Position numbers and translations under genes: made by a program. The notes under the pieces were generated by a model. It saw only the letters and a program-made list of their open reading frames with translations, made no database searches and had not been told where the DNA came from. From Viridothelium virens (Eukaryota > Ascomycota > Dothideomycetes > Trypetheliales > Trypetheliaceae): DNA of 64,000 nucleotides. Numbering within the stretch: the stretch's first letter is position 1; each line of letters starts with the position of its first letter. The stretch is from assembly GCA_010094025.1 (NCBI GenBank), contig ML991772.1, positions 930,001 to 994,000 on the forward strand. The letters are read 5' to 3'. Positions 1 through 64,000 of this stretch are shown piece after piece.

Positions 1-1070
1 GCTGACCATTTTGTGGATCCCAAAGCTTGATAATGCGCTTGTCGGAAGATAGGACTTTGGGCTCTGCAGTAGCTGCCTTCGTCTTTGTTGTCGGGTTGAG
101 AAACTTTAGGGTTTGTATTGGGTATCCGTAGCCCTGATCTTTCTTAAGTAAGGGGACCGGTGATCGTAGGTCATATAAATAGATGAGGCCGGTCGACGAT
201 CCAGTTGCTAGGCTCAATCCCGAATGATGAAAATCTAAAGCTGTAATTTCTGCCTTTTCGTCCGGCATTCCCGTCCCCCGTGGTCGCGGAAGCACCGCAA
301 CCCTGCTTCTTGATCTCGAATCCCAAAATTCGACGGTGCCAAGCGATGTTCCGAATGCGAGCAAGTTGTGGCTTTCTTCCGCAATGACAGCAGTGTTCAC
401 GCTGCCAGCGTCCACACCGCCCTGCAACGCGGTCCGTTCCACAGCGGATTCATCACTACCAACATCAATATCATAACCCTTCATGAATCGTCCAACCTCC
501 AAATTGAGCCGGAACACTTCGCCGTAGCCATCGCCGTTAAGACCCACAGACGGTATGAGAGCCTCAGCGGAACGTTTATCATATGCAAGATCTCGACCAT
601 AGCGAGGTATTCTGGTTGTGTAGTGGCATCCTGATGGAGTTTGAAATTGGAGAGAGCGATCGGTCTGGAGGTGAAGGGACTTGGAATAGTCTGAAGATAG
701 AAGGATGAAGGTCTTGTTTAATGAGTCGGTATGTCTTGCGAAGGACAGGGATAAATGTGGTAAATAGTGCGTATGTATTTGGGGCTTGTATGTGCCTGCA
801 ACGAAAATCAGCTCACAAGCCTTGACGCCACATGCTCAAAGGGATTCATGTACCAGTGCTCATCAGCCAGTTGCCATCTTCACTCGCCCTCACACAAGTA
901 CTAGCCTCTTCGAATTCAAAATCCTGGAGGAGTTCTATGCGATTCGCGAATTCAGGATCTTGCTTGAGACTTCTTTTTCGCTTTCGAATAAGCCACTCTG
1001 GTAAAGGGCGTGCTGTCGAGGCGCCGGAAACGGTGTAGACCGGTACTGCAGACTGTGTCGAGAGCTTCAT
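1..1070 (-). CDS. ENP2: Enp2/NOL10, small-subunit processome WD40 protein (3' end outside window)
   Basis: Nucleolar protein of the 90S pre-ribosome/SSU processome, needed for 18S rRNA maturation. Exon 1 is 1070-854 and exon 2 is 795-1, with an intron at 853-796 (donor GTACAT, acceptor TTGCAG) that splits a glycine codon. The N-terminus has the family hallmarks as I remember them from yeast Enp2: SGASTARPLPEWLIRKRKR, then an LLQDFEFEEAS stretch and an STGTYKPQIH stretch across the splice. Later WD-type pieces include a TTRIPRYGRDL stretch, VEFWDSRSRSRV and, at the edge, KLWDPQNGQ. About 337 residues are present, roughly the first half of a ~700-residue protein. The start is the only ATG just ahead of the conserved block. 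It diverges from MED13 across a 586-bp shared upstream region. Identity is firm; the intron is inferred from frame and splice signals. Confidence 0.93.
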
Positions 1071-1656
1071 CTGACTGTCGTCGAATACATTAAAGGAAAT
1101 ACGAGAACGTTGCGACGCTCCGAGAAAGGCGACCAGATGACTAAAAATTAATTTTAAGCTTCCACGATTTCTCGTCCAGGTGCGGGACGAGCCGCCGTTG
1201 TGGCAGATCCCGGATTGACGCTTCGTGCGTGCGTGAGAACCCCCAGAACCCTCCCACCCCTTCGGTGCCTCCAATTACTCCGTATAGGACCACCAATGAA
1301 CGACATCTGACCTCCGCCTTTTGCATTCGGCACCGAACAGCCTGCAGACTCTAGCTCACATACATATAGGAGCTCATCCGTGATCGACTTCCGCAATTTC
1401 AGTACATCTAGGTCAACGCGGAAGAGGCTTCGCTCGGTGAGCCACCCTGTCGATGCCTCCTTTCGTGGGCTTCGCTATGCCTTTGTCGACTCGAAGCTCT
1501 CGCGATTCGCAATTGTTGTCTCTATCAGATACTCGCCCAATTCTCCTGGTTGGGTGTGCAGATACGGACATATCTTTGCGCCTATCTTTCACAGTCTGAG
1601 GAGGTCACGTGGGCTTTGGGTCCGCTTCATGCCCTTGTTCAAACAGTTATTCCAGC
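1071..1656. promoter_or_regulatory. Divergent intergenic region ENP2 / MED13
   Basis: This 586-bp stretch lies between two outward-reading starts and must hold both promoters. It contains one TACTCCGTA (1276-1284), a 9-mer that recurs in other intergenic regions here. Open frames crossing 1380-1745 do not match the MED13 frame after splicing and are probably leader sequence. I saw no convincing TATA box. Confidence 0.6.
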
Positions 1657-4600
1657 ATGGAAATCCCTCGCAAGTGGAGCACTGGAGTCTATGCTATTGT
1701 ATGTATCGCTCCATCCAGCCGAGATTAACTTCTCACAGAAAATAGGACGGCTTCTCAGCTGTTCACTACTGTACCTATGCCATCACGCCAGGTCGCTGTG
1801 ATCCAGCAAATGCGGGTCCCCTGCTATGGGCTGCCCAGGCTACACTGAGAGCCCATGGCTATTTCGTGGCTCCCGATCAGAAGAAGGCTGCTCTGTGGCT
1901 TTTTACAGGCTCGAATGCCGTGTCTGACAGCGGGTCGGAAGATATCTCAACTCTACGCGCCGCCAAAGACATTCTCAACAGACAACGTCAAGCATTTGAA
2001 TGTAAGTTTCTTGCTGGGATCATTCATTAGATTCATCTTATTTTGTTATCAGGTATTAGTAGTGGCACATTCCACGCCGTCGACCTCTGCCAGCTTTCCA
2101 ATCGATTCACGACGAAATCCGCTGCTAGCAATCGTACTCCTAGTGTCGGCGGCAACATCAATAACTCTAGCAACCAAGAGTCTAATCCAATAGATCCTCT
2201 TGAAAATACGTACCGTCTTTTTATTCTTGCCATCTCCTCGTCCATTTCCTATAATTTGGCCGGCCATTATGACATGATACCCCTGGATGTTCGCAGTTTT
2301 TTCTTTAAATCACGTTCCCTCAAGCCCGATTACGAATCGCCATCACTCTTTACGGATCTCCCAGCAACGTCCTTTGATATTCGTCTATCTACATCTGGCT
2401 CTCTTCTAATCTCTTTGATCCATGAAGCGTACCACCGAGTGCGCTTCCTTTCAGGCCCATGTCTCCCAGGCTCAATATCGTCTAGGGATGAAACATCTCC
2501 AAATCCAATCTCATCACCTTCGTGGGCTCGTAACGGTGGTTTTGGTGTATTCTGGCGAACAGTTGTCCAATTTTGGCTACGTAGTAAAGGTATCACAATA
2601 CCTAATGCGAGTTCGGCAGGGGCCTGGCGAGTAATTTCTGATGAAGACAGAAGTCAGCCCGCTGTTGCTGGAGGAGCACTTCTACCTGCTAATTCAGCTT
2701 CGAAATTCTCTTGTGAGTGGCCAGCTACTTTATGCTTAGGCGATGATGGCGCCTCACCGGACGGTGAAATCGGTCTTCTTGCGCCGCAATTGAAGCTGTC
2801 CGGTGAAAGCGAAACCAACAGTGCGCACGTCCAGGCTGACCGTCCGGATTCTCTGGCTTTTGTCGAGGAGTGGACTTTGTCCTCGAATGAGAGGCACAAA
2901 GTAGTCGAAGCTTTGCAATTAGCGAAACGAGCCGAGAATGAGAATGCATCGGCTCAGATACCAATGAGTGGGCCTGATGGAAGTCTTCCATCCTCACCGA
3001 TACACGCACGCGCTAGCGAGCTTGCAGGGGTGAATGCCATATACCCAACTCCTCCAGATGGCTTCACTTCTCAAGCGCCAACGTCATCGTCAATAATGGT
3101 AACCGATCACCCGTCGGAAGCGCGGACAGAGGATCCTATTGAGCGAGAGGAACCAGTCGTCTCCTCCGACGCACGCTCCAATAGATTCTCTCCCGAAATC
3201 GCCGACTCGGCCTCGCAAAGCGCCGGTCTTCAGAATGAGTTATTCGATGAGATGGGAGAAGACGGATTTGAGGCTACTGCTGTAACTGACCCTGATTGGA
3301 GTTTCTTTGACGAACCTGAAGTTGAAAGCATGGACATTACTTTCGAGGAAAATCGACAAGGTAGTCTCAGCAGGGACGAGCCCCAAGAATCGCTAGGTTC
3401 ACGACATTACCAGGACGAGATTGACGGTAAAAATGATTCTACTCAGGGCGCAACAATTAATCAAAGCCCTGTTTCGAAACATATTCCTGTCGAAGAAGCC
3501 TTTCCCGAATCTTCTCGATCTGAGAATGTCAATTTCAAAAGCCCTGATGCTTCAGGCAGTGCTGTCCCTCTGGCGGTTGAGCAAATTAATGAAAGAGGAC
3601 CGCTGGAATTAATGACACCCGAACTCAGTCCTGCACTGGTACAGAAGCGGCTCTTTCAGGACACCGTGAACGCCGAGGGGTCCATCGTACGTCACCGCCA
3701 ACCCCCCGGTGAGACTGTGAAGAACTTCAATCCAGTTACTTTCGGGACAAGTGTAGAATCGTTTGATCAGAAGTATGGCGATAGCGGACGTTTCAATTTC
3801 AAACTGGGCACAGCAGCTTCAACCCCAGCGCGAAAAAGTGCGACAGCTCCGACCTCTCCTTTGATGTCCAGAAAACAACGTCCCTTAGACATGAGTGAAA
3901 CTCGTGGAGCTCCCCATCCAGTATCTACCGAAAAATACCAATCTGAAGATTCTACCGACGAAGGGTATTCTTCCGACACTGACATCGAGTCATATTCTAG
4001 TCATGAGGGTCCTTCACATCTCCGCCATTCTGATCTGACAATAGATGAAAACGGCCGCCCTGGAAATAAAAGAAAAAGGAATGGTAACGAGGCTAGTCCT
4101 TCATTGCAATCTCCTCAGAAAATTGTTGGCTCAGAACAAGCCTCATTTGCCAATGGTGAAGTGCGTTCCGCAACCAAGCAGGAGGCTTGTTGTCTGATGC
4201 GTCAGATAGACTCCCACTTTTGTGGAGCTACGAACTGGTTCTCGTCCAATAGTCCAGGCCCTGCGATTTCTCCAAGTCCACAGAACAGTGAATTGAACCA
4301 GCTCCGAACCGCTGTATTACACGATAAAGAAGCCGTCGATATCGTGCAAATTGTATCAGATGAACACGTACACAGCAGCCTGAAAGCTGCCTCACAGAAA
4401 ACTTGGCTTGCAAAAACTGTATCTGCTAATAAGACCACAATGGAAGAGATGATGGAATGTGCCCTCCGGGATGTGCTGAGAAAATTGTTCCCTACGAGTA
4501 GGGAATGCGATCTCCAAGGCCTGAGCTCCATACAAGAGGGCGTTCCGGAGAGCCAGGCCACGAAGACAGCACAGAGACCGGTCCTCCAACGAAAGCAGAC

Positions 4601-6403
4601 CGATGGACCGGGACCTTACAGCAATTCTTTCTTCCGAATACTACCCCCATACATCAAAATCCAGAGGTCCGAGAGATTGCTCCAAATTCTCCCGCCAGCA
4701 GTACACTTCTGGGATACTTTGGGTCTTGCACCGTTCAGCGGTCCCAAAGACTTGTCAGGTTATTGCATCTACCCCTCTAATCTAAGGACGAAAGGAGCGC
4801 TTCTTCAGTTCTTCGATTGCTTGGCAAGTACTTACGAGAACCGCAAACTTGGATCTCATAAAATGGCCGAGAACGATACGAACCCAGATCTCTGCCTTTT
4901 CCCTTGTGACGTCGATATTAACGCTTCTCTCATCGACTCAATCCAAACAATACAGTCAACTTGCAATGCAGCGGGAAAATCTCTAGCAGCCAGGAAACTT
5001 GACGGTAAAAATCTAGTTGTGTATCTAATTAATCCTTTCGAAAATGATGCTATATTTGCGAGCCTTTGTCAAGCAATCTGGTTCATGTTTCAAACATATA
5101 GCAAACCGGGCTCCGCATCTCGAGCATCTCATCGGAAGTCAGAAATCATCTTCAAGATTCTTAACATGCACATGATTCCAGATGAAGAGAGCGTCCTCGA
5201 TCCCAATTCCGAAGACTTGTTACGTCTGGCTTATGAAATATACGAGAGAAGCTCCTCGAAAAGTTCTGACTGGCCGAAGTCTGGTCTGAATATCCGCCGT
5301 GGGTCGGCGGTACAACTTGCAGCTACACTACCCAAAAGCATACAGTTCAAGCTGAATGCTGATCCACCTGCTGATCTGCTAGAAGAAAACTCGTTTTTCC
5401 ACTTAGCCTATTCCCGGAGCCCGAGCGATCAATGGCTTACCGCCAGCTGGACAGACAATATTGGTCAACATCAAGCGACTGCGACTTATGGCCTCTACGG
5501 ACGAAAGTTTGAGGAAGTTGCGCGAGAGATATGGGACACCACCATTGGTATCCTGAAGGGCAAGAATATCAGTTGGAGGTTCATTGTCGCAAAAGAAGGC
5601 TTGTTTCTACCGGGAGAGACGGAAGGTGAGTGCCGATGAGCGGCACCTCTATCCTTTTGAGTACTCATGATGGCTAATGAGTCTTGTGTACAGCGTGGAC
5701 CAAATTGTTTACGACAGCAGCTCCGATACAGATCACGACGACTCTCATCTCGATGGAAGTCAGGCCATATCTGACAATAACTTCGGAGAGGCTACCATCG
5801 ACAGGAGGCGCAGATGGAGTTACGAAAGGCCATGCGCATACAAACAGTAACCCAGCGAACGTAGCTACACCTATATCCACCCCGACGACTTCGGCAACGC
5901 CAACAGACAACGCCTCGGCCGCTCCCAGTCCCTCAACGGGAGTTGACAACTTACTTGAACCCGGTCCTGACAGTCGACTCATCGATCAAACGAACGAGAC
6001 ATGGGGCGTCGTGCTGGGCACTCGGATGCACACTTCGGCGGTCTTCGGCGATTGGTCTCCAAGTCTCATCAGTGGCTTGATGATCAAGAGAGGCAATAGC
6101 AGCCAAGGTAGCGATTCGAATCCCAGCAAGCGGATGCCTTGTATTGCTGTGCATGTTAGCTGGATCGGCAACAGTGTGACATCTAGCAGTGCTACTGGGA
6201 TCAGCTCGGCCTCATCAGCTCCGCTGCCGAGCGCGTCTCGCAATTACGAATTGCTGATGAGAGAGGTGTTGACGATGTATCGAGGGCTTGGAACGCTTGC
6301 CAAAGTTAGATTCATGGATGATGGCATGGGTGGTGTGCTGCCGTTGCACGTTTTGACTGCTATGAGAGGCGCGAACGCGCTTGACCGGTGCTTGCCGGTT
6401 TGA
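1657..6403 (+). CDS. SSN2: Mediator complex subunit 13 (Srb9/Ssn2), CDK8 kinase module
   Basis: Large nuclear subunit that tethers the Cdk8-cyclin C-Med12 module to core Mediator and mostly represses transcription. Four exons: 1657-1698, 1746-2001, 2053-5625 and 5694-6403, giving 1526 residues. The 14-residue first exon runs into IDGFSAVHYCTYAI, which matches the conserved Med13 N-terminus; the next block includes LLWAAQATLRAHGYFVAP and KKAALWLF. The middle (about 300-850) is acidic, Ser/Pro-rich and disordered-looking, with a basic RKRNG cluster. The C-terminal region has WRFIVAKEGLFLPGE, then across the last intron AWTKLFTTAAPIQITTTLIS, and ends with LPLHVLTAMRGANALDR, all Med13-like. Introns are 47, 51 and 68 nt with good signals (GTATGT, GTAAGT, GTGAGT). 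The start was chosen because it makes exon 1 run in phase into the conserved DGFS block. Confidence 0.92.
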
Positions 6404-7715
6404 GATCACATTACTCGGCATCCATCAGAGTCTTGGCGTCAGATGAAGATGGAGCTGTCCATAGTTTCGAGCGATCCGAGAGACATCGTTTGGTTATTCT
6501 GACTGGATCGACGAAGACTTGCCACGGTGAGGGGCTTTCCGAGAGAGACTGTGCAGATCTGCTCGATCTACGAATCTGAACATCGCTTCGTAGTCTACTC
6601 TGTCAGCTACTTGCATAGCGGTCCCATACTTGTTAGATCAGTCCAACTAGGTCGTTGTCAGACCAGCTGAGCAGGCACATGTGCATCTGGTGAGTAGCAA
6701 TTCAGCTTAGCTACCCACCCCAAAAAAATCTTCAGGAGGTAATGGACATAATGTGTGAAATCTGCAGCCATTAAGCTGAGCTATAAAGAGATAGTAATGA
6801 TGACAAAGGTGCACCGTGGAGGATAGGGTGATAGCCTTGTTGGATCATCTTGTATCCCCCATATACCCTGATGCCGTACGAATCTCTGACAGGGCATTCT
6901 AGTGGCATATCTGTGTAACACTTCAACTTCAATAAAGTGATCAATACTACTGGACTGGCTTGTTGCTTTGGACCATACGACCTTAGTTACCAGAACCGAA
7001 CACAATCCTGCTACATAATTACGTTGGCCCTCTAGCATACTTTAGCGGGGATTCGTAGACCTGATTAGATGTTTCTCATGGATTTTCAGCGAAGATCGTT
7101 GTGTTTAATCGGGCATATTTCAGTTCCAGGTAACCACGGCTGGTTTGGCACCCAAACTTCATGTGCACTTCGCACACGGCGAGTGTATTGGTTAATACCT
7201 AGGTAGTGGTAGTGCACTCTTCCACGACGCTAAAATTGCTGTGAAATTCGGCTATCCGGGCCGGTGGGGATCTCCCATCGGATGGAGGTGCCGGCACGGG
7301 AATGCACGTTGAGGTGCCAAGCCCGAGGATTGGCCGGTCTTGATAGGTCCTCGGTTGCTCCACTGTTCCACACACTATCCCATCCATCAGACGTCCCAAG
7401 AGATCGGAGCTAGTCTCCCTCCCCCACGAGGAAAATGAGTCCCCTTCTGTCCACCCGCACTCTCATGACATGCGGTGTGACTGCTACGACCTGCACGGCT
7501 ACCGGCACCATGCGAACCTGCTTGCCGTGCAAACTCCGGCACATGCCAGCCATTGACGTCGTATGAATTAAGCAAGGATGGGCCAAGGGACCCGTGCAAG
7601 TCGTTCGAGCGTTCGATTTTCCTTTCAAGTTCCCCCCTCTTGTACTTTTTGCCCTCGCTATCGACTCTTGGCACGTCTTTGGCTTGCCAAGCACGACATA
7701 GGAAGGCGGTCAACG
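6404..7715. other. Gene-free stretch between MED13 and the transporter
   Basis: 1.3 kb with only short unsupported frames on either strand. It holds a perfect 10-bp palindrome TACCTAGGTA at 7196-7205. The last ~120 bases are rich in C and T and look like the leader of the transporter gene. No RNA gene recognised. Confidence 0.5.
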
Positions 7716-9328
7716 ATGGAGAAGGATACCGACCCGAACCTCTACGAGCCCAAAGACCAGTCGTATCCCGAGGAAAGTGGCTTGCGCAATGACTCTGTCA
7801 TCAACACAAACAAGGGCACCTGGGACAGGGTCTGGCCTGTTATCGCTTGTGGTGCGGGTCTATTTTCTGACGGCTATCTCAACAGTGTAAGTTAGGAAAT
7901 CTGCCTATCACGAAAAGGCTTGTATCAAAAGCAAAGATTGAATTTAATGACATTGTTTGATAGGTGATTGGATCAGTGAGCACTATCCTATCCAAAATTT
8001 ATCCTACAGAGTATGCGCATTCGACAGCCCGGCAGAATGTCAATGCCATCACCTTCGCTGGTACTGTTCTGGGTATGCTCTTCTTTGGGGTATGTATCTG
8101 CATTTTCTCCTCTTCTACGGGCATGACATGACTAATTTGATCCATTGCGACTTCATAGTGGACTTCAGATCATTTCTCTCGGAAATGGACGCTGCTGACG
8201 TCAACGATTATCCTCATCGTCTTTGCTGCGCTCTGTGCCGGCTCATACGGTGCTGGAGGTAGTATCGGCGGTCTGTTTGCAGCTTTGACAGCCTACAGGT
8301 TCTTTCTCGGCTTTGCTATTGGCGGCGAATATCCAGCTGGAAGCGTTGGATGTGCCGAAAGCACTGGAGAGCTCAAGAGTGGCACCCGTAACCGATGGTT
8401 CATCTGGTTCACTAATGTCCAGATTGACCTTGGATTTGTCGTTGCCGCGATCACGCCCATGATTGTGGTTCTGGCGACAACAGAAAAACATCTAAGAGCT
8501 GCGTGGCGAATCTGTCTCGGCTTGGGCGTTATTCCCCCACTCTCGTTGCTATGGCTTCGTATCAAACTTCAAGAACCGGAGGCTTTCAAGCGGGAATCTA
8601 TGGCGAAGACTCGTTTCCCTTACTGGCTCATCCTCAAGTTCTATTGGTGGCGACTGTTGGTCGTTTCCCTAATATGGTGTATGTACGACTTTTCCGCCTA
8701 CGCCTTCGGCATATACAGTAGCACAATCCTCACGAACTTGGAGGGTAACGACACGCGGCTCTGGGTCAGCTTCGGTTGGAACACTCTTATCAACTTTTTC
8801 TACATCCCGGGCTGCCTGGCCGGTTCCTTCATCAGTGACTGGATTGGCCCGCGTTACACACTTGCTGGAGGAGTCTTGATTCAAGCGATCATGGGACTGG
8901 TCATGGCAGGCTGTTATGCGACACTTTCCAAACCCTCCCACGTCCCCGCCTTCGTGGTGGTCTATGGACTCTTCCTCGCCTTTGGTGAGGTCGGTCCTGG
9001 AGACAACATTGGTCTGATAGCGAGCAAAACTGGCGCGACCGCCGTGCGAGGCCAGTATTACGGCATCGCTGCTGCGTTTGGAAAGATAGGAGCGTTCATT
9101 GGGACGTATGCCTTTACCGACATCATGAATGATGCGAGCAATCCCATCAAAGCGGGACAGAATCCTTTCTGGGTCGCCTCGGCTTTGTGCATATTCGAGG
9201 CTTTTCTGGCTATCTTTTGCGTTCCTAGGATCGGGCAGGACACGATTGATGAAGAGGACAAACGGTTCAGAGAATATTTACTGAGCCAGGGATACGATAC
9301 AGGCACTATAGGACTGAAGGCGATGTGA
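7716..9328 (+). CDS. MFS transporter, Git1-like (glycerophosphoinositol / phosphate:H+ symporter family)
   Basis: Plasma-membrane proton symporter of the phosphate/glycerophosphodiester branch of the major facilitator superfamily. Exons 7716-7886, 7964-8089 and 8159-9328 give 488 residues, close to Git1-type length. Seen in the protein: a polar N-terminus of ~45 residues, then GLFSDGYLNSVIGSVSTIL spanning the first intron, a TM2-3 loop with WTSDHFSRKW, RFFLGFAIGGEYPAGSVGCAE (the classic TM4 motif), a central loop LQEPEAFKRESM, and FGEVGPGDNIGLIASK in the second half. About 12 membrane segments can be counted. Both introns begin GTAAGT or GTATGT. The start ATG lies in a pyrimidine-rich leader context. 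Substrate is not certain: phosphate, glycerophosphoinositol and glycerophosphocholine carriers all share these motifs. Confidence 0.88.
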
Positions 9329-9982
9329 AGTGGAAAGAATCTAGAGACTCAATCATCACTAGGGGCCTGCAGATTTCTTAATTCTTACACTATCTTTTAA
9401 GAAACTCGTATTAATCAACCTCTACGCCTGCGACATGCAAAGTACAAGCCAGTAAGAATTAAATGGTGAATAGACTAATCAAAAAAATCCCACTAGATAA
9501 GATGTACATAGCTCTTAAGTAAACTGCCGTGACTGCTTAGCCTTAATCCCTCTTCAAATCCTAACTAGCGAATGGCGAATGTTTGGGTACGCTAAAAGCT
9601 AGTGTTTGGGTGCTTGGAATTGTCAAAAGAGTTAATTACGCCCTTCGTCATCCAGAATTGATTCATCTGTCCTACTCGGCGACTGTAATCGAACTTTATC
9701 ATATCGGTGTCCAAGTTCATCAAATTGTAGTAGAGGTATACTGGGTACTCTACTAGCTTTCGGCTCGCAACCGAGAAGCAGTGCTGAGGCTGTGCCGTGC
9801 TTCGCCCAACAGCCATCGTAGAAGGAGCGAGGACTTCTCCCTAATGTTCATGTAAGTCTTCCTCTTCGTATTCAATCATTCCTAGCAAGATCATCAAGAA
9901 AGTCGCGTTGCTTTATAATGACCGTCTCCGTGTCTGTGTCGGACCCTTTGGTGTGCTTGTCTCTCCTCCAATAGCGCTACCA
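9329..9982. other. Gene-free stretch upstream of the DUF7708 gene
   Basis: 654 bp, AT-richer just after the transporter stop. I see no supported gene, repeat or RNA. It contains the 3' flank of the transporter and the promoter of the next gene. Confidence 0.45.
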
Positions 9983-12085
9983 ATGATGGACTTAGCAGAT
10001 CAAGCTAGCGACGTGACAGGCTGGTATTCGAGTGCAAATGCGCCCTCAAGGTAAAATTCGTTCATATAATGGTACCCGAGGCAGACTTTCTGCTATGACA
10101 TTACTGATATGAGTCTCTTTATCCACACTTGTTCCAGTTCCTCGAGATTGCCAAGTCTACTCTACTGTGTTTTACGCACTGACATTGTGAGGCCTTCCTA
10201 GTGCAGAGGAAATTCTCTCTGAGACCTTCGCACACGCAAGATTACTTCTTCGAAGCATTGTCAAACCCCAAGACTTCGAGCGCTTGTTTCCACCAACGAA
10301 TTCTCCGAACCCGAAACATGTGTCAAGCCACACCATATTCGATGTCCAGCGCTGCGTCAGAGACGCACAAGCGTCCTACGAGTGTCGAACTGGACAAACA
10401 ATGGACGCTTTCCGAGCAGCAACATCATCTCCTATACCTTCTACCTCCCATACGTCGACGATGAGCAAGTCCAAAGCCAAAGCCCGGGTCTGGCTGACTG
10501 GCCTCTCCGAGAAATTGGTATACTACGGCAACATCTTCGACATACTAGTCCAACACCATCCGGAGTACGTCTCACTAGCCTGGGGCACATTCAAACTTCT
10601 CTTCGTCGTAAGCTCTCCCAATCCTCCAACCGCACTCTCAACCTCTCACACTAGCCCCTCCCCGGAACCCAAACCACCCCCCAACAAACACCACTTTAAC
10701 AGACCCCAAGGCAATCACCAACCACGCCGAAACCGCATCCAAACTCAGCAAATCCATCTCACTAATCGCCGACCTCCTCCCGCAGCACGCCTTCCACCTC
10801 GTACTATACCCAACGCCCTCAATGCAAGACAGCGTGGCGCGCCTGTACGCGCAGATCTTGCACTTCCTCCTGTCGGCGCTGAAATGGTACCACGACAGCC
10901 GCGCCGTGCACGCGCTGAAATCGCTCTTCCAGCCCTGGGACCTGAAGTTCCGGCCGGAGTACGAGGCGGTTGCTGCCGCGGCGCAGCAGGTGGGGCGGCT
11001 GGCGGATGTGGCGCTGAAGGCGGAGGTGCGGGATACGCGGTTGGAGGTGCGGGAGGCGAGGGTGGAGATGGGGGAGGGGACGAGGCGGTGGGAGTGGGTG
11101 AGGGAGGAGATGAGGCTGCTGAGGGGGGAGAATGAGCGGTTGGTGGGGTTGGTGGAGGCGCGGTTTGGGAGGATGGAGGAGGCGATGCATGGTGAGTGGG
11201 TTTTTGGTCTTTGCTTGGCAGCTTTGGCATAGGCGCATAGGCCTTTCTGCTCTGCTTAGGCTGGTCTATACAGCGGTCGTGACATAGACTGATGTGACGA
11301 CAGGCATGTACAAAGAGATCCGCGTCGACTTCACCTCCCAGAGGGAAACTCTGAATCGAGTCCATCTCAACCAGATGCTGTCGTTACCACTCTGGAGCTC
11401 CCTTCCAACCTCAGGAGAGTCCCTTCAGTTCTGCAGGTCTATGCGGAGCAGACGCCGCGAACGTACGAGGCTGCCACTTCCAGACGTGCAGAAACTGGAG
11501 ACATGGACTTCTCAAAGAGACAATGCCGTGCTATTCATTGACACTTACGTGCCTGTAGTTGCGAAAACATTTATGATTGACCTGATCGATCTCATTCTTG
11601 ACAATCGCATACCCATCATCTGGGCACTACGCTATGCGGATTACCAGGATCGACGCACAAGTGTCCTAGATGTCGTCCGTTTGTTGGTGTTGCAGGCAAT
11701 GCAAGTCAGCGCCGACCGCTTGCTTGATAGCCCATTCCCAGTCACGGTGGAGCAGCTTCGAGAAGCAGCGAGTCTTAGTGATTGGGTCAGGATTCTGAAC
11801 CGCTTGCTTCGCAGCATCAGCCAGGCTTTCATCGTCATAGATGCCGACCTGCTGTCGCACGTGACGTTGTGCGATCGAAGCGAGGCTCTGGAATTGCTGG
11901 ACGCACTGAGGATGGAGCTATCAGGAAATGTCAAAATCGTGACAGCCACATCCAGCGTCAGTCGAGCCTATGTCGAAACGCTCGAACATTCGAATGCATG
12001 TGTCAGGATTTGGACAGGCCATGGAGGAGACTGGAGAAAGCCACGGAAGCCCCGACGGCCAATGATACGCTTCAGGAAAGGATAA
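9983..12085 (+). CDS. DUF7708-domain protein with degenerate STAND/NTPase-like C-terminal half
   Basis: Four-exon model: 9983-10050, 10202-10607, 10711-11191, 11304-12085, giving 578 residues in one frame. Residues ~23-60 form an amphipathic helix ending DFERLFPP. A DUF7708-like block follows, with SEKLVYYGNIFDIL, HHPEYVSLAWGTFKLLFV, then across intron 2 AITNHAETASKLSKSI and HLVLYPTPSMQDSVARLYA. A charged coiled coil (about 270-315) links to the second half. That half has FIDTYVP, IIWALRYAD, QAFIVIDADLL (Walker-B-like) and NVKIVTATSS (sensor-1-like), but no Walker A lysine loop is visible. Family knowledge: DUF7708 is common at the N-terminus of fungal STAND/NACHT proteins of unknown role. 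Intron 2 uses the weaker acceptor CCAAG and is the least certain junction. It is tail to tail with the AAA ATPase gene, 130 bp apart. Confidence 0.72.
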
Positions 12086-12215
12086 GATCGTACCGTCCAT
12101 CAGACTCAATTGGTGATCTTGGTAAAGCAACATGTCCATAACAGTCGTGGCTGCAACAATTCTGTCAATTGGAGCCTCCCAAGTTTAAGCTAGTGGGGCC
12201 AGTGGAGGCAGGGAC

Positions 12216-15207
12216 TCATCTCAAGCCCTCATCTCGGGCTCTCTGATCGTCTGTATGGCCCTGCATGCGTTTCAGATACTCGGTGAAGTCGGACGAGACC
12301 GCCAGCGCCTGGGCCAGATGCTTCCAGTCCAGGCGTTCGTTTCTATAAATAGCCAGCTGTCGTGCAGTTGTGAGCACATTGCGGATCTGACGCCCGTTCA
12401 ACTCTTTTCCCGCAAGGTCATCAAGATGGAACTTGATCTCGTCATAGTTGACATCCTCCTCGTCTTCCTCGAGCATATCCAGAAAGTTTTGCCAAATCTT
12501 CTTACGCGTGGATCGGGTTAGGTTCTCGTAGTGTAAGGCTACCTGGATACGAGACTTGAACGCCTCATCGAAAATGCCAACCCTATTGCTGGTCAGGATC
12601 AAGATCCCATCATAGTACTCGAGGATTCGTAGGAACACGGAGACAAGGCTATTTCGCTTCAAGTCAGCCATTGATCGCTCCTCCAGGAAGACATCTGCTT
12701 CATCCAGTAGAAGAACACAGTTCCAGGTCTTGCCCAGGTGAAGGACGGTATTGAGGTACTTCTCAACTGCTTCGGCGTTATTTCCTATATCTCCGCAAGT
12801 CACTCGATACAGCGGCATTTCTGCAATCTCCGCAACACTTTCGCCAGTCAAAGTCTTACCAGTTCCAGGACCGCCGTGCAGAAGCATAATCAGACCATTG
12901 CCCTTGCCATTGGTTATGTCTGTGCGCTTGCCTGCAACACCAAGACCTTGTTTGATACCTCGTTGAGATGTTCGAACAGTGACCAGGGCTCGAACAAGGT
13001 CTTTAGTCTGAGGCGGGAGCACCAGCCGTTCGAAAGCCTTCTTGTTCCACGACACAGGCTGGACACAATCGACAAACAACTTGATCCACTTCTTTTCGTT
13101 CAAATAAAACCCATGTATGTCGGGAGGCATAATGTAGAAACAAACTCTGCTGGGTTTCTGTTCGATGTTGAGATAAGGTGGCATTCGATCGAATGGATGT
13201 GTCTCGGCTGGTTTCTCGAAGCGAAAAGCCTGAGCATGTTCGTGCATTTTGCGATAGATTTGGTGATCTATCATGAATCTGGCATCAGGCTAGTGATTTC
13301 AGCAGGAACCCAAGAAGAAATGTAGAATTCGTTCACTTACGAAATATTGATCCTTTGCGACATTCCAACCTTTGTAGGTGACTTGTGTCGCAATGCGTAG
13401 TTCCCAATGTTTAATTCCGCGATCCAAAATGTTATCTTGCAGCTCTGTGGTTGCATATTGAAGAGGATACGCCACGAGATCCTGTATACGTATAGTCTCT
13501 GGCTCTATCGGAGGAATGGAAAGGACGCTTTTTTTGCGCGCGAAGCCGGAACCATCAGATTGGAAGGACCAGCAGCGGAGCGTGACCCAACCATCTTTAC
13601 CCAATTCAGGCCAATATTGCAGGATGAAAGCGGTAGGCTTCCCATATGTTCCACTTATAATGATTTCGTTGGGTTTAAAAAGGAACAAAATATGCGCTTT
13701 GGTAACTAGGCCTTTTGCGAAGAGGTTTTTGGCTTCTACAAATTCTGCACCGTACCGGCTATTCGTGTACTTGAGGAAGGCATCGACATGCTGTTTTGAT
13801 TCAGGAAATTCTATAGTATGGCTCTCCAATAAGTGACGATGATGGAAGAGAAACAAATCCAAAGGATCAATGCGATTCTGCTGATCAAATGATTCCATGT
13901 CGTCAGGTTTTCGGCCCCCAGAGCTCGTGTAAGCGGGAGGCTGCGTCCGCAAGTTGGTTGGCTGAAAGTAGCATGTCGCAATTTTGTGAATCGCGTCTCT
14001 TAAAAACTTTGACTTTATATAGACACCTTCGGAGTATCGGATATGGCCAGTGCGACTGGCCATTAGGACAGATGCTTCGGAGCATTCAACTGTTCTAAGG
14101 ACAGCGAATGCGATATCATCTTCGTCATTATCCATAAAAGCTTGCAAATCAAATAATGGAACTGTTCCATTGAGATGGGACCGAGTCGAATCACTCCGAT
14201 TCATAGAGCCTGAAGGTGCGCCCGGCACAGGAGGATCGCGGAAGGCTGGCACAGGATGATTTGCAGATCGTGTTTTGTTACACGAAATATTGTAAAGGAC
14301 ATCGGCGAAAGGAGGAATGTACTGCTTCGAGTTACTAAATTTTATTTGGATCAATTCGGAGTCAGAAGCAATGATTCCTAACCTCAACCGACTCGGCTTG
14401 AATGGCTTTGGAGTCGTCACCATGAACAGAAGTGCCATTGTGCGTTTTATTCGAGCGAGTGCGCGGTCCATGCGCGCGCTTCTGCCTTTTCGTGGCAGAA
14501 AGGCTATCCATATTAGCATTAGTTGGCGGTGACACGGGTGTGGATGTGGTGCGGTTGGCTTTAGAAGCTCTTGGGCTGTGGTGAATCGCTTCTGCTTGAC
14601 CTTGCTTCTTTAAATTAGTATACGTCTCAATGATGACTGTGACTCCTCTTACAATAGCCTCTGCTTCGCAAGGTGTGCCCTTTCCTAGTCTCGCAATAAA
14701 GCCTTTGATTTTCGGTGCCTCAACAAATTTCACCAATTCGTTATCCTCCTGCTCTTGTCGAGCCATTAACAGTCGTTTCTTGTTCTGCTGCTCAAGAAGC
14801 ATAAGCTGCATCTGATAATCTTGCAATGCCTGGGCGCCGGTTCGCGCGTTGCCGGGTGGCAGTAAGGTGGTTTCAATGATGTGGATTTCGTCGTCTTCTA
14901 GTTCATCGCTAGGTAGGAGGAGTCTCGGGTTGTCTTCGCTCAAAAGTTTGAGGGAAGCATCTAATTTCGTATTCTGACCATCTGCAAGGTCTTCTGAGAT
15001 GGTCGTCTCTACGTTCCCCTTATCCTTGGTGGCGCCTTGTTGCTCTGTCCTCTGGCTCAGCCGCTGTCGAGCCTCTTTAATGCGTTGGGTATGTGCACGC
15101 GAGAACCGATCAATGGAATCCTCAGTCAGCCCAGAGAAGGCATTTAAACCTTCAGAAATATCGAGCTCGCAGCTGCGAAACGAATCTGCATTATCGATTG
15201 CAGGCAT
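12216..15207 (-). CDS. AAA+ ATPase with N-terminal DUF7025-type domain
   Basis: Three exons: 15207-14383, 14321-13341 and 13289-12216; 959 residues. Residues 1-275 are charged and low in complexity. The exon 2 product (about 276-602) begins YIPPFADVLYNIS and includes LDLFLFHHRHLLESH and a FVEAKNLFAKG stretch, the pattern of the fungal domain that precedes such ATPases. The AAA core follows: Walker A GGPGTGKT at about 741-748, Walker B LLLDEADVFLEER with DEAD at about 798-801, sensor-1 ILTSNR and an arginine-finger-like FKSRIQ. A helical lid ends near VSSDFTEYLKRM. Intron 2 is clean (GTAAGT). Intron 1 uses a weak donor (GTTAGG) and the junction could shift by one codon. Members of this family are abundant in filamentous fungi with no established substrate. 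Probably cytosolic or organelle-associated. Confidence 0.82.
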
Positions 15208-15775
15208 AAGAGTACAACAGCAGCAGCTTGAAATAGTGACTGCGTTTCAAACAGCGAGAGGCTTAGGCCGAATTCTGAGTCGTCGCATATCGCATGTCCA
15301 ATCCTCTCTTTGCGCTCAGCCGTCCCATCAATTGGGCCGGGGGGATGGCGAGAGAAGATGTCGAGGCATTGTTGATACCTTATTGTAGGCAGGTAGCTTG
15401 ACCTAACCGATGAACACCCGAGCTCAGGTGACCAGGGTGATCCGCATTCAACTCGGCACCCACAACATATCTAGACTTACCCGCCGCAGACAGATTACGC
15501 CGAGCATAAATAATGGAGTCATGTAGAACGGGTTGACTCTCGGAACGCTTCCGCTGTCTCCCAGATGCTGCCAGCCGAACCTCGCACCTCCAAGATTTTT
15601 GCTCAGACCGAGTACGGAGTAGGAATCATTAATTTCTGTAACAGGCTGCATCGTTGACGACAATAAGAGTGTTGAAATTCCGTACGAGTTTCTTTGGAGA
15701 AAGAGTCGGTTGGACCAGGGTAATCCCTCCCCGCTGCATCCAGTCCATCTATCAGGCATTCTCCGATGATCAAGC
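15208..15775. promoter_or_regulatory. Divergent intergenic region AAA ATPase / Zn2Cys6 regulator
   Basis: 568 bp separating two outward-reading starts. It has one TACGGAGTA at 15613-15621. A minus-strand open frame crossing 15448-16146 overlaps the regulator gene and shows no family features, so I treat it as chance. Confidence 0.5.
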
Positions 15776-17801
15776 ATGAATCGGCACCTATCCTCGTCTT
15801 TCGGCACCCCGGCGCCATATGGCCACGCATGTATAGGCTGCTCACAGTCTAAAAGTAAGTGTATAATTCGTCCGGCCGGTGGGCCATGTGAGAGGTCAGC
15901 ATACTCAGTTATCCTTCTTCGCTCTACTGTTCCTCCTAGGTCGCGCTTGCAGGACATAACGACTGATGGAGGTAGATGCTCTCGTTTGAATAGAGAATGC
16001 CGCCCAACAGAGTCGGTCCGACGCCGCAATCGCAGAAAGTCCGTTGCAACTAAGAAGGCGCGACTGGAGGAAAAGCTAGATGATCTGGTATCGCTAATTA
16101 AGGCCGGAGATGTAAATCGCACGACAACCATAAACACCCAGCCCACAACTTCTGTGGATAATCCTAAGCCTCATGGAATTACTCAAACAAATGCCAATAC
16201 ACGCCCTCACAATGAGGTTGAGAGTGATCTATTAATGAACAACTTGGAAGAACATGCTCACAGCATACCTGCGTTGACCACAGCTACTGTTGACGGTACA
16301 GACTCCTCGTACGAGCCGTCTGCAGTCGAGGCAGTGGAATATCTCAAAAACTTCCAAACCTACAAAACAAGATACTTCCCGTTTATCTGCATTTCATCCA
16401 CCACCAGTGCTCAGCAACTCCGGCAGGAACGGCCGTTTCTATGGCTTTGCATAATGACAGTGAGCTCGAAATCAACGTCACAGCAACAAAAATTGAGTAG
16501 AAAAATACGAGAAACCATAGCACAAAAAATGGTGGTGCAATCCATCAATGATGTCGACCTTCTCTTGGGACTTCTGGCATTTATCGGTTGGTATGACGTT
16601 GATCAACTGGAAACCTGAAGAGTTAGGCGCTGACCCCTCTCTCGTAGGGCTAACTACCAAGTACATGTCAAACCTTTTCTGGCCGTCTTTACTCAGCTTG
16701 CGGTGTCTCTAGTGTTTGATCTTGGTCTCGCCAAGCCCGTTCCTAAGGATACGCAGACATCCCCATGTATAATTGGGAAGTGCCCTAAGCGCACAACGCC
16801 TCGGACAATGGAGGAGCGGAGAGCTGTGCTCGGTTGCTTTTTAGTCACATCGATGTATGTCAGAAAGTTGACTCATCTGTCAATCGCATGCTTATTGCTT
16901 TAGAATATCATCGTTCTTACAGAGAATTGATGCCCTCCGCTGGACAGCACATATGGACGAATGCCTTCGGATACTGGACGAAAGGAGAGAATGTTCTAAT
17001 GATAAGGTCTTGGTTGAACAAGTGCGATTGCAATTGATTGTTCAAAAAATGGTCTTGCGCCCACTCCATGACGGCACATTGGACTCTGCAGAGGACAGAG
17101 AACATTCACTTCTATATTTCGAAAGTCTCCGCTCACAGTTGCAGAGCGTCAAAACCAGACTTCTGAACGAATTTGGAGACAACGGTGAGCGACCACACAC
17201 GCACTGAACTTGAATCCTTGCTCATGTCATGATAGAGGTGGTGCTTTTACATCTATACAACACAGAGCTGGAGACCGCGCTTTCACCAACGTTTCTCCAT
17301 AACAGCAAACTAACAGTAAAAGAACGTGACTCTCTTTATGCCGGCCTCGAGTCGATAAAGTCCTGGTTTACCGTCTTCTTTACGATAACACCGGCCGCCT
17401 ACATCGGATTCCCATTTTCTATATTCTCGCAGCTCATTCGTTGCCTGACAACACTCTACCGGCTCATGATTCTCGAAGACCCAGCATGGGACGAAAACCG
17501 GGTCTGGAAGACCACAGATGCACTCCTTATCTTGGATCGTGTAATTAACAGCATGGAACAAGTAGCGATTCTTGCTGGTCTAGACAACAGTGACAGCTCG
17601 GAAGGGGACACATTCTCTCGGCTCGCACAGCTTCTTCAGTCTCTTCGGCCTGGGTGGGAGGCAAGATTGCAATCGGACGACCTTGTTTCCTCGACGATTC
17701 CTGACCCACAAAATGTCGATGGGTATTCGTTTCTAGACTCCTTCGGAATGGAAATTTTTGACAATGACTGGCTCACGGATTTTATTCTCCCTTCAAACTA
17801 G
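15776..17801 (+). CDS. Zn2Cys6 fungal transcription factor
   Basis: Nuclear DNA-binding regulator. Five exons: 15776-15894, 15976-16590, 16648-16854, 16904-17184, 17236-17801; 595 residues. The zinc cluster spans C19-C22-C29-C38-C41-C48 (spacing 2, 6, 8, 2, 6) and is completed only after intron 1, in the stretch GPCERCSRLNREC. A basic linker follows (VRRRNRRK) and then a short coiled coil. The middle region contains FPFICISS, PFLWLCIMTVSS, LLAFIGWANYQVHVKPFL and LQRIDALRWTAHMDECL, a pattern I know from the fungal-specific transcription-factor domain. Intron 1 (81 nt) is a multiple of three and has no stop, so an unspliced reading stays open but pushes apart cysteines 4 and 5. The next gene, 479 bp away on the same strand, is a drug exporter, a common regulator/target pairing. 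DNA target unknown. Confidence 0.87.
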
Positions 17802-18280
17802 GTCTCCACCAGTGAATTATGAAGCAAGATTACCTGGCGGGGCTTTGAAAAGGCACAGGTCTTCGGGGGATAAAATGAGGAAAACCCGTCCAGTCGTGTT
17901 TGCCGCTAGGATCGCCCCAGAGCCACAGCACCGGTCAGGGGCAATTAACGCCTAACTCCTTCTCCCTGTGATCTCTGTTACGTCTTGTTTATGTATTTGT
18001 AATCGTGATTGCAGGAAAGGGGGCCATGAAGGTTCAATGGAGTAATGGTAGGCTGATCGGGTTTCGGATTTCGATTTTCGCTGAATCCCGACGCTAGTGC
18101 CATTCAGCCATTTGGTTGAGCCTCGAAGTCTATGACATTTGCACACTTTCCACAGCTTATAAATGGTTGATGGTATCGCTGTAGAAGTCTTCTCGCTCAT
18201 CATGTCTGCAAGTCCATTGGAGAACAGAACATCCCTCCAAGCATACCGGATTGTATACTCCATTATCACCTCGCAACAAC
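17802..18280. promoter_or_regulatory. Intergenic region between regulator and exporter
   Basis: 479 bp, the presumed exporter promoter. Several CGG/CCG triplets occur between about 18050 and 18095, the kind of half-site Zn2Cys6 proteins bind, but I cannot single out one clear site. Confidence 0.4.
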
Positions 18281-20412
18281 ATGGCATCAACAACACCTCC
18301 CCACACTCAACTGCAGCCGTCTGAGCTAGGTGAAGAAGCAAAACACAGAGAACGGGACTGCTCGTCCGCTCAATCTGAGGATCTTGAAACAGAATCCAAA
18401 GAAGTACCGGCGTCAGCACCAGCTGCTCCGACTACCAATCAGGAGGAGCAATGGGTAACTGGCATCAAACTTCTAACCATCATAACCGCAATCACCCTTG
18501 TTTATCTTCTCGTACTGCTTGATATATCGATTGTGGCCACGGTATCAATCCAAGGTCCATAGCTCAAGGCAAAGGCTAAGCCATTACAGGCTGTTCCCCG
18601 GATTACGAGCGATTTCCACTCTCTCCCTGATATTGGATGGTACGGAGGAGCTTACCAGCTTGCAAGGTATTCCGACATAATCCTTTTGGCAGACTGACAG
18701 GCTGAGATTCTTTAGCGCAGCGTTTTTATTGCTAACTGGAAAGTTGTACATGAGTTTCAGCTCCAAGGTATGGAAACCTTTCTCGTCGTATCATCTGCAA
18801 TCATCTCACTACTTTCTTCTACTTAGTGGACTTTCATAGCATTTTTTGCAATCTTCGAACTCGGTTCCTTGATCTGCGGCGTGGCGACCTCCTCGAAAAT
18901 GTTGATTGTGGGACGAGCAATTGCCGGAATGGGCAGTGCGGGTCTCCAGAATGGTTCTCTTATCATTATTGCTGCATGCATCCCCATGGCGAAAAGACCA
19001 TGTATGTTCTTCCAACACCTTTGGCTTTGTTCAATGACTAAATCGTGTTACAGCTATAATTGGATTTGTCATGGGTGGTAAGTTTAGGGCAATACCTACA
19101 TCAATCGTCTATTCACCCTGTCTTAGTTTCAAACCTTGGTCTGGTCATGGGACCCTTGATTGGAGGAGCATTTACACAATACACGACTTGGAGGTGGTGT
19201 AAGTCGCAGACGTTCCCTACCAGATTCCCAGTTCTAACCTCATCTCTCGAAATCAGGCTTCTATATCAACCTACCTATCGGTGGCCTCGTTGTTGCAATG
19301 CTCGCTTTCATCCGCATCCCCGACCAGATTCGCAAGCCCAAGCCCATGTCAGTTGTCCGCAACATCCATTCTGAATTCGATCTCATTGGGTTTACGCTCT
19401 TGGCTTCTGCTACTATTGAAGCTCTGCTTGCTCTACAATACGGAGGTAATGAATTCGCCTGGGAAAGCTCACAAGTGATTGGGCTCTTTTGCGGCGCCGG
19501 TGGCACATTCATCGCCTTCCTGGCATGGGAACACTACAAAGCCGACGCGGCGATGATTTCTTTCTCTGTTGTCCGACAAAGGACGGTATGGGCGAGTTGC
19601 TTGGTATTTGGACTCTTGATGGGGCAGCTGTTCTCTACATCTTATTATCTACCCGTCTATTTCCAGGGCGTCAAGGGCGCGGGCCCATTATTGAGTGGGG
19701 TATATCTTCTTCCAAGTATCTTGGGTCAGCTCTTCTCTGCTATTGCGTCGGGAATGTTGGGTAAGTGGAAAACCCCTCAGGTAGTGTCTGTCGCTAAAAG
19801 TCCTATAGTTGGAAGACTAGGCTACTATCTACCATTTACTATAATGATGGCGATTATGGTAGCAGTTGCTAACGGTGTCCTTTCTACGCTATCCCCTGGA
19901 ACGTCCACCGGGAAATGGATTGGATACCAGATAATCCTAGGCGTCGGTCGTGGTCTCGGATTGCAAATGGTGAGACTCATCTTCTTCATCTCACATCTTC
20001 GTAGTTCTACCACTTACTGACCCTTAACCCGTGCTTGCAGCCAATCGTCGCCGTTCAGAACACCCTCCCACCCAACCAGATTGCTGTCGCCATGGCACTC
20101 GTCGTGTTTAGCCAAAGCTTCTGTGGAGCTTTGTTTCTCAGTCTCTGCGAGGTCATCTTCACCAACAGCCTCAAGACCCTCATCCCCGAGTACGCGCCCT
20201 CCGTAGATCCCCAAACCATCATCAGTGCTGGCGCGACTGGATTCCGAGCGAATGTTGGTGCAGCGGATCTGCCGAATTTATTGGTAGCATACGCGAAAAG
20301 CGTGGACCGCGTCTTTTACTTGACGGCTGGAGCGGCGGTGGGCTGTTTTGTCTTTGGGTGGGGTATGGGTTGGAAAGATATCAGAAAGAAAAAGGATGTT
20401 TCGAAAGCTTAG
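18281..20412 (+). CDS. MFS multidrug exporter, DHA2 (14-TM) type
   Basis: Proton-driven efflux pump of the plasma membrane. Nine exons: 18281-18541, 18590-18666, 18716-18767, 18827-19001, 19054-19077, 19127-19198, 19257-19760, 19809-19969, 20041-20412; 565 residues. After a polar N-terminus of ~60 residues come TM1 with [17 protein letters not shown] (motif D1 region), [15 protein letters not shown], the motif-A-like [27 protein letters not shown] (motif B), [15 protein letters not shown] (motif C) and [11 protein letters not shown], all standard in DHA2 exporters. Exon 5 is only 24 nt. The intron 19761-19808 (48 nt) has no stop and is in frame; removing it joins SGML to VGRLGYYLP as the family requires. 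It sits directly behind a Zn2Cys6 regulator. Could export a toxin, drug or secondary metabolite; no biosynthetic genes are in the window. Confidence 0.88.
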
Positions 20413-20947
20413 ACCCTGGACTGAGAATGCGAGTCAAATTCCTGTTGGGAGTGCCTTGCAGAACATACGCATCCTGAGCTTTTGGAGAACAGGGTCAGAT
20501 TTTATTGTACAATCGAAGTAGAGCGAACTCACACTGAAACTCCCTGGGAACCGACTTGTATGTTCCACATGTATTTAGTGCGGCGATAGATAAAAGCATT
20601 AGAATGTGTCAGGTATACCTACCTAAGTATGCTGACGCAATCGGCATTCGTCTTGGCATTTGTGGACCCTGGATTGGGTGTTCGCGTCTATTTCTGCGAC
20701 AAGCCCCGGTAAATCTTCACTCCAGACCATCCATGCTGGCCCATGTGCCAATTTCTTGATGAAGGGCCTCGCCCTGCCCTTGGTTGCGCCGTCGTCGGAC
20801 CTCCTCGTTACCATTTCAGGTACAGACGCATCCAGTCTACGACGACCTTCCCAAATTGCACAGCTGCAGCTTCCATTACTCTACCTCCTCACATGAATAA
20901 ACCGCCATCTTCAATGTGTTTCCGACTACCCCACAGTTCTACTACCA
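20413..20947. other. Gene-free stretch after the exporter
   Basis: 535 bp with no supported gene. It contains the exporter 3' flank and the likely promoter/leader of the next plus-strand gene. The last ~70 bases are rich in C and T. Confidence 0.4.
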
Positions 20948-22870
20948 ATGCTCCTCCCGCGGCGCTTCCAAGCGATCTTCGCTCTCATTTTTCTCGTCCT
21001 CGTGAGTCTTGTGCTCTTCAATGCGCCGCCGTCGCGAAGGCTTGAAGTGTCAGGTCTAGCAGTCCCAAAACTGCCAGACTCAATCCCATTACCGAGAAAC
21101 CCCTTCGGACCGTTGTCGCACAAGCCGCCAGAAGAGCAAGCAAATAGCACTGCTGGAGAGACACATTGGTACACGGATTGGAAATGGCGAAATCCCTTCT
21201 CTTCGGCAGTCACTCTCGATGAGAACCGTGCCGTCTTGCCACCACAGCCGCCACGACCATATATCTATACCTTCTACGATACTGCGACGAAAAAAGATGA
21301 GGAAACAGAGAAAGCAGAGCATGAACTTCTGCTCACATGGCGAAGGGCATGGTGGGCGCAAGACTTTAAGCCCATCATCCTTGGCAGGTCCGAAGCCATG
21401 AACAATCAGCTATATGGGGAGCTTCAGAGACTTGAATTGAGGCCGGAGCTTGAGGTCGAATTGGCGCGCATGCTGGCATGGGGAAACATGGGTTCTGGAA
21501 TTCTAGCAGATTGGTTGACATATCCGATGGCTGATCCAAACGATGCGATATTGTCCTTCTTGCGGCGGGGCGAGTTTCCTGATTTGCTTGCATTCGAAGG
21601 CTTGAGAAGCAGCCTGTTGTGTGGCGAGAAAGCTGTGATCAATCAGGCTGTCAAGGACGCACTTAACCACCCAGATATCAGGAACGCCAAAGATCTCTTG
21701 GAAGTACTACCAAGTGCCCTGAAACTGGAGTCTCAGCCGAACAGTATCGCTGTGTACGACGTCCGCCTTGTTGCGCAGACATATTCTCATATCGCCAATA
21801 CACTTCAGAACGCGAATCCCGAGTTCCACCTATCCCTCCTCCCTCAGCTTATCAACTCCCATCTCCACACAACCTGGCAATCATCCTTCCCCAAGGGCAT
21901 CAACATACTCATCCCGCTCAACAAAGACCCCATCACCGCCCTCCACGCGCCCCTCATCGACCTCGCCCGTAACCTCACCCAATGTCCTGCTACCCCAATC
22001 CCCTCCTCCTGCCCCCCAAACAACCCCAAATGCCAACCCTGCGTCGCGACACGCCCACTCAGCCTCAACATCATCTCCTCCTACAAAAACGACAGCGACG
22101 CCTTCACTCTCGGCATCGTACCCCACCCATACACCATGTACTCCCTAATCCACCGCACCCCAACCCTCACCACCCGCCTCGTCCGGCGCTCCTCAGCACG
22201 AAACCCCTGGCTCACAGCCACGACGCTCGAGCTAATCGGGCACGGTCCAAGCGCCGCAACACGCATCCTGCGCTTCAAAGACGCCGTCGCCTCCTCCTCC
22301 TCCTCCTCCTCCACCTCCTCCTCCCACCCGACCTCGCTCTGGCTCACCCCCGAACCCTACTACGACTCCTCCGCCTCGTCGGCCCTGCCCCACGACATCG
22401 GCTCCGACGCCTGGCAGCACGACCTCGACTGGCACTTCGGCTTCGTGCTGCCGCGCGCCATGCTCGACACCGGGCGGCGCGACCCCCCCGTCCCGGGATC
22501 GGCGGAGAAGCAGCGGCCGCCGCCGCCGAAGGCGCTGCCGAAGGCGCCGAGTAGGGAGGAGGTCGCGGCCGAGAGGGAGATCCTGGAGGGCGCGGCGCAG
22601 GTTGTGGTGCAGAGTGGGAGTTACTCGCCGTTGGAGATTGCGAAGGGGGGCGTCAGGGCGTTGGAAGGCGTGAAGGGTGGACGGGAGGCGAGGCGGGTGA
22701 GGGGCGCCGCCGAGGCGTGGAGTATGGCGGATGCGGAGGCGTGGCGGTTTGTGCGGGCGTGGAATGCGAGGAGGAGGGTGGAGAGGGGGGTGTGGGAGGA
22801 GGAGGAGAGGAGGTTTGCGGGGAGTGAGGAGAGGGGGAGGGGTTGGGGGGGTTGGTTGGGCTTGGGATGA
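20948..22870 (+). CDS. Type II membrane protein of unknown function (possible glycosyltransferase-like)
   Basis: Single-exon gene of 640 residues. The N-terminus has a short basic head (LLPRRF) and one membrane helix at about 8-26 (IFALIFLVLVSLVLF), then a Pro-rich stalk, so the bulk should sit in the Golgi/ER lumen or outside. The conserved-looking part starts at YIYTFYDTA (~100). It continues with LLLTWRRAWWAQDFKPIILG, a wording reminiscent of the nucleotide-sugar-binding start of some glycosyltransferases, then MLAWGNMGSGILADWLTYPM and FLRRGEFPDLLAFEG. I see no clear DXD motif in that block. A Ser run near 435-455 comes from a TCC repeat. The last ~120 residues are Arg/Glu/Gly-rich and of very high GC, ending in a Trp/Gly tail. 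I recognise it only as a fungal protein of unknown role; the enzyme idea is inference. Confidence 0.72.
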   Translation: MLLPRRFQAIFALIFLVLVSLVLFNAPPSRRLEVSGLAVPKLPDSIPLPRNPFGPLSHKPPEEQANSTAGETHWYTDWKWRNPFSSAVTLDENRAVLPPQPPRPYIYTFYDTATKKDEETEKAEHELLLTWRRAWWAQDFKPIILGRSEAMNNQLYGELQRLELRPELEVELARMLAWGNMGSGILADWLTYPMADPNDAILSFLRRGEFPDLLAFEGLRSSLLCGEKAVINQAVKDALNHPDIRNAKDLLEVLPSALKLESQPNSIAVYDVRLVAQTYSHIANTLQNANPEFHLSLLPQLINSHLHTTWQSSFPKGINILIPLNKDPITALHAPLIDLARNLTQCPATPIPSSCPPNNPKCQPCVATRPLSLNIISSYKNDSDAFTLGIVPHPYTMYSLIHRTPTLTTRLVRRSSARNPWLTATTLELIGHGPSAATRILRFKDAVASSSSSSSTSSSHPTSLWLTPEPYYDSSASSALPHDIGSDAWQHDLDWHFGFVLPRAMLDTGRRDPPVPGSAEKQRPPPPKALPKAPSREEVAAEREILEGAAQVVVQSGSYSPLEIAKGGVRALEGVKGGREARRVRGAAEAWSMADAEAWRFVRAWNARRRVERGVWEEEERRFAGSEERGRGWGGWLGLG

Positions 22871-24023
22871 TTTAGGATTTTGTCTCTAAGGGGTTATTGG
22901 AGGGGGATGGATGGTGGGGAATGGATATGAACGTTGTATAAAGGGGGCACACGATTGGATTGGGTTGGATGAGAAGGCATTCGTGGACCACTTTCTTGGA
23001 TTTCACAGGTACAGAGGGTTCTTCTTTTTCTTCTTCCTTTTATCTTTCCCTTTCTGAGGTATAGACTACCCAAACAATCACCCTGTTAACCGAATGGAAT
23101 ACCCAAGGAATGACTCTGCTAAGCTTGCTTTTCGGTTCAGGATCAGTGATTCTTAGACGTAGCTGCTTTCATTATCAAGAACGGATCTACTCTTGAACCC
23201 AATACCAACGTACTATATCCACGTCCCCACGTTAATCGAAATACAATATACACAATTATTACCAGGACATTGGTTTAGGCACGGTCTAATTGCCCAATCT
23301 GCCTCAAGTCTGCAAACAACAGACTCATCTCCATACTCTTGCATCCTTAGGCAGCCAGTGACGTGCCTAGCCAGCTGTCCACGGTATGGTCTAATCATCA
23401 TGGGTCTGATGGTAAGACATAGTTGGTGGAGGCAAGCCTACCTTGGACAAATTACTAACAGTAGGCATAGATATCAATAAGCATCTGACTAGTCTCGCAT
23501 ATGACCTTCCATCTATCTCGCACAGTCAAAGCCGCAGTTTTTACTTATCAACACACGGCATAGCATCTTCTTGAAATTTAGAGAAATACTGGATATTTTC
23601 GAATGTTTGATAGTCATCTAAGGGAAAAGGTAATGAGCACACTCATTCTCCCAAGGATTTTCTTTGAGCGGGTCCATATTTAAAGTTTTGCTATACGATA
23701 CCATTGAGAGCAACTACGTATAAGCATCATAAGTTATACACTACTGTCCGAAGATTCACCCATACGACAGATTTTCTCCAAGCGCTCACTACCAACAAGA
23801 AAGACAAATCCTAGCGAATCAAAGTTGAGAGTGCAGACAACATGACGTGCAGGTTGTGTCCCGACTCTATCATAAGCCCATAAATCCAGGTTTCAATTCA
23901 ACATTCATCCCTATCCGGAAACCAGCCCCTCCCCCCTTCCCGTGTACACCAAGCGAAAAAAAAAAAAAACCACCAACAAGCCATAATCCCATCGCACATT
24001 CACAAAACCTCAACTCTCTCCAA
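22871..24023. other. Convergent intergenic region
   Basis: 1.15 kb between the 3' ends of the type II membrane protein gene and CYC8. It has an A14 run near 23956-23970 and T-rich tracts around 23018-23040. No gene supported. Confidence 0.45.
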
Positions 24024-27000
24024 TCAAGCCGCCGATTCCACCTTCGCCCTCTCCCCCGCAATCCCCAAACCATTCGCCTGCCCCGGTGCCGCCCCATTCG
24101 TCGGCACCACCCCCTTCGGACTACTCCTCCCACTCGCGGGCCCCTGCCCAATCGCACCTCCTGCTCCTCCTCCCACCACACCACCACCAGGCCTCTTATC
24201 GTCCTCCCCCCCATCATCATCATAATCCTCATCAACATCCATCTTCCTCGCCGCCGGCTCATGCAACTCGCGCCGCGGCGGCCCCGGCGGTGGTCCCCCC
24301 TGCACGCCCCCACCGAGACCGCCATCGCGGTCGCGGTCACGCGAAGGCCCAAGCGGATCCCGATCGCGATCGCGGTCCTCCTTCGTCGGCGTCGAGAGCT
24401 GGCTCGGAGGAGCGCCGCCACCGCCCACGGGCGGCGCACCGCCTGCTTGCGACGGAGGAGGACCCGGCGGGGGTGGAAGCGGGGGCGGACCGACGGAGGT
24501 GGCGGACGGTGGGCCGGAGAGCGGGGCAGGCATGTGCGGGCTCTGCTGGAGCTGCTGGCCTGGCCCGCCGTGCTGCATGCTGGGGAGGCTTGGGGGATGG
24601 TGCGCCGCCTCGGACGGGTGGTAGTGGTCGTTGGCGCGGCGTTGGTCCTCTTGGCGGCGGAGCTCACCTGGGCTGCGGCCGGCGGGACTGGGAGGTTTGC
24701 GATCGTTTGGGGAGTTGCGGCGGGAGGAGTACGGGTGGTGCATGTCTGGGTTGGAAGGGGGCCCGCGGTTTTCTTCGGTCGTGGGTTTCTTGTAAGGAGA
24801 GTCTTCTTCCCACTCGCGGAGGCGTTTGGGGGGAGCGGTGGGAGGACGGTCGTCCTTTTCGCGGGCGGCTGCGGCTTCGGCGGCGGCAGTTGCAGCGGAC
24901 GGTGGCGGTGGGGCGCCACCTGCGATACCACCAGGTGCGGCTGGATTGGATGGATGGTGGTATGCCGGGCGGGAGAACCCAGAGCCGGTGGAAGAAGCTC
25001 TGTGCTCGAGGATGGGGCGAACCTCAGGAGGAGGGCTGCGAGCGCCGTATGGCGGCATTGGCCCCTGACTTGGGGGAGGAGGACCGTTCATGCCGTTTGC
25101 TGGGGAGGGAGGCACACGCCCCACAGCGCCGCTGTAGTTGGGGTTGTCGACACGACGAGCCTCCTGCTGCGGAGGAAATGGGTTCGGAGGAGCAGTCCCA
25201 ATTGGAGGTCCCCCATAGGTCGGAGGAGCAGCGTTGTGAGCTCGAGGTGATGGAGAAAGACCTCTGTGTGGTGGCGGGTTCGGTCGATGAGGCTCTCCAT
25301 ACGGCCGCATTTGCTCCGATCGAGGAGGACTTGGCTGGCGAGGTGGACCACCTGGACGCAGGCTATCCCTATGATCATATGCTTGAGTGTTCTGTGGCGG
25401 CATTTGAGAATTTTGAATGTCTGCTAGCCTGCGGCTCCAATCTCCATTCGCTGACGGTGGACCGGCTCCGGCGAGCTGAGTAGGAGGAGGAATGCCCCAT
25501 TGAGGCCCGGGCGGACCATTCATTGCGGTCGGCTGGTACGTCTGCGGGTGTACGTCTTGCGGCATAGGTGCGCTGCCTTGATTGGGCAAGCCATCTGTTC
25601 TCTGACCACGTAGAAGAGCAAGTCGGGCCTTAATATGTACGTTGGAAGGATCCAGGTCGGCAGCGCGCTGATACGCATCAAGTGCATCATTCGTTTGGTT
25701 GTTGCAAGACTCGTACTGCATAGAGGTAAGCGCGGTACTAAAAGATAGACTGACACGACATATAGCAAACTTACCAAGGTACCCAAGTCGTACCAAACTT
25801 CGGAGATATTGGGGTTTAGACGAATGGCGCGGCTATACGCATCGAGCGCATCGCGGTACTGGTTGATCTGGTAATACAAGACACCAATAGAGCACCAGAA
25901 AGTTGGGTTGCGACCATCACGGTAAACAGCCTGCTGATAGGCTTCATAGGCTTTCGGGTATTTTTGCTGTGACATGTAGCATCGGCCCAGAAGATACCAG
26001 CTCTGTGCATCTTGTCCGTCTGGAACAATCCAGTCAGTCGGGGTGGCGCGAAAAGACTTAGGGCCAAGTGAATGGTAACCTACCTGAATTGACGGATTTT
26101 TCCAGATACTCAATTGCCTGTTCTTGGCTTGTGAAGCTTGAATTCTGCTGATGGTACAGCCATCCGAGCTGTTGTAGAACCTTGGCATGGTTGGGATCCC
26201 GGTCAAGAACCCGACGATAGGCATTCTTGGCTTGCTCGTACTGTGCAAAGTTAGCAATGCATCGAGACCAACCAGCTCCATAGTGAGCTTACGTCTTTCT
26301 GCTGTTCGTGCACATGGCCAATCTGGAACCAGATATCTTCCTCAGTAAGTGGACGAGGAGGATCATGTACTATGTATCGAAAGCACTGCATTTTAGTGTT
26401 AGCTAGATTGTGGATGATGTGATGCTCAAACTAACCTCGAGACTGGATGTGAACTTCTGTTGCTGCTTGTATATGATACCAAGGCGGAAGTAAATTTCAT
26501 TGGCTTTCTCAAAGTGAGGCTCCATACGCATCACCTGAGAAAATGCCTCTTCGGCGTGCTCCAGAGAGCCATAGCGATCGTAGAGAATACCGATACCATA
26601 CCACAACTTTGGCTCCTAAGTCGAGTTAGCAAGTGGCAAGACGAGCCCCCCTCGGAAAGGGCTTACCTTAGGATCTTGAAGATGGTAAAGAGCTTGCTGG
26701 TAGGCGGTATATGCCTGTTGAAGGTCATCCATCATGAGGTAGCAGTGACCTGATGAATCAGCAGTTGACCTTCGGAAAGATGGGACGATGAATTACCTAA
26801 ACTGCTCCACGTATCCCCATTGTTGGGTTCAAGCTTGATTATGTTCTTAAGATACTCGACGGCTGCGGGGAACTGGTCTTTGGTACGGAGGATACAGGAG
26901 ATGGACTGCATTGCTTGCACACAGTTGGCATTGTGGCGCAACGCATTTTCAAATGCATCGGTAGCATTGTCGAGATCGCCCATCGTCTCGTTCAGTGTAC

Positions 27001-27218
27001 CTATGAACCGCGTAAGCGGACGTGCCAAAATAAAGAGTGCGAAGCCGGTGGAGCATACCAATTTGAAGCCAGATAACTTCATTCGTCTGCTTGAGATACT
27101 CTGCAACATTGCGTGGCGGTTGCTGCTGCTGCTGCGGCTGCTGCATCGCAACATGACCATTCGGAATACCGTGATGCGGATGCAGCCCGGCGGTGGGCGA
27201 TGGCTGATGGTGAGCCAT
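24024..27218 (-). CDS. CYC8: Cyc8/Ssn6 general transcriptional co-repressor (TPR subunit)
   Basis: Nuclear TPR protein that pairs with Tup1 (RcoA in Aspergillus) to repress many genes. Eight exons on the minus strand: 27218-27059, 27000-26797, 26749-26667, 26615-26436, 26385-26293, 26240-26084, 26019-25775, 25715-24024; 937 residues. A short head with a Gln run (~24-33) leads into about ten tandem TPR repeats (about 40-390), e.g. GDLDNATDAFENALRHNANC, EPKLWYGIGILYDRYGSLEH, NPTFWCSIGVLYYQINQYRD and ISEVWYDLGTLYESCNNQT. Introns cut between or inside repeats. The C-terminal ~540 residues, all in exon 8, are Pro/Gly/Arg-rich with DRDRD runs and an acidic DVDEDYDDDGG patch. The start is the first ATG; the codon upstream in frame is GTG. 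Frame is preserved through all seven introns. Very GC-rich exon 8 makes long false frames on the other strand. Confidence 0.94.
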
Positions 27219-27695
27219 GCCTGACGACACTCAGAAACAAAATGGAGGATTTCTAAATGGTGAAAAATTTCAAAGTAAAATATCTGGCATCGATGGGAGG
27301 CGTGGGAAAGCGATTCCCGCCAGTCCTCCTGCTCGGAAGAGATTAGGCTCCAACGATAAAGTGGCCACCGGCAGCGCCCGTGGGAGAGCAAGGTTGTTTC
27401 GGTGTTTATGGATTGACGTAATGTGGAAAGTGGAGTGAATAGTGGAGGAGGGCGTACAATGTAGAAGCGAGTCGAAGAGCTTGGAGATGGAGATTGTCTC
27501 GCAGATTGGGCGACGCAGAGCGGAAGCGAAAGGAGGAGGAAGCGCGAGGAGAGATGGAACAGTGGAGGGCGCCTCTCACTCACCATTTCCGTCCTCTCTC
27601 AGCCAGATGCCAAAAACCCAAACCCAGACGCACGGGCCTTGGCCGACTAGAAATTTAGAATCTCGGCAGCTTCGTTTTGGAGCCGTTGGATGCCA

Positions 27696-27830
27696 GGTGT
27701 GGGCGGGCAGGGGAACCAGGGTGGGCACGGTGGGCAGGGTGCAGACGGGCAGGGATGGAGAGTTAGGGTGCAGGAGTGTCGTGGGTGTGCAGGGTGGGTC
27801 TGTGGGTGCAGTGGGTCTGTGGAACAGCGA
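27696..27830 (+). repeat. G-rich imperfect minisatellite-like tract
   Basis: About 135 bp built from loosely repeated GGGCAGGG / GGGTGGG / GTGGGTGCAG units on the plus strand, with many runs of three or more G spaced by 1-7 bases. It lies 0.48-0.61 kb upstream of the CYC8 ATG. G-quadruplex formation is possible by inspection only. Confidence 0.6.
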
Positions 27831-30800
27831 TCTCGCGACGCCCGCGCTAGCACCCTGGCTTGCCCTCGCCCGCTCCCGCACCACGTCTAATCCTTGTCAT
27901 CCGCCCGACCAGGACTGGGAAGTTACTGTACGCAGTACGGAGTACTCTACTAACCTCCCACCATCCAGTATGTACCTAGGTACGTTGACTGTCCTGACGC
28001 GCCCCCGATGCGCCGTAGTTACTGCATCGATGCTGCTGCTTGCTGTGCATATCAGCCTCTGCCTGCCGTCTTGGTGCTCTTGGTGGCCGCAGAAATGCCC
28101 CTTGCGGAATCGGATGCCTCGCCCCACATCACCACCTGCCTACCTCCCTAGGTACTGACACTTTACTTTTATCCTATCCTGCCTGATTCGCCTGCTTCCC
28201 ATCTTCCAGCCATCAGCCGCGACAGCTACCTCAATAAGGTATGCCGCGCCGCGTCGCGACCGTAAGGCTGACTGGCGTCGGTGGGGGGATAATGCAAATG
28301 TTTTGCCCGCTGTCACAGATCTGGCCGTGCTGGCAGGGGGTGCCGAGGGGGTGCGTACCGCGGCTGACTCCGGTGCCCGCTTCCAAGTTGAGATAATTAA
28401 GGTACGCCAGGTACGTACCCACCCGTGCCCAGCCCTCTCCATGTAAGGCAGGCCTGTCGTTCGGTACACTAGGCCGGATCCCTGCCTAACGTCCATCACC
28501 TCCGAGCCGCCGCTCAAGCCTTCCACGCCATCCCCAGCTTGCGTCCATCAATGCGTGTCGTGTCATGGCCGCCGATCCCAACCATGTCTCTGCGCCCACT
28601 CGGGTTTCGACATGACGCCTTTGCCCACGCCGACAAGCCGGCGGCTGCAGCTAAAGGCAATCAGACTGCCAGTAGTCCCTTTCTAGATTTCTTCACCTCT
28701 GCCCGGCCCGGGACCAGGTTGTGAGGTTGCTCCTGCGCTGAGCTGGCTCCTACCCAAACTTGCGAAGGTGCAAATGACAAGACCTCCTTCTCCGACCAAG
28801 CTTTGCAGGGAGACATGGTCAGTTTGCCGTGTGATACTCGCTGCAGCAAGCACCCTCTCCGTGCTCGTTACTCTCCTCATCTTACCACATCGCACCATTG
28901 GATCGTTCACGCTCTGCTCGATCTCCGCTTGTCCATTATAAGAAGGCCGTCCCCTGACGACATTCATTGAAGAAGGTTCGATTTTACGTACAGATAGGAG
29001 GTCGTCTAATGTAATGAATTTCAAAATCGCATAGGCAGAAAATGCGATGTCCTAAAATCCATCCATGCCGCACCAGCGGATGCTCATGCTCATGAACATG
29101 TAAGCGAGACCAGCCACCATCGCACCGATCAATCGACAGTACCGTGGATGCCTCCTGAAATATGTCAAACCCCGCCGATTTCAATGACAATTCGTCACGA
29201 AGAGGTCATGGAGAGCTTGATGAGCTAGTCTTCGATGTGCTCCGTCGGTCATCTACAGGAGTGACCACCATAGCAATGGTTAAATACAAACCGTGTATGG
29301 GCGAGCCAGCCTCCAACAGAAAGTCGCAATGGAGTTTTTGGATTTCCCAAGGGGTGCTGATTCCCGGCTAAACACCAAAGGAGGACTAGCTCACGGGAGA
29401 TAGGCTGCATGACGACAATTCTCATCAGTGCTGACTAGCACTCTACGTAGCTCGTCTGAGGAGCCAAAGGCACCAAGGGGCTGCCGGATGGCCGCAGTTG
29501 AAGTACTTCAGGTTGGCCTACGCGCAGACGCCCGTCAGCATCGCCCAAAAGGTACGTTTGGAAGGCCGCAGGAATCGATGATACGGAGTACTCTCCAGCC
29601 CTGGTTCCATGCAAGAGCTTGGTGCCCTGTACCACGTCACGTCACGAACGAACCTGGATGTGACCTAATCTCACCTTATGCATGCTCCCGCAGTCATCCC
29701 AACTCATCTTTATTTTCCGGAGGCTGTTCCCGGAGTGGTATCCATCGTCCCAGATCCATTTTCTAGCTTGGGCAGGTAAGAAAGGTGTGTGTAGCTAAGC
29801 TAACTGGATTGTCCCTCTCACACGACCGGCCAACCGCGCGGTACCAAGGCGTGAGGTGGGAAAAAGCAAGATACTGCTTTGGCAGCAGGCTGCAGACAGT
29901 GCTGCACTGATCAACTCACCCCCCCCATGTCCACCGTACATATTCTGCTGCTCCAACCTGCACGCATCCGAAGGTACCGCCTCACCTGCTTGTCTCCTCT
30001 GCTGTCACCAAAACGCCACCGACCCAAAAAGTTCCACGAAGGAGCGGGGCCGTCTCTCCCTGTCCGGGTCGATACTGTGGCCTTCCACCCGCACGTGCGG
30101 GTTGGATCCCTTTGCCGCCGGCTTTCCTTTACATAAGCTCTTCTGCAAAACTACCTGATAGCCTAGTCCAATCTAGGTAGGCGCTGCCTGAAGCATCGAG
30201 AGTTTGCATGGGGCGCTCCAGCCCGCCCGCAGGAGGAACAAGTGATGGCCTCGTGCCCGTCTTAAATGCGCCACTGAGCTTCGCTTGTCCTGAATCCTCC
30301 AACCTTGCCTTGCTGCGAATGTTCATTATTCGGCGATGACGCGCAGGGTTCTCCTCGGTCAAAAAAATTGTGAATATCATTGTTGAGTTTCGGAATCCGT
30401 GTGGCTCACTGCGCCATTGAGACATTAGCTCAGGACTATCTTGCAATCTCTCGCTTAATGATTCCCCCTGTCACGCGATCAACCGAACGCATTTGTGCGA
30501 ATCAACGGTCAGAGATCCTCCCGAATATGACTAATCTTCTAGGTTCTTCAGCAAAGGTTGTGCGATTGTTATAACGCTTTGAAAGGTAATTCGTCTGAGT
30601 TTACTTCTTTGCAAATGAGAACTTGTAATCTCTCAAGCAACAGAAGTACACCCGAAAATGAAGTTAGTGGACGATGAGAAGATGCGACCAGGAACAATCG
30701 GACAAATGGATCAGCAGTTGATTCTGAAACATCAATTCTCGGGACGAGCCCCTTGCTTCCATCCTACAAGCTTAAGCCTCAGAATGTTTGAGATGATCTC

Positions 30801-32242
30801 AATGGTTGGGAAAATCTCCAACCCAAATTTAGATCCGAACCCGGAAAAAACATTCTGCCTTGCTCCGTGACTTTATTGGTGTCTGACCCTTTGCCTGACT
30901 CATTTGCCTCTGCGGAGCGGTTAACTGCGCCTACGATATGGAGGGGTGTAAGAGCCGGTGGGCCCTTACCAACGAATTGCGCTCTGCACCGGACGTCTGA
31001 GATCTCAGGATTCTCCATACCTTGCAGTTGCTCATCATAGCCCATACTCCCGGCTTCAACCAGGCGATGGTGTCCTGAATGTGAAAGGAATGCGTAAGGT
31101 TTCACGACATAACAATCACTAGAATGGTTATGGGATCTCGATCATTCGCAATGCGGGACGGGTTATATTTGCAAAAATTGTGGTCCAATCATACTGGTGA
31201 AAGATATGACGTATTGTTCTGTAAGCCACCTTCAACCCCGGAAAATTGAAGTCCTACCGAAAATCTCGGTATCGACATCTATGCAGCTCTCTGGTAGGCC
31301 TTCCCAAACAGATCGTCATTTATAGCTAAGCAAATATTTCTAACCTTACATCAGGAAGCTTTTTGCACCCATTCTCCTGACCGTGTTTCCCCAATCACTC
31401 GAGTCTGGTCTCTACTCCGCGCCGAGATATCCATCGTCACAAGCCAACTACAAGTTCGCGCGCGAGTCCCATTTTCCCATAGGGAGACTTCCACTCAATC
31501 CTGCCCCGACATTTGCGACCACTTGCCTCCAGAACCCATGCCAGATTCCAGTTCCACTTTTATCCTCCTTCCGTCTAAACCATCTTATCTCTTTCCCTCT
31601 TCTCGTCCCGCCTCCAGTTCTTCAGTGCATCCGAGCCCAGGCCGCGCCTATGCCGCCCAGTTTGACATCCCGTCCCGCCTCTTACCCTTACCGCCTGCGG
31701 TTCCGGTCAGGCGCTCGCTCCTGTGTTACACGGCAGCCAAGCTCGTCACCAGTTAGCGGGATTGTTTCACTCTCATGTCATGTACGAAACGAAATTTGCT
31801 AGTTGAATGAGGGAGATACCATAATCTGGAATCATCAAATTTGCGGTTGGGGCCGAGATAGAGCCAAGGTGCCGAGGGTGAAGAGATGGAATGCTGAGTA
31901 CAGTACATGTGCAGAAGTGGAGGTAGAGGTAGAAAGAAGGGTAAGAGATGAGGAGCCTGGTTGATGCACGTGTTTGGGTACGGGACTACGTCATCTTGCA
32001 CATTGCTCTTCCGGCGGTACTGGCGGAAGCATTGCCAGTGAAGAAGCTCCGGAGCGGTTGGCCGGGATAGGTAAGAGATGGATGTTTCCAACTAGGGTGG
32101 TTCACGAGTGTGCTTGCACGAAGATAAGCGTCGGGGGCAGAGCATAATTGCTAAATAGCTGGCGCAGTTGAGGTTGGAGACACTGAGTGTGCGGGTCAGG
32201 GAAAGGACGGAGGGTAACGGGCTGCGGGGGAAAGAATGAGCT

Positions 32243-32443
32243 TTATTGGCAGATTCTGGTTGGAATCCGGTCGGGCAATGTGGTGGTGAACGCGGCGCCT
32301 GATTCGGTGTGAAAGGCACTAGGTAGGTTCAGAAGCTGTCTGCGAATGAAAGAGTAGGGGGACAGTAAAGTAATCTTGATGACTACAATTATTGTAAGTA
32401 CCGCAAGGCAAGATAATCCAACTGTCTGGGCATGAATGGACAT
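32243..32443 (-). CDS. Possible small membrane or secreted peptide (doubtful)
   Basis: A 66-codon frame starting with a true ATG and a hydrophobic N-terminus (LSCLAVLTIIVVIKITLL at about 10-27), followed by a short polar tail. It could be a signal-anchor peptide. There is no second line of support: no homology that I recognise, no splice continuation, and the region is otherwise gene-free. Listed because nothing else explains the hydrophobic run. Confidence 0.2.
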   Translation of the reverse strand: MSIHAQTVGLSCLAVLTIIVVIKITLLSPYSFIRRQLLNLPSAFHTESGAAFTTTLPDRIPTRICQ

Positions 32444-32662
32444 GTTCCAGTCTAGATCCTGAGAAACGGAAAAGGGCTGTAAAGACTAAATGTTGAGCTG
32501 GTGAGCGTGTGTTGGTTGAGTAGATCGATCAGGGGGCGAATAGATCGTGCAACAGATCATGCAGTGATAGTTGATAAAGGGAGGCCTTAAAATTGAATAA
32601 TCAGGAAACAGCCTTAATGGTCAAAGCTGCTTATTGAAATTTGCCATGAAGCACCTGTCAGA

Positions 32663-34510
32663 CTACGTACAAAGCACTCTCGCTTTGAAGATGACGTTGC
32701 GCAGATGCATGTTCTCACCTCTTTCGTCTCCCAACTTATACACAGCCGGAAAAGTCGCACACTGGACTTTTGTTCCTTTGAGCTCTTCTTCGTCCTCTCC
32801 ATTTACATCTTCCATGACCTTTCCATCAAATACAGCTTTCCTTTCTGCTGACACTTTCGGCAGCTCAAATACGAAGTGTGCGCGCTGCCTGCGGACAAGC
32901 CTGGCTATCCTGGCCGAATTTTCTAAAATCGTCCGCAGAGACGTCCTTTGCGAAGTCGATGGTTCCGTCGCCGTCAATTGGCTTAGTGCTTCTTCGATGA
33001 CTGCTTGCATGGAATCCAAGGTTTTCCGAGTATGCTCTGTAACATCACCGTGGTCATCTTGGTCGATAATGCCGAATGTGAGAGAGCGCCATTGACCGAA
33101 GTCGGAGCTCAATGCTATCAAGCAACATCAGTTACAAAGCTCCGGGATTGAAATCCAAGGGAACACACTCACGTTGCAGATAGTTAGTAAGAGCCTTAAT
33201 ATGACTAAGTGGACCTTCTTCTGGTAAGCCAAAGAACAAAGGCGCTTCGAAAATCTCCATAAGATGATCCATTACGAAGGCCTGGTATAGAACGAGCCGA
33301 GATGAGGATATAATATGTTCATATAACGGAACGGCTTGTCTTAGCTTGTTGCGAAGAGAGGTCGTCAGGTTTGAGAAGTCTAACATTGTCAGCGGTGGAC
33401 GAGGGTCTGGGTTCAAGCAATCAAAAGAATGTACCATTTTTAGACTTGCGAAAATATTGAACGATCCAATTTTGAATCTCGTGATTCAATCCACTCATCA
33501 TATCAGCGAATTCATGATCGGTGACTTGGCTTTCGATCCGTGTCGAAGTCGAGATGTTCTGCTTCAAGTCCAGTAGCTGGCGTCGGGCTTCCTCGTTCTC
33601 CTCACTTTGAACCTGAGCGACCTTCTGGGTGGTATGCAATTTTTCTCGAAGCTGATCACGTTCCTCAAGCACCTCTGCCGCTTTGCGCTCCCATTCATGC
33701 TTCCATAGTTCATCGCGCTCAAGCCAACGTTCTTTGAGGCCATAGAAGTCCGCAAGAGCTGTCTGATGCTTCTTGGACCAGTACTCTGATGATTTGGACT
33801 CTTCATTCAATTTTGCCTGCAGTGTATGAAGATCTTGCTCATGATCAAGTCGGAGTTTCGCCATTTTCTCTTGAAGTTCGCGAGTGCCTTGCTGGTGCTT
33901 CTCCCTCTCCAGGCGTAGCTTTTGCAGCTCTTGGACCATCCTCTGCTGCTCCCCTCTGGTAGTTTCCAGGGCCCTCTCTAATTCTGCAAGCTGCTCTTTC
34001 ATACCACCGTCGTCCATGCCTTTCTTAGCTTCTTCGTTGTCTTGTGGCATGGTCTCCCATGATTGACTTTGAAGAGATCCATCTCCATGTCCCTGATGCG
34101 ATCTCTTCTCCTCGATAGAGGCTGCTGCATTCTCAGTCTCTGCTTTCGGGGTCGGTGATGACGATTTCTGCTGACCGCCTCGGGCGGTCTTCATACTAGG
34201 TGCCACAGTGTTTGACGAAAGTGTGATAGAACCTGGACCATTGGAGCCCGAAGAGGTCCGGCCATGACGAGTACCAATTCTCACAGGACGTCGAAAGTGA
34301 CTAGTGATTTCGACTGCATATATGGCGTATCAGCATTCTAATTTTCCGCAAGCGTGTGAGACCGTCTGCATATATTATAGCAGGGTCTTGGCGTGTAATA
34401 CGGCGCCAGCGCTTCTCCGACCAACAAGAACCGAGAAGAGAAAATACAGATGCGAGCAAAGCAAATCCCTTACCTCTATTTGAGCTAGTCCGTTTGTCTC
34501 TTCCCGTCAT
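32663..34510 (-). CDS. Coiled-coil protein, fungal family of unknown function
   Basis: Four exons: 34510-34474, 34313-33435, 33379-33173, 33114-32663; 524 residues. The short first exon joins a basic head (NRVEITSHFRRPVRIGTRHG) after a 160-nt intron. A low-complexity region follows, then a long coiled coil at about 100-255 (LEKALETTR-type heptads; E, K, Q, L rich). The second half is helical, with VTDHEFADMMSGLNHEIQNW, VQYFRKSKNDFSNL across intron 2, LVLYQAFVMDHLMEIFEAPL, FFGLPEE, and WRSLTFGIID after intron 3. I recall this helical half from uncharacterised fungal proteins in which a cytoskeletal or scaffold role is only guessed. Introns 2 and 3 are 55 and 58 nt. The start ATG makes exon 1 run in phase. 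It diverges from the HSPA12-like gene. Confidence 0.75.
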
Positions 34511-35359
34511 CGCCAGGGTAGATTTTCGGACGTCAGCGGATTCAGAGACCAGAACAAACCCCCAACCCTCCTCCAGAGGTCAAGGGTTTCCTAAAAACCT
34601 GCGCAAACCAGGAAACTAGGTGGGTCCAACTGCAGCTCGACACCCTTTGGTGCTTTGGTGGGCGCTTGATGGCTCGCTACAAGACCAATGACCATCTTTA
34701 CCCAATCAAGAAATAAGCTCAAGCCGGCTCCGCACATCTCTACCAGGAACCCCTCAAGACTCCGGCGAACTGCGGGAAAACCCCAAGCTCTACCGTCATA
34801 CATATCCATACTATCATCGGCAGTAACCAGGCAGCACGCAAAGCCACCTCCAACAGGATTGGTACCTCGCTACGGCAGCTGTCTTCAGCCTCAATCCTGT
34901 CGCCATCCGCAAACGGTCCATTGATCTGCCATCCTGTAGCACGTATCAGCTTGCCCTGCCCAGGACGAGGAAAGATAGTTCAATATAATTAGAAGCCATG
35001 GCTTTCCTTGCGTGCATGCAGCAGTATGCCCCAGCGGCATGAAGCCCACTTGTGAGTCTTCGGTGACATCCGTATCAACTCAAACTACCAAAAGCTCTTG
35101 TTCCTCTCTTGGCGCCTCACATCCCAACGAACTCGACGACAGCTGCATTGACTGTGCCTCTCAGTCTTCCCCAGCTACTTCCACTCTACGCCCCTTCCGC
35201 ATTCGCGAAGCACGCAATCCTCAATGCTCATGCGATCATTGCTGCGCCCCAATCTCTACATTGTCTTGCGATATACGAGTCTTGACGAAGGCGAAAAAAG
35301 TACAGCCGAATGTAGTGACAATTAGGACTAGTAGAATTCCACACTGCGAAGACGCGAAT
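34511..35359. promoter_or_regulatory. Divergent region with an upstream ORF before the Hsp70-like gene
   Basis: 849 bp shared by two outward-reading genes. A 14-codon upstream ORF (34998-35042) ends in TGA that overlaps an in-frame ATG (35039-35041) as ATGA. From that ATG the frame stays open for 107 codons into the start chosen for the Hsp70-like protein (35360). This part is therefore either leader or an alternative N-terminus. Confidence 0.5.
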
Positions 35360-37639
35360 ATGGATCATTCCACCACCAATGGATTTGATGTGCCTATACG
35401 GGGAAGACCTTCTACTCCTCGGTCGCCTCCTGTTCATCATGCCAGTCCAACAGAAATCGAAATAAATACTAGCGGAAGCGTCAATGGGCAGACAAGGAAT
35501 TTTCCAAACACAGCAACATCACCGAATGCGAGGGTACCGAACCCAGCGCAGCCGTTGAATGGCCTCAGTACACAAGCAGCAAGTGATCGATTGATTGTGG
35601 GAGTTGACTTTGGAACGACATATTCGGGGTACACTTCACTGGATATCGTGTATGGAAGGGTAATGGGCTAACGAACGAACAGTGTCGCTGCTGTCTACAG
35701 TGCCACTCCAGAAGATGTTGACATAATCAAGACGTGCGTTCTACACTTGTCCCTCTTCTGCAAATCTGAAGCCATTCTCAACTGACAGCCTCAAAGGTGG
35801 CCTGGAGGCAACGGCATCACCTCCGACAAAGTCCCCACAGAAATCGCCTACGACATCGACCCAGCCACCAGCACCACCTCTCCCCCCGTCTCCCCTCCCG
35901 GCCCCACCTCGCCCCTCTCCTCGAAACCCTCCACCAGCACGCTCAAATCCAAATCCAGCCTTCACAACAGCAATAGCAGCAGCGGCAGCGGTGGCATAAA
36001 ATGGGGCTTCCAATTCAAGCCCGAGTCACCGCGACTGCGCTGCATCAAGCTGTTCCTCGACCGCAACCAAAAACTACCACACTTCGTGTCGCCGCTGGAG
36101 ACAGCGGTGCAGCTGCGGCGGTACGACAAAACGGTGATGGACGCGGTGTCGGACTACCTGACGCAGCTGTACCGGCACACGCTGGACACGCTGACGCGGC
36201 GGTACGGCGCCGGCTTCGTCGAGTCGACGCGTGTCGAGTTCGTGCTGACCGTCCCCGCCGTCTGGAGCGATGCCGCCAAGAATGCGACGCTGCATGCGGC
36301 GGAGCGCGCGGGGATGGGCAGTCGGCATGAGTTGAGGCTGATTAGTGAGCCGGAGGCGGCGGCGGTCTATACGCTCAAGGCGATTCAGCCGAATCATTTG
36401 GATGTGGGCGATAATTTTATTGTGTGTGATGCTGGGGGTGGTACGGTGGATTTGATTGCGTATCGGATTACGCAGTTGACGCCGCTGCGCGTGGAAGAGA
36501 GTGCAGTGGGCACAGGGGGGTTGTGTGGAAGTGCTTTTCTGAATTACCGGTTTGAGGATCATGTCCGGGAAAGACTGGGTGCGGAGAGGTTTGCGCAAAT
36601 GAGGGAGAAGAAGCCCAAGTGTTGGATGATGGGATTGCGCTATTTTGAAGAATTCGTTAAGAGGAATTTCTCGATGGAGGAGGGCGGTGGATTGGGCGGT
36701 GAGGTCAACGTTCCGTTTCCAGGCTTGCCAGATGATGAAGAAGCAGGACTGGACTCTGGGTTTTTGGTCATGACGCCCGAGCAAGTCGAGGCCATCTTCG
36801 AACCAGTAATCAAGGAGGTAGAGCGGCTAGTAGAGGGACAAGTCGAAGCTATCAGAGAAAATGGAGGTGTGGTCAAGGGCATCGTGCTCGTGGGTGGTTT
36901 CGGACAGAGCAATTATCTGTACCAGCGGTTAAGAGCGCATTTCAACTCAGCTCCGCCACCGCCATATACAGAGCGTCCCACACATCAAGTAGCCGATGCA
37001 GTGGCACATCGGACAGTCGAGGTAATGCAACCACTGTATGCGTGGACCGCAGTGGTAAGAGGAGCTGTTCTAAGGGGGCTAGAAGGCAGTATGGTGGTCA
37101 GTAGAAGGAGCAGGTGGCATTATGGGACGAGCTATGCGACGGTATTTGATGAGGCCAAGCATCCAGTCGCAGATCGGTACTGGAGTCCGTTGTGGGAAAG
37201 ATGGATGGTTTCCGATCGAATGCAGTGGCATATCGCGAAGGTAATAACGATTCTCCTGTTACTTCATGAGACGACCGCTGGAATGAAGGGACTGACCAGA
37301 CTGTAGGGAACACCTATTTCCCCAGACCAACCTATCTCCTTCCATTATACCCGAAATTTCCGGCCGAATCAATCCCTCATCGTTGAGGACGATCTCATTG
37401 CATGCGCGGATGATATGCCTCCCGACGCCTATGCACACGGTCTGATCAACGTTTGCACCCTTACAACCGATCTGAATGCCGTCCCCAAATCATTATTCAC
37501 TCGTCTGACAACGACCAAGGGCGTCGAATTCGATAATTTGGACTTTACACTTGACATGAGAATCGAGAGTGCTGGATTAGTCTTTGAATTAAAGGTCGAC
37601 GGGGTGAGGTATGGGAGTGTGGAGGCGGAATTTCACTAG
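35360..37639 (+). CDS. HSPA12-like Hsp70-type ATPase
   Basis: Actin-fold ATPase related to HSPA12, a divergent Hsp70 group expanded in filamentous fungi; substrates unknown. Exons 35360-35628, 35683-35733, 35797-37240 and 37307-37639; 698 residues. Seen in order: a disordered Ser/Pro-rich head (~1-75); phosphate-1 motif IVGVDFGTTYSGVAAVYSA spanning intron 1; WPGGNGITSDKVPTEIAYD after intron 2; a Ser/Pro/Gly-rich insert of ~50 residues; VLTVPAVWSDAAKNATLHAA; LISEPEAAAVYTL; phosphate-2 motif FIVCDAGGGTVDLIAYRI; and the adenosine-site IVLVGGFGQSNYLYQRL. The C-terminal part is short and lacks a canonical peptide-binding domain. Intron 2 uses acceptor CAAAG; an alternative CAG 11 bases earlier would break the motif. 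An in-frame ATG at 35039 offers a 107-residue longer form. The 36.0-36.4 kb part is GC-rich. Confidence 0.86.
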
Positions 37640-38033
37640 TGTGCCCCTGCAAGGCACGCTTTTCTAGTTCGCATGGACATAGGCCATTGCTGGAGGCTAA
37701 AGACATCTGACCAGGCTGTCGAAATCGGCATGATGAAGACTAGGAGTTGTATCCGAGCTTGATGTCCGGTTGTTGTACAAGGCTATACCTAAGCATATAT
37801 CTTTGCTTATCCAACATTTCTTGTCACGACATTATTATGAGCACGGGTCGTCAAAGAGGCTATTGGCTCGGTGCTCGGAAAATATTTTGCTTCGAGGAAA
37901 GCGGCCAGTTGCGATACCCGTCCGCGGCTGTTCTATTTATCATGTTAATAGCTAAAAATTAGTCCTGCTCCGGATCAGCCTTCTTCCAACCTTCGGTCAA
38001 CGACTTGCTTCTCCCCAGTGATTCCGTGCCAGG
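37640..38033. other. Convergent intergenic region
   Basis: 394 bp between the 3' ends of the Hsp70-like and GH31 genes. Nothing recognised apart from untranslated flanks. Confidence 0.45.
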
Positions 38034-40214
38034 TCAATTGTCGAACACTGAGTGCACGCCATGAAATATTGATTTACCACCAGTGGCACTCAATGTTCTG
38101 TTTTGCTGTCCTTCTCTGGTGTACACAGCCAAAGTCCCACTAACTCCAATGTTTCCATACGTCACCTGGACAGTACCTGTCTTCTTATCACTCGTCATAA
38201 TCAACTCAACATTCTTTCCCGTATCGCCGTTGTAATATAGAAAGCTAGTTTGCGGAACATCGAAGGAAGGGAAAACCTCGATGTTGAGATGCGGCTTCCA
38301 ATTGTCGGTCCACTTATTGTTTGCCTGCAGGATATCGCCGCTGGGTATGATAGCACCCTCGGTCACATAGACTGGAACGCTAGACACTGGCAGCGATACG
38401 GACGCGGTGCTGCCTCCGACGTGTATCGACGTTCTGTTGAAGTACTCCAAGTATTTCGTTCTCTTATCCCCGGGGAAATAGACGCTTCGCGAACCGCCTG
38501 CGTTGATGATGGGAGCAACGAGGAACTGTTCGCCAAAGAAATATTGATCCGTAATTTCGTAAGCATGCTTGTCCTCGGGATGTTCAAGGAATAGGGCTCG
38601 GATGATCGGGAGCCCGTTTTGAGTTGCTTGGTAGGTGTAAGACTTAATGTACGGAAGCAGAGCGTGGTGGAGATTTGCGGTGTCCTTCAGCACGCTGACA
38701 AGGTTGGATGTGTAGGGCGGATACCAAGGTGTATGATTTGTGCCCAGCATGAGCTCATACACAGGAGAGAAGGTGGAGAACCACATCCAACGCGCCCATA
38801 GCTCTTCAGTCGGGTCGTTGAGCCCCCGGACATATCCTCCCGTGTCGGAGGACCAGACGGGAAACCCAACCAGGCCAGCTCGGATGCCACTTGCTACGGA
38901 GTAAGCAAGACCAGAGAAATTGGAGTGGGAGTCGCCATTCCAGATCCAGGTTCGGGAGCGTGAGCGATCGACGGCGCTCCGTGCGAAGTTATAGAAGTGC
39001 GAAGGGCCCCACTTCTCCATCATGGATTCATAACAGAGTTGTTCGAATAAGGGTTGCTGGATATTTTGCTCGTAGTCGGGCATCTCTCCCTCTTCTCCGC
39101 GGTCGATCTTGTATCCTTTTACTCCAACAGACGGGAAGTAGCTTAATCGCTCTTTGAAATAGTCGTATGCTGCTGGGATAGAAAGATTCAAAGCAGGTCC
39201 TAGGAATTGTACCGGATCAATGCCAGGGAAGAGCCATCCGTTCGCCTCTGACACGTTAAATAGTTCTGTGTCTAGGAAAGCACGATTGGCAACCCAGACC
39301 TGGAAGTCAAATCCATACGCGCTGAGGTTGGCGACGAATTCTTTGGGTGTAGGATAATATACAGGATCAAAGTCAAAATTTCCAAAGGAACTATTCCCGG
39401 TGCCATAAGGTCGATCGGCGAACATCGAAGTTGCGTGGATTTGGTTGAAGTAGAGATGGTTGACAACATCATAGTAATTTTCCTGCGCGTTGTGCACCCC
39501 AGCATGGAAGTCCTGTTCAAAGTTGTCGCTCCAGAAAGTTGGCCCGTAGCCGGTGTCTGCAGGTAGCTCGATATGTGCAGAAAGTGCGGTGTACTGGGAA
39601 ATAATGGACTTGAAGTTACCAGGAGTCTCGGGAAGGATGATGTAGTACACCAAACTGCTGCTGTTAAAGAAGTATTGAACCTGTCCAGGGACGGTGAAAT
39701 CGTAGGATCCGATTTTTTGAGTGTCCGTGTAAACGCCATAGCCAGCAGTGGTAAAGAAAAAGGGCGCACGAGCATTGTCCCAGTTCACGCCGTCTTCATT
39801 CCCCACTCCAATGAGTTCGAACGAAACATTGGCATTGTCAAGACGTTGAGACCAAGGGTATTCCCAAACGCCATAAAAGGAGGTGTCATTGTTAGTTGAG
39901 AAGCTAGAACCGACGAACGGACTCGAAGTATTGACTTGAACTTTGAAGATTGTGGAGTTGAGTTTGGTTGTTGTGATTTGACCACCGTTATTTGATATGG
40001 TTCCAGAGGCAGAAGCCGAGACTGGGGAAGTAGAAACATTGGTATTGCCAGCCAATATGGCATTGTTCTTGACTAACGTTTTTTTCCCCGATGAAACAAT
40101 TAGGGAAAAGGGTGATGTGCTAGAGACGGAAATAGAATTCTCGGAGCTGGGTACAGTCCATGCCTGCGCTGGAAAAAGTGAGGCTAAGCTTAACGCAATC
40201 CTTGCCCACAACAT
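38034..40214 (-). CDS. Secreted glycoside hydrolase family 31 (alpha-glucosidase / alpha-xylosidase type)
   Basis: Extracellular retaining glycosidase; intronless, 726 residues. A signal peptide is clear (cleavage likely after PAQA, about residue 18). A beta-rich N-terminal domain with many N-glycosylation sequons follows, then the GH31 barrel: the GYKIDRGEEGEMP motif holds the nucleophile-position aspartate at about D371, and WIWNGDSHSNFSGLAYSVAS holds the acid/base-position aspartate at about D428. FPVWSSDTGGYVRGLNDPTE and WARWMWFSTFSPVYELM are typical of subsite residues. The C-terminal domains include EQFLVAPIINAGGSRSVYFP. The KIDRGEE form differs from the common KxDxNE-type nucleophile motif of acid alpha-glucosidases, so substrate is open. 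A strong CGG inverted repeat lies ~130-150 bp upstream and may control it. Confidence 0.9.
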   Translation of the reverse strand: MLWARIALSLASLFPAQAWTVPSSENSISVSSTSPFSLIVSSGKKTLVKNNAILAGNTNVSTSPVSASASGTISNNGGQITTTKLNSTIFKVQVNTSSPFVGSSFSTNNDTSFYGVWEYPWSQRLDNANVSFELIGVGNEDGVNWDNARAPFFFTTAGYGVYTDTQKIGSYDFTVPGQVQYFFNSSSLVYYIILPETPGNFKSIISQYTALSAHIELPADTGYGPTFWSDNFEQDFHAGVHNAQENYYDVVNHLYFNQIHATSMFADRPYGTGNSSFGNFDFDPVYYPTPKEFVANLSAYGFDFQVWVANRAFLDTELFNVSEANGWLFPGIDPVQFLGPALNLSIPAAYDYFKERLSYFPSVGVKGYKIDRGEEGEMPDYEQNIQQPLFEQLCYESMMEKWGPSHFYNFARSAVDRSRSRTWIWNGDSHSNFSGLAYSVASGIRAGLVGFPVWSSDTGGYVRGLNDPTEELWARWMWFSTFSPVYELMLGTNHTPWYPPYTSNLVSVLKDTANLHHALLPYIKSYTYQATQNGLPIIRALFLEHPEDKHAYEITDQYFFGEQFLVAPIINAGGSRSVYFPGDKRTKYLEYFNRTSIHVGGSTASVSLPVSSVPVYVTEGAIIPSGDILQANNKWTDNWKPHLNIEVFPSFDVPQTSFLYYNGDTGKNVELIMTSDKKTGTVQVTYGNIGVSGTLAVYTREGQQNRTLSATGGKSIFHGVHSVFDN

Positions 40215-41149
40215 CTTTTAGAAAAGTTATCTGACCTACCGATTCTGTGCTCTTCCTGCCGAGATATATGTGGGTAAAGAACGATTCACTTGAAATTCCA
40301 CCCAGTCCTCTCTCGGGTGCTGATTCTCCGCAAACACCACAGTGCAGCGGCGGAAAATCCGCCGCCGAGGCATGCTCGCTGTATTTGCAAGTCAATTGTA
40401 GGCTACCGAAGTGCCCGAATCAACAATGATATCGTCATCAAGCAGAGCCTGTCGAAAATGCCCCGCAAGATCTCCAGGAACCAGCGGGGATAGCACGGTG
40501 GAGCAATCAGGCTAAATCTAATTGGCCGACTTCGGCAACCGTATCCGAGGTCTTCAGATAGAGTTCTTTCATGGCTTTGGATAATAATCTGAAACACAAG
40601 TGAAAGACTAATCTTTCGATGGTGTATCAAAGAACAGAAAATGGAATAGATACAGCTTCTGCAGAATTTGGTGGAAATCGAGAGGTAATTCTGGAGGCGT
40701 GGATCAGGCCAACCTTAAGAAGTGCTTCGGTGAACGTTCAACAAGTTCCTCATACTTGATCAAGGGCGATAGCAGAACTGAAGGCCAATCAACTTTTAGA
40801 AGGAAATTCCATACCCGGCGGCGGAGCAAGGCGCTACGCTCTGCGGAGTCACAGAGACAAGGCAGAGCGCTAAAAAGGCTCTTCAAGGTCATAAAAAATC
40901 CACTGGATGTAGATAAATATCGTAAATGGGGGAGAGATTGTTCATTCATTAATATTATGTCAGAGCGACAGTTGCAAAAGAATATACTGCAGACAGAAAC
41001 TACGACCAACTTAATTTAGACCGGTCCTCTGCAGCCGAAGGCTGGGAATACCTCAAAATACCCAAAGAGCTGATAGCCTAGAATTTAGTTAGTGATGGTA
41101 CACTGTCTCGTCGAGTGTGATCAGACCGTGTGGCACGCTCATGTTTCCC
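40215..41149. other. Gene-free region upstream of the GH31 gene
   Basis: 935 bp. The near end is the GH31 promoter. An open frame at 40699-41019 (plus) begins with GTG, has no family features and is not accepted as a gene. The segment 40800-40870 is GC-rich and locally self-complementary. Confidence 0.45.
40347..40365. promoter_or_regulatory. Palindromic CGG site in the GH31 promoter
   Basis: The sequence GCGGCGGAAAATCCGCCGC has perfect 8-bp arms around AAA. It contains CGG-N5-CCG nested inside CGG-N11-CCG, both layouts recognised by Zn2Cys6 dimers; N11 is the Gal4 spacing. It lies 133-151 bp before the GH31 ATG. Binding is inference. Confidence 0.55.
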
Positions 41150-41845
41150 TTAGACATTGCAGCCAGATTGTGCATACAGCTCCGCACGTCTTCTATCAAC
41201 CATAGTGCAATAATCACAGTATGCTTCTTCGCCACCGTAATCTCCGTGAAGCAGTGGCCGTAGTTCCTGAAAAGCGTTGTATCTATGCCCACACTTGGCT
41301 TTCCTCTGTCCGTCATCTTGTACACCATACCACGCCCAAAGTCCCAGTCTCGTGGGTACCAGATAAGCGTCCTTCTTAAAAATTTGTGCTCTTCTCGAAG
41401 CTTCTTCGGAGTTACTGCGAGTTGCGGAGAACCACATCAGGAAGAGGCTAACGAAAGCGCCGATAAAGACAATGACTAGGAGTAAGTAACCATTTTCGCC
41501 GACACAGGTCTTTCCACCTGTGCTCCAATCGATTCCAACGAGCGGGCAGCTACTGTTCGTACTGACTTCATTGGAGATAAGGAGCGTGGAGTTTGCTGTG
41601 TTAGATTCTTCGGGAAACGTAAGATCCATCTGCATTTGGAGATCCACGAACGTTAGATTGAGAAGTGGCGATGGCGGTGCGTTGATCATACCTTGTTCGA
41701 TGCAGGAGATGTCTCGTATAGAAAGAGTTAATGATGCCATTTTCCACGCCAATTTGTTGAACGGAAGGAGGACCGTAAGGGACGCGTATCGGTGGACTAA
41801 GCTTGTACGCTTAGTGGTCCTCGACGAAGACAGTGGGTGGGTCAT
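41150..41845 (-). CDS. Single-pass membrane protein of unknown function
   Basis: One open frame of 231 residues from the first ATG; another ATG 35 codons in gives an alternative, shorter start. The first ~118 residues carry several N-glycosylation sequons (NLT, NST, NSS) and a few cysteines, pointing to a lumenal or extracellular head. One membrane helix is clear at about 120-140 (GYLLLVIVFIGAFVSLFLMW), followed by a basic stretch and a cytosolic tail with scattered cysteines (KCGHRYNAF, EEAYCDYC). The tail could bind metal but shows no known finger. I do not recognise the family. It lies 124 bp downstream of the thioesterase gene on the same strand. Confidence 0.55.
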   Translation of the reverse strand: MTHPLSSSRTTKRTSLVHRYASLTVLLPFNKLAWKMASLTLSIRDISCIEQGMINAPPSPLLNLTFVDLQMQMDLTFPEESNTANSTLLISNEVSTNSSCPLVGIDWSTGGKTCVGENGYLLLVIVFIGAFVSLFLMWFSATRSNSEEASRRAQIFKKDAYLVPTRLGLWAWYGVQDDGQRKAKCGHRYNAFQELRPLLHGDYGGEEAYCDYCTMVDRRRAELYAQSGCNV

Positions 41846-41968
41846 CCGATTTGAAGATGTCCTCGGTCTGAGCAAGATTCTAGCTACTTTGCCGAACTAT
41901 TGGAGTACCGTGATCGTTTGAGAAGGGGCCTTTAGAGCAGACGATCAAGATGCCGAGGGAGGAGCCCT

Positions 41969-42526
41969 TCACAGTTTTGCCTCTCTTGTTGCCACAAACA
42001 ACGCTTCTGATTTGGCCAACACATTTCCGTCGCCATCTCTGATTTCGCAATCGACAAATCTTTTCTTACCAGTGACATTTGTGAGTCGCGCTGCCACTAG
42101 AATCGTCTGTTGACTCGCGACCGCTTTGAGAAACGAGACATTCAGGTAAGCCGTCACACTATAACCCCGTCCGGGTGCTTTTCCAAGATCTTTGTTTACT
42201 ACGAATAGAAAGCCACTGACTTCGTCCAGGATTGTGGCCAACATGCCGCCGTGAATGATATGAGGCTGACCATTGAGCAGCCCTCCAAGGGTCATAAGAC
42301 TTAGTACTTCTTCAACATATTGCGCGCCCGGAGTCGCCTTTCTGTGTAGGCAGACAGCATGTTTGATCGTGTCCTCTGTATTCAGCGTCTTATTGAAGAA
42401 AGTATCTTCGGAGTCCAGCTTAAGATTTCGAGATGTAAAAGGAAAGACCGTCATGTTGGGATCCTCGATCAATCTACGACACCATGCAATCGTTTGCAGA
42501 TGTTGCAAATCTGCTTCGAACGTCAT
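41969..42526 (-). CDS. Hotdog-fold thioesterase (PaaI/THEM4-like)
   Basis: Acyl-CoA thioesterase of the 4HBT superfamily; intronless, 185 residues, usual size. The core motif IIHGGMLATILDEVSGFL (about 90-110) has the catalytic-type HGG followed by the helix acid. Strands GYSVTAYLNVSFLKAV, TILVAARLTNVTGKKRFV and CEIRDGDGNVLAKSEALFVAT complete the hotdog fold. The ATG chosen (codon at 42526-42524) is the first true ATG; the frame further up starts only with TTG. There is no obvious mitochondrial presequence. Substrate cannot be told from sequence. Confidence 0.85.
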   Translation of the reverse strand: MTFEADLQHLQTIAWCRRLIEDPNMTVFPFTSRNLKLDSEDTFFNKTLNTEDTIKHAVCLHRKATPGAQYVEEVLSLMTLGGLLNGQPHIIHGGMLATILDEVSGFLFVVNKDLGKAPGRGYSVTAYLNVSFLKAVASQQTILVAARLTNVTGKKRFVDCEIRDGDGNVLAKSEALFVATREAKL

Positions 42527-43328
42527 TGCAAACGGTCGTCGACCCAAGTTCGTCCTGTAAGACGGGAAATATCAGGTTGCCAGAGCTAACGAAGGTTGGA
42601 GAGCTCAGCTTTCGTCAGGTTTCAATTCTTCGGGCATTTCTTGCCGAGGTTCAGCTTGGCGTCGCACTGTTTCTTCCCGCCTCAACGACGCAGCCTGCCT
42701 TACTAAGTACGGTCTCTACATCCTAAGCGCATCATATTCACTGCTGCTTGCTAATATTGTCGAATGATTCCTGTAGACTTGTTGCCGAGTGAGTCTTGAA
42801 TAGGAATTGACAGAGATTCTGACGAAAATAGCGCTGTCTCATCTGCCTCTCTCTGCATATCAAGTCTCATATCGTCTCCGTGCATTCAGTGACTATCGCT
42901 GTTGCTAACCCGCATCCTACCTTTGACTAACATCTGATGGCCAGTGAATCGGGAGAGCCTGGTCACGATGGACCGCTCTGCTCTTCAAAGACTATAGCAT
43001 TCCATGGAGAAATATTGCTATGACGACATGTCTAGGGCTCACCAGCATTCATCTGAGCCTCACGAGGCTGCATTCCAAAGGGCGCAAGCATTGTAGATTG
43101 CAGACCCAAAACCGGCTAGTCAGAACAGACGTTCGACTCTTTCGCAATCAGTAGGTATAAGGTCGGATCGGGAGCTCTTTCGTACTACCGTAGTACATCC
43201 CAAACTGACTCTTGGCATTTGAAGAACGCCTTCTTACACAAACTTCCTTTCTAATTCTTCTACAACCGAATTTTGGAGCTTAGTTTTCGCCGCAGTCTTC
43301 TTCGAAGAGTTCCGTACTACTTTTAACT
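42527..43328. promoter_or_regulatory. Divergent intergenic region thioesterase / small membrane protein
   Basis: 802 bp between outward-reading starts. No gene, RNA or repeat supported. The last ~120 bases before the plus-strand ATG are pyrimidine-rich. Confidence 0.4.
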
Positions 43329-43892
43329 ATGTTCCCTGTTTATGTCTTCCTGGCCTTCGTTGGCATCAACGCTTTCGAAAGGGGGTTGATGAAGTATCAC
43401 GACCGCCGTATCGCGCGGGAACGTGAACAAATGGCTCGCGAGCGCAAGAGCCGGGAATATAATCCCTCACCTCATAGCGAATTCAGCGACTACAGCTTCG
43501 GCGACTACGAGCCTGACTTTGACTGCTTCGCCAAGGAACCCCTGCCCGAGCCCGGCCCTCGTCCAACACACCCGCCACGAAGGCAAGGACAGAGAGTCCG
43601 TTTTGCACCAGTAGAGCGCCGCGAGAGGGCGCATGACGAGCGTGTATATCCTCCCACCAATCTTATCAGTCAAAAGAATGATACTTCTGGCAATGGAAAA
43701 GCAGACACTTGGAATGGCACACACTGGGACGACTTTATCGACGATTGGTGTGATGCGGAGCCAATGGTGGATCCATTCGGGATTCTTCCGCCAGTAGAAA
43801 AGCAGAGTCCACTGTCGTATGGCCAGGCGCCACATGTGGAGACGTCTCGCACCAAGACGTCGAGGCCTGAAAGACGGATGGCTTTCGTATGA
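43329..43892 (+). CDS. Small protein with N-terminal membrane anchor, unknown function
   Basis: Intronless, 187 residues. The first 15 residues (MFPVYVFLAFVGINAF) form a short hydrophobic segment, a possible signal anchor. A very basic and acidic helix follows (HDRRIAREREQMARERKSRE), then a disordered acidic/Pro-rich part and RRQGQRVRFAPVERRERAHD. The RVRFAP piece resembles a PP1-docking RVxF motif, which is speculation. The C-terminus has WNGTHWDDFIDDWCD. I do not recognise a family. A 60-residue open stretch before this ATG is absent, so the start is well fixed. Confidence 0.6.
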   Translation: MFPVYVFLAFVGINAFERGLMKYHDRRIAREREQMARERKSREYNPSPHSEFSDYSFGDYEPDFDCFAKEPLPEPGPRPTHPPRRQGQRVRFAPVERRERAHDERVYPPTNLISQKNDTSGNGKADTWNGTHWDDFIDDWCDAEPMVDPFGILPPVEKQSPLSYGQAPHVETSRTKTSRPERRMAFV

Positions 43893-44373
43893 ATGGGGGG
43901 AGTACTGGTTGGAAAGCAAGCCTGGTGCTTGGACTTTGATCGGCGCGGGCTTTCGTCGAGCCAGAGTAAGGGTAGTAATATTCAGTCTTTCCTATGAGTG
44001 GGATTTTCATTCCAGCAAATTCTAACCTTTGAATACCCTCGCTTTGTGACTCTGATATCCTTAGATTTGGAGTCTTTGGATGTACTTGAAGGGGTTTCTC
44101 TCCGATTCTGATATCTGAGATTAGTTAAACTACGGAAGTAAATGGTTCGACAAGTGCTCGATAATGTAGAGCGTGTCTATGTACTAGATGAGATAGTGCG
44201 CTACCCTGTGCATTTCTATCCTTGACACTTCATATACATGTGTGCCTCCCCAATGTTTGACGCCAAACTCGCTTCGCTACATTGCAACTCAGCAAGGCTA
44301 GTAAATCGTGATCACATAGACACGTATCTCATAATCCCAAGCTTTTGTACTCCAATTTGATTCGATCATGTTA
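43893..44373. other. Convergent intergenic region
   Basis: 481 bp of moderately AT-rich flank between two convergent genes. Nothing recognised. Confidence 0.4.
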
Positions 44374-46301
44374 TCACGCCTCACCTTGACTCTTTGTCCT
44401 CTCCAGTTCCCTTTCCTCCAGATCCACCAGCGGCTTTAGCTTTGCGTCCTTCTGAAACAGAAGATACCTCTTCACAAACCACACTGCTTGACGCACCCCA
44501 AACGCCGCCTGCTTGGCCGTGTCGACCTCAAACACGGCATCCAGTTCCTCAAGCGTCTTTTCTTTTGTCTCCGGCACAAACAACAGAATCGTTACCCAGC
44601 CGATCATGTTCCACGCCGCGTACCATCCGAACGCGCCCTGCGGTCGAAACGCATTGCGCAGCGAAGGCCACGTAATCGAGAGGACGAAGTTGAAGAACCA
44701 AGTCGTCGCAGTCGCCAGTGACATGCCGTAAGTGCGGAGGTAGAGCGGGTACGCCTCAGCGGAGTAGGTGAAGGGAACCGGACCCTCGCCTGGTGAGTAG
44801 ACGATGCCGAAGAGGTAGATGCCCAGAGCAACAAGGGCGACGCGAGTCTTGCTGGATGCCTCAATCCAGAAGCAGAAGCCAGTGAAGAGCAGACTGAGCG
44901 CCATGAGGGGGAAGGTGGTGAGGAGGAGGTTGCGTCGGCCGAAGGTGTCGATGGTGTAGACGGCGGGGAGGGCAAAGACAAAGTTGATGACGCCGAAGCC
45001 GAGGGAAGCAGCGAGCGCGTTGACGGGGGAGAAACCGGATGATTCAAAAATTGCGCTCGAGTAGTAGGCTATTACGTTGACGCCGCAGAATTGCTGCATG
45101 AACATGACGATCTCGCTCGCGAGCATGGCGTGGCGGTTGCGCGGCACAGTGATCATTTCTCGGATTTTGTTTTGGCCAAAGCGCATCTGGCCCTCGGATT
45201 CGAGAAGCTTATTCATGTAAAAGAGGTCTCGTGCTGCTTGGATCTTGTGGTAGCGGAGTCGACAAATGGCTTCATAGCCGGCATGATGTCGACCTTTCTG
45301 GATATACCAACGGGGAGACTCAGGACACCAGAAGACAAAGCAGCAGACGATGACGGCAGGAAGCATGGCCGATCCCATCATCAGACGCCAATTCAGACCA
45401 GTAATGTTGGACCGGTCAGGGACGTAGTAAAATGCGAGGTCGGCAGCATAACCCAGCATGATGCCGAAAGCGGTCCACATCTGCCATTGCATGACGAGAG
45501 CCCCACGAATCCCTGGAGGGCTGCATTCGGCGGCATAGATAGGCACTGTAGCGGATTTAGGTCCTATACCGAATCCCAAAGCAAAACGAGCGATGAACAT
45601 GGACCACCAAGTATTGACGAAGGCTTGCCAGAAGCACGCTAATGCTGAGAAGATACAAGTGATGAAGATGGTTCCACGTCGTCCAAACCAATTATTGTAT
45701 GGGATAGTAAGCCAGCACCCAATGAATGCACAGCACAGGTACGGTGCTGAATTGGTAAGACCAAGGAGCCAGGTCGAGCGTGGGTCTTCACCACCTATAC
45801 CAAATTGTTGGCCGTAGTAGATCTGAGCACCATTTACGACCGTCTCGTCTACATTAGGTATTAGTCTCTCAATATCTCTTGATATTGGACTAGATTCGGC
45901 GTACCCATTCCCTGAACAGCCGCACAAATGGAGCAGAGGATGATCACAATATACAGCAGCTTCGGTTGGGACCATTTATGTGACCACTCTCTTCTTAATA
46001 CGTCTAGTTCATCTTGCGTCAGGTTTGGACATTTGTCAAAATTCTCAGGTGCCGCAGCAAGCACAGCTCCGAGTTTGAATGCTCGCAAATCCTCGGGCTC
46101 AACAAGGGCATGTGCCCGCGCGTATTCGACCCCCAACTCCATGAGCTCTTGCTGTGATTTGCCTCTCAGAGGGTTGGCTAGGATCGCATTCATCTCAGCT
46201 CGTTTGAGGGCGGCGGCGGAGACTGACGCCCGAGCTGCTCTGCTTGCGTAGGACGTTTTGCGGTCGGCATGATTGAGACCGTCTGGTTCGAACGTCGCCA
46301 T
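44374..46301 (-). CDS. MFS sugar porter (hexose/polyol transporter type)
   Basis: Plasma-membrane sugar:H+ symporter, 623 residues in two exons (46301-45905 and 45848-44374; 56-nt intron, phase 1). A long cytosolic N-terminus (~105 residues) carries NPLRGKSQQELMELGVEYAR and LTQDELDVLRREWSHKWSQP, which I recall from the ITR/polyol branch of fungal porters. TM1 ends SICAAVQGMDETVVNGAQIY across the intron. Signature motifs: WFGRRGTIF (TM2-3), ARFALGFGIGPKSATVPIYA (TM4-5), PESPRWYIQKGR, FMQQFCGVNVIAYYS (TM7), DTFGRRN, and VPETKEKTLEELD after TM12. The exon 2 coding strand is GC-rich. Substrate unknown. Confidence 0.9.
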
Positions 46302-48621
46302 TACGGAGAAGAACGAGGAGACAGAAAATCACAATGAAACTTCTCCCCGGTCTAAAAAATCCGCATGAGATCTTTAAGCGCTTGCTTGTGGCTAGAACTG
46401 ATTGCTTACCTCTCACCACTCGAGTCAACTGAGCTACGTCATAGGGGCGCGTTGTCCAGATGATATTCGACAAACTTTGCCAGAGCGAATATCATTGGAG
46501 CCAGTAATTGCAAATGCAAACCAGACTCAAGAATCGGGTTGCTGAAGGCAAACGCGTGGAGAAGGCTGTAACACGTGGGGGAGACCGGCTGTACTTTAAC
46601 TTACAACAGATGGGAACCGTAACAAGCGGAGAGAAAAAAGCCCAAGGCTCTAGGATCGCCCACCCTGGGCGCATCAGGCGCTAAAGTCTGATGAGCGAGC
46701 ATGGCGATCCGCCTTGCCGTGCAGGGGGTGGCATAGACGACTGGATCTCAGCTCGTCAACCTACAGCTCAAGCTGGGGTGCTGGGGCCGCTTTCGTGGGA
46801 GGCCTTCTCTTGGCCAAGGCTGGCTTGACCGCCAACACCGCCTTTTGATATAGACCGATAGCAGTTTCCATGGGTTCTTGCTGAAGCGAGGTGCATATGC
46901 GAGAAGGTTTTCGTGGATCTCGGACTCGAAAGTCGCGGAAAGATTGACTGGCATGTAGAGGACCCTAGTCCGCAGGGCCAACGCGCGGCTCTTGCGCAGA
47001 CTGACTATAGCAACTGCCAACTAGTACGGACTACTCGGTACAAGCGATGGGGAGCCGTTTTCTCTTGAACAAAATGACTGCCTTCAATTTGCTCTTGCGT
47101 AACACATATTACACGAATTCTCTCAATTTCTGTCGAATTTGGCGGCAGTCTACTGTCTCACCGGTCGCAGGCCGATTTTGAGTGTGCAAAGTTGGTGGTC
47201 CCTGCAACCTCATGGGGCTGATGTAAGCCTTAATCTGGTTGTCATGTGGAGATAAATGCATATTAGATGCGTGGTCGAGTGGTTGGCTGTCGGAAGTAGG
47301 ACCACTTCAACGTACATCCATGTTGCTCTCACACACAATTTCGACAGCCGGCAGCTTGGCTACGGTGGCTTGACGTTGATACGAAAGCTGATGGTCCGCA
47401 GCAAGCACCGAGTTGACACGGCTTATCGAGATTCAAGTAACATCTTTGGATCTTGCAGTACTATAAGCGTCATGCGTCTTTCAATCGGCTTCAAACAGCA
47501 AACCAAAGTCTGTCACAGTCCCTCCTCCTCTTCGGGCTTGAGGGTTCCTCAATAAAAACCCCAACATTATAGCTTGAGATAAGGGGTACAAGCATTGAAA
47601 CTGAGTGAACGAATAGAATGACGAGATAAATGAACAGCGGTTTACATTACACAAGAGTCCTATTGATGTTATCTCTGCTCTATACAATCAAGGATCCCCG
47701 CGCATGAGTTTTGGGCATCGGTATCATCGTCACGGAAAGCTTCGTAGCTTTGTTAATCACGAAGAGGACAATATCTTCAAAATAACCATCATGCGGGATA
47801 AGGGGAACAAAGTTAGCGACCACGAGGTTGTGACATGCGCGAACAGTCAGGGCTGGGTAGTTTGAGCTGTTGCCTCTGGTAGTTTGTACATCAATTACAA
47901 CTACTTGGATGTGGCGAAGCGGAGTATTGTGGTTACAGCCAGCTTGACATCGAAGCACAATCTCAGATATAAAGTCACAAACGATACCGAAGACTAGTCT
48001 ATGCGAAGTGTGGCGCTCTTGTCTCATAGCGTCACTGCCGTCATGCCTAGCCAAGACCAAGGAAATCTATGTGTTTCGAGATGCGCGAATGAAATGGAAG
48101 GGTTCGCGTCAAAGATCGCTTCAAGCAGCTGCCTGTGCTGTAGCTCTAAGAGTCGCTCATAACTCTCGGAGCCAACTAATTGCACCAACCCTTTCACAGA
48201 CGGAAGAGGGAGATTCCTAAATAACAATATTTTAGCCATAGACGACTACCTTCTGAACATTTCACCCGATCCTGTAGTGCTTAACTGGAAACTTTGCTCA
48301 TCCTCGTTTCATGTATTTCAACCGTTAAGAGAAGTACATGGACCCACGATGCTGTCATCAAGGCAGACGCCCAATGATGCGTGATATCTTTCCCCAGGTT
48401 CGACCATTCAGTACGTATGGACCTCTGGACGGAGATTCGCCAGGCGTAGACAGATTAGAGATGAAGGTCAGCAACGCTCTTGTATGGTCAGACCCGATCC
48501 CTGATTGCACCCTTCAGTACCAGTAAAGCACAGTGAACGCCCCAACTCCGAGCCATGCAATCCCACCATTCCGTCCTCAACTCAGAATACTTTCGCCACC
48601 ATCTTAATTGACCTGACAATC
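46302..48621. other. 2.3-kb region without a firm gene
   Basis: Includes the promoter of the sugar porter, two tRNA-like D-arm fragments (46404-46440 minus, 47269-47293 plus) with no matching T-arm, and two overlapping minus-strand open frames (47680-48060 and 48024-48239). I could not prove any gene here. Confidence 0.45.
47680..48239 (-). pseudogene. Possible uncharacterised or broken gene (two overlapping frames)
   Basis: A 71-codon frame starting with ATG at 48239 (begins MAKILLFRNLPLPSVKGL) overlaps a second, 126-codon frame in another phase that ends at 47680 and contains VVVIDVQTTRGN and VANFVPLIPHDGYFEDIVLF. Both read like plausible protein, and together they could be one gene with an intron or a frameshift near 48030. 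I found no good splice pair that joins them, and I recognise no family. Confidence 0.22.
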
Positions 48622-49793
48622 TCAATCACTCTTCAACATGCTCTCCACCAAATCACCTAACGGACCCCAGAAATCCTTTGCTCCTCCACTCAATCCATGC
48701 TCATCCACAAAAAGCACGTAATGCTTGAAACTTGTGTTTAAGTGTGGCTCTAAACCCAGATGAATAACAACCGGGTAGTGATGACAGTAGATGTGCGCAT
48801 AGACACGGTAGAGGCGCTTGAAGATTTGGCGGACAGTGGTGGAAAATGCTTTCGGAAAAGGAGCGCCGATCCGTGAAGGGAACATGGACTCGTTGTCGAT
48901 GTTGGATTGCACCCAAGCCATGAGATGCTCGATATACTCTGGCGCCGGCATTTTGGTGGGACGTTTGTAGTTCTCGGAATCTTGCCAGAGATATTCAAAT
49001 CTAGATTAAATTAACAGATGCCGTGGCAGTAATCGAGCAGGAATAGACTGACTCGTCAGTTGCTTTCATCTCTGGGCATGTTTGTGGAGAACAGAATTCG
49101 GTGATGGAGCCGTAGAGCAGGTTGATTTGGTTGTAAAAATCGACAACTGTGCCAAATTCATAAGCAATTGGTCCAGTAATTGTTTGTAGATCAGCCTTCA
49201 CCGTTGACAGCCAACCACTCATCCCTATCCTCCCCTTCAGGTAGTTTCACCGCCTTCCTCAGACTTCCACTCCCCAGCGTCGCTTCAGCGAACTGCTTCA
49301 ACTGCCAACTCGTGGTGCCACGGTTCGACTTCTGCGGCTTGAACGCATTGCGTGATCGCGAGTTACTGCGACCAAACATGTTATATAAGCTTTCATTCAA
49401 GACGTTAACATTCATCGCGGTCTTAGGTGCTCTCTTCAATCCCAGTTGGTAACCGAACAACGAGACCCCTCCAATGTCATCACTACCAATTGAGGAGACA
49501 TCGCTGTCACCTCTAGTGCGCTGCAGCGCCGCATTGATAGGACTAGGCGGATTTGAAGGGCGATTCCAAGTGGGACTGCTGTGGAGAGCACCTTCGAACA
49601 CGCGCTGAAGGGGAGATTTGTAGGATGCTTGAGGGGTAGTTGGGCTAGAGCATGGGGAGTCTAAACGTATGCATGATGTAGATTCGGTGCAGATGGGGGG
49701 AAGAGGTCTGGTGCATTGTGCAGATGCAGTCGGATGAGGATGCCATTGAGGAGAAGGGTGGGAGACAAACATGGTCGTTATGAAGGAAGTCAT
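48622..49793 (-). CDS. MOB1: Mob1, activator of NDR/LATS (Dbf2-type) kinase
   Basis: Zinc-binding kinase co-activator of the mitotic exit/septation network. Exons 49793-49202, 49146-49053 and 49000-48622; 354 residues as drawn. The Mob domain is almost textbook: [40 protein letters not shown] across intron 1, [19 protein letters not shown] (two zinc cysteines), [40 protein letters not shown] (zinc histidines) and [19 protein letters not shown]. The start is uncertain: Mob1 of other fungi, as I remember it, begins close to the internal ATG at 49379 (MFGRSNSRS...) or 49415. The upstream 126-138 codons are open but Ser/Pro-rich and could be an extension or leader. Confidence 0.92.
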
Positions 49794-50246
49794 CGTGAGA
49801 CTGTCAAAAGCTGCTTATGATGATTTTCTCGAGGGAGACTGTGGACATTCCTACGTGTCAGCTTTAATAATCATAGGATCATTGGCCAAGGAGAGGAATG
49901 TTGACTGAACTCACGGTAGCAGAGACAACCAAATAGCGCGTCTGTGGACGAAGATTGAATTGACAAGACAGAGTAAGCGAATGAGCGACGAATGGCTACA
50001 CTTCAATGAGGAGACCTCAGGAATGCAAGCAGTGGCCGTGACGATAGGTCGGATGTTTTACTCTAAGGTTCGTGAGGGTTTGGGTTTGTTTACTTCCTTA
50101 TCGATAGTCTCTCCGAGCGGACAAAACTTTCCTTAGTCAGCCTTGCGTCATTTGAACATTGTGGTGATTGTCGACCATCTTATCCGGTGGGGCAAACTTG
50201 TGCTGTTGAACATCGATACTCATCTGGATCCATTCAACTGCTGAAG
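49794..50246. promoter_or_regulatory. Divergent intergenic region MOB1 / NFU1
   Basis: 453 bp between outward-reading starts. Nothing specific recognised. Confidence 0.4.
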
Positions 50247-51253
50247 ATGGCATCTCCATTTATACCTCGGGTCGCATGGCGACATTATGGACGATCACAT
50301 GGAAGAATTATTGGGACTATCAAACGTGCTGTCGTCCCATGCGCCTCCAGTACACGTTGTCTCCATCAGACCTCGCGAACAACGCCCACTTTATCACCAG
50401 CTCTGAGGCCGTCAATACGAAATAGTCAGCGCATCATTACTCCGAAAGAGCTCGGTCGTCGAACCATCTTTATCCAGACCGAAGATACGCCAAACGCAGA
50501 CGTAAGGTCATCACTAGATATATATGAGGTCGCTTGCTAATGACAGAGCTTTAGGCATTGAAATTCAAACCGAACCATCAAATCCTTCCTAAAGGATTTC
50601 AATCACCCTTTCTCGAATATCTTTCACCTCGGGCAACGCTCGCGCCTCCTCACCCTTCTCCGCTCGCCGCACAGCTTCTGAATGTCGACGGTGTCACTTC
50701 AGTATTCTTTGGTAGCGATTTCATTACGGTTACAAAAGATAGCGGGACACCTTGGGCACATGTGAAACCTGAAGTATTTAGCTTGATTACGGAGACAATA
50801 AATGCTGGCACGCCAATTGTGAATACGGTGGAGGGTAAGGCGGGCGAGAGTGGGCAAGATGGTGCTGAGCAGGATACGCTTGGCTATGATGAAAATGATA
50901 GCGAGGTGGTACAAATGATCAAAGAATTACTGGAGACTCGGATTCGACCAGCTATTCAAGAGGACGGAGGTGATATTGAATTTCGTGGATTTCATGATGG
51001 ACAGGTTTTGCTGAAGTTACGAGGAGCATGCCGGACTTGCGACTCGAGCACCGTCACACTGAAAAATGGTATTGAAAGTATGCTGATGCATTATATCGAA
51101 GAAGTGCAAGGCGTGCAGCAGGTTATGGACCAAGAAGAAGAGATGGCAATGAAAGAATTTGCCAAATTTGAGGAGAAGCTCAAACAGCAGAAAGGTCCGG
51201 ATGCTATCGCATCAACAGTGGGAAAGGGTAGCTTAGATACCGCGGAAGCTTAG
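50247..51253 (+). CDS. NFU1: Nfu1, mitochondrial iron-sulfur cluster scaffold/carrier
   Basis: Mitochondrial matrix protein that delivers [4Fe-4S] clusters to targets such as lipoyl synthase. Exons 50247-50501 and 50555-51253 (53-nt intron, phase 0); 317 residues. Residues 1-70 are basic and Ser-rich, a matrix-targeting presequence. The Nfu N-terminal domain starts at TPNADALKFKPNHQILP across the intron and includes GVTSVFFGSDFITVTKD and WAHVKPEVFSLITETI. The C-terminal NifU domain has IRPAIQEDGGDIEFRGF and the cluster-binding CRTC (about C244 and C247), followed by TLKNGIESMLMHYIEEV. The ATG at 50247 was preferred; the frame above it starts only with a non-ATG codon. Confidence 0.94.
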
Positions 51254-51959
51254 ACTGCGAAATTATCATTACTCGTGCATTTCATCTTCTTTCTTTGACG
51301 TGCAGAAGTAGAAATGTCAAGTGGACTTCCTCAAATGCTACATTGGTAGGGGTTATATCTTGACAGTTGGTAGCTCTTGAGAATCAGTACAACTTGCAGC
51401 TTCAGAGAGCTAGTCATCTGTTTGTGCATTTTAATTTATCTCGGTACGTACTCACACTAGTACTGCTGGTGATTAGCTAGAGGTGGCGATCAGGAACGCG
51501 TTGAAAATCCCTCGGCAGGTCGCGAAAGTTTCCTATTCCACCTATCTTGTTATCAGCTACCCATGTCAAGATGCAGCTTCTGCAGACCGCCAACGCCACT
51601 TCCGTAGCCTTACTGGCTCACTCTTTCCTTCCTCGGGCGATTGTTGAGAGATTTCGAGCGCAGCGGTTGATGCGATATCTCTTCCAGACCTTATTCCTGT
51701 TTCCTTAACCCTTCACGCCACATCTTCAGCTTAAGCACCCCGCATCTTCTTTATTCCTTTTCTGGTCGTCTTATTACACATTCACTCCCTGCTCATCCTA
51801 CATATTACTAGTAGAAATCCTTTCCCTGAAAAATCATCATCACACCGCTTATCCATTAAAATCCTTCACTCGCCAGCGAGCAGCAGCAACAGTTCTCGAC
51901 CAATTCGGCGCTCCCAGTCGCCAGCCACGACAAAACCTGATTGACTCCATTCACTTGCC
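51254..51959. promoter_or_regulatory. Promoter and leader of the GH63 gene
   Basis: 706 bp. The last ~300 bases are C/T-rich and gene-start-like. No upstream gene or RNA recognised. Confidence 0.45.
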
Positions 51960-54900
51960 ATGGTTATCATTGATAACTATGAATACCTTACTGAGGAAGA
52001 GAAGCGCCTAAAGGAAGACCGTGAAAAGACAAAGTACTGGAAGAAATGGGGTCCATATGTTGCCGAACGGCAATGGGCAACAGGTTTGTCGAACACCATA
52101 TAACAATACCGCTTACCATTACTGATTGTTGAATAGTTCGCGAAGATTATTCGTGAGTGCCACCAACTTCAACAGGACTGAGGAAGATATGAGCTAACAA
52201 CAGAAGGGCCGATGGCGATGCTTGGAGCCGTATGTACACCCCCAAGTGTGCAGCAACTGTGACTGACTATCATAGACTTCACTCACGACATGGCCCGCAA
52301 GCGAGCCTACAGATGGGGTGAAGACGGTATCGCCGGAGTTTCAGATACGCACGGCTTGCAAAATATCGCATTCTCTTTCTGGAACGAAAAGGAGTACGTT
52401 GATGTGCCTCTCATTGCTCGATTACCGCTAACTCAATCTAGCGATTTCCTTAAAGAGCGTCTTTTCGGTTTGTCAAATCCGCAAGGAAACCATGGCGAGA
52501 GCATCAAGGAGTGTCATTTCCATCTTGACAATACACCAAGCGTGGGTGGGATTGCCCCAAGCTACTACTACGACATGCTGACGTTTTACAGCATTCGTAC
52601 ATGAAATACCTCTATAAGTATCCTCAGCGACGCTTCCCATACCAAGACATGGTCAAGGAAAATGCAAGACGTTCACGTGATGTTCCTGAATACAACCTCC
52701 TCGATACTGGGGTCTTCGATGACGAGCGTTATTGGGACATCTTCATTGAAACAGCAAAACCCAACGACGATCATGAGACGCTACTCTTCCGAGTCACTGC
52801 CTACAACAGAGGCCCAGATCCTGCACCGCTACACATTATACCTCAGATGTGGTTCAGAAATACGTGGTCTTGGGGTCGTGAGCCGCCAGAGAAGAAGCCG
52901 TCAGTACGGAAAATTGGGGAGACCACTGCATACTCAAAACATTGGAAGCTTGGTGATCGGTATCTTCAGTGCTCACCATCTCCAGGAGTGGGGCCAAGCG
53001 GACAAGACGTGATGCCGCAGCTAGTTTTCACAGAGAATGATACCAACTTTCAGGGCCTCTACGGTGGAACCAATAAGTCACCTTACGTGAAAGACGGGTT
53101 CCATCGTCTGATCGTCAATGATGAGATCAAGGCTGTCAACCCTCAAAACACAGGTACCAAAAGCGCAGCTTGGTTTGCATTCGACGAGGGTGATGGCGTT
53201 GCGCCTGGCGAGTGCGCCGTCGTCCGCTTCACAGTGTCGCCGAGATATGAGGGTTATGTGGATGAGGAGTTATTCGACGACATTATCGAACAGAGACGAG
53301 CAGAAGCAGATGAGTTCTACCACCGGATGACCCCGATGCCGATGTCCGACGATCTCCGGAATATCCAAAGACAAGCTCTGTCAGGTATGCTATGGTGCAA
53401 ACAATTCTACCACTTCATCTGGGATGAGTGGGCGAACGGTGATCCAGGCAACCCACCACCTCCACCATCCAGAAAAGGCGTTCGTAACCAGCAATGGAAG
53501 CATATGTATCTTGACGACATCTTGTCTATGCCAGATTCATGGGAATACCCTTTCTTCGCAGCATGGGACACTGCTTTCCATTGTCTGCCTCTTACTATGG
53601 TTGATCCGGACTTTGCCAAGAAGCAATTGGATCTATTCACTCGGGAATGGTATATGCATCCAAACGGTCAGCTCTCGGCGTACGAATGGAACTTTGGCGA
53701 TGTCAACCCGCCAGTGCATGCCTGGGCCACATTTCGAACGTTCAAAATGGAGCGTAAAATGTACGGCCGTGAAGACATTGACTTCTTGGAGCGGGTCTTC
53801 CAGAAGCTGCTGTTGAATTTTACTTGGTGGGTCAACCGAAAGGATTCCGAGGGAAAGAACATTTTCGAAGGAGGTTTCTTGGGGATGGACAATGTGGGCT
53901 GTTTTAATCGCTCAGATCCCCTACCCACTGGTGGTGTACTGGAACAAGCCGACAGCACCGGTTGGATGGCGTTTTATTGTCTTTCCATGCTGAATATAGC
54001 ACTGGAGATGGCCAAGCACCGACGTACCTACGAAGACATTGCCTCCAAGTTCTTCGAGCATTTCCTGATGATAAGCGATGCTATGCAATTTCGAGCTGGC
54101 AGCGAGTCTAAACCGCTCTGGAACGATCAAGATGGCTTTTACTATGATGCAATCTCCTGGGGTGGGCCTTGGAGCCGTCAAATGCCTGTCCGGTCCCTTG
54201 TTGGGTTAGTACCTCTCTTCGCTACTGCAACACTGGAGCCTGTGGTTATCAACAAATTTCCGGCCTTCAGGAAACGGATGATGTGGTTCATCGAAAATCG
54301 TAAGGATCTCGTTCAGCGAAATGTTGCCAGTATGCACCGTCGCGGCAAGGATGATCGCCTGCTACTCTCACTTGTCAACGAAGATCGTTTACGTAGAATT
54401 CTCAAGTATATGTTGGACGAAGACGAGTTTCTTGCAGATCATGGCATCCGCTCGCTCTCCAAATACCATAAGGATCACCCATACTCATGGGATGTTAATG
54501 GCCAAAGATTCCAGGTCAGCTACATTCCCGGAGATTCTGACAGTGGTCTATTTGGTGGTAACAGCAACTGGCGTGGGCCTATCTGGATGGCGATGAACCA
54601 AATGCTCATTGAAGCGCTACTTCGCTTCTACATGTTCTATGGTAATTCTTTCAAAGTCGAGTGCCCTACTGGTTCTGGCAACTACATGCATCTGGGACAT
54701 GTTGCGGAAGAGATCCAACATCGCCTTCAGCATCTCTTTACGCGTGGAGACGACGGGAAGCGGGCCATCAACGCGGGTAATGAGATGCTAGACTTCGACC
54801 CGAATTGGAAAGATTACGTCTGGTTCTACGAGTTCTTCCATGGAGACTCTGGACGAGGTTTGGGCGCAAGCCATCAAACCGGGTGGACCGGACTGATTGC

Positions 54901-55375
54901 AAAGATGATCCACGACACTGGGTAAGCAGTTCCTTTGTAGATGCGCATCTTCCTTTTCGCGGAAACTGACCTGCTGTTTAGCTCCAACTGCCGCCTCCCT
55001 CAAACCCCGCGTAACCCCTCTACTGCAGCGGCCCACTATTTTGACGACATCTTTACGCGTCAACGGCAGATTGGCCAAGGCAAACGCAACCATCTTCGCC
55101 GCTCATCTACCAGCCGTTCTATCGGCAGTCGCAGCGACTGGGCTGAGTCTACTGAGGGCGACGAGGATGATGATAGCGCCTTTGGCAAGCCTGCGCGCAA
55201 TAACTCTATCTTCTTCGACGAAGCAACCTTGAAGGAGAAGGCAGAGCTTGATGAGCAGGTTGCGAGCTATGTGCAGGACCAGTTAGAGCGGATGAAAAGC
55301 CCCGATGCAACGGATCGGTATCGGGACGAGTTGGAGGCACAGCTGGACGAGAAGTGGCAGGTCAACGGACACTGA
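51960..55375 (+). CDS. GH63-family glucosidase-like protein (no signal peptide)
   Basis: Inverting exo-glucosidase fold. Seven exons: 51960-52083, 52137-52152, 52204-52229, 52276-52393, 52442-52541, 52592-54921, 54982-55375; 1035 residues. Exons 2 and 3 are tiny (16 and 26 nt) and needed to join ATVREDYSRADGDAWSHF in frame. Seen: KYWKKWGPYVAERQW near the start, YRWGEDGIAGVSDTHGLQN, HSYMKYLYKYPQRRFPY, a beta-rich middle, then the (alpha/alpha)6 part with FFAAWDTAFHCLPLTMVDPD (the AWDT aspartate matches the general-acid position of the family), LGMDNVGCFNRSD, GNSNWRGPIWMAMNQM and GASHQTGWTGLIAKM. The last exon adds a charged, partly disordered tail with a coiled coil. No signal peptide or membrane anchor, unlike ER glucosidase I, so a cytosolic role is likely. 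Substrate unknown. Confidence 0.9.
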
Positions 55376-56118
55376 GGACAAGGAGATGATCCTGAGAGGC
55401 CCCTGGAGTTATTGCGGCGCAGCGCTGTTAGCGATTGGAATCCGAAATGGGAAAACGAAACATGCTCGCGGGTGAAATGTATGCGATGATGAATGCTAGA
55501 CCGTAGACCTAGACCTAGACTTAGACTTAGACTTAGACCAAGACCTAGAGCTTCTTAGATATCATCGTTAAGCATTCTAGCTTGTTTTACCATATGTGCA
55601 CTTCACCGCCGAAAAATGGTTATTCTCGTTGAAGCTTCAATTATTTCAGAAGTCTATCTTGCTTTTCTTAAAGTACCAGTGGGGCCATAAACAGGGGTTG
55701 CATGATATAGACGTCATGACTGACCAAATCTGTACAACAGAGCGAAATAAGCAAAAGCTGAAAATCCTAAGCGACGCCGAAATTATGCCCAACGGCCAAA
55801 TTCGCTTATCATAAACCCATATGAACAATCCGATAATAATCCTACTCTTTGCACGCGGAAATGCCCCCACCCGTATGCAGACGTTACGCCCAAATTGACG
55901 CATGATCGCTGCCCAAGTCTACTGACACCTGCACCCAAAAACCAAAAGGAAAATTCTATCCCCGACTCCCCGTCCAGGCGTGCCACTGCCCTGGCAAGTG
56001 AAACCCCATCAGGCCGCCCACTGTCTCCACTCCGCGGGCCGCTCCGCATAGCAGACGCACGACAACTGGTGACAATGGAAATCAACAAAAGAGAAAAATC
56101 GAAAAGGTAACAGCAACT
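55376..56118. other. Convergent intergenic region with hexanucleotide repeat
   Basis: 743 bp between two convergent genes. It contains the TAGACY tandem repeat (55504-55551) and otherwise nothing recognised. Confidence 0.45.
55504..55551 (+). repeat. Hexanucleotide tandem repeat (TAGACY)8
   Basis: Eight 6-bp units with few mismatches: TAGACC x2, TAGACT x3, TAGACC, AAGACC, TAGAGC. It lies ~130 bp past the GH63 stop, in untranslated or intergenic DNA. Confidence 0.85.
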
Positions 56119-56643
56119 TCATTTCGCCTTCTTGCCATCCTCCGTCTCAGCAATCAGCATGCGCAGCCTCTTATTCTCCAGATACCAAGCCGTAGCAATA
56201 ACACTAAGAACACCCACCGCGACCGCCGACTGCGGCACGGTGCTCGGGTCATAAGGGGGATCGAAGCCCGCGGTGCCGGGAAACAGGTTCCCACTCATGA
56301 GCATCGTAACGTAGTAGGTGGAGATGACGGTGGCACAGAGGTGGAGGCGCTCGCGCTCGTTCTTGAGGCGCTCGAGCTGCGGCGTGCGCGTGCTGTCGCG
56401 CGACGGCGACGGGTACCACAGCAGCCACAGCAGGAACAGCGCGTTGTACACCGACAGCGACATCGTCTGCCCCGCGTGGAACTTGGCGTGTGGTGGCCAC
56501 AGCGGGTTCCACATGTGTGACGCCGTCATGTCTTGCGAGAAGGCGGCGATCGGGCTGAAGAAGGCGAGGAAGGTGAAGATGTTGCGCCCGGCGGACCAGG
56601 TGCCCCAGGTGCGGGGGGCGGAGGGGAGGACGGTGGAGGCCAT
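56119..56643 (-). CDS. Small four-helix membrane protein (possibly DUF6640-like)
   Basis: 174 residues from the ATG at 56643 in one exon. Hydrophobic segments lie at about 20-37 (IFTFLAFFSPIAAF), 60-80 (LSVYNALFLLWLLWYP), 100-120 (ATVISTYYVTMLMSGNLFPG) and 140-160 (AVAVGVLSVIATAWYL). Between the first two is MWNPLWPPHAKFHAGQTMSL, a wording I associate loosely with fungal DUF6640-type proteins. The C-terminus is lysine-rich (EDGKKAK), a possible ER-retention-like tail. The frame continues upstream for 64 codons, but those include a Thr run over a GT repeat and look like leader. Function unknown. Confidence 0.65.
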   Translation of the reverse strand: MASTVLPSAPRTWGTWSAGRNIFTFLAFFSPIAAFSQDMTASHMWNPLWPPHAKFHAGQTMSLSVYNALFLLWLLWYPSPSRDSTRTPQLERLKNERERLHLCATVISTYYVTMLMSGNLFPGTAGFDPPYDPSTVPQSAVAVGVLSVIATAWYLENKRLRMLIAETEDGKKAK

Positions 56644-59600
56644 GGCGATGGTGGTTGTGGTGGTGGTGAGTGGGTGGGTGGGTGGGTGAGGATTGGCTGG
56701 TTGATTGATGGAAGATGGTCGTTTGTGGAGGAGGATGAAGAACGAGAGAGCTCTCAGAGTCGGTCTCGCCCTTAATAGTTTTGGGGGGGAGAGGTTGATT
56801 GTGTGGCTAGTCGTTACTTGGGTTTCGCTAGGCAATATGTTACCCGAAAGATCGGGCCGACAAGAGTCGATAGATAGAGGAGGTTGAAGTTGACAAACCT
56901 GGCCGCTTGGGAAGAATGTCTAGTCCACGAAGGAGGGTATTCTTTGCCTAAATATACCTAGCTGTCTGCCTGTCGCGGCGTTCGATCAAAACCTCCGAAA
57001 TCCATCATGGGATACTTCATGGGAAGGACGGTCGTCGGTCAGCTTACGTGCGGCGAGTAGGAGACTACGAGGCACAGGGTCTTTTCGACGCCAAATTCCC
57101 ACGTTTTCAAATCTATCAGATCCATCGCGTATCCACCCTGACTTGCAGTGGTCCCATTGGATCGGGCAGCTCTGATCCATTGACTAGGTGAGGAGTCTGG
57201 TCGGCTCTAGGGGGATTGCCGTAGCATGATTCGTCGAGGACCATGAGAAAATCTACTGACCAGGTCTAACGGCAGCGGGTATGCGCGACGTAAGGGAACA
57301 CGGTGGTGGGACGTTGGTTTTCGCGAGCCGCTGGGGGTTGTGGGGCCCTGGATGTCTAAGGCTAGTTGGGAAAATCCTAGCCAAGAAACGAGATAAAGAC
57401 GACCAAAGTGCCGCACCAGCAAGCGTATATGAATAATCAAAACGCTTTTTTTTTTTTTTACAATAGCATCTTTGAAAACCGAATCGCGCCGTATGAATCC
57501 ATACTAATCATTGAGAACTGGTGGTATTGATAATCGCTTAGAGCAAGGGGTAGATCAAATGAGAACAACAATGGAAAACCACTCACGTTAGACAGTAGAG
57601 ACTAGTTAGCGATTTAGTGCGGGAGCAATGTAGGAATGTCGGCGTCCGAGACGACGTGAAGCCTTTAGTTACCCAGGCATCAACCAAGTTTATCCATTTT
57701 TAGGGGGTCGTGCGTCTGGTGGACGCACGGTGGTGCTGGTGTATTGTGCAAGCCGCCCTGATTGTTCCTTGGCGTTGAGTCAGCAAAGACCGTATTCTTG
57801 TCGTGCAGATACACGTGCACACGTGGTACATCGCCCCAAAAACCCGGTTACATGCGCACTCTGCAGGTCTTACCGTTATCCCCAGTACCGAATCTTCGAA
57901 GGATGGCCAACCCTGAAAGTCTATAGGTAGAAGTGTTGCGCTGGATCGCAGTCGCGCTCCCCACCACATTTTCTTCTGTGACAGACAACTTGCTCATGGT
58001 ACATGTGTCGAAATTTGGGGCCGGGTCAAAGGACCACATACGGTGGAGTGGTTGCGGGTTCGATGCGTGTGCCAAGACGGCCCCCAATTTGGTATTCCGT
58101 CGTTTGTACCATCCACGATGCAACATGGGACGAATGGTGTAGGAGTATCGGGGGCCGATAGGAGGTCGGATTGTCGGTCATCGGAGAATCGGTATTTAGA
58201 ATTCAGCGCGCTGCGGGAAAGAGGCATTTTCCATACAAAGCAAATCGTGTCGCTGTCCCTAGTCACCTAGCCTCAGCCTCATACTAGTACATAGCAACGT
58301 TGGACTAGACGAAAGGCACCAGCAAATTACCGAGGTCGCGGCAGAGATCTAACGTTAGCCTCTGCAGGGAAAGGCCAGCTGCTCGGTTGCCTGAGATCCA
58401 AATTCTAGAATTGGGAGGCTTTTAGCCTAGTGCAGGCCGTCGACACGAGACCCAGCCAATGCTTCTTTCGTCCAGTGGTGCAATCTTAAAGATGAGTAAA
58501 TAGTCGTGAATACTATTGCATGGTTGTGATCGCACATACAAGAGGCAGAACTGATATTAGGTATGATCCGATACCGGAGACCCGAGTCGTCGACCTTTCG
58601 CTTTCCCTTGTTGACGAGAGTCTTCCTGCAGATTCGCCAAAATTAGGGATCGCCCTTCGGCTTTCACTTCGTCCAGGATGCAGATCGAGCTCCCGCAACG
58701 TGCTGCCCACTTCTTGGTAGTGGAGCCGCTGAGACAAGTCACTCACGTGATACTTTGACAATTCCAAGTGCCGAAGACAAGGTGACAAGGTGCGCCAGGA
58801 CAATTCTTTGTAGCCGGCGCTACGGAGCGCGGAGGACAGGTGAAGCTCGTAATCGGCTGGATTTCGGATCTTTCAGAGGAGCTCAGGTCGCCACAGTGAT
58901 CAGTGTGCCACCGCACAGTGGAGTCACAGCCACGGTAGCCACGTGCACCCTTTCGCATCCACGCATCCACGCGTCTGACACGCCCACGCCTCCCACCTCG
59001 ATCCTTCTCTATCGGAGGGAGATCCATGTCAAAGGTTTGGTTTGTCGGTTTGTCCTGACTTGGGCACTGTTAAAAGTTGTCTGAGAATCTGGAGCGCTTA
59101 TATCACCCTGACCAGTGACTCAGTTCCTATGGAGAGCTCCAGCGCTTGCCCAGCGCTTCTCCTTTGCGAAACATGAAACACCGCGTTTCAGAACACAGCA
59201 AATTCACCAGTGAACCTACGTTCCCAGCAAGAGCCCACTCCCCGCTCCCGCAACAGCTTCTCCTGGTAGTGGGTTCTTGATTGGCTAATACTCATTGCGT
59301 CTATTTTGAATGTAGTTGACCTTTGTGGGTATGGACCTCGAAGCAGATCCAAGGCACTACGCAGGCACGGTGCCGCCGTATACATACAAACGATCACCAG
59401 TACTCTTTTTTTTCTTACGTGTGGAATTTTTGATTGCATTTCCTACTGCTGCATAATGGAGTTGCTACATCGAGTAACTCACGGTGTCTACTGACGTGGC
59501 CCAGGCGGTCTTTGTCTGCACAATGAATCTTTGTTCTTCGATAACCTTTAATCAACAATAGCTTCTATTGTTACACGAAAAGAAAATCTTGTGACTTTAC

Positions 59601-59795
59601 ATTACAGTTCTTCTTACAAACTTGATGCTTGATCTTTTCTTGCACCCCTTCCCTGTTCATTCTTTCCATTTTTCCAAGCTCATCGTTCACTCCATAATTT
59701 TCGACACTTGGATAGCAAGCCGTACGTCCAAGTTCGCGGTACCATATTTGAACTGTTAAATCATACTAACTCCTATTAAGTCATTGTCATCCATA
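56644..59795. other. 3.2-kb gene-free region
   Basis: Between a minus-strand and a plus-strand start. Short simple repeats: GGTGG-type DNA at 56650-56695 (leader of the four-helix protein gene) and a T15 run near 57447-57461. Short frames on both strands show no family pattern. The final ~250 bases are T/C-rich, as expected for the leader of the next gene. Confidence 0.45.
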
Positions 59796-60641
59796 ATGAA
59801 AAGTTCGTTCGAAGACGCCAAGGCTCGTGTTGACTGCGACATGGACGACGCAAAGCGCCATTCAACAGTGCCGTCGATGCTTGGCGATGATGAGAAAAAG
59901 AAGAAGGCCTGGTTCGACAGCAAGGAGCCAGATCCGGAGAAGTCGTTCAACGTTGAGATTCCTCAGAATGACCCTCCCCCGGCTGTTTTCACGAGCTATC
60001 CGCCCTCCCGCAGTCGTCGGTGGGGTCTATTTGTTCCGGCCTGGTTGATTGCACTCTTCGTATTGGTACTCATGTTTGAGTCAAGCATTCTCTTCATCTA
60101 CACTATTGTTGGCTTGTACAAGGAGACCGCACCTGTTATACTTTCCGCAGCTTCGGCAGCTGGCATGTCTGGTCGCTGCGACTGTGCGTCCTTTGGTACA
60201 CACGCCGGAGTGAGCCCCGCACCCAATGTGCAAGTAAGTCATGCGTCTAACTCTAGTAAAACCACTGCTAATTTTCTACAGGGGCCATCGATCTCCATTA
60301 TCACAGTAACCGATACGCCTGCTACCCAACCTGCAGAACCACCCATTCGTCCAACGTCAATAGAAACATCTGTTTCGACCGCGTCCTCAGTCTCGACCAC
60401 CACTGCCTCTGGTACCACCACCACTGCGTCAGCATCCACGAGTCTAGTGACGACAACTGCAACTCCACCCGCGAGCACGACGATCACCACCATCACGCCG
60501 ACTGAGCCGCCTGCTACGAGCACCACGTTCAGCACGAGCACGGTCCCCAACACTCCTGCTCCCGAACATACCATCTTCTCCACGCAAACGGTCCCACCTT
60601 CATCTTCCGGTAAGCACCATACTCCCAAGAGCGCCGGCTAA
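59796..60641 (+). CDS. Single-pass membrane protein with Ser/Thr/Pro-rich ectodomain
   Basis: Two exons (59796-60233 and 60282-60641); 265 residues. A charged cytosolic N-terminus (~70 residues, with DDEKKKKAWFDSKEPDPEKS) precedes one membrane helix at about 78-105 (FVPAWLIALFVLVLMFESS, ILFIYTIVGLY). A small cysteine pair (CDC) and a long Thr/Ser/Pro-rich tail, likely heavily O-mannosylated, follow. This resembles cell-wall stress sensors in composition, but the orientation (N-in, type II) and lack of a tail after the ectodomain argue against a classical sensor. The 48-nt intron (GTAAGT...CTACAG) is in frame and stop-free, so an unspliced form would add 16 residues. The frame above the ATG starts only with TTG. 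Confidence 0.62.
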   Translation: MKSSFEDAKARVDCDMDDAKRHSTVPSMLGDDEKKKKAWFDSKEPDPEKSFNVEIPQNDPPPAVFTSYPPSRSRRWGLFVPAWLIALFVLVLMFESSILFIYTIVGLYKETAPVILSAASAAGMSGRCDCASFGTHAGVSPAPNVQVSHASNSSKTTANFLQGPSISIITVTDTPATQPAEPPIRPTSIETSVSTASSVSTTTASGTTTTASASTSLVTTTATPPASTTITTITPTEPPATSTTFSTSTVPNTPAPEHTIFSTQTVPPSSSGKHHTPKSAG

Positions 60642-61434
60642 GCAGCGGTAACGGACGACAGGTACATTGTCGTCGGCATCGACGTCTGCATCGTTGCAAG
60701 CGCGGTGCGCCTGGCCGTTCTGCTGCGATAGCGGTGGTGCTAGCGCTGAGCTCCATCCTGGTGACCCTTGCTGACGTGGCTTTTGCAGCTTGAACATAAT
60801 TTTTCATCGTGCTTCTGCGATAATGAGACATGCTCGCTGTGGTGGGCACTGAGACCCGAGTCTTACAGTTTTGGAAAGACGGCTCACGAGTTGACGAATG
60901 GTTTTGCAAACTGCATCTTGGCGATTGCATTTGGGCATATTGATTTCAGGTACATATAGATTTTTGGCATACATGTCACTTACCTTGGCTGCGTAGCCTT
61001 CTCCTCCACATGATGGAGAATTATAGGTAAAATATCATCCAACCACATTATCTTCTATCTTCGCTCTTCAAAAATCGTATTTGCTACTACACTGCAGGCT
61101 GATTCTCCCTTCCTCGGAGCCAACCCTCACGCTTTCGCTTGCTTTCCTTACAAGAAATATACCCAATAATGTCAACTTACCAAACATGCAAGTCACGTGC
61201 AGCAGTAATGATTCTGAGTTCGCCACATTTGACCGTATTTACCCCCACCCCATCTAAGGCTACCAACACGTCAGGCGGCCAGTCATCCTCCAAGATCTCT
61301 CACCACTCATTTAGTCAGAATCGACACCGGATCATTGACCTGTCGGTATCTCCCTGGAAAACCGTGGCACTGTCTGTCCACCCACACCTCGCCGTCTCCC
61401 ACTAATTCTAGTCGTCCCCTATGAGAATGTAGCT
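60642..61434. other. Gene-free stretch before the PPxY array
   Basis: 793 bp between the 3' end of a plus-strand gene and the last frame of the minus-strand array. A short open frame at 61139-61405 (plus) has no supporting feature. Confidence 0.4.
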
Positions 61435-62004
61435 CTACCCACCCTTGATTCCATAATACGTAGGCACGGCGACGACGGCCAGTACGACGACGACAGCGAT
61501 GAAAGCCATCGTGCTGCGACGTGGCCCACGCCTCCTATACGGCGGCGGAGGGGTTTCAGAAGCGTCCTACCATCCTACAATCGTGACGCTGGCTCCCGGA
61601 GGAGCGGAAGCTCTGGGCTGCTGCTATTGCTGCTGTCCTATCGTGACGACTCCAGCGCCGGCAGGAGTGGGATCTGTGGGGCGGTGCGACTGATCCAGAG
61701 TAAGGACAATGCCGTGGCCACCAGGATCGAAGTAGTATTGGTGTACTGGAGAATGGGCGTGGCTGTCCCCTTGCTCGTCTGATGGATCGGAAGAGAAGGA
61801 GCGCTGAGGAGAGAGGGCCTGATCTGGGGATAAGCTGGTGGCGAGATCTTCGTCAATTGCACGATGGTCCTGCCCGTTTGATGTGTGGGAGAAAGAGGGC
61901 TGGTTGGATGCACCTCGGGATGAGGGTGGGTCATGGGAGAGAATGCGTAATGGCGCAGAGGAGGTTCGCACTACCTCTTCGTATGTTGGCAGATTATGAT
62001 CCAT
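61435..62004 (-). pseudogene. PPxY-family small gene, copy 4, with two in-frame TAG codons
   Basis: ATG at 62004. The first 126 codons begin MDHNLPTYEEVVRTSSAPL (LPxY motif) and end at TAG (61626-61624). The same frame then runs on for 18 codons to a second TAG (61569-61567). It continues through ETPPPPYRRRGPRRS and a strong membrane helix (MAFIAVVVVLAVVAVP) to a final TAG at 61435. The segments on either side of the first stop repeat each other (PAGAGVVTIG versus PPGASVTIVG). So the gene is either damaged by two nonsense changes, spliced in a way I cannot see (no GTA/GTG donor precedes the first stop), or read through. A short form ending at 61624 would be 126 residues and soluble. Confidence 0.5.
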
Positions 62005-62036
62005 GGCTGTCAATGCCCGCTTCCCTTGACTCCAGC

Positions 62037-62348
62037 TTATACGACTGGGCCAATGAGAAGGCCGGTGGCAGCACCTTTGCAACTGAAGATGGCAGTATGA
62101 CACGACGGAAGGGGGTGGTGACAACAGAGAGTTGAGTAATGGATAAAGTACTCAGTGGCGTGACGGTTAGTCGAAGTTGCAAGATGTTCGATGATTGCTG
62201 AGGGATGGCAATCGTTCTCGGCTGAAGAAGGGGAAAAGGGCTGACTGGTGCTCTGTTTGGCTCGCGGCGGTAGATCGTGAGCAGGGAGGCTTGACCGGGT
62301 AGGTGAACTTCGAAGTGACTTTTCGTTGGAGGGCGAACTGTAATCCAT
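62037..62348 (-). CDS. PPxY-family small gene, copy 3 (motif degenerate)
   Basis: 103 codons from an ATG, starting MDYSSPSNEKSLRSSPTRSS. It aligns by eye with copies 2 and 4 over about 60 residues (SSLPAHDLPP, STSQPFSPSS, EHLATST), but the PPxY tyrosine position is asparagine (SPSN). No membrane segment is visible. It starts only 16 bases after the stop of copy 2 and ends 32 bases before the ATG of copy 4. Probably a decaying duplicate, or an exon of a larger unrecognised gene. Confidence 0.4.
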   Translation of the reverse strand: MDYSSPSNEKSLRSSPTRSSLPAHDLPPRAKQSTSQPFSPSSAENDCHPSAIIEHLATSTNRHATEYFIHYSTLCCHHPLPSCHTAIFSCKGAATGLLIGPVV

Positions 62349-62364
62349 GAATGTTAGAGAACTC

Positions 62365-62673
62365 TCAATTCACCCTGAGAGACAGATAATCTCTGATGGC
62401 ACCGGCCAGGATATCGAAGCTCGTGTGGCTGATGTTGAAACTATGGCAAGGGTTAAGACGGATCTGAAGAAGGGGTATTTGGCGGGAGGCGGAAGATATC
62501 GGAATGATGCGCTGCTCGTTCGCTGAGCGTTCGCTACCGGTCTCCTTCGAAAGAGAAGAAGAGGGTTCCTCTAGAGTACCACACGCTAGAAGAGGTCGTC
62601 CGTCCGAGGGAAAGCTTGACTGGGCAGGCGATGTTCGGATCGCTTCTTCGTATGAGGGTGGGTGGCATTCCAT
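62365..62673 (-). CDS. PPxY-family small gene, copy 2
   Basis: 102 codons from an ATG, starting MECHPPSYEEAIRTSPAQSS, a perfect PPSY motif followed by EEAIRTS. Copy 4 has the same phrase as LPTYEEVVRTS, with matching bases TACGAAGA and CGAAC. The middle is Ser/Glu-rich; the end shows no membrane segment. It lies 26 bases after the stop of copy 1. It may be a soluble member, a truncated one, or the first exon of a spliced gene. Confidence 0.45.
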   Translation of the reverse strand: MECHPPSYEEAIRTSPAQSSFPSDGRPLLACGTLEEPSSSLSKETGSERSANEQRIIPISSASRQIPLLQIRLNPCHSFNISHTSFDILAGAIRDYLSLRVN

Positions 62674-62699
62674 GCGCTATTCTCGACTCCCATCGCTAT

Positions 62700-63157
62700 C
62701 TAAGTTGAGTCCTCGCCTTCGGCCTCCTGATTTTCGTGCTTGATCACGAGGAAGATGACCACGAATAAGATAATAGCCACGGCATGGAGGAGTAGCCACC
62801 ATGTGAGAGCGCACGAGTTACAAAAATTTTGAGAAGAGGAAGATGGTTGGAGGTTAGACGACTGGATGCCGATGGCGGTGGTGGCAGGCTCCAAGGTGAG
62901 TTGTTCACCAGGGGCTTCTCATTGAGCTGTGGGGGGGCTCAATTATGTTAGCAAGACTGGAAAACTGGCTAGACGGCACTTAGACTGGTGGATTAATGTA
63001 AAGAGGTCGTGCAAATTCGGATGGGTATTGTAAGGCGGCTTCGTATGAAGGAGGATTGCTTTCCTAAGCTTTTGGCGCGTAGAATCTGGGTACGAGAGGG
63101 AGAATAGCGAACTTGAATGGGTACTTACGTGAGCTCTTCGAATGCATCTTGGATCAT
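62700..63157 (-). CDS. PPxY-family small gene, copy 1, with one membrane helix (tentative spliced model)
   Basis: Tentative exons 63157-63129, 63058-62986, 62926-62909 and 62861-62700 give 93 residues. The product would begin MIQDAFEELTNPPSYEAAL (PPSY motif), pass through FARPLYINPP, then LNEKPLSSNLQ, and end with a helix TWWLLLHAVAIILFVVIFLV and an acidic tail. Donor 1 is GTAAGT; acceptors are AAAG, ACAG and CCAG; donor 2 is weak (GTCTAA) and exon 3 is only 18 nt. The last exon with the membrane helix and the PPSY exon are both clear as open sequence; how they join is inferred. Orientation would be PPxY side cytosolic. Confidence 0.4.
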
Positions 63158-63519
63158 GATCACTGATTACGGTTTTGTCAACGTCTATAGATCACAAACC
63201 CCAACGGCTTCTATCCAGGTAATATTGATCTCATTCCCGTTGAAGCTCATGTTCAGTTAGTCTCTCTGAGGTTTAAACCGTGCTCGCTCATAACGGTATG
63301 AGGAAATATTTAGCACGACTAACTCACAGTCGACTGACAGGACATATATTCAAAACATATCTAGCCCGTGTGCGGGATTTATCGGTATATGGTTATGAGC
63401 AAACTTCGCTAAAGTGTGTCCAGATCTTTGTGGAGCATCATCTGGTCACGACTCTTTCTCGATCGAAATTTTGTTCCTACCAAAAGCTTCTAATATCTTC
63501 CCCCAGCGCTGTAACCGGT

Positions 63520-63969
63520 TCAGATAAACTGGGGTAAAATAAGAGACATGATCACGATGCTCAACAAGCTTGCCACGTCAGGAAGCTGGGCTCCGTTCGA
63601 AGCACCGGACTTAGACTTAGGCCGACGGCCCTTAATCCCTCTATCGTCTGTCTCGTATCCATGTCCATGAGACATGAGATACTCATTTTCTGCTAAGCTT
63701 TCCCTAAGTGCTCTCACGGCGAAACGACTGACGCTTCCGGGTAGCTTAAACTCGTCGGAGTCATTGATGAAGGCGACAATGGTACCGATCACGACTAGAA
63801 GGATGATAAGAAACCCGACGGTCTGGGGCATACAAGAGTCGTGTTGTGGAGGTAGATTTGGCCGGAAGGCAGCCAATGTAGGTGAAGGGTCCTGTTGTGA
63901 CTCAAGATTGAGTCGCTGCAATTCGTGGACTGAGGAACACCTGTTATCTGAAGACTTGCGAGAAGACAT
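63520..63969 (-). CDS. Small membrane protein at the right edge, unknown function
   Basis: 149 residues from the ATG at 63969, but the frame stays open to the window edge, so the true start may lie outside. A polar Ser-rich head is followed by LPPQHDSC, a membrane helix at about 48-66 (VGFLIILLVVIGTIVAFI), a charged loop with RALRESLAENEYLMSHGHGY and a basic KGRRPKSKS stretch. A C-terminal hydrophobic tail (VASLLSIVIMSLILPQFI) follows. No PPxY motif. Size, strand and composition match the neighbouring PPxY genes, so it may belong to the same local group. Confidence 0.5.
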   Translation of the reverse strand: MSSRKSSDNRCSSVHELQRLNLESQQDPSPTLAAFRPNLPPQHDSCMPQTVGFLIILLVVIGTIVAFINDSDEFKLPGSVSRFAVRALRESLAENEYLMSHGHGYETDDRGIKGRRPKSKSGASNGAQLPDVASLLSIVIMSLILPQFI

Positions 63970-64000
63970 ATTGATCTTGATGGTTCGATTCTTGGACAAC

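What the first reader, a model, noticed from the sequence alone, without database searches (positions are those of the whole stretch)
61435..63157. Tandem array of tiny PPxY/LPxY genes, some with a single membrane helix
Seen: four minus-strand gene starts within 1.2 kb (63157, 62673, 62348, 62004) share a beginning of the type PPSYEEA-RTS. Copies 1 and 2 have PPSY, copy 4 has LPTY plus a later PPPPY, and copy 3 has lost the tyrosine. Copies 1 and 4 are followed by one strong membrane helix. Known: PPxY motifs bind WW domains, and small membrane PPxY proteins in yeast (Bsd2, Tre1, Ear1, Ssh4) recruit Rsp5 ubiquitin ligase to cargo. Inference: this is a local, fast-changing family of Rsp5-adaptor-like proteins that I do not recognise as described.
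Basis: partly seen in the sequence, partly recalled or inferred. Interest (0 to 1): 0.7.

Follow-up and report, generated by a model that had tools for sequence, protein, structure and literature searches.

The report
Decaying tandem PY-motif membrane gene copies
Near a contig end of a fungal genome lie three related small reading frames, plus one doubtful copy, two of which start with a ubiquitin-ligase docking motif; two stretches beside them could span a membrane, but most copies look damaged, so this is probably a local, partly dead gene family and not a new kind of system.

Summary
Partly confirmed. Three minus-strand ORFs (62673, 62348, 62004) are true tandem relatives: each pair beats all 1000 protein shuffles; DNA agrees (0, 0 and 1 of 500). 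Two keep an N-terminal [LP]PxYEE[AV] motif found only 6 times in the 30.7 Mb genome; copy 3 lost the tyrosine. 'Copy 1' does not share the start: its PPSY lies about 100 nt past ATG 63157, behind an in-frame TAG; only 26 nt resemble copy 2 (4 of 500). Two membrane-helix stretches exceed chance (2 seen; mean 0.015 in 200 shuffles), but copy 4's lies behind two in-frame TAGs and copy 1's in another frame without ATG; intron scans found no canonical intron there. Five genome searches gave no convincing paralogue, though they also missed the local copies. The genome encodes an Rsp5-type ligase. Best reading: a small PY-motif, tail-anchored Rsp5 client or adaptor family, locally duplicated and largely decayed. 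Binding, expression and function are untested. Layout resembles herpesvirus UL56/UL42 and, loosely, Spk-1 and wtf; homology untested. Modest interest.

The parts
62365..62673 (-). Copy 2: ORF of 102 aa, MECHPPSYEEAIRTSP..., PPSYEEA at residues 5-11; no membrane segment
62037..62348 (-). Copy 3: ORF of 103 aa, homologous to copies 2 and 4, motif tyrosine lost (SPSNEKS); weakly hydrophobic C-end (KD19 1.41)
61624..62004 (-). Copy 4: ORF of 126 aa, MDHNLPTYEEVVRTSS..., ends at TAG 61626-61624
61435..61566 (-). Same frame as copy 4, behind a second TAG (61569-61567): PPPPY, basic stretch RRRGPRR, one hydrophobic helix and a short tail (43 aa), then stop
62983..63063 (-). Copy 1 motif stretch: stop-to-stop frame of 27 aa with PPSYEAA, no ATG; 26 nt at 63039-63064 are 81% identical to copy 2
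62700..62918 (-). Copy 1 membrane-helix frame: 72 aa open, no ATG, different frame from PPSYEAA, acidic tail; stop at 62702-62700
63129..63157 (-). No CTRAY branch site follows and the TTAG acceptor (63064) does not give the PPSY frame; the AG ending at 63059 would
   Evidence: splicing is inference by eye

Best explanation
A small fungal gene, with no known family, has been duplicated in tandem and its copies have largely decayed. Its ancestral product was probably a short protein with a cytosolic N-terminus carrying a [LP]PxYEE WW-binding motif (in copy 4 also a second one, PPPPY, just before the helix), a Ser/Pro-rich, probably disordered middle, and one helix near the C-terminus (tail-anchored layout). 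It most likely works by docking the genome's Rsp5/NEDD4 ligase through the PY motif at an endomembrane, so that the protein itself, and possibly a membrane cargo beside it, is ubiquitinated and sorted to the vacuole. Shown: homology of copies 2-4, the motif and its rarity, the two helix stretches, the ligase gene. Inferred: that helix and motif belong to one protein, topology, WW binding, function, decay.
For: Homology of copies 2-4; motif rare genome-wide and clustered here; helices beyond chance and, in copy 4, in the same frame with basic residues on the N-terminal side; an RSP5-like frame with three WW domains on C59 (best PDB match RSP5, E 9.8e-71) and HECT pieces following it. For decay: two in-frame TAGs in copy 4, split frames and no matching ATG in copy 1, lost tyrosine in copy 3, no helix in copy 2; only 16 nt (copy 2 stop to copy 3 ATG) and 32 nt (copy 3 stop to copy 4 ATG) lie between frames (coordinates), which leaves little room for separate promoters; no canonical intron found on this strand between 61350 and 63300.
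Against: Three homologous ORFs of 102-126 codons staying open is more than wholly dead copies need show. Codon usage cannot decide: bias is weak in this window, with copies 4, 2 and 3 ranking 10th, 21st and 50th of 66 ORFs of 80-140 codons. Codon-position identities show no more third-position drop than the codon-shuffle control, so purifying selection is not shown. Non-canonical introns or RNA editing could still make intact products. No RIP signature, so no specific cause for the stops is known. No relative outside the locus confirms the ancestral layout; own-genome searches with single copies are insensitive (copy 2 found copy 3 only at E 6 and copy 4 not at all at E <= 10; copies 3 and 4 found only themselves, at E <= 1 and E <= 10), so diverged paralogues could exist.
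Confidence: 0.5

Rival explanations
1. One multi-exon gene: the copies are duplicated exons of a single transcript, joined by introns and ending in the copy 4 helix.
For: Tiny gaps between frames, one orientation; 36-nt GT..AG stretches can be read by eye between copies 2/3 (with a CTAAC inside) and 3/4.
Against: Strict intron scan (40-160 nt) finds none on this strand at 61350-63300; the two 36-nt stretches are very short and would not join the homologous frames (my reading). Introns shorter than 40 or longer than 160 nt were not scanned.
Confidence: 0.12
2. Working genes: at least copies 1 and 4 make full PY-plus-helix proteins, through non-canonical introns (copy 1: donors at 63128, 62985, 62908) or through recoding of the in-frame TAG codons, as in sexual-stage A-to-I editing of some Pezizomycotina.
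For: Helices preserved; copy 4's frame stays protein-like to the eye across both TAGs; a frame-consistent copy 1 model can be drawn by eye. Fungal A-to-I editing favours U at -1 and hairpin loops and often hits UAG (PMC11156358, passages). The first TAG's A falls in a predicted 4-nt loop.
Against: That fold is no stabler than shuffles (z -0.07), and the second TAG is not in a hairpin loop (z 1.00). Genome-wide editing is reported from Sordariomycetes and one Pezizomycete, and was not identified in Aspergillus nidulans or Botrytis cinerea; the class of this fungus is unknown. The copy 1 model needs a GTCTAA donor, and two of its three introns have no CTRAY site (reading).
Confidence: 0.2
3. Chance: S/P-rich open frames that happen to hold PY-like motifs.
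For: Weak codon signal; S/P-rich composition.
Against: Composition-preserving shuffles reject it for copies 2-4; motif clustering roughly 7e-4. It remains open for copy 1 (4 of 500 vs copy 2 only).
Confidence: 0.05

Closest known systems
Herpesvirus tail-anchored Nedd4 adaptors (UL56, UL42; U24)
   Same: PY motif(s) at the N-terminal, cytosolic side and one C-terminal helix, with low mutual similarity (PMC5849660, passages)
   Different: Viral, intact, shown to bind Itch; no sequence homology tested or claimed; here binding is untested and motif and helix are separated by stops
Neurospora Spk-1 family
   Same: Small ORF (134 aa), similar sequences found only in Neurospora, predicted TM (PMC8092558, passages) and a conserved PY motif (PMC10721834, passages)
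   Different: Two predicted TM segments with a central cytosolic region; a shown spore killer; its sequence was not compared here
Fission-yeast wtf drivers
   Same: [quoted passage not shown] large gene family (PMC10721834, passages)
   Different: Multi-transmembrane proteins; here at most one helix
Yeast Rsp5 membrane adaptors (Bsd2, Ear1, Ssh4, Sna3, Rcr1)
   Same: PY-type docking to Rsp5 next to a membrane segment (recalled; papers seen only in search listings)
   Different: Layouts recalled as different (Bsd2 three helices, Ear1/Ssh4 SPRY domain, Rcr1 helix before PY); no Pfam match for copies 2-4

Membership tests
Rsp5/NEDD4 PY-motif client or adaptor | [LP]PxY motif in a cytosolic segment | tested here: met
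   Motif present in copies 2 and 4 and in the copy 1 fragment, not in copy 3; cytosolic placement is inferred only
Rsp5/NEDD4 PY-motif client or adaptor | Cognate WW-HECT ligase in the same genome | tested here: met
   Three WW domains in one frame and RSP5 match on C59, HECT pieces downstream
Rsp5/NEDD4 PY-motif client or adaptor | Binds WW domains and drives ubiquitination | not testable with these tools
   needs a binding assay
Rsp5/NEDD4 PY-motif client or adaptor | For a membrane adaptor: motif and membrane helix on one protein | tested here: inconclusive
   Copy 4 in one frame but with two TAGs between; copy 1 in different frames; no canonical intron found
Known Rsp5 adaptor families such as Bsd2/NDFIP and Rcr1 | Match to a Pfam family | tested here: not met
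   Copies 2-4: 0 families at E <= 1; copy 4 tail (42 aa): 0 at E <= 0.01. A copy 1 model typed by hand had only sub-threshold hits (Orf78 E 0.094, DUF4381 E 0.14)
wtf drivers | Multi-transmembrane protein with N-terminal PY | tested here: not met
   At most one strong helix per copy by hydropathy
Spk-1 | Sequence similarity and two TM segments | not tested
   No Spk-1 sequence compared; helix count differs

The most novel reading that the evidence does not exclude
The array is the remnant or active core of a selfish or allorecognition locus near a chromosome end: short PY-bearing membrane proteins whose toxicity or silence depends on Rsp5 docking (as shown for wtf and suggested for Spk-1), with copies that differ in motif and helix acting as toxin-like and antidote-like variants, possibly with stage-specific recoding of the copy 4 TAG codons.
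Probability: 0.04. Interest if true: 0.8.

Novelty: new member of a known kind. Interest (0 to 1): 0.3.

Why it matters
If the copies are expressed and bind Rsp5, they would show how a docking motif plus a helix is duplicated and lost again within one lineage, and give a small natural test set (motif kept, motif lost, helix kept, helix lost) for PY-dependent sorting. If they are dead, they are an ordinary decayed tandem array near a contig end.

Tried and rejected
RIP as the cause of the stops: rejected; TpA/ApT 0.65 and (CpA+TpG)/(ApC+GpT) 1.26 for 61435-63157, against 0.67 and 1.26 for the window. Codon usage as proof of coding: uninformative. Two weak own-genome hits of copy 2, on C2:430102 (E 6e-4, 2 TGA inside) and C44:82345 (E 0.003): set aside by eye as S/P-rich without a PY start. 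The other motif hits (4 of 6, 5 of 7, one locus in both): no similar continuation by eye. Rfam and tRNA: 0 hits in the window. Relatives in IMG/VR and in prokaryote genomes: 34 and 3 pattern matches, 0 confirmed, as expected for a fungal gene. Organism identification: not achieved; no 5.8S rRNA match in the assembly, and PDB searches with two window enzymes returned nothing at E 1e-20 and 1e-50. Structure prediction not attempted, because the ORFs look mostly disordered. The DNA comparisons used overlapping units, so scores of neighbours there are invalid; replaced. In one search the row labelled copy 1 TM was in the wrong frame; the shuffle test in that call scanned all three frames and is unaffected.

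Full report
Setting. The window is G000:C2:930001-994000 of a 30.7 Mb, 175-contig assembly. Gene content (a fungal AAA lid domain, a sugar transporter, GH31) and an RSP5-like frame point to a fungus; species and class were not identified. Contig C2 ends 3.2 kb past the window with a frame rich in ankyrin repeats nearby and without paired TTAGGG repeats, so a subtelomeric place is possible but not shown.

The observation. Copies 2, 3 and 4 are ATG-started frames of 102, 103 and 126 codons. Their alignment begins M[ED]xxxP[ST][YN]E. For all three pairs 0 of 1000 residue shuffles score as well; without the first 12 residues c2-c3 (0 of 1000) and c3-c4 (6 of 1000) still stand out, c2-c4 does not (296 of 1000). 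At DNA level 0, 0 and 1 of 500 dinucleotide shuffles reach the scores for c2-c3, c3-c4 and c2-c4, and the c2-c3 and c3-c4 matches begin close to the ATG. Copy 1 is weaker: a 26-nt stretch, 81% identical to copy 2 (4 of 500), nothing above chance in DNA with copies 3 and 4 (334 and 379 of 500), and no ATG at the matching place.

How special the motif is. [LP]PxYEE[AV] occurs 6 times in the genome (control 1), 2 of them here; ATG plus three residues plus [LP]PxYE occurs 7 times (control 0), 2 of them here. By eye the other hits do not continue like the copies. Searches of the genome with copies 2, 3 and 4, the copy 1 helix frame and the copy 4 tail gave no convincing paralogue; copy 2 had two weak S/P-rich hits (E 6e-4 and 0.003). 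These searches are insensitive: copy 2 found copy 3 only at E 6 and not copy 4 at all, and the other four queries found only themselves, at E <= 10 or E <= 1. Paralogues as diverged as the local copies would have been missed. A profile search of the genome was not accepted.

Helices. Two open stretches with KD19 of at least 2.3 lie on the minus strand of 61435-63157, against a mean of 0.015 and a maximum of 1 in 200 base shuffles. Copy 4's helix lies in its own frame, at the end of a run of 189 codons broken by TAG at codons 127 and 146, after PPPPY and a basic stretch. Copy 1's helix is in a frame of 72 residues without ATG. A scan for GTRNG or GTRNT donors, CTRAY branch sites and YAG acceptors, 40-160 nt long, gives none at 61350-63300; a second scan limited to GTRNG finds one minus-strand candidate above 59 kb, at 61260-61303, outside the array. 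The same rule gives 90 and 63 candidates on the two strands of the whole window, overlapping ones counted. Introns outside these rules remain possible. The first TAG of copy 4 sits in a weak predicted loop and the second does not, so editing is possible but not supported.

Mechanism. PY motifs recruit Rsp5/NEDD4 WW domains; in the wtf antidote they lead to ubiquitination and sorting to the endosome (PMC10721834, passages), and in herpesviruses N-terminal PY plus a C-terminal helix makes tail-anchored ligase adaptors (PMC5849660, passages). This genome gives 15 WW matches, three of them in one frame on C59 that best matches RSP5, with HECT pieces next to it. I therefore propose a small tail-anchored Rsp5 client or adaptor, duplicated and mostly decayed. 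The steps from motif to binding, and from helix to the same protein, are inference.

Novelty. Copies 2-4 match no Pfam family at E <= 1. Six paper searches were run; on small PY membrane proteins and fungi they listed known adaptors, herpesvirus proteins, wtf and Spk-1 work, and I saw no such array in the rows listed. Only open-licence papers are held, only the best rows were shown, and passages were read in four papers (PMC10721834, PMC5849660, PMC8092558, PMC11156358). It is filed as a possible new member of a known kind (PY-motif membrane proteins), with modest interest unless expression is shown.

Noticed in passing
window 63520-63969 (-), frame open on to L012:1128: A frame with one strong helix (KD19 2.94) and no PY motif lies just upstream of the array; the genome search found only itself at E <= 1.
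   Followed up: partly
window 59796-60641 (+): A 281-aa ORF on the other strand with one helix-like stretch and a Ser/Thr-rich C-terminal part flanks the array; no Pfam match over its cut-off.
   Followed up: partly
L012:1914-3905 (-), beyond the window: Ankyrin-repeat-rich frame near the contig end.
   Followed up: partly
window 62018-62058 (-): The TAA that ends copy 3 sits in the loop of an unusually stable predicted hairpin (-15.3 kcal/mol, z -3.78, 0 of 200 shuffles); one of five stretches folded.
   Followed up: no
L010 (C32:274108) and L034 (C32:271489-272583): A frame with two motifs of the same type (LPRYEEA, PPGYEEV), looking like a WBP2-type protein by recall, lies about 1.5 kb from a HECT-domain match.
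   Followed up: no
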